A DNA stretch of 34,968 nt from Bryobacterales bacterium (GTDB taxonomy: Bacteria; Acidobacteriota; Terriglobia; Bryobacterales; Bryobacteraceae): positions 1 through 34,968 of the forward strand of contig JADLCF010000062.1 in the NCBI GenBank assembly GCA_020847315.1. Direction: 5' to 3'. The notes under the pieces were generated by a model, which searched no databases, was not told where the DNA came from, and worked only from the letters and a program-made list of their open reading frames with translations. Shown here one piece after another: positions 1-34,968 of the stretch (position 1 is the stretch's first letter; every line of letters starts with the position of its first letter). A program made the position numbers and the translations under genes.

Positions 1-72
1 AATGGAACGGCCGAGCGTTCCCAGTTGGGGAAGGCGCCGGATGGAAGCATCGCGAAGCTTCGCCGTCACCAT
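1..72 (-). CDS. 5' end of an unidentified gene (partial, runs off the left edge)
   Basis: An ATG on the minus strand at 72 is preceded by a good Shine-Dalgarno sequence (AGGAGA, 78-84 region, about 6 bases upstream). The frame stays open for 24 codons to the window edge, starting MVTAKLRDASIRRLPQ. The fragment is basic and too short to assign to a family. It diverges from the cation-efflux gene, so 73-228 probably holds promoters for both. The call rests only on start, ribosome site and open frame, and could be wrong. Confidence 0.45.
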   Translation of the reverse strand, partial: MVTAKLRDASIRRLPQLGTLGRSI

Positions 73-228
73 CGCAATTCTCCTAGCTACTAAAGCGCCA
101 TCCGGAGCGTTTCCCGCTCGGGGCGGTGCCTTCGCTTCGGCGGTTTCTCCGCCGCCCTGGCTGTGTTACGCTGCAAAATCGGCCTTGCCGGAAAAATAGC
201 TTTTCCGCAAGCCGCCCTCTTTCCCAGT

Positions 229-1161
229 ATGGCCAGCGGATCCAAGACTGTCATCTACGCCGCGATCGCGGCAAACCTCGGCATTGCCGCCGCGAAGTTC
301 GTCGCCGCCGCCTTCACGGGGAGTTCGGCGATGCTTTCCGAAGGAATCCATTCCGCCGTGGATTCCGGCAACGGCATTCTACTGCTCTACGGCGTCAACC
401 GGAGCAACCGTCCGGCGGACGACCACCATCCGTTCGGCTACGGCAAGGAACTCTATTTCTGGAGCCTTGTCGTCGCCATTCTGATTTTCGCCCTCGGGGG
501 CGGCATCTCCATTTACGAGGGCATAAAGCATCTCCAGCACCCGGAGCCGATCAGCAACCCGCTGGTGAATTACCTCGTGCTGGCGGTAGCCACCGTGTTC
601 GAGTGCGTCGCCCTGGTGCTGGCGCTCAAGGAACTGAATCAAATTCGCGGTGATATGAGTATCTGGCAAGCGGTGCGGGAGAGTAAAGACCCAACCGTAA
701 TCACCGTACTATTCGAAGACAGCGCCGCGCTGGCCGGGATCGTGGTGGCGTTCATCGGGGTCTTCCTCGGCTCCACGTTTGGATGGACCTGGGCGGACGG
801 CTCCGCTTCTATCCTGATCGGGGTGATTCTCACCGTGGTAGCAGGGTTTTTGGTGGTAGAGACCAAGGGCCTGCTGGTGGGGGAAGGCGCCAACCCGAAG
901 ATGCTGGCGAGCATCCGCGCGCTGATCGCGGCCGATGAAAACATCGTGGCGATGGATCGTCCGCTGACGATGTATTTCGGCCCGCATCACGCGCTGCTTG
1001 TGATGAACGTGGAGTTCAAGGCGGGCCTGACGCCTCAGCAGACGGAAGCAACGATCGACCGCATCGAATTGGGCATTCGCAGCGCGCATCCCGATATCAA
1101 GCAAATCTACATGGAATCCGATTCGCTGAAGAAGGCCGTGCAGGGCGATCCGCTGGGGTAA
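229..1161 (+). CDS. Cation diffusion facilitator (CDF) family transporter
   Basis: This 310-residue inner-membrane protein probably exports divalent metal ions (Zn, Fe, Mn or Co type) in exchange for protons. It has the family layout. The first membrane helices carry the metal-site pattern H41-x3-D45 (EGIHSAVDSGN), followed by the loop motif DHHPFGYG near residue 65-72. A later helix carries FEDSAAL, and a cytoplasmic C-terminal domain contains MYFGPHH and an alternating beta pattern. The start is placed at ATG 229 because CDF relatives of this subgroup start with MASGSK. An upstream GTG at 163 would add 22 residues of unlikely sequence. No strong ribosome site is seen. It ends 15 bases before the convergent manA gene. 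Metal specificity cannot be read from the sequence. Confidence 0.88.
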   Translation: MASGSKTVIYAAIAANLGIAAAKFVAAAFTGSSAMLSEGIHSAVDSGNGILLLYGVNRSNRPADDHHPFGYGKELYFWSLVVAILIFALGGGISIYEGIKHLQHPEPISNPLVNYLVLAVATVFECVALVLALKELNQIRGDMSIWQAVRESKDPTVITVLFEDSAALAGIVVAFIGVFLGSTFGWTWADGSASILIGVILTVVAGFLVVETKGLLVGEGANPKMLASIRALIAADENIVAMDRPLTMYFGPHHALLVMNVEFKAGLTPQQTEATIDRIELGIRSAHPDIKQIYMESDSLKKAVQGDPLG

Positions 1162-1176
1162 CGGGCCGACTCGCGC

Positions 1177-2289
1177 TCAAGGCGCGGGGACGCTCGCCTC
1201 AAATATCTCCACCTTCGACGGCCCCGCCTCAATGGAATACGCCTCGTCGCGCGCGAAGACCGCCTGGCCGCGATGCAGGGGGATGCCGCCGATGCGCGCC
1301 TCGCCCTCCGTGAGCAGGAGGATTACCGGCCCCAGAGCCACGCGGCGGCGCGCAGCCGATGGAGAGAGATGGATGCGGGTGAGTTCGAACTCCGTGGACG
1401 GGGTGCGATAGACACGGATGCCGCGGCCGGCAGATTCGCCCTTGAGGATGGGAGGCGCTTCAGCGGCATAGGAGATAGCGCGGAGCAATTCCCCGGTATC
1501 GACGTGCTTCGAGGTGAGCCCGGCGCGCAGGACGTTATCGGAATTGGCCATCAGCTCAACGGTGCTGCCTTCGAGATAGGCATGCAGGACTCCCGCCGGT
1601 TGATAGGTTCCCTCGCCGGGCTGGAGCACAACCAGATTGAGCAGATAGAGAAAGAACAATCCCCGGTCCTGGGCGGCGTCCGGAAAGATTTGGGCCGCGC
1701 GGAGCACCCAAAAGGCGGGATCTTTCCTGGAGGGGGCGCTTTCGCTCCGCAGCCGCGCGAGCAGGGGCCGCAGCATGCGGGCGGGCTCCGGCAGGGTGAG
1801 AATTCGGCGCACGAGCGCCTTCAGCGTCCTCGCGCTCCGCAGCGGGCGGAACTCCGGGACCCCTTCGAGAATGTTCACGATTTGCGGCCAAGGCCGGAAG
1901 CCGTTTAGCATCCAGAAGGGCGTGAGCGCGACGTGGACCTCCGGCTTATGATTCGCGTCCTTGTAATTGCGGGTGGGGGCGCTGATCGGGATGCCGGCTG
2001 CGTTTTCCGCCGCGAAGCCACGGCGCGCCAACGCCTGACTTGGATGCGCCTGGATGCTTAGCATCTCGCGGGCATCAAGCACCTTCAGCAGATAGGGCAG
2101 GTCCGGTGCGATTTCGATGAGGGGCACGCGCCCGCTCTCTCCGCGCGCAATGGCGGGGGCATTCGGATGGGAGCCCAGCCAGTATTCCGCATGCGGCTTG
2201 CGCGCCTTGCCCTTACGGCCCAAAAGCGCGGGGATGAACGCAAAGCCACCCCATTCGTAGTGCTGCACGCGGCCTTCCAGCAACAGCAT
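1177..2289 (-). CDS. manA: Mannose-6-phosphate isomerase, class I
   Basis: This 370-residue cytoplasmic zinc enzyme interconverts mannose-6-phosphate and fructose-6-phosphate, feeding GDP-mannose synthesis or mannose use. The cupin fold and type I PMI signatures are clear. HAEYWLGSHP lies near residues 33-42. The zinc ligands are seen as Q80 and H82 (SIQAHPS), E117 (NHKPE) and H236 (GVLHAYLEG). The catalytic arginine region is MANSDNVLRAGLTSKHVD, with R256. Length is usual for the family. A purine-rich GGGGAG lies just before ATG 2289. It is 63 bases downstream of the esterase gene on the same strand and may be co-transcribed. Neighbouring genes for surface polysaccharide work (GT4, GT39-like) fit a supply of activated mannose, but that link is inference. 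Confidence 0.93.
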   Translation of the reverse strand: MLLLEGRVQHYEWGGFAFIPALLGRKGKARKPHAEYWLGSHPNAPAIARGESGRVPLIEIAPDLPYLLKVLDAREMLSIQAHPSQALARRGFAAENAAGIPISAPTRNYKDANHKPEVHVALTPFWMLNGFRPWPQIVNILEGVPEFRPLRSARTLKALVRRILTLPEPARMLRPLLARLRSESAPSRKDPAFWVLRAAQIFPDAAQDRGLFFLYLLNLVVLQPGEGTYQPAGVLHAYLEGSTVELMANSDNVLRAGLTSKHVDTGELLRAISYAAEAPPILKGESAGRGIRVYRTPSTEFELTRIHLSPSAARRRVALGPVILLLTEGEARIGGIPLHRGQAVFARDEAYSIEAGPSKVEIFEASVPAP

Positions 2290-2352
2290 TCGCTCCCCAA
2301 CTCCCTTCCCTTTCGAACCGGCGCGCCATTGGCCGCGACGCGGCAGAATCTC

Positions 2353-3300
2353 CTAGAGCACCTTCCATACCCGGTTAAGAAACGCGGCCACGGCTTGCAT
2401 GGCGTCATCGGCGTCCGGCGTCATGGTGGAATAGCCGAAAAAGCCGTGGATCTGGCCTTCATAGTGCTTGCGCTGGACGATATTGCCGGCTTCTTCGAGG
2501 CGGTCTGCGTAGGCGAGGGCCTCATCGCGCAGGGGATCGTAACCGGCGGTGATCACCAAGGCGGGCGGCAGGTTCGCGACAAAGCCGGCGCGGAGCGGCG
2601 CTGCATACGGATGGCGGCGGTCTCCCTCCGGCCCGAGGTAGCGCGCCCAGAACCACTTCATCATGTCCCGGGTGAGGCCGTAGTTTTCCGCGTTCTCGCT
2701 GTAGCTGAGGAAGCCGGAATCCCAATGGTCCGTTACGGGGTAAATGAGGGCTTGGGCGCAGATGGGCGGTCCGTTGAGGTCGCGGGATTTGAGGCAGAGC
2801 ACCGTGCCGAGGTTTCCGCCCGCGCTATCGCCCGCCACCGCGATCCTGCGCCGGTCTCCACCAAGATGGGGTGCATTCTCCTTGAGCCAACGAAGCACCG
2901 CGTACGCATCGTCCACGGCGGCGGGGAACGGGTGCTCCGGCGCGAGGCGATACTCCACGAAGACAACAATCGATTGCGCGGCGTTCGTTAGGCGGCGGCA
3001 ATGGGTGTCGTACGTCGAGGCGTTGCCCAGCACCCACCCTCCGCCGTGCAGAAACAACGTCACCGGAATGCGCTCTACCTCGCGAAGCGGACGCGGCCAG
3101 TAGATCCGGATGGGGATCTCGCCCGCCGGACCGGGCACGGCACGGTCTTCCCAGCGGGCGACCGGTTGCGGCTCTCCGTTCAGCTTCGCGGTCTCGCTCG
3201 ATTGCGCGCGCGCCTCCTCCACCGTCAACTCGTCAAGCGGCACGGTTCTCCGCTTGGCGAGGTAGTCGAGGACGCGTAGAGCTTCTTTCGAAATAGACAT
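2353..3300 (-). CDS. Alpha/beta hydrolase, hormone-sensitive-lipase (family IV) esterase
   Basis: This 315-residue carboxylesterase-type enzyme has no signal peptide and is probably cytoplasmic. The oxyanion-hole motif HGGGW is at residues 85-89. The nucleophile elbow GDSAGG has Ser159. The acid is Asp255 in TAGYDPLRDE and the base is His285 in GQIHGFF. All four landmarks of bacterial HSL-like esterases are present with normal spacing, so the enzyme is expected to be active on short-chain acyl esters. The true substrate is unknown. It sits between manA and the beta-helix gene on the same strand, about 100 bases after the latter. No convincing ribosome site precedes ATG 3300. Confidence 0.9.
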   Translation of the reverse strand: MSISKEALRVLDYLAKRRTVPLDELTVEEARAQSSETAKLNGEPQPVARWEDRAVPGPAGEIPIRIYWPRPLREVERIPVTLFLHGGGWVLGNASTYDTHCRRLTNAAQSIVVFVEYRLAPEHPFPAAVDDAYAVLRWLKENAPHLGGDRRRIAVAGDSAGGNLGTVLCLKSRDLNGPPICAQALIYPVTDHWDSGFLSYSENAENYGLTRDMMKWFWARYLGPEGDRRHPYAAPLRAGFVANLPPALVITAGYDPLRDEALAYADRLEEAGNIVQRKHYEGQIHGFFGYSTMTPDADDAMQAVAAFLNRVWKVL

Positions 3301-3401
3301 GACAACACGGAAGTTCCGCCGCGGTTGAAGCGGGAGAGCACATAGCTAGTCTAACCATGGATTGCTCCCGTACGCGGGGAGTGCGAGCCGGATGTCGGTT
3401 T

Positions 3402-5102
3402 CTACGGCTCCGCGGGGGGCGGCCCATTCACGGTATGGCTCTCGCGGCCCACCGCCAACTCGCCGAACTTTCCGTTGCAGGCGTTCCCGTAGACGAAATT
3501 CGGACCCGCAACCGGACGATCGCCCGCGCCGATATTGTCCCCTTCCGTAATGCAACTGGCGTCCCAGGGGAAGTAGATGCGATTATCACGGACGATATTG
3601 TTCGAGGAACTATGCTGTGCCCGCGGCTCGCGTAGCGTGTTGGCAAGCACGATAGGCCCATTCACGATGCTGGAGTGGCGGATTTCGTTGCGCTCGACGA
3701 TGGATTCCCGGCTATCCATGAGGAGCATCGCGTAGCCGCCCAGGTTGAACAAGCGGTTCTCCGCAATGCGGACATGGCGCGTGGGGACGTTCGCCGAAGT
3801 GTTACTGAGATTGATGCCCTTGGTGAGATTGCCCGGCGCGTGGGCGCGATCGCCGCCGGTGTAAGGGCCGAACTCGGCCACGCGGTCAAGCACCATGTGG
3901 TAGGCATCCGCGCGGCCGGGAATGCGAATCTCATTGCGGAGCACTTCGCCTTCGGTGAAGCCGTCGAGGTCAATGGCCGTGCCGTTCACACTGAGGAGGG
4001 TGTTATCCCGGTAGACCGAATCGATCACGAGGCCCGTCGTGTCGATACCCACGGGCGAGATGTTATCGGCCATGCCTTCGCGGATTCCCGGATACCAGGC
4101 GGGGCGGGGCGAATCCCGGTCAGTCTCCGTGATGTAGCCGATCCGGTGCATCCAGTTCGCGGCCACGAGCGCGCGGCGCGTATTGCCGATCTGAACCGCA
4201 TCGAGGCCGATATCTTCGAAGCGGTTCCCACGCACGGTGATATCTTCGTTGAGCGTTTGAAAGCCATAACCGTGGCCCCAGATTGCATGCCCGTCGATGC
4301 GTTCGAAATCGCAATCTTCGATCAGCAGGCCGCGCAAGGCGAAGCGGGCGAAATCGAGATCCCGGCCGTCGTTCTGGTAGTGGATGCCACCCGTCCATGC
4401 ACCGTAGCGGAGGTCCGCCGGCTGTGCCGCGCCGGCTGCGACGCCGAACAGGTGCGGGCGGTTGTTGCGCAGCGTGCATTTGCGGATGGTGACGTCGCGG
4501 ATGTCTCCGTAGCGGGCGTCCACGAGAACCGCGTACCCGCCGGTGTATTCGATGGCGACCCCCTCCATGAGCACGCCGCTCGCGCCCCGGTGGACGGTGA
4601 TGGAGGTGTTCGCCAGAAGATCGGCGTGCATCGGGTCTCCATAAATCGGCGCACCGAAAACGGAGGGACCGCCCGCTGGATCGACGTAGGGAATGCGGCG
4701 TGGCTCGGTGATGCCGCCATCGAAACGGAAATGCCGCAGCGCCTGGCCGGCTCCACGGAGGTTGAGGACGCCTTCGCCCCCGGCCACCTGGGCTACACGA
4801 TAGAGCCGCGTTGCGGCGCCCACACCTTCCAGGGAGATTCCGGCGCGGTTGAACTGCAAAGGCTTATCGATGCCATAATCGCCCGCTTCGAGGCGCAGCG
4901 CCTCGCCGGGCGGTAAACGGTCAAGCGCGGCCTGGATGCAAGCCGACGCGTTCGGCGCCGGGGGGCAGACGCTTCGCGCGGCGGTTGCCGCGGGCCAGAG
5001 CATCCACAGAAGCAGGATCGATGCCGCCGGAAGACGAGGAAGCACCCAAGACACGCGGATCCCTTTGGGAAAGGTTACCTTGCGATGCATACGGATGTGC
5101 AT
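3402..5102 (-). CDS. Secreted right-handed parallel beta-helix protein (pectate-lyase-like fold)
   Basis: This protein has 566 residues. The N-terminus has basic residues, then a hydrophobic stretch (about residues 19-42, LPAASILLLWMLW followed by PAATAARS), so a Sec signal peptide is likely. The mature part opens like glycan-active beta-helix proteins (CPPAPNASACIQAALDRLPPGEALRLEAGDY). It then has many irregular repeats in which short beta strands alternate with N or D and I, L or V, such as GVAIEYTGGYAVLVDARYGDIRDVTIRKCTL type units, IVERNEIRHS and NNIVRDNRIYF. This is the NosD/pectate-lyase type coil. A polysaccharide lyase, epimerase or glycoside-binding role is plausible, but no catalytic site can be assigned. 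An alternative start four codons downstream would leave the signal peptide intact. Confidence 0.8.
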   Translation of the reverse strand: MHIRMHRKVTFPKGIRVSWVLPRLPAASILLLWMLWPAATAARSVCPPAPNASACIQAALDRLPPGEALRLEAGDYGIDKPLQFNRAGISLEGVGAATRLYRVAQVAGGEGVLNLRGAGQALRHFRFDGGITEPRRIPYVDPAGGPSVFGAPIYGDPMHADLLANTSITVHRGASGVLMEGVAIEYTGGYAVLVDARYGDIRDVTIRKCTLRNNRPHLFGVAAGAAQPADLRYGAWTGGIHYQNDGRDLDFARFALRGLLIEDCDFERIDGHAIWGHGYGFQTLNEDITVRGNRFEDIGLDAVQIGNTRRALVAANWMHRIGYITETDRDSPRPAWYPGIREGMADNISPVGIDTTGLVIDSVYRDNTLLSVNGTAIDLDGFTEGEVLRNEIRIPGRADAYHMVLDRVAEFGPYTGGDRAHAPGNLTKGINLSNTSANVPTRHVRIAENRLFNLGGYAMLLMDSRESIVERNEIRHSSIVNGPIVLANTLREPRAQHSSSNNIVRDNRIYFPWDASCITEGDNIGAGDRPVAGPNFVYGNACNGKFGELAVGRESHTVNGPPPAEP

Positions 5103-5153
5103 GGGTCGGACTCGCGTTCGCGGCTCCCGGCAACCCGGGAGAAATTCCGGCGT

Positions 5154-5921
5154 CTAGCGCAGCGCTTTCACGATCACGCGCTGGCGGCGCTCCAACTGCT
5201 CATACGCGCCGGGCGGTGGATCGAGGAAGGTCACATCCCGGAAGCCGGCCGCATGCAACAGAAAACGCAGCGCCTTGGGAGATGGGCAGGTAACCACCGG
5301 AGTGGAACCCGTTTCCTGGTTGCCCTGCGCATACTCGCCCGTCTCGTCGATCACGGCCAGGATGCCTTGGAAGGGCCGGGTCCATTCGCGGCTTCCCCAC
5401 TCGGCAACGCCTTCCACTTCCGCCACCACCTGCGTTTCGAGCAGCAGCATCTCCCCGGTGAGCGCGTGAAGGCGTCGCAGGACCCGCATGGGATTCTCAA
5501 GATGGTAAAGCAAGCCGAAACAGAGCGTGAGATCGAAAGCGCCAAGCGAGGCAGGGTTCAATTCCTCTACGTCGGCCTGCAAATAGCGAAGCGCGGAGAC
5601 GCGCTGCTGCTCGGCGACGAAGCGGGCGCGGCGCAGATTTTCTTCGCGGTAGTCGATGCCGAGCACGTCGGCTACGCCCATGCCGCGCAGCGCCAGCGCG
5701 TAGTAGCCTTCGTGGCAGCCAACGTCCACGGCCCGCACGCCGGAGAGCCTTGGCCCGAAGTGCTCTCGCAGCGCGGATTCCATCATCCGCCTGCGGGTCT
5801 CAAAGATGGCCTGGACTTCCAGCGGGATCTTCGATTCCGTGGAAATGCCGCCGGGCAAGGAGAAGGAATAAAACCACGGCCCGATTTCCGCGATCTTTTC
5901 TTGGAGTTCAGCAGTCGTCAT
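5154..5921 (-). CDS. Class I SAM methyltransferase, CmoB/DUF1698-like
   Basis: This 255-residue protein has a Rossmann-type methyltransferase core. Motif I is VRAVDVGCHEGYYALAL (about residues 62-78), followed by an acidic motif II (VLGIDYREENLRRAR) and motif IV (FDLTLCFGLLYHLENP). The N-terminal part (GPWFYSFSLPGGI, then TESKIPLEVQ) and the FGLLYHL segment resemble the CmoB / DUF1698 group that modifies tRNA wobble uridine. Members in other phyla often act on small molecules or sugars instead, so the substrate is open. There is no signal peptide. It lies 51 bases from the beta-helix gene's start and 139 bases from the end of the glycosyltransferase gene, all on the minus strand. Confidence 0.8.
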   Translation of the reverse strand: MTTAELQEKIAEIGPWFYSFSLPGGISTESKIPLEVQAIFETRRRMMESALREHFGPRLSGVRAVDVGCHEGYYALALRGMGVADVLGIDYREENLRRARFVAEQQRVSALRYLQADVEELNPASLGAFDLTLCFGLLYHLENPMRVLRRLHALTGEMLLLETQVVAEVEGVAEWGSREWTRPFQGILAVIDETGEYAQGNQETGSTPVVTCPSPKALRFLLHAAGFRDVTFLDPPPGAYEQLERRQRVIVKALR

Positions 5922-6060
5922 GGAGAAGACGGGCCGCCTTCTAAGCGGCTACCTTCCTATAGTTTCGCGCATGCGAGGGATCCGCGGGATTCGCGCGCCA
6001 AGGTGAAGGGAACCGTGCGATGCCCCGAGTGGGGAAGAATCGCCAAGCATTTCGAGACGA

Positions 6061-7248
6061 TCAACGATTCCGATAGATTTGGGCCAGGAGTTTCACATTC
6101 CGGGCACAATTGAACTCAGAGTTTTCCAGTTCCGCGAGCGCCAGCCGACGGTTCTCCGCACTGCCGAGTTTCGCTTGCTCGAGGGCCGCATCCGCCCACG
6201 CCCGCGGCCCCGCATCAGCGGAGACCTGCCTCACAAGGCGAGCCGTCACGATCGCCTCCGTGGTGACGCCATCACCGATCACGGTGGGGACCCCAGCGGC
6301 CTGGGCCTCAATCACCGCGATGGGCAGCGCCTCGTTGCCTCGCGGCGGCGGGGGCGAGGGGAACAGGAAGACATCGATCACACCACGCAGCACATCCGCG
6401 ATGTCAGTCCGGGTCCCGGCGAGCTTCAACTGATCGCTGATGCCCAAAGCGCGCGCCTTCTCTTCGAGCACCGTTCGCAACGGCCCCTCGCCGATCATCA
6501 CCAGATACGTTTTCGGATTCGTGGCCAGCGCCGATGCAAGCACATCGACGAGGAACTCCGAATTCTTCTCCGCGCAGAGCCGCCCGATACTACCGAAGAC
6601 CAGAGAGTCTTCGGGGATACCGAACGCGGTCCGATTGACGTTGGCGGGGACCGGCGTCTCGAAAGGTTCGAGGTTGATGCCGCACCGCATCACGCGCCAG
6701 CGGGAGTCCTTGCGCCAGGACTTGCCCAGCAGATCCTCCGTGGATGCGATTGACGGACCCATCCCCGCGGTCGCGAAGAGGCGAATCAACGTTCTCGCCA
6801 AGCCGATATACAGCCGGCGCGGCAGAGGTCTGGAATCATTGGCGACGACGTTATGGGAATGGACCACCCGCGCGGGCACGCCCGAAAGCCACGCGCCCAG
6901 TACGACGAATCCACTGTAGGCATGAAGATGGCTATGAACCGCGTCAAACGGCCCGAAATCGCGCAGGATCCCGCGGAGATTCATCAGGAAGCGCAGCGGG
7001 TTAGCTGATCCGGCGCAATGGTGTACCGGGATCCCCAACTCGCGCGCGCGCCGGTCAAAGAGCCCGTCGCCGGAATGGACGACGGCGATATCCATGGAAA
7101 CGTTCTCCGCCTTGCCGGCGGGGCACAGGTCAGTCAACCAGCGCTCCACGCCTCCGGAACGGAGCATGGCGGCCACTTGCAGAACGCGCAGGGGATTTCC
7201 TGGTGGATCTTGGGACGTGGGAATTGCGCTGGAGGGCATCATGAGCAT
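6061..7248 (-). CDS. Glycosyltransferase family 4 (EpsF-like)
   Basis: This 395-residue GT-B glycosyltransferase probably adds a sugar to a lipid-linked or exopolysaccharide intermediate at the inner face of the membrane. The N-terminal acceptor domain opens with LRVLQVAAMLRSGGVERWLTDL, a typical GT4 glycine-rich start. The donor domain starts near VFGSIGRLCAEKNSEFLVD. It contains the E-x7-E donor motif as EALPIAVIEAQAAGVP preceded by a proline run (FPSPPPPRGN). Start choice is uncertain among the Met codons in MLMMP; 7248 is the most upstream. The Pro-rich loop before the E-x7-E motif is slightly unusual. Donor and acceptor sugars cannot be told. Confidence 0.87.
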   Translation of the reverse strand: MLMMPSSAIPTSQDPPGNPLRVLQVAAMLRSGGVERWLTDLCPAGKAENVSMDIAVVHSGDGLFDRRARELGIPVHHCAGSANPLRFLMNLRGILRDFGPFDAVHSHLHAYSGFVVLGAWLSGVPARVVHSHNVVANDSRPLPRRLYIGLARTLIRLFATAGMGPSIASTEDLLGKSWRKDSRWRVMRCGINLEPFETPVPANVNRTAFGIPEDSLVFGSIGRLCAEKNSEFLVDVLASALATNPKTYLVMIGEGPLRTVLEEKARALGISDQLKLAGTRTDIADVLRGVIDVFLFPSPPPPRGNEALPIAVIEAQAAGVPTVIGDGVTTEAIVTARLVRQVSADAGPRAWADAALEQAKLGSAENRRLALAELENSEFNCARNVKLLAQIYRNR

Positions 7249-7499
7249 AAGCTCGAACTACCTTAGGATACTATGGCCAGATTGAGGCCATTTGTGAACG
7301 GGAACGGAAGGCGCCACAGCCGCATCGCCCTCGCGAAGCGGTGGGGGAAAGCGAAGGGCGCGAGGTTTCGGAACCGCGTTTCGCGGCGGGAGAGAAGCAC
7401 ACTTGTGCCCTGGACGGCAAGTGCGTTACGACTATGTTAGGATCGCAACCAGGAAATCTGACAAAAACATCCGAATTCGCATAAGGGAGTTTGCAATCT

Positions 7500-9596
7500 G
7501 TGAAAGTCTACGATAGCCAGCACATCCGCAATGTAGCCTTACTCGGCCACTCAAACAGTGGAACGACGACCCTCACGGCGGGAATTTTGTAGGGGACGGG
7601 CGTCACGAGCCGGCTCACGCGGGTAGAAGAGGGGAATACCCTCACCGATTACGACGAGGAGGAGATCCAGAGGAAGATCTCAATCTCGACCGGTCTTGCC
7701 GCCGTCGAGTACAACAACCACAAGTTCAATCTGCTCGATACTCCGGGCTTTCCGCTTTTCAACGCCGACGCCAAGAGCGCGATGGCGGCGGCGGATTGCG
7801 CGCTGCTGGTGGTGGACGGCGTCGACGGGGTGCAATCGCAGACCGAGAAGTTCATGGGCTACGCCGGAGAGTTCGACCTGCCCACGGCCATCCTGGTGAA
7901 CAAGCTCGACAAGGAGCGCGCCGGTTTCGACGAGCGGCTCGAGCAGCTTCATGAAGTGTTCGGGCGGGAAGCGGTAGCGGTGCAGATGCCGATTGGAAGC
8001 GAGAAGGATTTCCGCGGCGTGATCGACCTCATCTGCATGAGGGCATACCTCTTTGAGCCGAACGGCAAGGGCATTGGCAAGATGGCCGAGATTCCGGCGG
8101 AGCTTCTGGCGCGCGCGGAGGAGTTGCACGAAGGCATCGTGGAGATGGTGGCCGAAGGCGACGAAGAACTAATGGAAGAGTTCTTCGCGGCGGGCACGGT
8201 TTGCGCGGAGAACCTGACGACGGGGCTGCGGGAAGCGGTCCACGCACGCAGGCTGTTCCCCGTGCTGTGCGGCTCCGCCTATCAGAACATCGGCACGAGC
8301 GAAGTGCTGAGTATCCTGGGGGAATACATGCCGTCGCCGGCGCAGCGGCCCGCGCGCAAGCTCACGATTCAGGGCGCGGAAAGCGAGCGCCCCATGAGCG
8401 ACAATCAACCGCCCGCGGTATTCGTGTTCAAGACGCTCGCCGATGTGTTCGCCGGCCGAATTTCCTGCTTCAAGGTGATGAGCGGGGTTGTCAGGAACGA
8501 CCAGCACCTGTTCAACCAGGAGACCTCCGCCGACGAGCGGTTCAGCCACCTGAGTTCGCTCACCGGCAAGACGCTCAGCGAGGTGCCGGAGCTGCACGCG
8601 GGAGATATTGGCGCTGTTTCCAAGCTGAAAGACACCCTCACGGGCCACACCCTCAGCGAGAAGAACGCGGGGGTGATCTACCCCGCGGTGAAGCTGCCCG
8701 AACCGCAGATCGCCTTCGCGATCGAAGCCGTATCGCGGCAGGATGAAGACCGGATGGGCAACGCCATCGCGCGCATTCTTGAAGAAGATCCCTGCCTGCG
8801 CTTCTACCGCGATCCGCACACGCAACAGTTTTTGCTGGCGGGTTCCGGCCAACAGCACGTGGAGATCGTGGTGAGCAAACTCGCGCGCCGCTACGGGGTG
8901 AACCTCAACCTGAAGGAACCGCAAGTGCCGTACCGGGAGACCATACGGGGCTTCGCCGACGTGCAGGGGCGGCACAAGAAGCAAACCGGCGGACACGGCC
9001 AGTTCGGCGATTGCAAGATCAAGATGGAGCCGCTCGAGCGGGGCAAGGAATTCGAGTTCGTGAATGCGATTTTCGGCGGCTCTATTCCAAAGACCTACAT
9101 CCCGGCCGTGGAAAAGGGCGTGCTTGAAGCGGCTTCCCTGGGGTACCTGGCCGGCTTCCCGGTGGTGGATTTCAAGGTGACTCTCTACGACGGCAGCTAT
9201 CATGACGTCGATTCGTCGGAAATGGCGTTCAAGCTGGCGGGGAGGAAGGCGTTCAAGGCGGCGATGGCCACCGCGAAACCGGCTCTCCTTGAACCGATCA
9301 TGGCCGTGCGGATCGATGCGCCACAGGAATACGCAGGCGACATCATGGGCGATCTGAACAGCCGCCGGGGCCGCGTGGCGGGGATGGACATCAAGGGCAA
9401 TACGCAGACGATCAACGCCTCCGTGCCAATGTCGGAGATGCTGAGCTACCAGAACGCGCTCACCTCCATCACGCAGGGCCGCGCGACCTTCACGATGGAG
9501 TTCGATCACTACGACTTCATGCCTCAAATCGAGGCCGAAAAGGTCATCGCCAAGGCGAAGGCCGCCCGAACCGGAACGGAGGAAGAAGAGGAGTAG
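7500..9596 (+). pseudogene. EF-G2-like elongation factor G homologue with in-frame TAG and damaged P-loop
   Basis: The intact frame would give about 698 residues, the size of elongation factor G. GTG 7500 starts MKVYDSQHIRNVALLGHSNSG, with a purine-rich AGGGAG upstream. Two lesions follow close together. The P-loop reads GHSNSGTTT where GHxxxGKT is expected, so the nucleotide-binding lysine codon (7563-7565) is ACG. Codon 31 (7590-7592) is TAG where relatives have an aromatic residue. The frame downstream is perfect: DTPGF (this EF-G2 group lacks the His of canonical DTPGH), NKLDKE as the G4 motif, then domains II to V to 9596. The longest undisturbed product would start at ATG 7782 and lack most of the G domain. 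It could be a recent pseudogene, a sequence error, or a read-through gene. The ribosomal translocase itself must be encoded elsewhere. Confidence 0.8.
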
Positions 9597-9623
9597 AGGG
9601 AAGACTCCCGAAGCGCAATTCAG

Positions 9624-9659
9624 AACCCGGCCGGCGTCTCTCGCCGCGCCGGGTTTTTT
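9624..9659 (+). terminator. Rho-independent terminator after the EF-G2-like gene
   Basis: AACCCGGC at 9624-9631 pairs with GCCGGGTT at 9648-9655. The inner GGCG (9633-9636) pairs with CGCC (9642-9645) around a TCTCT loop. A run of six T follows at 9654-9659. The stem is strong and GC-rich with a proper U tract, 28 bases after the stop codon. Confidence 0.88.
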
Positions 9660-9759
9660 CATTGAGAATCCGGGGTCTTTAAGTCCTATTTATGTGTCCC
9701 ATAGGCTTTTTTTATCGTAAAATAAAGATATTAAGAGCTTGCAGACGAAGGAGGCCGTC

Positions 9760-10626
9760 ATGCTTTCCCTTGAATCGGTTCTCTTGCCGGTAAACTTCTC
9801 GGAGCGATGCGGCGCGAGCGCGCAGTATGCACGCTATCTCTCCGACAAAGCCAGGACGCGCATTGTCCTGCTTCATGTGCTCGAAGACGTCCCGTACGAA
9901 TTCGCCAGCATGGAATTCAGCGGCGTTGCGCTCCACGATCTCGTGGTTGAACGGAAGAAGCAGGCCGAGAATCAGCTTCGCGATTTCGCGGCAAACTATT
10001 TTAACGGCATGAATCTGGAGGTGGTCCTGCTGGAAGGGGACCCCGCCACACGCATCGTCGAGAAGGCGCACGAAATGAATGCGAGCATCATCCTGATGCC
10101 GACGCACGGCTACGGGCGCTTCCGGCGATTCATTTTGGGCTCTACCACCGCGAAAGTGCTGCACGACGCCGACGTACCGGTCTGGACCGGTGTGCACATG
10201 GCCCAAGCGCTCGAACAGCGGGAGATCCGGCACATCCTTTGCGCCATCGATCTTGGCGACGCCAGCGAGCGGGTGGCAACCTGGGCTACGGATGTGGCGC
10301 AGAAAATCGGCGCGCGCCTCACGGTGATTCACGTCGTGCCGCATCTGGAGCGGATCCCGGGCGAGTACTTCGAGCGCGATTGGGAGGTGGAAGTGAAGCA
10401 ACTCGTCACCGCCGATCTCGAGAAGCTCCTCGTTGGGAAGCCGGGGAATCCGGAGGTTTTGGTAGAGGGCGGCGACCCGGCGGACGCGATCTGCGGAGTG
10501 GCGCGGAGCAAGGAGGCCGATCTGCTGGTGATCGGGCGTGGGACCGCGTCCGGCATCTTCGGCCGGATGCGCGCGCACGCCTACGAGATCATCCGCGAAA
10601 GCCCCTGCCCGGTGGTGAGCGTCTAA
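9760..10626 (+). CDS. Universal stress protein with two tandem UspA domains
   Basis: This 288-residue cytoplasmic protein has two UspA-type alpha/beta domains, at about residues 1-145 and 150-288. Domain 1 starts LESVLLPVNFSERC and ends with the nucleotide-loop pattern MPTHGYGRFRRFILGSTTAKVL, close to the G-2x-G-9x-G-S/T signature of ATP-binding Usp proteins. Domain 2 starts IRHILCAIDLGDASER; its loop (IGRGTASGIFGRM) is degenerate. The start is fixed by AAGGAGG five bases before ATG 9760; a TTG 21 bases upstream lies before this ribosome site. Usp proteins of this kind help survival during starvation, hypoxia or redox stress. The gene is convergent with the nifJ-like gene, and a second tandem Usp lies at 16514-17416. 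Confidence 0.92.
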   Translation: MLSLESVLLPVNFSERCGASAQYARYLSDKARTRIVLLHVLEDVPYEFASMEFSGVALHDLVVERKKQAENQLRDFAANYFNGMNLEVVLLEGDPATRIVEKAHEMNASIILMPTHGYGRFRRFILGSTTAKVLHDADVPVWTGVHMAQALEQREIRHILCAIDLGDASERVATWATDVAQKIGARLTVIHVVPHLERIPGEYFERDWEVEVKQLVTADLEKLLVGKPGNPEVLVEGGDPADAICGVARSKEADLLVIGRGTASGIFGRMRAHAYEIIRESPCPVVSV

Positions 10627-10645
10627 GCGATCGCGAGATAGAGCG

Positions 10646-10684
10646 GGAAGGGCCTTGCCATCGTCCGGATGGCAAGGCCCTTCC
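10646..10684. terminator. Long perfect hairpin between the convergent usp and nifJ-like genes
   Basis: A 17-bp perfect inverted repeat pairs 10646-10662 with 10668-10684 around a five-base loop (GTCCG). It lies 20 bases after the usp stop and 64 bases after the nifJ-like stop on the other strand. There is no long T run on either side, so it may act as a bidirectional terminator or as a 3'-end RNA stabiliser. Confidence 0.65.
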
Positions 10685-10747
10685 TTGCGTCTGGGAGTTC
10701 GCGAGGCCGGTCCCGGAGGGCCGGCTTCGGGTCGATTACCGGGCCGA

Positions 10748-13700
10748 TTAGCGCAGTCCCGCGAGTTCCTGCAACCGGCGCCAGTTCTGGAGGCGATTCT
10801 CGTTCGCCGCCGCGAGCGCCGTGCCCGCCTTCCGGCCCGTGCCGAAATAGGGAGCAAAGCGTTCTTCGGTTCTCGCGAAGCTGATGAAATCGAGGGGCGT
10901 GGCATCCGTCCCCGGCGCGTACCAATCCTGCCGGAGCACTGGGTTGCCGGAAAGACTCAATTGCTCGCGCAGGTAGCTCCCTTCCCTGGGATCGAGCATC
11001 AGGAGCGGGAAGGTGCGGCTCTCGACCGCCATCTTCGCCTGGGCCATCGCCTTCTCTTCAGAGACGCCATCCTCCGCCATGCAAGTCGCATAGCAGATCA
11101 CCACGGCCGGGCCGGAGAACTCGTTGGCCGCGCGGATGGCGCGATGGAAATGGTTAAGGTGAGAAGCGGTGGTTTGGGCCACCATCACATTCGGGAAGGC
11201 CATGGCGATCTGCGCCAGGTCCGTGGTGGGTTGAAGGCTCAGTTCCTCGCGCGCGCCCACGCCGCCGTTGCCTTGCGAGTGGAAGGCCGCGCCGTGAATG
11301 CGGCGGCTCTCGCAGGCGAACACCTGCGAATCGAGCACGAGCACGTTGATATCCTCGCCCGAACTCAGAAGCACGGTAAGCGCGGAAAGGCCGGCGCCGC
11401 CGAAATTCTCCATGCTACCGAGCACCCAAAGCTTGCGGCCTTGATTGCCTTCGCGATCCCAACTCCGGCGGATCCCCAAGGCATCGGCGGGCGCGTTGCC
11501 GGAGAGGGTGTTGGTCCAAGGCACGTTGTAAGGATTGTAGGGGAAGACGGCGCCATAGACGCTATCGCAGCCCGAAGCGGCGACCACGCCGACATGATCC
11601 GCTCCGTACTGGAAGCCCGTGGAAGCAAGCAGCAGACGAACGGCGGTGGATTGTCCGCAACCGGAGCAACTGGAAGTGCCGCCGGCGGCGAGCTGCGCGC
11701 GGGCGCTCAACAGGATATCGCCGAGAGAGCGCTCGGAAAGGAAACGCTCCGGCGTATCGGGAAGGTTTCGGAACAGTTCCATCCCACGGTCAACCATTGC
11801 AAGGTCGAGGCTGGATTTCGGTTTCATCGCGATCGCTTCGTGCATCCCGCAAGCGTCCACGCACTCGGCGCAACCTTTGCAACGGTCGGGATCGACGAAG
11901 AGCGCCAGCATGCCGCCCTTCTCCTTACGCTCCAGAAAAGCTTCCCAGTAGCGCCGTGTTTTTCCGAAGGATCCGGCCATGCGGCCGCGCAGTTCGGTAT
12001 CTTCGATCGCGCCAAGAGCGCGCGTGACTTCCTCCGGCTCCACCACGCGCCCGACGATGGCGACATCCGGGCACACGACGACGCATTCCATGCAGCCGAC
12101 GCAGCGCTCCATATCGATCACCGGAATTTCCGGCGCATCGTGGCGCAGGCTTCGAATGAGATCCGTCGCGGGCAGCGCGCTGGCCCTCGCCGCGGCATCG
12201 GCCGCCTCCGCGCTGGAGCGGTTGGGGCAAGCGCCGGCGCCGATAATCTGCTCGCAGAAGTTTGCGTCGAGTTCGATGACCGCCCCCGCGGACGCCACAA
12301 CTCCATTCGGTCCCGTGGCCATGGGCGCGCCGATCACCGGCAGGCCGGTACTCACCGGGATCTCCACTTTGTCCGCTGGAACCGTGAACCGGAGCATGGA
12401 GAGGTATGCCTTCTTCACGACGTCGTAGCTTGCGTCAATCGCGGCATCGCTCGCCTGGGGGTAGAGGCGCCCGAGGCATTCGATCATGAGGTGATAGACT
12501 TCCTGCTCGGCTAGTTTGCTTTCCTTGAAAAAGGAACTGATGCGGAGCCAGGCGCCGAGCGCCACCAAGTCTCCCCAGGCGCCCACGGCGTCGATGGCCG
12601 TGGCGGGGTTGGAGACGCGCGCGCGGTCAAGGCCGGAAACGCGGATGCCGCGTTCCTGAATCTCCCGCTTCCCGCTTGCGGGCAGGATGCGCCAGAGATC
12701 CTCAATCGAACGGGCGAAGGGGCAGAAGAGCACGCCACCATCCATCACCAGCGAGACCGGATTCCCCGCATGGAGCAATCCGGCGGATTCCACCACGACA
12801 AGCTTGGCTTTGGTTTCGCGCGCGCTGGGCCGCGGACCGCTGGACGCGGCGGCCAGCCGGAGCGTGATGGGCTTGCCCACCTTCTCCGTGCCGGCGTCAC
12901 CCTCCGCATCGATCCGTAAGCCGAAGAGCGCACGCGAGATCGCGGCGATCATCCGGATTGCGTTAGCCGCTCCGCCGCCTCCCGCGCGGACAAGGGCGAG
13001 GCCGGTGTGGGGCGCGACCGCACCGGGGCTGGAAGTCACGCGATGCTCGGGAGAAGTAGCGAACGCAGGCGGCAACCCATCCGGCCGGACGACGGATGCG
13101 GGGAGAACGACGGCGGCGATCGCATGCTCGACAGCATCGACGAACTCCCGTTCCGGCACGCGGGTGGCGCCGATGCCCACGGCTCTCGTGAAGAGCCGGA
13201 GACCAGCGCCGCGAGCGGACGGAACCAGAGGACTCACGCCGAGAGAGGCCGATACCGCGAGGGTCAGGGGATTCGCGGGAGATAGCGGTATATCCGTACG
13301 TTCCAGCACGCTCACGGTAAGTGCGTTCGCCAGCATCTCGCGAAGGGCGTCCGCAGGGAACGGGCGAAATGCGCGAATCGTCACGGCTCCGGCCAGGACA
13401 CCTCTCGCCCGCAACCCGTCCACCGCGCGGCGGGCATCCTCCATCATGGAACCGCAGCCGAGCAGCACGTGTTCCGCGTCATCGAGCAGATAGCCTTCGG
13501 CTCCCGCGACCAGACGCCCCGTGAGACGCGCGTACTCGTCGATCGACGCCTGGAAGGCCGCGGCGGCGCGGCCCAGGAAACCACGCTGCGCCAAGCGCGC
13601 CGCGGCATAGTCGGCTTCCTCCTGGACGGGACTGAGCATGGTTGGACGCCGGGGGTTGAAGTAGTTGCGGAGTTTCTCCTCGGCCTCCCCCACGAACAGG

Positions 13701-14335
13701 CGCATCAGATCCGGCTCCGGCAGCAGCACGTCCTGGATCTGGTGGGTGGTGGCGTAGGCATCCTGCACGACGAAGAAGGGGGTTTCCGCATACTCGGCGG
13801 CGCGGCGGCAGATGAGGGCGAGATCCGCCACTTCCTGCGCGTCGCAAGCAAACACGATGCCCCAACCGCAATCGTCAACGGAGAAGATATCGTCATGGCC
13901 CGTGCGGGTGGCGAGAGCCTGGGACTGCAGCGCGCGCGCCCCGGCATGGAAGACCATCGGCAGCCGTTTCCCGGCAATGGTGCGGAGCGCTTCGTTCATC
14001 GCGGGTAGGGCCTGGCCGGATGCAAAACTCACGGCGCGGCCACCGGTGAGCGCGTATCCTTCGCAGATGGAAGCCGCATCCTGCGGAGACTCGGCGCGGA
14101 GCGTCTCCAGCGGCTGCTGCCAAAGATTGCGGACTCCCCGCCCCACCAAATCTTCAAATGCTTCCGCCATGGCGCGGGCGGGGTGCACGGGATAGCTCGA
14201 AGCGGCCTGCGCGATGTGGCTTTCCACCCAAACGGCGGCGCCTGCGCCGTCCGCAACGGAGGCGATGCCCGGAAACCGACGAAACGGAATCTGAGTGTTC
14301 CTGACTTCTTGTCCGGAGGGGGCGGTTCGGATCAT
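10748..14335 (-). CDS. nifJ: Pyruvate:ferredoxin (flavodoxin) oxidoreductase-like protein, single chain, divergent
   Basis: This 1195-residue protein has the full NifJ domain order. The N-terminal thiamine-pyrimidine domain has E82 at the usual TPP-activating position and R134 in HAGARAL. Next come domain II, a gamma domain (TGLPVIGAPMATGPNGVVASAGAVIELD), and a two-cluster ferredoxin domain with CVGCMECVVVCP near residue 743 and CKGCAECVDACG near 817. A C-terminal thiamine-diphosphate domain starts with CSGCGQ near 888. NifJ couples oxidative decarboxylation of pyruvate or another 2-oxoacid to reduction of ferredoxin. Several normally fixed motifs differ: YPITPS reads YPVHPA (48-53), the Mg-site GDG region reads LGSMENFGG (about 970), and the NTGGQ loop after DTEVYS is replaced (DSQVFACESRR, about 1000). 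An altered substrate is therefore likely. AAAGGAG lies just upstream of ATG 14335. Confidence 0.85.
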   Translation of the reverse strand: MIRTAPSGQEVRNTQIPFRRFPGIASVADGAGAAVWVESHIAQAASSYPVHPARAMAEAFEDLVGRGVRNLWQQPLETLRAESPQDAASICEGYALTGGRAVSFASGQALPAMNEALRTIAGKRLPMVFHAGARALQSQALATRTGHDDIFSVDDCGWGIVFACDAQEVADLALICRRAAEYAETPFFVVQDAYATTHQIQDVLLPEPDLMRLFVGEAEEKLRNYFNPRRPTMLSPVQEEADYAAARLAQRGFLGRAAAAFQASIDEYARLTGRLVAGAEGYLLDDAEHVLLGCGSMMEDARRAVDGLRARGVLAGAVTIRAFRPFPADALREMLANALTVSVLERTDIPLSPANPLTLAVSASLGVSPLVPSARGAGLRLFTRAVGIGATRVPEREFVDAVEHAIAAVVLPASVVRPDGLPPAFATSPEHRVTSSPGAVAPHTGLALVRAGGGGAANAIRMIAAISRALFGLRIDAEGDAGTEKVGKPITLRLAAASSGPRPSARETKAKLVVVESAGLLHAGNPVSLVMDGGVLFCPFARSIEDLWRILPASGKREIQERGIRVSGLDRARVSNPATAIDAVGAWGDLVALGAWLRISSFFKESKLAEQEVYHLMIECLGRLYPQASDAAIDASYDVVKKAYLSMLRFTVPADKVEIPVSTGLPVIGAPMATGPNGVVASAGAVIELDANFCEQIIGAGACPNRSSAEAADAAARASALPATDLIRSLRHDAPEIPVIDMERCVGCMECVVVCPDVAIVGRVVEPEEVTRALGAIEDTELRGRMAGSFGKTRRYWEAFLERKEKGGMLALFVDPDRCKGCAECVDACGMHEAIAMKPKSSLDLAMVDRGMELFRNLPDTPERFLSERSLGDILLSARAQLAAGGTSSCSGCGQSTAVRLLLASTGFQYGADHVGVVAASGCDSVYGAVFPYNPYNVPWTNTLSGNAPADALGIRRSWDREGNQGRKLWVLGSMENFGGAGLSALTVLLSSGEDINVLVLDSQVFACESRRIHGAAFHSQGNGGVGAREELSLQPTTDLAQIAMAFPNVMVAQTTASHLNHFHRAIRAANEFSGPAVVICYATCMAEDGVSEEKAMAQAKMAVESRTFPLLMLDPREGSYLREQLSLSGNPVLRQDWYAPGTDATPLDFISFARTEERFAPYFGTGRKAGTALAAANENRLQNWRRLQELAGLR

Positions 14336-14361
14336 GATTCACTCCTTTTCATACCGTTCGG

Positions 14362-14377
14362 TGCATTTTGGGTGCTA
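14362..14377 (-). promoter_or_regulatory. Weak sigma-54 (-24/-12) promoter candidate for the nifJ-like gene
   Basis: Read on the minus strand the site is TAGCAC-CCAAA-ATGCA, against the consensus TGGCAC-N5-TTGCA/T. Spacing is exact. One of the two invariant -24 guanines is replaced by A, and one T of the -12 box by A. The predicted start, near 14351, lies directly before the AAAGGAG ribosome site. Because an invariant base is missing, this is only a candidate. Confidence 0.3.
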
Positions 14378-14502
14378 ACCCTAGCGTAACGGAATCCGCA
14401 TAGAAATTAAAGATCGGATTCTCTGAATTTTAGGCGAACCGCGCGGATAGAAAGAAAAAGACACGGCGAGGCGGGACTCCGCTCCAAGTGGAATCGATTC
14501 GA

Positions 14503-16380
14503 TCAGGGAGCTTGCGCCCGGCGGGCGCTTTCCCCCTCCTCGCCGCCAAGCTTACCGAATTGGGCGTCCAGCCGTTCCAGGCGGGGCCGGAGATCGGGAA
14601 ACGGCTGCTCGTAGGGCAGCAGGATATAGCCATTCAGGTCGCCAAATACGCGCCACGGCTTTCGATCCGGATAGTAGCGGAGCAGTTCCTCGTTCTTTTG
14701 CGTCCCGAGGTCCGCCGCCCAGACGATGGGAGAATCGTCGATACCGGCCCGGTTATAGTTCCATTGCGAGGGATTCAGATGGCGCTCCGGAGCGCTGAGG
14801 AAAACGACGTGGCGCCCTCCATCCGGCATCCCCGCGCGCCGCCCCGCGTCGAGGATCTCCCGCTCGGCTTTCGAACGGTCCAGATTCCCACCCACCTTGC
14901 AGCACCAGGTGATCGCATTGAGCGCCGGTTGGAAACTCCACTCCGCGGCACGGCTGACTCCGCTGAGGCCCAGCAGGAGCAGGTGGGCCGGCAACACGAG
15001 CACAAGGAACCAGCCGGCAAATGCCGCGCGCCTCATGCCGATCAAGCTCCGGTCTTTCGAAGAGCGGCGGCGGCCCAGTTCGCGCAGGCCCAGCGCCCAG
15101 ACGGCGACGATCGCCGCGAAGGCGGGCGCCACGTAGTGTGGATACCAGGTTTGTTCTATCGCCACCGCGGCGAAGGCAGGCGCCGCGCAGAGAAAGAGCC
15201 AGTGGGAACGCAGCAAGCGGCGGCCCCGAACGGCGGCCCAGAGCAGCACCATCAGCATGGGGCCAAGGAAGAAACGCCACATGACGCTAAGCTTGTATGG
15301 GGTTCCGAGCAGGAACCCTTTCAGCGAGGTGACGGATTGATGCTCGCTCACCTCCCAGCGGAGATAGGCCCGCATTTGGGGCTGCCGCAGTTCGACTTTC
15401 CCCGGGGCCATCCAGGGGAGGGTGATGGGCCACCCGTAGGTTTCGCGATTCACCTGATAGGGAATCCTGCCGAAGGTTCCGGTCACGGCGGTCGCGTAGC
15501 TGAGAACCAGGAAGACGGCAGAGGCCAGAACCACCGTTGCGGGCACCGCGAATACGAGAAAGAATCGTCTCAGTTCCCGTCTTTGCGTGAAGAGCGCCCA
15601 GAGCAACGCTCCGGAACACCCTAGACCCAGGGCGACGCCTTCCCATGGCCTTGTCGCAAGCAGCAAAGCAGCGCCCAGTCCGAAAAAAGCGCCATCGCGC
15701 GGCGAGACGCGGCGGCCCAGGAGAGCGGCGGCGACGGAACCCAGAAGCAGCGTGCCGCCGAGCGCCGGAACCGCGCCCCCCCAATAGCTATCCACCCAAT
15801 AGCTCCCGACGCCGAAACGAAGCGTGGCCAGGGCCGTGGCAAGCCACGCCCAGGTGGGAGAGATCCACTGGCGGAGCGTCCAGAGCAGGGCGGCGAAGAG
15901 CAGCACGGCAGAGAGCCAGACACCGAAATGATGATGCCCGAACAGGATCTTCCCGACGGAAAGAAACATCGCCGAACCGGGCAAGTATTGCGACTGATAC
16001 GTAGGCCTCGCGATCACATGGATCGCCTCAAAGAACTCCCAATGGGGATGCGTGGGATTCGTGAGGCGTCCGGATTCCAGGGTATCCGCGAGGAGACGGT
16101 AGCTGAACTCGTCGGTGACGAACGGCACGGGAGGCCCGGTAGCCGCGAGGTAGGCCGCGCGCGGCAGGATGGCCAGCAGCAGGATTGAGCCATAGGCCCA
16201 GGCCGGCCGCCACGCGATGCGGCGAACCAGGCGCAACCAGACCAGGGGGAAGCGGCTCTTCCGCGCGAGGCCGCGGCGCGCGAAGAGAGCAAGCGCGATG
16301 AGAAACGCGAGTTCGAGAATCCCGAAATCGAGGACCAATGCGGCCAGAACGCCGCCCGCGACTGCAATAAAGTAGACCAT
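14503..16380 (-). CDS. Polytopic membrane glycosyltransferase, GT39/PMT-like
   Basis: This is a protein of about 625 residues with roughly ten to twelve hydrophobic helices across the N-terminal two thirds, for example YFIAVAGGVLAALVLDFGIL and AVLLFAALLWTL. The first large outer loop holds FVTDEFSY, an acidic pair after the first helices as in lipid-phosphate-sugar dependent glycosyltransferases (PMT/ArnT superfamily). A soluble C-terminal part follows (about residues 520-625) with RSKAEREILDAGRRAG and NYNRAGIDDSPIVWAADLG. It probably transfers a sugar from a polyprenyl-phosphate donor on the periplasmic side. I place the start at ATG 16380 (MVYFIAV), just before the first helix. A GTG at 16434 would add 18 residues without membrane character. 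No clear ribosome site is seen for either. Confidence 0.78.
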   Translation of the reverse strand: MVYFIAVAGGVLAALVLDFGILELAFLIALALFARRGLARKSRFPLVWLRLVRRIAWRPAWAYGSILLLAILPRAAYLAATGPPVPFVTDEFSYRLLADTLESGRLTNPTHPHWEFFEAIHVIARPTYQSQYLPGSAMFLSVGKILFGHHHFGVWLSAVLLFAALLWTLRQWISPTWAWLATALATLRFGVGSYWVDSYWGGAVPALGGTLLLGSVAAALLGRRVSPRDGAFFGLGAALLLATRPWEGVALGLGCSGALLWALFTQRRELRRFFLVFAVPATVVLASAVFLVLSYATAVTGTFGRIPYQVNRETYGWPITLPWMAPGKVELRQPQMRAYLRWEVSEHQSVTSLKGFLLGTPYKLSVMWRFFLGPMLMVLLWAAVRGRRLLRSHWLFLCAAPAFAAVAIEQTWYPHYVAPAFAAIVAVWALGLRELGRRRSSKDRSLIGMRRAAFAGWFLVLVLPAHLLLLGLSGVSRAAEWSFQPALNAITWCCKVGGNLDRSKAEREILDAGRRAGMPDGGRHVVFLSAPERHLNPSQWNYNRAGIDDSPIVWAADLGTQKNEELLRYYPDRKPWRVFGDLNGYILLPYEQPFPDLRPRLERLDAQFGKLGGEEGESARRAQAP

Positions 16381-16513
16381 CGTCCGGGTGTGGCAATGGA
16401 GCCTGCGGCCCGAAGACCCAGGCGGAACCGGCACTACCGCATCAGAGACGATTCTAGGCGAAAGGGAGGATTCCTGTACACGCTTATGTCACGGCGGGAG
16501 CGCCGTACGGCCG

Positions 16514-17416
16514 CTAGCCGCCCCGCGCGGTCAACTCGAAGGGTTCCGAGGCTGCCTGCACGGGGTGCTCCGAAGAGCTTGGCAAACTATCCCGCGTGAT
16601 CGAAAGCACGGGACAGGAAGCATGGCGCAGGAGCGCGTCAAACGCGAAACCGGCCCCCGGGATGTCGCCTCGCTCCCTCCGAAGCGCCACGACGAGGTTC
16701 GCCCGATGCTGCCGAATGGCTGCGCGGAGGCCCAGGTAGGGGGCGGTTGCGTTTGCCGTCGACTGGTTGGGCACTCGCAGAGATTCCCCCAGGCGGTTCA
16801 GTTGGCCGAGCAAGGCTTCGGCCGTTTGGCGTCTGAGACGGCTCCCGGACCGATCAAACAAGAAACCTTCATTCGCCCTGGGCGCCGCTGCGTATAGTAT
16901 CAACTCGCCGCCCGACGGTTCCGCCAAGGATTGGGCATACTCCACCAGGAGGCGGTCTTCTTCTTCCCCAAGGCCGAGCATGCAGAGAATGCGGGGGTGG
17001 GCATGGAAGCGGGATCGCTCCACCCTCCCGAGGTTGCCCGCAAGAACCGGCTTGCCGGTGGCTTCCACGATTTTCTCCGCCATGGATGCGCGCCAAAGCC
17101 GCCGCCATAGGGATCGCGCGCCACCACTCAACACAATCAGATTCGCATCGACAAACGCCGCGTATCGCGCCACCGCTTCGGGCACTTCCCCATGGACGAC
17201 GGCGCGATGGACCACGCAAGGAGGATTCGTGCGGGTCATCGCGCATTCCGGCCAGCTAAGCCCCGAATTGCGTTTGCCGAGCCGGCGGGAATTCACGACA
17301 TGCAACAAAGTCAGTTCCGCTTCCAATGCCGCGGCGATATCGATGGCGTATTGCGCCCGCTGTTCGAAATCGCCTTGCAGTTGGATGGGCGCGAGCACCC
17401 GCTCAAATGCAAACAT
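16514..17416 (-). CDS. Tandem universal stress protein (second Usp of the window)
   Basis: This protein has 300 residues with two UspA-like domains. Domain 1 (about 1-130) starts FERVLAPIQLQGDFEQRAQYAIDIA. Its glycine loop, LSGGARSLWRRLWRASMAEKIVE, lacks the ATP-binding G-2x-G-9x-G pattern. Domain 2 (about 138-280) starts HPRILCMLGLGEEEDRLLVEYA, and the region LVVALRRERGDIPGAGFAFDALLRHASCPVL replaces the usual loop. Both domains are thus more likely nucleotide-independent. GGGAGG precedes ATG 17416 at good spacing. It lies 106 bases downstream of the DksA-like gene on the same strand. It may share that gene's sigma-54 promoter, since I found no good promoter of its own. Confidence 0.88.
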   Translation of the reverse strand: MFAFERVLAPIQLQGDFEQRAQYAIDIAAALEAELTLLHVVNSRRLGKRNSGLSWPECAMTRTNPPCVVHRAVVHGEVPEAVARYAAFVDANLIVLSGGARSLWRRLWRASMAEKIVEATGKPVLAGNLGRVERSRFHAHPRILCMLGLGEEEDRLLVEYAQSLAEPSGGELILYAAAPRANEGFLFDRSGSRLRRQTAEALLGQLNRLGESLRVPNQSTANATAPYLGLRAAIRQHRANLVVALRRERGDIPGAGFAFDALLRHASCPVLSITRDSLPSSSEHPVQAASEPFELTARGG

Positions 17417-17522
17417 TGGAAACCTCCCGAAGTGAGATCAAAGCTTCGCCTCCGCACCGGTGTCTCGAATCCCAGGCGTATCGACGATGGGCATCTTGCA
17501 ACCCGGTGGGTGCAGCGCCCAA

Positions 17523-17906
17523 TTAGGGCGAGAACGCGAATCGCGCCTTCTCGGATCCCTGCCCGGCATCCTTCCGTTCCTGGCACACGACGCAATAGGA
17601 CGCCCATGGCACGGCGCGAAGGCGCGCGGGGGCAATCGCTTCGTCGCACTCAAGGCAAAGGCCGAACTCGCCCGATTCAATCCGGGATAGGGCTGCGTCG
17701 ATAAGCCGGATCTTGATCGCCTGCTGGTCTTTACGTTGGAGCGTGACGAACTGCTCCTGGAACGCGGCCGCCTGATCCGCGGAATCGCCGGCGCCGATGG
17801 TAGGCGGCGGCTCCGACTGGCGGCGCTCCCACTCCATTTGCGATTTCTCGTCAAGTAACGCATGCCGGAATTCGGCGATGGGGTCAAGTACCTTTGTTCT
17901 TGGCAT
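17523..17906 (-). CDS. DksA/TraR-type C4 zinc-finger protein
   Basis: This 127-residue protein has a helical N-terminal part (about 10-80, with a coiled-coil-like run EFRHALLDEKSQMEWERRQ) and a C4 zinc finger: C84-x2-C87, then C105-x2-C108 (LCLECDEAI ... YCVVCQE). The PIAEFRHALL to ALSRIESGEFGLC arrangement is that of DksA/TraR proteins. Those bind the secondary channel of RNA polymerase and tune promoters during starvation, often with ppGpp. The acidic coiled-coil tip of E. coli DksA cannot be confirmed here. GGGAGG at 17914-17919 lies seven bases before ATG 17906; a tandem ATG at 17909 is the alternative. A strong sigma-54 promoter lies immediately upstream. Confidence 0.88.
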   Translation of the reverse strand: MPRTKVLDPIAEFRHALLDEKSQMEWERRQSEPPPTIGAGDSADQAAAFQEQFVTLQRKDQQAIKIRLIDAALSRIESGEFGLCLECDEAIAPARLRAVPWASYCVVCQERKDAGQGSEKARFAFSP

Positions 17907-17930
17907 CATGCAGCCTCCCGTTCGCAACTA

Positions 17931-17946
17931 AGCAAGTAGATGGCCA
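17931..17946 (-). promoter_or_regulatory. Sigma-54 (-24/-12) promoter for the DksA-like gene
   Basis: Minus-strand reading TGGCCA-TCTAC-TTGCT has GG and GC ten bases apart and matches the consensus TGGCAC-N5-TTGCA/T except in the last two bases of the -24 box. The predicted start is near 17920, directly before the GGGAGG ribosome site (17914-17919), so the leader would be only about 14 bases. Orientation and position fit the gene. Confidence 0.65.
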
Positions 17947-17971
17947 ATCTTTCCGCACCGGTTCCATACGG

Positions 17972-18000
17972 GGGCGCGAGGCTCGCGAGGAACCGCGCCC
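17972..18000 (-). other. GC-rich hairpin between rnk and the DksA-like gene
   Basis: GGGCGCG (17972-17978) pairs with CGCGCCC (17994-18000); a small CTCGCGAG palindrome lies in the loop. It follows the rnk stop (18023) on the minus strand and could end or weaken rnk transcription before the next promoter. There is no T run, so termination is uncertain. Confidence 0.35.
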
Positions 18001-18022
18001 GCGCGCAAGGCGAGGGAGCCCG

Positions 18023-18445
18023 TTAGCTCTCAATCGGCACTCCTTGCGATTCCGGCTGATACAGAACTTCCACGACCTCCAGACGCCGGATTCCCCGGGG
18101 GACCGGCCACTCAATGACGTCGCCCACGCGGTAGCCCAGCATAGCGGTTCCGATGGGAGCCAGGATCGAAACGTCGTTGCCTTTCCGCTCCTGTGTCGGG
18201 AAGATGAGGCGGTATTCTCTCATCTCGCCGCTATCCAGATCCTTCAGCCGGGCGCGAGAATTCATCGTGATCACGTCGCCCGGCAGCGCATCCTGTTCCA
18301 CAATCTCCGCCCGGTCCAGTTCCTGAGCCAGCCTGCCGACACTTTGCGCATCGGACCCGCTGAACGCTCTTCCACCATCGACGAGCGGCCGCAGTTTTTC
18401 ATAGTCACTCTTCGTGATGACAATGTTGTCTCGCACCGTTTTCAC
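18023..18445 (-). CDS. rnk: Rnk / GreA-GreB family RNA-polymerase-binding regulator
   Basis: This 140-residue protein starts MKTVRDNIVITKSDYEKLRPLV, which is the Rnk-type N-terminal short helix, followed by a helical segment (about 20-50). A GreA/GreB C-terminal FKBP-like domain follows (about 55-135): LPGDVITMNSRARLKDLDSGEMREYRL, then SILAPIGTAMLGYRVGDVIEWPVP. Rnk was named as a regulator of nucleoside diphosphate kinase. Structurally it is a Gre-related protein that binds RNA polymerase but lacks the long coiled coil needed for transcript cleavage. The GTG start at 18445 is chosen because AGGAGG sits six bases upstream; the longer frame to 18469 would put the ribosome site inside the gene. 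A sigma-54 promoter at 18543-18558 points at it. Confidence 0.88.
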   Translation of the reverse strand: MKTVRDNIVITKSDYEKLRPLVDGGRAFSGSDAQSVGRLAQELDRAEIVEQDALPGDVITMNSRARLKDLDSGEMREYRLIFPTQERKGNDVSILAPIGTAMLGYRVGDVIEWPVPRGIRRLEVVEVLYQPESQGVPIES

Positions 18446-18542
18446 AATAATCCTCCTGGCCGCAAACACAGCTTGGGCAAACGGAATGCCGCCATATAGC
18501 TACACCCGTGCCGCCGGTTCCGGATACTGTCGGAATCTCTGT

Positions 18543-18558
18543 AGCAATTTGCATGCCA
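18543..18558 (-). promoter_or_regulatory. Sigma-54 (-24/-12) promoter for rnk
   Basis: Minus-strand reading TGGCAT-GCAAA-TTGCT differs from the consensus TGGCAC-N5-TTGCT only in the last base of the -24 box. GG and GC are exactly ten bases apart. The predicted start is near 18532, giving a leader of about 87 bases to GTG 18445. Confidence 0.78.
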
Positions 18559-18631
18559 CAATCCAAATTCTTCTCCCGCATTCGATTTGGCGGAATTATG
18601 GACGACTTACGCAGTTCCTCTGCCTGTAAAC

Positions 18632-18678
18632 GCACAGTTGTGCCCGATTAGGGGCCAAACACGCTGTGCCCGTGCACG
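18632..18678. promoter_or_regulatory. Candidate activator-binding dyads (enhancer) between the divergent sigma-54 promoters
   Basis: GCACA-GT-TGTGC at 18632-18643 is a perfect inverted repeat. About 34 bases on, GTGC-CCGT-GCAC at 18666-18677 overlaps the palindrome CGTGCACG (18671-18678). The two centres lie about 121 and 88 bases upstream of the predicted plus-strand start, and about 105 and 139 upstream of the minus-strand start. Those are normal distances for a sigma-54 enhancer. The sites are short and their link to the activator is inferred. Confidence 0.4.
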
Positions 18679-18732
18679 AGGATCGGGCGCGCTTCATCGG
18701 GCCAAGTCTATGGAGGCCTTCCCGCTCCCGAT

Positions 18733-18748
18733 TGGCCCACAAATTGCA
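18733..18748 (+). promoter_or_regulatory. Sigma-54 (-24/-12) promoter for the DUF302 gene and operon
   Basis: TGGCCC-ACAAA-TTGCA has GG and GC exactly ten bases apart and a perfect -12 box. The predicted start is near 18759, about 53 bases before ATG 18812, with the AGGGAG ribosome site in between. Confidence 0.78.
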
Positions 18749-18811
18749 ACGACATGGAACAGATACCGTAGTTAACAAAGTCTGCATTGTTGCAAGGGAG
18801 ATTCGACCGAA

Positions 18812-19240
18812 ATGATTTCCGATCCACGCTCCGTCACGTTCCACTTGCCTGTTTCCTGCCGCTCCGCGGTGGCTCAGGTGAAGCGGGCGTTGGAGAAGGA
18901 CGGGTTGCGAGTTCCGGCGGAGATGAACGTGGCGTCCCACATTCGGGAGGAATTCGGCGCAACCCTCACGCCAAGCTTTGTGCTGTACGTGGACGATCCG
19001 GCCCTGTTGCTGGAAGCGGTGATTTATCAGCGGGATGCCGCGATGCTCATCCCGCAGCCCGTGTCGATCTCGGGGAATGGTCACGCATCGGAGATCGTAC
19101 TTCGAAGCGCGGAAGCCCTCCGAGATATGGGAATGCCCCCTGTCGTCCGGGATTCCGTCCTCGAACTGCATTCCCGGATCGTCCGGGCCATGGATTCGAT
19201 CGGCGAGCGGGAGGCCCTTCCGCAAATCGCGCAATGCTAA
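18812..19240 (+). CDS. DUF302 domain protein
   Basis: This is a 142-residue soluble protein. Residues about 8-90 follow the DUF302 pattern: a strand (VTFHLPVSCRSAVAQ), an amphipathic helix (VKRALEKDGLRVPAEM), a second helix (NVASHIREEFGATLTP), a strand with SFVLYVDD, then PALLLEAVIYQRDAAMLIPQPVSI. The canonical domain has a conserved cysteine after the third strand (…GACNP…), which is absent here (VLYVDDPAL). A C-terminal helix (about 100-135, EALRDMGMPPVVRDSVLELHSRIVR) is an extra. The role of DUF302 is unknown; the fold often occurs near redox and stress genes. AGGGAG precedes ATG 18812. It is the first gene after a strong sigma-54 promoter, followed by the small membrane protein 36 bases later. 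Confidence 0.75.
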   Translation: MISDPRSVTFHLPVSCRSAVAQVKRALEKDGLRVPAEMNVASHIREEFGATLTPSFVLYVDDPALLLEAVIYQRDAAMLIPQPVSISGNGHASEIVLRSAEALRDMGMPPVVRDSVLELHSRIVRAMDSIGEREALPQIAQC

Positions 19241-19276
19241 CCCTCAACCCGTGAACAAACAGAAAGGAAACTTGCG

Positions 19277-19522
19277 ATGACTACCCAGACCCGACCCCTC
19301 CACCAGGAAACCAATCCGCGGGAGTCTCTGCCGAAGCCCCCTCCAGCGGGCAACGCCAAGACGGACCGCAGCATGATGTTTCAATCCATGGGCCAGATGC
19401 AGAAGAGCTACCATGGTTCTTCCACGGTCCGCAGAGAACGAATCTTGATGTGGATTGCCGGGATCGGCGCAGGCGCGCTCATCTTTGCGCTGATTTACGC
19501 AGCCATCTTTTTCCTCGAATAG
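19277..19522 (+). CDS. Small single-pass membrane protein
   Basis: This protein has 81 residues. The first 55 are polar and proline- or glutamine-rich (NPRESLPKPPPAGNAKTDRS), followed by a basic stretch (STVRRERILMW) and one hydrophobic helix to the end (about 57-80, IAGIGAGALIFALIYAAIFFL). By the positive-inside rule the N-terminus should be cytoplasmic. AAAGGAA precedes ATG 19277. I do not recognise the family. Its place between the DUF302 gene and the kinase, 36 bases from the former, suggests co-transcription. A tail-anchored regulator or sensor partner is possible, but nothing in the sequence proves it. Confidence 0.75.
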   Translation: MTTQTRPLHQETNPRESLPKPPPAGNAKTDRSMMFQSMGQMQKSYHGSSTVRRERILMWIAGIGAGALIFALIYAAIFFLE

Positions 19523-19527
19523 CACCC

Positions 19528-19544
19528 AGAGCGAATGTCGCTCT
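19528..19544 (+). terminator. Short perfect hairpin after the small membrane protein gene
   Basis: AGAGCGA (19528-19534) pairs with TCGCTCT (19538-19544) around ATG, five bases after the stop. There is no T run. A longer-range pair follows: TGAGCGGCC at 19556-19564 with GGCCGCTCA at 19625-19633. The region may attenuate or process the transcript before the kinase gene. Confidence 0.4.
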
Positions 19545-19574
19545 ACCCGACCTCTTGAGCGGCCTCCGCTCCCC

Positions 19575-19590
19575 TGGATCAACCGTTGCC
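19575..19590 (+). promoter_or_regulatory. Moderate sigma-54 promoter candidate before the kinase-activator operon
   Basis: TGGATC-AACCG-TTGCC keeps the invariant GG and GC at ten-base spacing and the TTGC core, but the -24 box has two differences from TGGCAC. The predicted start is near 19601, about 124 bases before ATG 19725. If real, the sigma-54 activator gene would be under sigma-54 control itself. Confidence 0.35.
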
Positions 19591-19724
19591 GCCGCAACGC
19601 CTTTCCGCGCACCGGGGACCCAGGGGCCGCTCAGACCTCCCATCGCGAATCCGGCGCCGATTGCGCCCTGGCAACCGTCCGGGGTTAGGCTAAGAGGGAG
19701 GGTGCGGCCGGTGCGGCGTCAGCT

Positions 19725-20789
19725 ATGAGCTCGCGAGATTGGATCCCAAGCAACCAGTGGCCGGAATGGGGCGGATACGCGTCGATCGCGCTGTCGTTGG
19801 CGCTGGTCGCGTGGCTCAACTGGCTTAGCGGCGGGCTGCTTGCACCCCTTTATGCGCTCATCGTTACCCTCGCCGCGATTCGATTTGGCTGGCTTGGCGG
19901 GTTGCTTGCCGCCATTTGCTCCGGCGCGTTGCTGTTGATCGAGGCGACGCCGGCGATGGAAGCCGCGGTGGATGCCGCGACGCTGGTTGCGGTTGCGTTA
20001 AGCGTGGGTTTGCTCACGGCGCGGGAACAGCGGCGGAAGCGCCACTACAAGAACCTGGCCGAGAAGCTGGGGAATGTGTACGAGAAGGTCCAGGCGAACT
20101 TCGAAGGTATGAAGCGGGCGGAGCGCCTCTCCGCGCTGGGGCAACTCTCGGCCGGGCTTGCGCATGAAATTCGCAACCCGCTGGCCAGCATTAGCGGCGC
20201 CGCCGGGATCCTCCGCCGCAGCCAGGGCCTCGAACCGAAGCAGGAAAAATGCATCGACATCATCACCCATGAATGCAGCCGGCTGGATGGGCTGCTCACC
20301 AACTTCCTGAACTTCGCCCGGCCCCGCCCGCCCCGGTTTCAGAAAATAGACTTGCTACCCGTTCTCGAGAATGTGCTCACCCTGGCCGGACACGGCATTC
20401 GCGGCAAGCAGGTGAGCCTGGCGAACCGCGTGAAAGTGGGCCTCCCCTCCGTGGAATGCGACCCGGAGCAATTGGAGCAAGTGCTCTTGAACCTCATGAT
20501 CAACGCGATTGAGGCGAGTCCGGACGGTGATATGGTGGAGCTTGGCGCGGCATTCAGCGGTGACAAGATCACAATTGAAGTCGTCGATCGCGGACACGGG
20601 GTCGCCGCGGCGCACGTCGATCGATTATTCGACCCATTTTTCACGACCAAGGAACACGGTACCGGCCTGGGTCTCCCGGTGGCTCACCAGATCATGAGCC
20701 AAATGGGAGGATCCCTCCTGGCAAGGAAGAATTCGGGACCGGGAATGACCTTCTGCGTCGTGCTTCCATCGAAACATACCGATTCATGA
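19725..20789 (+). CDS. NtrB-like membrane sensor histidine kinase
   Basis: This protein has 354 residues. The N-terminal part has three to four closely packed helices (about 19-100, ASIALSLALVAWLNWL ... LVAVALSVGLL), with very short loops and no periplasmic sensor domain. A short coiled coil follows (HYKNLAEKLGNVYEKVQANFEGM). The HisKA domain has phospho-acceptor H147 in LAHEIRNPLAS. The ATPase domain has the N box NLMINAIEA, G1 DRGHGV, F box FDPFFTTK and G2 GTGLGL. All catalytic motifs are intact. The stop codon overlaps the activator gene by four bases (ATGA), so the two are translationally coupled and form a cognate pair. The signal is unknown; the sensor would act within the membrane or through a partner such as the small membrane protein upstream. 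Confidence 0.93.
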   Translation: MSSRDWIPSNQWPEWGGYASIALSLALVAWLNWLSGGLLAPLYALIVTLAAIRFGWLGGLLAAICSGALLLIEATPAMEAAVDAATLVAVALSVGLLTAREQRRKRHYKNLAEKLGNVYEKVQANFEGMKRAERLSALGQLSAGLAHEIRNPLASISGAAGILRRSQGLEPKQEKCIDIITHECSRLDGLLTNFLNFARPRPPRFQKIDLLPVLENVLTLAGHGIRGKQVSLANRVKVGLPSVECDPEQLEQVLLNLMINAIEASPDGDMVELGAAFSGDKITIEVVDRGHGVAAAHVDRLFDPFFTTKEHGTGLGLPVAHQIMSQMGGSLLARKNSGPGMTFCVVLPSKHTDS

Positions 20790-22186
20790 CACCGAAACGA
20801 ATCCTGGTCGCGGATGACGACGATAGCCTGCGCTGGGTACTGCAAACCCAGTTGGAAGAGATGGGTTATGCCGTATCGGCCGCGCGGGATGGGGCGGAAG
20901 CGCTTACGGAAATCGAACGGGAAGCTCCCGCGCTACTCCTCAGCGACTTGAAGATGCCCAACCTCTCCGGCATGGAGCTGCTCAAGCGGATGCAGCGGGA
21001 GCACGCCGAGATCCCCGTCGTGATGATGACCGCCTACGGAACCATCCAAAGCGCGGTGGAGGCGATGCGGCTTGGAGCGTACGACTATCTCACCAAGCCG
21101 ATCGACTTCGAAGAGCTGGGCATTGTCGTCACGCGCGTGCTCGAGCATTTCCGCCTGGTGGAGGAAGTCCGCAACCTGCGCGCCAGCCTCGATCGAAAGT
21201 ATGGCTTCGAGAGCATCATCGGGCAATCGGAACCGCTGCTGGCCCTGTTGGATACGGCATCCCGCGCGGCCCAGAGCAATTCGACCATTCTGATCCACGC
21301 CGAAACCGGCACGGGCAAGGAGTTGCTTGCGCGCGCCATCCATCTCAACAGCCGGAGGCGGGAGCGCCCGTTCGTCACGATCAACTGCGGCGCCATCCCG
21401 AGAGAACTACTGGAATCGGAGTTGTTCGGACACGTGAAGGGATCGTTCACCGGCGCGATCGGCAACAAGACCGGAAAGGTGGAAATGGCCAACGGAGGCA
21501 CGCTCTTTCTGGACGAGATCGGCGAGATGCCGGGCGAGCTGCAAGTGAAGGTGCTGCGGCTGCTGCAGGAAGGGGAACTCGAGAAAGTCGGGGCCACCGG
21601 CCCGGTGAAAGTGGATGTCCGCTTTGTTGCCGCCACGCACCGGAACCTCCACGCGATGATCGAGGACGGCACGTTCCGGGAAGATCTTTTCTATCGCCTC
21701 AACGTGATCCCACTCGAAATTCCTCCCCTGCGCGACCGGCTCGACGACGTTCCGGCGCTGGTGCAGCATTTTTTCCTGAGAGTGAAAGAACGACAGGGGC
21801 GCCCGGACCTGAGCCTCTCCCCCGCTCTGCTCCCCCGCTTCCAAAATTACCGTTGGCCTGGCAACGTCCGCGAGCTCGAGAATGTGGTGGAACGCATCGT
21901 GGTATTGGCTCGTGGCGAGGAAGTGACGCTGAACGATTTACCCGAGTTTCTGCGCCGCGAGCGGCCCGCCGTGGACGCATTGCAACTGGAACTGCCGCCG
22001 AGCGGCGTAAGCCTGGAGGGGATTGAAAAAGAACTGCTTGTCAAAGCCCTCGAACGCTTTGACGGGAACCAGACTCATGCCGCGCGGTATCTCGACATCA
22101 GCCGGAAGGCCCTGATTTACCGGATGGAAAAATACAAGATTCGCAAGAAAGGTAACGACGAGGGGGATCTCTCGGCTCCCACCTGA
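20786..22186 (+). CDS. NtrC-family sigma-54-dependent response regulator
   Basis: This 466-residue three-domain activator has a receiver (about 1-120) with acidic residues DDDD near 10-13, phospho-acceptor D54 (LLSDLKMP) and T/K switch residues MMTAYG and LTKPID. Its AAA+ domain (about 140-375) has Walker A ETGTGKE near 170-176, the sigma-54 contact loop FTGA as GSFTGA near 218 (Ser replaces the common Ala), and Walker B LFLDEIGE. A Fis-type helix-turn-helix (about 417-455) carries NQTHAARYLDISRKALIYRM. It should be able to open sigma-54 promoters after phosphorylation by the preceding kinase. Four good -24/-12 promoters lie within 4 kb, so local control is the simplest model. Confidence 0.95.
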   Translation: MTPKRILVADDDDSLRWVLQTQLEEMGYAVSAARDGAEALTEIEREAPALLLSDLKMPNLSGMELLKRMQREHAEIPVVMMTAYGTIQSAVEAMRLGAYDYLTKPIDFEELGIVVTRVLEHFRLVEEVRNLRASLDRKYGFESIIGQSEPLLALLDTASRAAQSNSTILIHAETGTGKELLARAIHLNSRRRERPFVTINCGAIPRELLESELFGHVKGSFTGAIGNKTGKVEMANGGTLFLDEIGEMPGELQVKVLRLLQEGELEKVGATGPVKVDVRFVAATHRNLHAMIEDGTFREDLFYRLNVIPLEIPPLRDRLDDVPALVQHFFLRVKERQGRPDLSLSPALLPRFQNYRWPGNVRELENVVERIVVLARGEEVTLNDLPEFLRRERPAVDALQLELPPSGVSLEGIEKELLVKALERFDGNQTHAARYLDISRKALIYRMEKYKIRKKGNDEGDLSAPT

Positions 22187-22231
22187 GCGCCTCGCCCCCG
22201 CACCGCGCCACCCGCCTCGCTCCCCTCGAAC

Positions 22232-22247
22232 TGGCCCGCGACGTGCA
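22232..22247 (+). promoter_or_regulatory. Weak sigma-54 promoter candidate before the receiver-like gene
   Basis: TGGCCC-GCGAC-GTGCA keeps GG and GC at ten-base spacing but has G for the first T of the -12 box. The predicted start (near 22258) would leave only about five bases before ATG 22263, which makes it doubtful. The -12 region contains CGTGCACG, also present in the 18671-18678 enhancer candidate. Confidence 0.25.
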
Positions 22248-22262
22248 CGAAGTTCGGGTGAA

Positions 22263-22847
22263 ATGAGAACGTTCACGCATCCCCTTCTCGCGACTCTCCC
22301 GAGTGTTCTCCTCATTGGAAAGGAATCGAGCGCCAGGGCACGATTCCATCGCGTCCTTCGCCGCGCGAAATTCCGAACATTTGTGTGTGCGCAATTGCGC
22401 GACGCCGCGGATCTGATGCACCTTGTCTCCGTCGTGGTCTGCCATCAACCGCTGCCGGAAATTCGCTGGCAGGACGTGCTGAAACACGCGGAAGCGCTTC
22501 GAAACGCGCCCAGCGTGGTGGTCACGATTCCGCGGCCGTTGACGATCGCTCTGGACGAGGCCAGCCAGGCGGGAGTATTCGCCCTCTTGGAGCCATACGA
22601 CGACACGGAACTCACCGCCCTGGTTCAACGCGCCCACGCGGAATACCAGGCGGTGCGGCAACTCGATTACGCGCATCGGGACCCGAGTGCCTCCCTCGAA
22701 CAGTTTCGCGTGGCGGTGAGCGCTCCAGCGGCCGTTCCGCCCCCGGCCAAGTGGACGGAAACTGCCAGCACTGCCCGTTTTCAGGCAGCAAAGGCGCCCC
22801 GGAGTAAGTCGTTTCCGAATACGCCGGAACCGGTTTCCGCGAGCTAG
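22263..22847 (+). CDS. Degenerate receiver-like protein of unknown function
   Basis: This protein has 194 residues. Residues about 13-125 follow the beta/alpha order of a CheY-like receiver: SVLLIGKESSARARFHRVLRRA, then FRTFVCAQLRDAADLM, VSVVVCHQPLPEIRWQDVLKHAEAL, PSVVVTIPRPLTIALDEASQAGVFALLEPYDDTELTALVQRAH. The acidic pocket is missing: the first strand has GK in place of DD, and the phospho-acceptor position reads CH (VVVCHQPLP). The switch Lys is replaced by Pro-Tyr. It should not be phosphorylated in the normal way and may act as a protein-protein module. The last 60 residues are Pro-, Ala- and Ser-rich and look disordered. It follows the activator by 76 bases. Start ATG 22263 has only a poor ribosome site. 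Confidence 0.65.
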   Translation: MRTFTHPLLATLPSVLLIGKESSARARFHRVLRRAKFRTFVCAQLRDAADLMHLVSVVVCHQPLPEIRWQDVLKHAEALRNAPSVVVTIPRPLTIALDEASQAGVFALLEPYDDTELTALVQRAHAEYQAVRQLDYAHRDPSASLEQFRVAVSAPAAVPPPAKWTETASTARFQAAKAPRSKSFPNTPEPVSAS

Positions 22848-22927
22848 GCGCTGTAAGCCGGACGCACACCGCCATTCTCCGCCGCTTTCGCGCGACTCCC
22901 GCCCGTCCCCCCGGACGTCGTTTCAAT

Positions 22928-22943
22928 TGGCAGTGCAATTGCA
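22928..22943 (+). promoter_or_regulatory. Sigma-54 (-24/-12) promoter for the helical protein and zinc-ribbon genes
   Basis: TGGCAG-TGCAA-TTGCA differs from the consensus TGGCAC-N5-TTGCA in a single base. GG (22929-22930) and GC (22941-22942) are ten bases apart. The predicted start is near 22954, with AGGAGG at about 22976-22981 and GTG 22990 downstream. A perfect 12-base palindrome, GTGCAATTGCAC (22933-22944), covers the -12 box and could be an operator. Confidence 0.78.
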
Positions 22944-22989
22944 CGGTTGGCCCATATCCGCGCAGAAGCAGAATAGGAGGCTTTCCGCC

Positions 22990-23439
22990 GTGCCCGATCT
23001 CTTTTCCGACCTTCGAGAGTGGGGAACGATCCTCAGCCAGATCGACAAGCTGAAGCGCGCCGGACGGCTGGAAGATCATCAGACGGGACTCGTCCGCATC
23101 CTGCGATACCGGTTGAACTGGCAATTGCATCATGCGGTGCTCGAAGCGATCACGGAGCTTCGAAGCCCTTCGGAAGAACTGTTGCGGGCGATTTGCGACA
23201 TCGCCGCCGACGAACACCGCGAGATCGGAACCCGTTTGCTCGCTTGCGATGCGGTGGAGTGCCTGCTTCGCCGGATGAGAAACCTCGGCGATTCCGAAAT
23301 TCTCGAACGGATCGCCTTTTCGGAGGCGCGCGCCATCCTCGGCATTTCACAACCGCCCGTAGTGCGTCAGGCCATCGAGAGATGGCTGGACCTTGAGCCG
23401 GAAGCCGCCGGAACGATCCGTTCCGAGCAAGCCGTCTAA
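22990..23439 (+). CDS. Small all-helical (HEAT-like) protein of unknown function
   Basis: This 149-residue protein is predicted to be mostly alpha-helical, with repeated amphipathic pairs: DLREWGTILSQIDKLKRAGRLEDHQTGLVRILRY, WQLHHAVLEAITELRSPSEELLRAICDIAAD, REIGTRLLACDAVECLLRRM, SEILERIAFSEARAILGI and PVVRQAIERWLDLEPEA. The pattern resembles HEAT-type repeats, a scaffold for protein binding, but I cannot assign a family. The GTG 22990 start has AGGAGG nine bases upstream. A longer frame back to 22927 would run through the sigma-54 promoter and is rejected. It is followed 29 bases later by the zinc-ribbon gene, so the pair probably forms one sigma-54 operon. Confidence 0.72.
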   Translation: MPDLFSDLREWGTILSQIDKLKRAGRLEDHQTGLVRILRYRLNWQLHHAVLEAITELRSPSEELLRAICDIAADEHREIGTRLLACDAVECLLRRMRNLGDSEILERIAFSEARAILGISQPPVVRQAIERWLDLEPEAAGTIRSEQAV

Positions 23440-23468
23440 CCAGAACTAACCGTCGAAAGGAGAGACCC

Positions 23469-23681
23469 ATGGAACAAGTACTTGAAGCCCCTCAAACGCA
23501 GACGGAAGATCCCCGCTATCTTTCGGCCTATCACCTGGAAAGGCTCGGCGTCACCCGGCTGAACCGCCACAATCTGCTGCTTCGTTGCCGGAATTGCGGC
23601 GAAGTGTGGAGCCCCACGCTGAATGCCGACGCCACGCTCCCCGCGGGGTACTGGCGCTGCCCCAACCACTGCAACGGTTGA
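23469..23681 (+). CDS. 70-residue zinc-ribbon protein
   Basis: The sequence has a helical N-terminal half (PRYLSAYHLERLGVTRLNRHN) and a C-terminal ribbon with C40-x2-C43 (LRCRNCGEVW) and C64-x3-C68 (RCPNHCNG), His67 lying beside the last cysteine. That is enough for one zinc site. AAGGAGAGACCC precedes ATG 23469 at good spacing. No family is recognised. Small zinc ribbons of this kind bind RNA, ribosomes or RNA polymerase, or act as redox switches; none of these is shown here. It is the last gene of the island: a strong terminator-like hairpin lies at 23733-23776. Confidence 0.72.
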   Translation: MEQVLEAPQTQTEDPRYLSAYHLERLGVTRLNRHNLLLRCRNCGEVWSPTLNADATLPAGYWRCPNHCNG

Positions 23682-23732
23682 TGGCTCTGGTGAACCCGGC
23701 TCGAGCGCCGGCCAAGAGCGGAGTCAAGAGCG

Positions 23733-23776
23733 AAGGGGAGGCGGAGGAACGGTCTGAAGCGCCTCCCCTTTTCGTT
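23733..23776 (+). terminator. Rho-independent terminator at the end of the stress island
   Basis: AAGGGGAGGCG at 23733-23743 pairs with CGCCTCCCCTT at 23760-23770 (11 bp) around a 16-base loop, and the stem ends in a T-rich TTTTCGTTT. It lies 52 bases after the zinc-ribbon stop codon. Confidence 0.8.
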
Positions 23777-23971
23777 TCCCGCTCCCTTGCGAGCGGTTCG
23801 CGTCTGTCCGAATGCGGTTCCTGCCTTGCATCTCACGGCTTCTACGCGGCAGGGCGCGAGGCCAGAATGGGTTCCGTTCTGACCCGGGTGTTGCCAAAAC
23901 GACCCACATCTAGAAACCGCCGTCATCTAACTTATTGATAATACGAAGACACGAGATGGAGATTCACGTGC
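23777..23971. other. Intergenic region before the metalloprotease operon
   Basis: I see no gene here. One weak -24/-12-like match (CGGTTC-CTGCC-TTGCA, 23815-23830) has a perfect -12 box but a poor -24 box. An AT-rich TTGATAATAC at 23935-23944 resembles a -10 element without a matching -35. The promoter of the next operon is probably here but cannot be fixed. Confidence 0.3.
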
Positions 23972-24565
23972 ATGAGGTTTACTTCACGCATGTTACGCCG
24001 TCTTGCCGCGCTCCTGCTGCCGTTGCTTCTGCTTGTTGGAAGCACCGCTGCGGTGACGCTGGAGAAACTCTCTCTCGAGGAACTGATCGATTCCTCCACG
24101 CTGATCGTTCGCGGAACGATCGGCGAATCCACGTCTTCGAACAACGGGCAACGCATCGAGACCAGCTACCGCGTAAAAGTCTCTGAAACCCTGAAAGAGG
24201 AAACGGGCGCCTCTCCCGGCGGCCCAGTCTCGGGGAGCATTGCGGTTTCCCTTCCCGGCGGCGCCGTGGGCGGCATGCAGCAAACGCTGGCCGGGGTTCC
24301 GATGCTTGAACGCGGCGCGGAGTACGTGCTCTTCCTGTGGCGCGCCCGAAGCGGACGCCTGCTTCTGGTGGGGATGTCGCAAGGGTTGCTGCGCATTGAG
24401 GGGAGGGGCAGCCGGGCTACCGCGACCCGCCCGGCGATCGATGGAACCGTGCTTGACCGGAACACGGGCCGCGCGGTGCGGGATTCCGGCCTGGGCATGC
24501 GGCTTCCCGCGTTGCGGGAGGCGGTATCCCGGCGTGCGGCCGCGCCCAAGGGAGGCAGGCAGTGA
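23972..24565 (+). CDS. Secreted protein of unknown function, coupled to the metalloprotease gene
   Basis: This 197-residue protein starts with a clear signal peptide (MRFTSRMLRRLAALLLPLLLLVGSTA, cleavage probably near residue 26). The mature part has LEKLSLEELIDSSTLIVRGTIGES, then a beta-rich domain with RIETSYRVKVSETLKE, ERGAEYVLFLWRARSGRLLLVG and SQGLLRIEGRG. This order (a stress on I/V strands after a STLIVRG motif) occurs in small secreted proteins next to matrixin-like peptidases. Here too the next gene is one, overlapping by four bases (GTGA). A role as inhibitor, chaperone or substrate of the protease is possible but unproven. The Shine-Dalgarno (GGAG) lies ten bases from the start. 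Confidence 0.72.
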   Translation: MRFTSRMLRRLAALLLPLLLLVGSTAAVTLEKLSLEELIDSSTLIVRGTIGESTSSNNGQRIETSYRVKVSETLKEETGASPGGPVSGSIAVSLPGGAVGGMQQTLAGVPMLERGAEYVLFLWRARSGRLLLVGMSQGLLRIEGRGSRATATRPAIDGTVLDRNTGRAVRDSGLGMRLPALREAVSRRAAAPKGGRQ

Positions 24566-27186
24566 AGGGCCTACCTCTTTCCACGCCGCTCGGTGAGCGT
24601 CTGCTCCGCGGACGCCTGCACCGCAGACACCTGCTCCGCGGTGTTCTTCTCCGCCGCGTTCTACTCACCCTTGGCGGGCTGCTGGCCGTCCTTGCGCCGC
24701 TCCCCGGCTACTATCACTTTCTGCATGTGCGCGAGGAAGGTGGCGTCTCGCGGGCGGTTGCCGAGCGATTCGATCTCCGGGTGCTGCCCGATGCATCCGT
24801 TCCGCTCGTGGTTTCAAAATCGGTGGAACCGGAGTTTGCCGAAGGGGACACTTGGAGCGCGGTGCTTAGTGAAGTGAGATTGGCTGCGGCGCAATGGTCG
24901 GCGGTTCCGCGATCCGCGCTTCGGCTCCGCTATGCGGGAGAAGCCGCCGGGGAACCGGCGGCGGGAACGCCCTACGTCCAGGTTATTTTTGAGGAATTGC
25001 CGCCCGGCGTGATCGCCATGGGTGGGCCTGTGGCGCGGGATGCGCGCACATCGGACCCGAATGGCGAGTTCATCCCCATCGCGCGCAGCGTGGTGATTCT
25101 AAGCCATCGCCTGCGGGAGCGCCCAAGCTATTCCGAAGCCTTCTACATGACGCTGGTCCACGAGATGGGCCATGCGCTGGGTCTGCAGCACGCCTTTGCC
25201 GGAAGCGTCATGTCCACCGGCGTCACGCGGGCAACTACCAAGGCCGCTCCGTTGGCCGAGGACGATTTCGCCGGATTGGGAGCACTGTATCCGGATAGCC
25301 ATTTCACATCGGATACCGCTGTCATCCGGGGGCGCGTTACCTCCGGCGGAGCGCCGATGCACTTCGCCAACGTGACGGCGCTGATGCCATCGGGCCTGGC
25401 GGTGAGCACGCTTACGCTGCCGGACGGGAGCTATGAGATTCGCGGAGTGCCCGCCGGAGGCTATTACCTGTATGCCCAACCCGTGGCTTCCAGTGCCCAG
25501 GAAGGGCTGGGGCCGGGACAGGTTGTTCTTCCCAAGGACGAGAATGGCAATGCCATCCTGCCCGGCGGGCTCTTCGCCACCCGCTTCTTCCCGGACGTTC
25601 CGAACTGGGATGCCGCCCATGAGCTGATCGCCCTGCGCGGAGGCGTATTGAGCGACGTGTCGTTACAGGTTCCGCGCGTCGATTCCCGCGCGTTCGCCGA
25701 TATCACCACCTACAGTTTCCCCTCGAATTTCGCGGTGAACCCGGCAGTGGTGAACACCGGTTCCGAACGGCCGTTCCTGGTTGCATATGGAGCCAACCTG
25801 GTGGAAGACGGGCACAAGGCGGACGGATTGCAAGTGAATTCAACGGCAGCCGGAATACTGGACGAGGATGTGCAAGCCTATGAGCCCGCACCCCAATTTC
25901 TGCGGGTCAATCTGACGTTTCACCCGTTTACGGCCAGCCTGGGAGCAAAGCCTCTGCTTTGGAACCGGAATGGCGAGACGTTCGTGCAGCCGGCCGGTTT
26001 CCGCGTGGTGGGCCAGCAGCCCCCTGACGTCCAGGAAGCCGCAATCGAGGCGGGCGCGGACGGCTCGGAATCGATCCGGCTGCGCGGACGGCAATTGGCG
26101 CCCTCCTTTACCTATTTGCTCGACGGCTTGAAGGCGTCCACGCTTCCCGCAACTGAGGATACGCAAAGCCAGGAACTCTCCTTGCGTGCCCCGTTCACCA
26201 ACGATGGCCGGGCGGTCCGCGTGGTGACGTTGGGCGGCGACGGACAGAGTTCGCTGTATCTGAACGCCAGCCCGCCCGCGGTGGCCACCCGCGCCGTGGG
26301 AAGCGCCGACTTCCAGTTGAACGCCCCGAACCTGCCCGTGGGAGCGGAGACGGCAATCGAAATCGAGACCGTCGGGAACTGGTTTGAAGAGGGACAACTC
26401 GGGATTTCCTTTAACTCGCCCCATGTGGTTGCGCGCCGGATCTGGCGCTCGTCTCCAGGCCGCTTGATTGCCAACGTCAAAGCCATGCCCTCCGCTCCGC
26501 AGGGCGCGGTGGCGCTTTGGCTGCACAAGGATCTGGCCACGGTAAACTCGGGCCGCGCCCTTGAGATCGCCGCGGCCAATGCGCAAACCGTTTCCATCGA
26601 CTCCCGCGTGGTCGATGACGCCACCGGCGATGCGGCCATCTATCCCGGTGCGACGGTAACGTCGCGTATTTCGGGCGAGGGCCTGAGCGAAACAGTTCTA
26701 CTGCGCCTGGCTGACCACCTGGTGACCGCCAATCGCGTGGAGGCTGACCGCTATCGATTCACGGTCCCCGCCGATCTTCCGCAAGGGCTGGCCCGCCTGG
26801 AAGCAATGCTGCCGGGACGCACGTCTCTGCCGGTGATGGTGGAGTTGACCGGCGCGCCCCCGGCGATTCTCGAAGCGGAAAGTTTTGCCCGCGCCGAACT
26901 GAAAAGCAGCCATCTGCAACATCGCGTCCGGCTCCTCTTGAAGCTGGAAGGAGTGGTGTTCGAGGCACGGCGCGTGGCAGGGCTGGCAATCCGCGTGAAC
27001 GGCCAGTTGATCGAAGCCCTGGAACCTTCCACGCCGAATGAAGACCGCCTGCCCGTGTCCTTCGACATTCCGCTGAGTTTGACCTCCACCTCCGAAGGCG
27101 CAGCGCAGCCCGCGCCGGTCTCCATCCAGGTGGAATGGAAGGGCCGGCATTCCGCGCCGCTCTCCCTGCCGCTTTCGGGCGGCTAG
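24562..27186 (+). CDS. Membrane-anchored or secreted matrixin-like zinc metalloprotease
   Basis: This protein has 874 residues. After a basic N-terminus a hydrophobic segment (about 30-52, LLRRVLLTLGGLLAVLAPLPGYY) anchors or exports it. The peptidase domain (about 65-255) carries the metzincin motif HEMGHALGLQH at 200-210, with E201 as the catalytic base and the third His at 210, then a Met-turn type SVMSTG. A carboxypeptidase-regulatory-like beta sandwich follows (about 255-310, IRGRVTSGGAPMHFANVTAL ... DGSYEIRGVPAGGYYLYA). More than 550 residues of beta-rich Ig-like repeats make up the rest and probably bind surface polymers. The GTG start is fixed by GGGAGG and the overlap with the upstream stop. 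The 5' end has the 11-base direct repeat CTGCTCCGCGG. Substrate unknown. Confidence 0.82.
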   Translation: MKGLPLSTPLGERLLRGRLHRRHLLRGVLLRRVLLTLGGLLAVLAPLPGYYHFLHVREEGGVSRAVAERFDLRVLPDASVPLVVSKSVEPEFAEGDTWSAVLSEVRLAAAQWSAVPRSALRLRYAGEAAGEPAAGTPYVQVIFEELPPGVIAMGGPVARDARTSDPNGEFIPIARSVVILSHRLRERPSYSEAFYMTLVHEMGHALGLQHAFAGSVMSTGVTRATTKAAPLAEDDFAGLGALYPDSHFTSDTAVIRGRVTSGGAPMHFANVTALMPSGLAVSTLTLPDGSYEIRGVPAGGYYLYAQPVASSAQEGLGPGQVVLPKDENGNAILPGGLFATRFFPDVPNWDAAHELIALRGGVLSDVSLQVPRVDSRAFADITTYSFPSNFAVNPAVVNTGSERPFLVAYGANLVEDGHKADGLQVNSTAAGILDEDVQAYEPAPQFLRVNLTFHPFTASLGAKPLLWNRNGETFVQPAGFRVVGQQPPDVQEAAIEAGADGSESIRLRGRQLAPSFTYLLDGLKASTLPATEDTQSQELSLRAPFTNDGRAVRVVTLGGDGQSSLYLNASPPAVATRAVGSADFQLNAPNLPVGAETAIEIETVGNWFEEGQLGISFNSPHVVARRIWRSSPGRLIANVKAMPSAPQGAVALWLHKDLATVNSGRALEIAAANAQTVSIDSRVVDDATGDAAIYPGATVTSRISGEGLSETVLLRLADHLVTANRVEADRYRFTVPADLPQGLARLEAMLPGRTSLPVMVELTGAPPAILEAESFARAELKSSHLQHRVRLLLKLEGVVFEARRVAGLAIRVNGQLIEALEPSTPNEDRLPVSFDIPLSLTSTSEGAAQPAPVSIQVEWKGRHSAPLSLPLSGG

Positions 27187-27238
27187 ACGCCGCTGCCGAC
27201 CGCACTATTCACGTGGGCTTCGCCTCTGGAAGACTCCG

Positions 27239-27244
27239 TATACT
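27239..27244 (+). promoter_or_regulatory. Possible -10 element directly before thrC
   Basis: TATACT at 27239-27244 ends eight bases before ATG 27253, and no ribosome site is visible. A start at or next to the ATG would give a leaderless or near-leaderless transcript. No convincing -35 box is present. Confidence 0.3.
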
Positions 27245-27252
27245 GAAAGTTC

Positions 27253-28554
27253 ATGCCTGCTGAACTTGTTGCCCTTGCACACCCGGAAACGGAGCGTTTT
27301 CCGATTGACGACGTGATCTATACGAGCCCCGCCTCCGGTTCGCTGCTCGAGATTGCATTCCCCAGCCCTACCGCCGGACCGGAAGCCTTGAAACGCCTTT
27401 GGCGGGAACGCCGGATGAGCAACCACCCGCTTGATCGCAGCGGCGTCTGGCGCTACCGGGAGATGCTGCCGTTCTGGCCGGAATTTGACCATGTGGTGAC
27501 GCTCTCGGAGGGCAACACGCCCATCCTCGATGCGCCCGCCGCGGCGAGCTTCGCCGGCCTCACGGCCCTCTCGTTCAAGCACCAGGGATACAACCCCACG
27601 GGTAGCTTCAAGGATAACGGCATGACGTGCGGCGTTGCGCAGGCCCGCCACCTGGGGATGACCAGGGTGGCCTGCGTTTCCACGGGGAACACCTCCGCCT
27701 CGATGGCCGCCTACGCCAGCGCCGGCGGCTTGCAGCCAATCATTTTCATCCCGAACGGCAACATCGCCTACGGCAAGCTTGCCCAGGCCCTCGAATACGG
27801 CGCGCGCACGCTCCAAGTGGATGCGAACTTCGATCAGATCCTGGCGCTCGTGCGCACGCTCGCAGAGAAGTTGGGCATTTATCTGCTCAATTCAATCAAC
27901 CCTTTCCGTATTGAGGGACAGAAGACCATCATGGCGGAAATGCTCGATCAACTCGATTGGCAGGTTCCAGATTGGGTGGTGCTTCCCGGCGGCAACCTGG
28001 GCAATACCGCCGCTTTCGGCAAAGGCCTGCGGGAATTGCATGCCTGGGGCTTCATCGATCGATTGCCACGCCTGGCTGTGGTGCAGGCCGAAGGTTCCTC
28101 TCCCTTCTACAGCCTGTTTCAGGATAAGGACGGCAAATTCACGCCGAATCCGCATCCGGAAACACTGGCGACCGCGATCAAGATCGGCGATCCCGTAAGC
28201 TGGCCCAAGGCACTGCGGGAAGTTCACGCGAGCAACGGGCTTGTCGAGAAGGTCAGCGAGCAGGAAATTGCCGACGCGAAGGCGGTAATCGGGCGCTGCG
28301 GGATCGGCTGCGAACCGGCTTCGGCCGCTACGCTGGCCGGCATTCGCAAGATGGTGGCCGACGGCCGCATCTCGCCCGGCGAACGGGTAGTAGCCGTGCT
28401 TACCGGGCACGTGCTGAAGGATCCGGATTACATTTACCGCTACCACACGGGGCAACTTGACGATCCGCGCGGAAATCGTCTTGCGAGCACCTTCGGCAAT
28501 GCGCCCACCGTCGTGCCCAACGACCCCGATCTGATCGCGGGGCTGCTCGGGTAG
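27253..28554 (+). CDS. thrC: Threonine synthase
   Basis: This 433-residue PLP enzyme of the fold-type II family converts O-phosphohomoserine to threonine. The PLP lysine is K120 in the signature NPTGSFKDNGM. The downstream phosphate-binding glycine loop is seen as LPGGNLGNTAAFGKGLRELH, and the cofactor-ring serine or threonine region as TGNTSASMAAYAS. The N-terminal region with GVWRYREMLPFWPEFDHVVTLSEGNTP matches the family. The first 50 residues are more variable and lack the cysteine-rich start of some homologues. Context (metalloprotease before, amidohydrolase 24 bases after) is not a threonine operon. Function rests on the sequence and is secure. Confidence 0.94.
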   Translation: MPAELVALAHPETERFPIDDVIYTSPASGSLLEIAFPSPTAGPEALKRLWRERRMSNHPLDRSGVWRYREMLPFWPEFDHVVTLSEGNTPILDAPAAASFAGLTALSFKHQGYNPTGSFKDNGMTCGVAQARHLGMTRVACVSTGNTSASMAAYASAGGLQPIIFIPNGNIAYGKLAQALEYGARTLQVDANFDQILALVRTLAEKLGIYLLNSINPFRIEGQKTIMAEMLDQLDWQVPDWVVLPGGNLGNTAAFGKGLRELHAWGFIDRLPRLAVVQAEGSSPFYSLFQDKDGKFTPNPHPETLATAIKIGDPVSWPKALREVHASNGLVEKVSEQEIADAKAVIGRCGIGCEPASAATLAGIRKMVADGRISPGERVVAVLTGHVLKDPDYIYRYHTGQLDDPRGNRLASTFGNAPTVVPNDPDLIAGLLG

Positions 28555-28577
28555 CGCGCTTGCGGGAAGGGGGACCG

Positions 28578-29414
28578 GTGCGCATCGATACGCAAATTTC
28601 ACTCTGGAAGGAAACGCCGGACTGCGCCCGCAAGCATCCTCGCTTTCCTGGCGAAGACCGGGCATTTCTTCCCGAGCATATTGAGCCCATCCTCGCCCGG
28701 AACCGCTTCGACGGCGGATTGCTCGTTAGCACCGGCGGCGAAGCGGCGGAAATTGCACAACTGGCCGCATGGTGCAAGGAATCCCGTCTGCTCCACGGCC
28801 TTGTTCTGGCATGGGTGGCACAAACGGAAAGTGCGCCGGAGCTTGAGGAATGGGGCGGCGTGCTCCGAGGATATTGGGCGCGAGCCGGTTCAACCGCCAT
28901 CGCGGAGGCGGCTGCCCATTGCGAACGGAACGGGCTTGCGCTCGATATCGCCCCCGCGGCGAACGGATTCCATCTACGTTCCCTCGCGGAGATTGCACGC
29001 ACAAACTCGAACACTCCTCTAGTGCTTGCCCACGCCGGTGCGCCACCGCTCGGGCATGGCGAATTGGCGCATTGGATGGAAGAGATGCGCGCCTTGGCAA
29101 GGGAACCCAACGTCCACGTAAAGCTCAGCGGGTTCTGGTCAACCTCGCTCGACGAGTGGAACCTCGCCACGCTCCAGAGCCTGGTGGGGTTTCTGCTCGA
29201 ACAGTTCGGGGAGCGGCGTCTGCTTTTCGGCTCCGATTGGCCGTTCTGCCTGCCGGCGCATTCCTGGAAGGAGTGCCTGGCGCGCTTCACGCAAGCCATT
29301 GGCGCCCGCAAGATGAGCTTTCGAGAATTGCTCCTGGGCGATAACGCGGCGCGCGTTTACGGGCTGCCCGCGAGTTTGGGCGAGGCTAATTCCGCCGGAA
29401 GCTCACTTCCTTGA
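28578..29414 (+). CDS. Amidohydrolase-2 family protein (lactonase-like) lacking the HxH metal motif
   Basis: This 278-residue TIM-barrel protein of the amidohydrolase-2 group includes L-fuconolactonase-type hydrolases. Family marks are the strand with VLAHAG (H152), VHVKLSGFWS, and the terminal RLLFGSDWPFC with D220. The first strand, where DxHxH binds the metal, reads MRIDTQISLW here: Gln and Ser replace both histidines. Many members of this subfamily work with one weakly bound metal or none, so activity is possible but not assured. The GTG 28578 start has GGAAGGGGG a few bases upstream; a TTG at 28560 is less likely. The stop overlaps the convergent DUF1080 gene by 29 bases. It may be co-transcribed with thrC. 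Confidence 0.78.
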   Translation: MRIDTQISLWKETPDCARKHPRFPGEDRAFLPEHIEPILARNRFDGGLLVSTGGEAAEIAQLAAWCKESRLLHGLVLAWVAQTESAPELEEWGGVLRGYWARAGSTAIAEAAAHCERNGLALDIAPAANGFHLRSLAEIARTNSNTPLVLAHAGAPPLGHGELAHWMEEMRALAREPNVHVKLSGFWSTSLDEWNLATLQSLVGFLLEQFGERRLLFGSDWPFCLPAHSWKECLARFTQAIGARKMSFRELLLGDNAARVYGLPASLGEANSAGSSLP

Positions 29415-30024
29415 ACCAAACGGTGGAACCCGCATCGTGGTTCTGCAATCCGATGTAGCCGCTATCGGGCCGCGGCCCGCGAACCGGCTCGAACCATTGC
29501 TTGCGCGGCGGCACTTCCTGCCCCTCGACGTAGGTGTTCACCACCTCACCATTGAGCGAAACCGTGGTCTTCGGCCCGGCCAGCGTGATTTCGAGCGTGT
29601 TCCACTCACCCGCCGGTTTCTGATTCTCCTTGGTGGCCTTGCTGATCGAGTAAATGGCGCCGGTTCGGTGCCACTCGTCGCCGCCTGCGTCAATCTGCAC
29701 TTCATAGCCGTTATGCACGCCGTACCATGCGTCGATCGGCTTTTCCGGCATGCGAATCACCACGCCCGAATTGGCGCGGCCCTCGGCAGTCTTGAAGACG
29801 ACCCGGAGCGTGCAATCGCCGAGCTTTTCCGTATCGTAATAGAGCAGCCCCATGCCGCCCTCGGTCTTCATCATGCCGTCTTCAACGACGAAGTGGTCCC
29901 AGCCCACTTGCTTCCATCCGTCGAGATTCTGGCCGTTGAACAATTGCATGAATTGGTTACCACCTTGCCCCGAAAGAGCGAGCGAGACCGTGAAGGTAAG
30001 CAGAAGAGTTCGCAGGATTCGCAT
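29386..30024 (-). CDS. Secreted DUF1080 (3-keto-disaccharide hydrolase-like) protein
   Basis: This 212-residue protein has a signal peptide (MRILRTLLLTFTVSLALSG) and a concanavalin-like jelly roll. Hallmarks of DUF1080 are seen in order: FMQLFNGQNLDGWKQVGWDHFVVEDGMM, the strand LLYYDTEKLGDCTLRVVFKTAEGRANSGVVIRMP, YEVQIDAGGDEWHRTGAIYSI, NTLEITLAGPKTTVSLNGEVVN, and the C-terminal GYIGLQNHDAGSTVWFKEVSFR. Members act on or bind sugars in the periplasm, and some hydrolyse 3-keto-glycosides. The start is set at ATG 30024 with AAGGA upstream, right before the signal peptide; the longer frame to 30099 is rejected. It overlaps the amidohydrolase 3' end by 29 bases and diverges from endonuclease III. 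Confidence 0.87.
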   Translation of the reverse strand: MRILRTLLLTFTVSLALSGQGGNQFMQLFNGQNLDGWKQVGWDHFVVEDGMMKTEGGMGLLYYDTEKLGDCTLRVVFKTAEGRANSGVVIRMPEKPIDAWYGVHNGYEVQIDAGGDEWHRTGAIYSISKATKENQKPAGEWNTLEITLAGPKTTVSLNGEVVNTYVEGQEVPPRKQWFEPVRGPRPDSGYIGLQNHDAGSTVWFKEVSFRRN

Positions 30025-30136
30025 AGCGTCCTTATTATCTATCAGCAAGCCTCCGCCCGGCATGCGGCCATTCGGAATTGTCCATTGTGGGGCCTCCATT
30101 TTGCGATGCTAGAAACAGGGGGGGTGGGAGGATCGC

Positions 30137-30961
30137 ATGGCACAGGATTCGGGAAACAAGGCAGGCGCCAAGCCGCGGCCCAAGCGCAAACCGGTGGCGG
30201 AGCGAAAGCCGGTGGGGAAGCAGCCACGCACGAAGCGGGAGCGCGAGGAGCGGTTTGTCGAAATTCAGCGCATTCTTACGGAAACCTACCCCAACCCTGT
30301 GTGCGCGCTCCACCATCGCAACGCCTGGGAACTGCTGGTGGCCACGATTCTATCCGCGCAATGCACGGACGAACGCGTGAACATGGTAACCCCGGCTCTC
30401 TTCGCGAAATACCCTACGGTGAAGGCCCTGGCCGCGGCGGAGATCGAGGATGTGATTCCGCTGATCCGCTCCACCGGCTTTTTCAACAATAAGGCGAAGA
30501 ACATCATCGGCGCGGCCCGGCGCATCGTGGATGCGTTTGGGGGCGAAGTGCCCCGCACGATGGAAGAGTTGCTCACGGTGCCGGGCGCGGCGCGCAAGAC
30601 GGCAAATGTCGTGCTCGGAAGCGGCTACGGTATTCCTTCCGGGGTCGTCGTGGACACCCATGTGCAGCGCGTGGCCCGGCGGCTCGCATTCACCGGTGAA
30701 GTGGATCCCGTCAAGATCGAGCGGGACCTCATGGCCATCGTGCCGCAAGAACACTGGATCGATTTCTCTCACGAGTTGATCCTTCACGGAAGAGCCTTGT
30801 GCTTCGCCCGCAAGCCTAACTGCGCCGCATGCCCGCTCGATGCGCTGTGCTTTGCCGCCGATAAGACGAGCACGGAAGTAGCGATGGAGAAACAGGCGGC
30901 CAAACCCGCGCGGAGTAAACGGGGAGGCGCCGTCAGCGCTTCCAGACAATCAGGGATTTAG
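30137..30961 (+). CDS. nth: Endonuclease III (DNA glycosylase / AP lyase)
   Basis: This 274-residue base-excision repair enzyme removes oxidised pyrimidines. The helix-hairpin-helix is LTVPGAARKTANVVL, with catalytic K154 (usual form LPGVGRKTANVVL; two glycines of the hairpin are Ala here) and catalytic D173 in VVVDTHVQRV. The C-terminal [4Fe-4S] loop is complete: C222-x6-C229-x2-C232-x5-C238. About 40 extra residues at the N-terminus are highly basic (KPRPKRKPVAERKPVGKQ) and are not in E. coli Nth; they may aid DNA binding. About 32 extra residues follow the cluster. A GGGAGG-like site precedes ATG 30137. The stop overlaps the convergent methyltransferase gene by 29 bases. Confidence 0.93.
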   Translation: MAQDSGNKAGAKPRPKRKPVAERKPVGKQPRTKREREERFVEIQRILTETYPNPVCALHHRNAWELLVATILSAQCTDERVNMVTPALFAKYPTVKALAAAEIEDVIPLIRSTGFFNNKAKNIIGAARRIVDAFGGEVPRTMEELLTVPGAARKTANVVLGSGYGIPSGVVVDTHVQRVARRLAFTGEVDPVKIERDLMAIVPQEHWIDFSHELILHGRALCFARKPNCAACPLDALCFAADKTSTEVAMEKQAAKPARSKRGGAVSASRQSGI

Positions 30962-31562
30962 CAACCCCTAGCACGCGCTCCTTGCGCAGCCGCGCGCCGG
31001 GGAACAACGCACGCAGGCTATGCCCGCGCAGTAGTCGCACGTCACTGAGATAGTGCCGCAGATAGAACTCGCGCTGGTCCGGCCGCGGGCGGGCCACACA
31101 CTCCCAGACGGTGAAGCGCGTGACAATCGATTGCTGCATGGCCTTGGGCAACCAGTGCAACAGGGGCATGAAAAGGTGCTGCTCCACCGGGAAGCCGGCA
31201 TTCGGCGTCTGCACGAAGAAGCATTTGCCGACGCGCATGGTCTCCCTAGCGAACGCCCTCTGCCGCGCAGCATCGCCGACATGCTCAATCACAGAATTGC
31301 TGAACACGATATCGAAACTCTGGCCGGCGAACGGCAGCGCGCACCCATCCCCCGCCACCCAATGGAAGCGGCAGTCCCGCTCCTCAATGGACATCGGGAT
31401 ATTCAGCAGTGTGACGCGGGGCGTGAAGGGCAGCAGCCGCCACGTATCGGGCGACCCACCCACATCGAGAATGCGCGTCTCTTCCGTCACACCCATCAGT
31501 TCCGCGAAGCGGCGCATGCGGCGTTCACGGAAATGGCGGGAGATGCGGGCGATCATGCTCAT
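30933..31562 (-). CDS. Class I SAM-dependent methyltransferase (type 11)
   Basis: This 209-residue protein is a small methyltransferase. Motif I is RILDVGGSPDTWRLLP (about 29-44), an acidic loop follows, and motif IV is SFDIVFSNSVIEHVGD. The C-terminal half (about 120-200) has FFVQTPNAGFPVEQHLFMPLLHWLP, common in methyltransferases near polysaccharide loci. A substrate cannot be named. There is no signal peptide. The 3' end overlaps nth by 29 bases. Upstream it diverges from the VWFA gene. A second Met (residue 3) is an equal start candidate; no ribosome site is visible for either. Confidence 0.85.
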   Translation of the reverse strand: MSMIARISRHFRERRMRRFAELMGVTEETRILDVGGSPDTWRLLPFTPRVTLLNIPMSIEERDCRFHWVAGDGCALPFAGQSFDIVFSNSVIEHVGDAARQRAFARETMRVGKCFFVQTPNAGFPVEQHLFMPLLHWLPKAMQQSIVTRFTVWECVARPRPDQREFYLRHYLSDVRLLRGHSLRALFPGARLRKERVLGVAKSLIVWKR

Positions 31563-31661
31563 GGGCGGCGAAGTGCCGGGGCGCGGCCATCCTCCATTCT
31601 CCTACGCCCAAGCGGAATCGCGTTCGCGCAACCGGTAAGCCGTTTCCAGCGTCTCGCGGAT

Positions 31662-32831
31662 GTGCCCGCTCCCGCGAGATCCTCCTCCCTTCCTCGGTTG
31701 GCGCGCTTCGCCTCGGCCCTCGCGCTGTTCGTTTCGGCGGCAGGCGTTGCCCTCCCCGCGCAGGAACCCGTGTTTCGCGCGAGTTCGCCGCTCGTGGTGG
31801 CGCACACCACGGTGACGGACGCCAAGGGAGCGTATCTGCACGCCCTGGAACCCGAGGATTTCGCGCTCTTCGCCGATGGGAAGCCGGTTGCGTTCGATCT
31901 CGATTATTCCTTCGTGCCGATCTCGCTCGTGGTGGTGGCGGAGAATTGCGGCGATTGCGGCGCGGCGATCAAGAAGATGCGCAAGGTGGGAGTCATGCTC
32001 CTGCCCCTCATTACGGGCGAGCGAGGGGAAGCGGCGCTGGTGACGTACTCCGATACCGCGCGCGTCGCACAACGGTTCGAGCGCGGAGGCACGGGCATCA
32101 CCGAAGCGATGGCCGAACTCCGCCCGTCGGGCGATGGCGCTGCGCTCTATGACGCGCTGGCAGAGGCCGTGAATCTGCTCGCTCCCCGATTACGAGGGCG
32201 GCGCGGGGTGATTCTGCACATCGGCGAGAAAGTAGACCGGGGCAGCCGGCGTACGTTTGAAGAAGCGGCTAATCTGCTCGAACGCAATAACATCCTCGTC
32301 TATTCGCTCACCTTCTCTCGTTTTCGCTCCGCCTTCACGGATAAGGAAGCCTGGAAAGACCGCACGGAGGATAGCGAATTTCGCGAGAAGCCCAAGGATG
32401 GCATCATGCGTACCCCACCCGCGGATGCACCCTACGGACTACCGGGGCCGCCCGAACCCCACTCCACCGGGGCCGTGGTGATGGGCCAGGGCGCCGCGCC
32501 GAATCCAGGCCCTTCCAGCGGCCCCAGCCCCATGGGAGACGCCAATCTACTGGGCCTCTTTACGATCTTGCGCGATGCGGCAAGGCGGAACGCGACCAAG
32601 GAACTCACCCAGCTCACCGGCGGCCTGGAGGAAAGCTTCAACAAACAGTCCGCGCTCGAAAAAGCCGTGGCGCGCATCGGCGAGGAACTGCACAGCCAGT
32701 ACCTCTTGAGTTTCCGCCCCGTGGGCAACGATCCGAACCGCTACTACCGCATCGAAATCCGCGTCAAGAATAACCCAAACGCCCGCATCCGCACCCGCCC
32801 CGGCTACTGGCTGGCGTCGGAGCCGAAATAG
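31662..32831 (+). CDS. Secreted VWFA-related protein (acidobacterial VWFA type)
   Basis: This protein of about 389 residues has an N-terminal signal peptide (LARFASALALFVSAAGVALPAQ), if GTG 31662 is the start. The following FRASSPLVVAHTTVTDAKGAYLHALEPEDFALFADGKP region is the typical lead-in of acidobacterial VWFA-related proteins, and the VWA fold starts at FVPISLVVVAENCG. In classical VWA proteins a DxSxS metal site sits here; this protein has ENCGDC, so the metal site is missing, as in part of this family. A Pro/Gly-rich linker (about residues 245-300) follows the domain, then a conserved closing strand (LHSQYLLSFRPVGNDPNRYYRIEIRVK). An upstream open frame extends into the methyltransferase gene and was not used. 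No clear ribosome site. Confidence 0.78.
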   Translation: MPAPARSSSLPRLARFASALALFVSAAGVALPAQEPVFRASSPLVVAHTTVTDAKGAYLHALEPEDFALFADGKPVAFDLDYSFVPISLVVVAENCGDCGAAIKKMRKVGVMLLPLITGERGEAALVTYSDTARVAQRFERGGTGITEAMAELRPSGDGAALYDALAEAVNLLAPRLRGRRGVILHIGEKVDRGSRRTFEEAANLLERNNILVYSLTFSRFRSAFTDKEAWKDRTEDSEFREKPKDGIMRTPPADAPYGLPGPPEPHSTGAVVMGQGAAPNPGPSSGPSPMGDANLLGLFTILRDAARRNATKELTQLTGGLEESFNKQSALEKAVARIGEELHSQYLLSFRPVGNDPNRYYRIEIRVKNNPNARIRTRPGYWLASEPK

Positions 32832-32848
32832 CCCGGCGGCACCTTGAA

Positions 32849-34968
32849 CTATTCGAAACGCACGACCAGCCGGTTCGAAGCCGCCCATCGCCCCTCATGC
32901 GTCATCACCCAGATGTAGAGATCGAGCGGAACCCCCTTCGCAATGTCGCGCGGCACTTTGATATTCACTTGGTCGAGACCGGCAAAGTGCGCGTGGGGCC
33001 CGGCGAACGTTACTTCAGCGGAGCGTCCACCGATATAGGCCCGCAGATTCTCGGGCGCGCCCAAGTTCTGGAAGCCGGTGCCGTATACCTCCAGGAATAC
33101 ATCGCTATCCGGCCCACCGAACGATACGGCCGGAACGGAGCAGACGCCATTCTCGCAACGGTAAAGCTCTCCACGCCGCTGCTGTCCGTTGGGCGCCACT
33201 CTCACGTAGAAACCGGCGGGCGCTCCTCCGCCCGAGCTATCCGCGGAGAAGAGGGAGGCGGCTCGCCAAGCGGAAACCGCCTGCCACGGCTCGGACACCA
33301 CCGTTGCGCTTGTGCGCACCCGAAAATCGAGATGCGAGCCCCCGCCGAAGGATAATTCCGGGGGGATCTGGAAATTGATCTGTGTGGGCGAGACGAAAAA
33401 TAAGCGCGCCCGCATCCACTCGCCACCCGAACTCCACCGGAATTCCACGCTGACGCCGCCCAGCGAGTCGGGTAGCGGTAGTGCCGGAGCATTCAGGGTT
33501 TGGGCGCCAAATCGCAGGCCGAAGATGGTGAGAATCATCCCGGGCGCGGTCAGCAGCCTTGGAGGCTGCACCCCGGAAGTGCTCTGCCGGAATCCGCCTG
33601 CATCGGTCATGGCGGCGATCCAGGGGCGGTCATCCTCCGGCGTCGGGTTCACCTTCGCGGTGGCGGTGAACCAATCGCTGGATTTGCCCGGTTCATACAA
33701 ATAGACCGTCGCCGGATAGGTGGAGCCCGCTGGGTTCGCGAGCTTCAAACCGGCCGCCTTGGCGGCATCTACGCCCACCTCCAACGTAAATGGAGCATGA
33801 GGAATAGCCGAAGCTCCCGTGTAAAAGCGCAGCCATTCCGGCGTGCCGATAGGGCTCCGATAGGCGACAAAGCGGCGCGATAGCGGCCCGTTATTCCCCA
33901 GGCGGTCTTCTACCGTTATCTGAGCCGGATTCGCCCGCCGCTCATCCCCGTAAAACCACCACTGGGGCTCCGCGCCAAAGAGGAACATCGAACTCGGGTA
34001 ATTGGCTCGCGTATAGTGAGCGGTGAGATCGACCGGCCCATTCATCAAGATGGTGGCTGGATTCTCCGTCATGGCCTGCGTCCCCGTAAAGGCCGTAAAC
34101 GCAAGACCGCTCATCTCTGGAGCGTAGATCTGGACCGTGGAGCCTTCCGGATACCACATCTCAAAGCCCTCGAAGTTCATCGAAGAGGCGGCAACTTCGG
34201 GAGGAACCGGGATGCCCAGGAAGCTCGGGGCCAAGTCAATCTGAGTGTATAGCCCACCCAGATCCTTACGCGCTTTCAGAAGATACAGACGGCGAAAACG
34301 CGCCATCAACGTCGAGCCCGCCGACGGCGCGGTAAACACCTGCTGGGGTCTTGCCTCGCTCGAGCCGAAAGCCTCGAACTGGACGACCGTTTGGTCATTG
34401 ATCTTCGTGAATAGCTGGGCTTCGAGCAAATGAGTCGAGCCTGGCATCCATTGCGCGGAATAGGGCAGCGTGCGTTCCACCAGGTCGATAACAAACTTCG
34501 CGCCGGCAAGCGTGGAATCGATGGTCACCGGCACGAGACCGAGCACCGCCGTCTGGCGCAGCGTCACGGTCTTGCCGTTGACCGAAACCACCGCCGTGCG
34601 CTCGCTGACGCCCGCGGGAAGCGCCCCGAGGTTCAGGACAAATGACCCGTTCCCGGCGCCCGCCGAAGGCCCTTCAATGCCGACCGGCGTTTCCGGCAAG
34701 CCAACCTGCCAGGACAAGCCAGCGGAAGCGGAGATCGTGACCCGCACGGTCCCCCCACCAGGCGGGACCACGGCCGAGATTGGGGAAACAACGAAAATAT
34801 CCGTACGCACGCTCGCGCCCTGTCTCACCAATACTTCTCTGCCGGCGACGCGCAGGGTTGCGACGCGCTCCACGGGCGCGGCGTTCGCATTCACACGCAG
34901 GTTGATGGTGGTGGCGCCCTTGCCGTAACGCGCACTGAGGATTTCGAGCCAATTCGAGGAGGAGCCGA
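32849..34968 (-). CDS. Large surface protein with BACON-type repeats and a TIGR03437-type C-terminus (partial)
   Basis: The frame is open from the stop at 32849 to the right edge, so the 5' end is missing; an apparent start (GTG 34894) lies inside a domain. The visible part opens with GSSSNWLEILSARYGKGATTINLRV, then GREVLVRQG, the end of a BACON-like beta sandwich. A second copy starts at SPISAVVPPGGGTVRVTISASAGLSWQVG and ends at VNGKTVTLRQ. Several beta-rich segments follow, with an InlB-like WYPEGSTVQIYA and AHYTRAN. The C-terminal 200 residues (MILTIFGLRFGAQTLNAPALPLPDSLGGVSVEF ... NLGAPENLRAYIGGRSAEVTFAGPHAHFAGLDQVNIKVP) are a TIGR03437-type region typical of Solibacter. It is probably cell-surface and binds glycans or mediates adhesion. 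It ends 17 bases from the convergent VWFA gene. Confidence 0.85.
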   Translation of the reverse strand, partial: GSSSNWLEILSARYGKGATTINLRVNANAAPVERVATLRVAGREVLVRQGASVRTDIFVVSPISAVVPPGGGTVRVTISASAGLSWQVGLPETPVGIEGPSAGAGNGSFVLNLGALPAGVSERTAVVSVNGKTVTLRQTAVLGLVPVTIDSTLAGAKFVIDLVERTLPYSAQWMPGSTHLLEAQLFTKINDQTVVQFEAFGSSEARPQQVFTAPSAGSTLMARFRRLYLLKARKDLGGLYTQIDLAPSFLGIPVPPEVAASSMNFEGFEMWYPEGSTVQIYAPEMSGLAFTAFTGTQAMTENPATILMNGPVDLTAHYTRANYPSSMFLFGAEPQWWFYGDERRANPAQITVEDRLGNNGPLSRRFVAYRSPIGTPEWLRFYTGASAIPHAPFTLEVGVDAAKAAGLKLANPAGSTYPATVYLYEPGKSSDWFTATAKVNPTPEDDRPWIAAMTDAGGFRQSTSGVQPPRLLTAPGMILTIFGLRFGAQTLNAPALPLPDSLGGVSVEFRWSSGGEWMRARLFFVSPTQINFQIPPELSFGGGSHLDFRVRTSATVVSEPWQAVSAWRAASLFSADSSGGGAPAGFYVRVAPNGQQRRGELYRCENGVCSVPAVSFGGPDSDVFLEVYGTGFQNLGAPENLRAYIGGRSAEVTFAGPHAHFAGLDQVNIKVPRDIAKGVPLDLYIWVMTHEGRWAASNRLVVRFE

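Follow-up and report, generated by a model that had tools for sequence, protein, structure and literature searches.

The DNA analysed here (the window, 34,968 nucleotides; Bryobacteraceae, Bryobacterales, Acidobacteriota) carries two divergent gene groups separated by a 366-bp spacer at 18446-18811 (Table 1). On the minus strand, rnk is followed by genes for a DksA/TraR-type zinc-finger protein and a universal stress protein (USP), whereas the opposite arm encodes a DUF302-fold protein, a small membrane protein, a histidine kinase and an NtrC-family regulator. Rnk and DksA-like proteins work in the secondary channel of RNA polymerase. Downstream of the USP gene and on the same strand, a single-chain pyruvate:ferredoxin oxidoreductase-like protein is encoded at 10748-14335. 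The original prediction had named the first gene of the right-hand operon a DUF302 gene. Pfam misses this protein, the sequence of which scores below the cut-off, as does that of an orthologue (PF03625, E 0.0097); nevertheless, the assignment is correct by fold, as the AlphaFold model was matched by Foldseek to both solved DUF302 structures, 1q9u and 1j3m, with TM 0.78/0.86 for 1q9u. The small membrane protein gene and the kinase gene are separated by a 202-bp gap, and the kinase and regulator genes overlap by 4 bases. The original prediction had placed an NtrC-type activator 2 kb away, and the regulator gene indeed begins 2.0 kb from the DUF302-facing promoter. Its product combines a receiver, a sigma-54 AAA+ and a Fis-type HTH domain, which identifies it as an NtrC-family enhancer-binding protein (EBP). 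The GAFTGA-type loop of this regulator reads GSFTGA, with F-T-G kept and the first A replaced by S.

Table 1. Genes and predicted regulatory elements of the locus (coordinates of the window).
Feature	Coordinates	Strand	Evidence or remark
Universal stress protein (tandem USP)	16514..17416	-	Pfam Usp, two stretches
DksA/TraR-type zinc-finger protein	17523..17909	-	Pfam zf-dskA_traR
Predicted sigma-54 promoter TGGCCATCTACTTGC	17932..17946	-	directly upstream of dksA/traR
rnk, GreA/GreB-type RNA polymerase secondary-channel factor	18023..18445	-	Pfam GreA_GreB and Rnk_N; NCBIfam PRK05753 above cut-off
Predicted sigma-54 -24/-12 promoter TGGCATGCAAATTGC	18544..18558	-	faces rnk; predicted start ~18532
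Candidate enhancer (UAS), two tandem dyads	18621..18657	+	conserved in 16/16 spacers; NtrC co-occurrence
First enhancer dyad TGCCTGTAAACGCACA	18621-18636	+	
Second enhancer dyad TGCCCGATTAGGGGCCA	18641-18657	+	
Predicted sigma-54 -24/-12 promoter TGGCCCACAAATTGC	18733..18747	+	faces DUF302-HK-NtrC operon; predicted start ~18759
DUF302-fold protein, first gene of the operon	18812..19240	+	AlphaFold pLDDT 87.8; Foldseek 1q9u/1j3m
Small membrane protein, 81 aa, no family	19277..19522	+	
Membrane histidine kinase (HK)	19725..20789	+	Pfam HisKA, HATPase_c
NtrC-family response regulator and sigma-54 activator, 466 aa	20786..22186	+	Pfam Response_reg, Sigma54_activat, HTH_8
Second candidate enhancer copy TGCCTGAAAACGGGCAGTGCTGGCAGTTTCCGTCCA	22752..22787	-	within 3' end of ORF 22263-22847; profile E 3.6e-5
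Predicted sigma-54 promoter TGGCAGTGCAATTGC	22928..22942	+	faces unknown ORF 22990-23439; exact box in 3/3 same-genus genomes
Unknown protein o22927	22990..23439	+	third transcription unit, own enhancer copy

Both arms of the spacer carry an exact match to the sigma-54 consensus TGGC-N7-TTGC, and the two boxes lie on opposite strands, each pointing outwards. Their positions agree with the original prediction except that each had been given one base too many: the minus-strand box TGGCATGCAAATTGC(T) occupies 18544-18558 rather than 18543-18558, and the plus-strand box TGGCCCACAAATTGC(A) 18733-18747 rather than 18733-18748. The GG-to-GC distance is 10 bases in both boxes, as had been stated. RpoN is encoded elsewhere in the host genome (E 1.2e-58). 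A crude scan of 17400-23000 revealed no sigma-70-like promoter, and Rfam gave no element around the spacer.

Such a short consensus could be matched by chance in GC-rich DNA, and exact copies are indeed frequent, with 332 in the 4.75 Mb genome compared to 191 for the reversed control pattern. Moreover, four of the eight exact copies in the window, which lie within 17.9-23 kb, are intragenic (18959, 19895, 20173 and 21171), and a reading of all eight as promoters was rejected. One of these, at 20173-20187, resembles a sigma-54 box perfectly on the antisense strand and coincides with the codons of the kinase N-box; it recurs in other genomes at these codons and is thus a coding coincidence which inflates sigma-54 box counts. 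However, the genome-wide density leads to an expectation of about 0.03 boxes in the 366-bp spacer, where two were observed, and dinucleotide shuffling of the spacer produced boxes on both strands in only 3 of 20,000 trials.

Conservation of the -24/-12 boxes in relatives had been proposed as a check of the original prediction. We compared 16 orthologous Bryobacteraceae spacers, the window's own included, which were gathered via DUF302 orthologues; a box was scored as kept when at least three of the four letters T, C, T and T of T-GG-C-N7-T-T-GC were present. Conservation was found at both arms: the box facing DUF302 was kept in 16/16 spacers (10 perfect) and the box facing rnk in 15/15 spacers having rnk (12 perfect), compared to 1/32 for inward-facing control boxes. 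Across the 16 spacers, 22 exact boxes were counted, against a mean of 0.4 (maximum 3) in shuffled spacers and 0.8 expected at the density of the surrounding loci. Given this conservation, the outward orientation and the shuffles, chance matching has a negligible probability, and by sequence comparison both spacer boxes are real sigma-54 boxes. The rnk-proximal leader (18446-18484) is near-identical in the same-genus relative BJ2 despite a much diverged spacer and possibly represents a leader element.

Between the two boxes, all 16 spacers share an element consisting of TGCCYGAAAACGCACA, 4-5 bases (N4 in the window) and a weaker second dyad TGGCCG..CCA. The dyads are 16-17 bp long each and their centres lie 20-21 bp apart (about 20.5 in the window). 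The first dyad matches the pattern TGCCYGWAARSGCACA exactly in 15 of the 16 spacers; four of these spacers (L085, L087, L090 and L092) were obtained once the pattern had been fixed, and all four proved to be exact fits. This candidate enhancer differs from the one originally predicted, namely the perfect repeat GCACA-GT-TGTGC (18632-18643) together with a second GTGC/GCAC dyad. The repeat itself is present in the window spacer, and 0.4 dyads with 5-bp arms and a gap of 2 are expected per shuffle of this spacer. As it occurs in only two of the 16 orthologous spacers, those of the window and of a near-identical strain, it was rejected as the enhancer; the GTGC/GCAC dyad is missing in the alignment with the next-nearest relative. 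The repeat is composed of the end of the first dyad and the start of the second, and the true element extends to both sides of it.

The spacing between enhancer and promoters was measured from the centre of the first dyad to the -24 GG. On the rnk arm the distances are 53-62 bp, or 70-71 bp in the window's genus, whereas those on the DUF302 arm fall into the groups 69-72, 81-83, 101-105, 113-115 or 124 bp. Along the DUF302 arm, the distances are best fitted by a period of 10.75 bp (R 0.78; p 0.0002, or 0.004 with close relatives collapsed). A concordant phase was seen for ten other regulon promoters, all located on the side of the enhancer where the first dyad lies (V-test, p 0.006); with two promoters on the other side added and the genus counted once, the V-test weakens to p 0.048. 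The clustering of enhancer-to-promoter distances at helical turns of the DNA is thus suggestive. These data also bear on the possibility that the enhancer serves one arm only and that the other box, preserved by chance, has little or no promoter activity. Although one-letter departures in some arms (TGGT or TGGA) would fit such a situation, both boxes are kept wherever the spacer has both genes, and the distances are constrained at both arms, within narrow ranges towards rnk and in helical steps towards DUF302, which makes a one-arm enhancer very unlikely.

The exact first-dyad pattern was found in 13 of 101 related genomes, the reversed control pattern twice in total. Its presence tracks the window-type NtrC: the pattern occurs in 11 of the 12 genomes encoding this regulator versus 2 of the 89 others (Fisher 6e-12, a value which ignores kinship and is inflated by shared ancestry, the co-occurrence lying within one family). 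A profile built from 29 enhancer sites retrieved two clear copies from the window's own genome, both in the window (E 3e-6 and 3.6e-5). In four genomes without a close NtrC, the best matches reached only E 0.3-1.1, compared to 1e-5 to 3e-7 in genomes having it. Frequently, no more than a few kb separate the element from the window-type NtrC gene, and the recognition helix SRKAL is common to the window-type group, while most paralogues carry SRKT or SRRT. Two genomes without a close window-type NtrC are exceptions. In G048, the two matches to the pattern fall within coding sequence and lack good boxes, whereas G031 (L101:1429-1592) carries the first dyad between divergent perfect boxes beside a gene for a protein resembling the hibernation-promoting factor (HPF).

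The latter case would be consistent with real sigma-54 promoters whose dyads are bound by another NtrC paralogue or a CRP/FNR-like dimer, the adjacent NtrC controlling something else. Several NtrC paralogues are present in family members, and the second paralogue of genome G057 adjoins similar one-mismatch sites. On the other hand, both the co-occurrence with the window-type NtrC and the frequent proximity to its gene argue for the adjacent regulator, as does the requirement of sigma-54 promoters for an AAA+ activator. Control by another regulator is therefore unlikely.

Three features of the locus had been overlooked in the original prediction: the promoter upstream of dksA/traR, the promoter of o22927 and the second enhancer copy. 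The dksA box is exact in 3/3 same-genus genomes although the letters of the spacer have diverged. The second enhancer copy is conserved in two same-genus relatives and in further family members; it lies 146-149 bp from the exact box at 22928-22942, an arrangement conserved in the three same-genus genomes. Behind o22927, a small four-cysteine zinc-ribbon-like protein is encoded (23469-23681); similar small proteins occur near the cluster in L076 and L077. That the regulon extends further within the host genome (87% complete) was rejected, as the profile gave only the two window copies above noise. In relatives, element copies precede genes for S30AE/HPF-like proteins (L087, L075, L098 and L101; for Pfam S30AE, the L101 protein scores above and the L087 protein below the cut-off) and for a USP (L102), and a one-mismatch copy precedes a gene for a Na+/H+-exchanger-type protein with a TrkA domain (L078). 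In L085 and L076, no good box was detected downstream of some secondary enhancers. In G057 (L136:9234-9412), rnk is divergently paired with a USP gene in place of DUF302, enhancer and boxes being the same, and the whole set of enhancer, boxes, rnk, HK and NtrC has the layout seen in the window.

The spacer very probably is a region of two-way sigma-54 control, in which the adjacent autoregulated HK-NtrC system binds one enhancer and activates the two arms of a growth-arrest-type regulon. Comparative genomics strongly supports two main claims of the original prediction, namely that a single enhancer serves two divergent sigma-54 promoters, probably via the nearby NtrC-type activator, and that RNA-polymerase-binding factors and the sensor operon are switched together from it. 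We propose that RNA polymerase with RpoN would wait at the two outward-facing -24/-12 promoters and that the phosphorylated regulator, the product of the fourth gene in the right operon, would bind the tandem dyads at 18621-18657. Short DNA loops from the dyads would then activate rnk, and probably dksA and the USP gene, on one side and the DUF302-sTM-HK-NtrC operon on the other, the latter resulting in positive autoregulation. At the second enhancer (22752-22787), the same regulator would act on the promoter at 22928. Whereas the elements, their conservation, orientation and spacing and the co-occurrence with the regulator were observed directly, we infer its binding and the dependence on RpoN.

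Signal and physiology are likewise matters of interpretation. HPF silences ribosomes, and a regulon of secondary-channel factors and USP, joined in relatives by hibernation-factor-like proteins and an antiporter, points to a response to growth arrest or energy stress as its most likely role. The two promoters and the shared element between them are preserved across this family of soil Acidobacteria, and the proteins switched on seem to slow transcription and translation under stress. More tentatively, one can speculate that it constitutes a Bryobacteraceae-specific sigma-54 dormancy-type regulon, in which one phosphorelay co-induces Rnk, DksA-like protein, USPs and a hibernation-factor-like protein, and in which enhancer distances evolve by whole DNA turns. 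How Acidobacteria, which are abundant soil bacteria and difficult to cultivate, stop and restart their growth is poorly understood. The system described here offers a concrete regulator and a searchable candidate binding motif, its gene list points to a coordinated slowdown of transcription and translation under sigma-54, and the natural set of spacers provides a test of the helical-phase constraint on bacterial enhancers.

Only by analogy can the system be compared with the DosR-type dormancy regulon of mycobacteria, in which a two-component system induces universal stress and ribosome-silencing proteins. It differs in using a NarL-type regulator and other sigma factors, whereas the window system would employ sigma-54 and an AAA+ activator. 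By NCBIfam cut-offs, the window regulator is neither NtrC proper (459 versus 558.6 bits) nor ZraR (393.9 of 760 bits), and the kinase likewise misses the ZraS cut-off (191.8 of 479 bits). In the literature, in which subscription papers were thinly covered, we found neither a sigma-54/DksA/Rnk/USP regulon nor Acidobacteria sigma-54 regulons on point. The closest arrangement is zraP/zraSR (hydHG) of enterobacteria, where divergent sigma-54 promoters flank a spacer with a ZraR site and one of them drives the autoregulated HK-RR operon (PMC8249747), the promoters of both arms being sigma-54 dependent (PMC3844500). As judged from the sequence arrangement, the window shares with it one regulator site between outward sigma-54 promoters, one of which would drive the regulator's own operon; however, the partner of zraSR is a single periplasmic zinc chaperone, while the arms here are rnk-dksA-USP and the DUF302 protein. 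In Desulfovibrio, one local EBP controls divergent sigma-54 operons from a site in their shared upstream region, as for the type III secretion operons/DVUA0100 and the orange protein complex (PMC4641369 and its reference 14); the likeness lies in this co-regulation, whereas regulator and genes differ from those of the window. As its architecture is already known from these systems and its regulon is, as far as we found, undescribed, the locus appears to represent a known kind of system with an unusual gene content.
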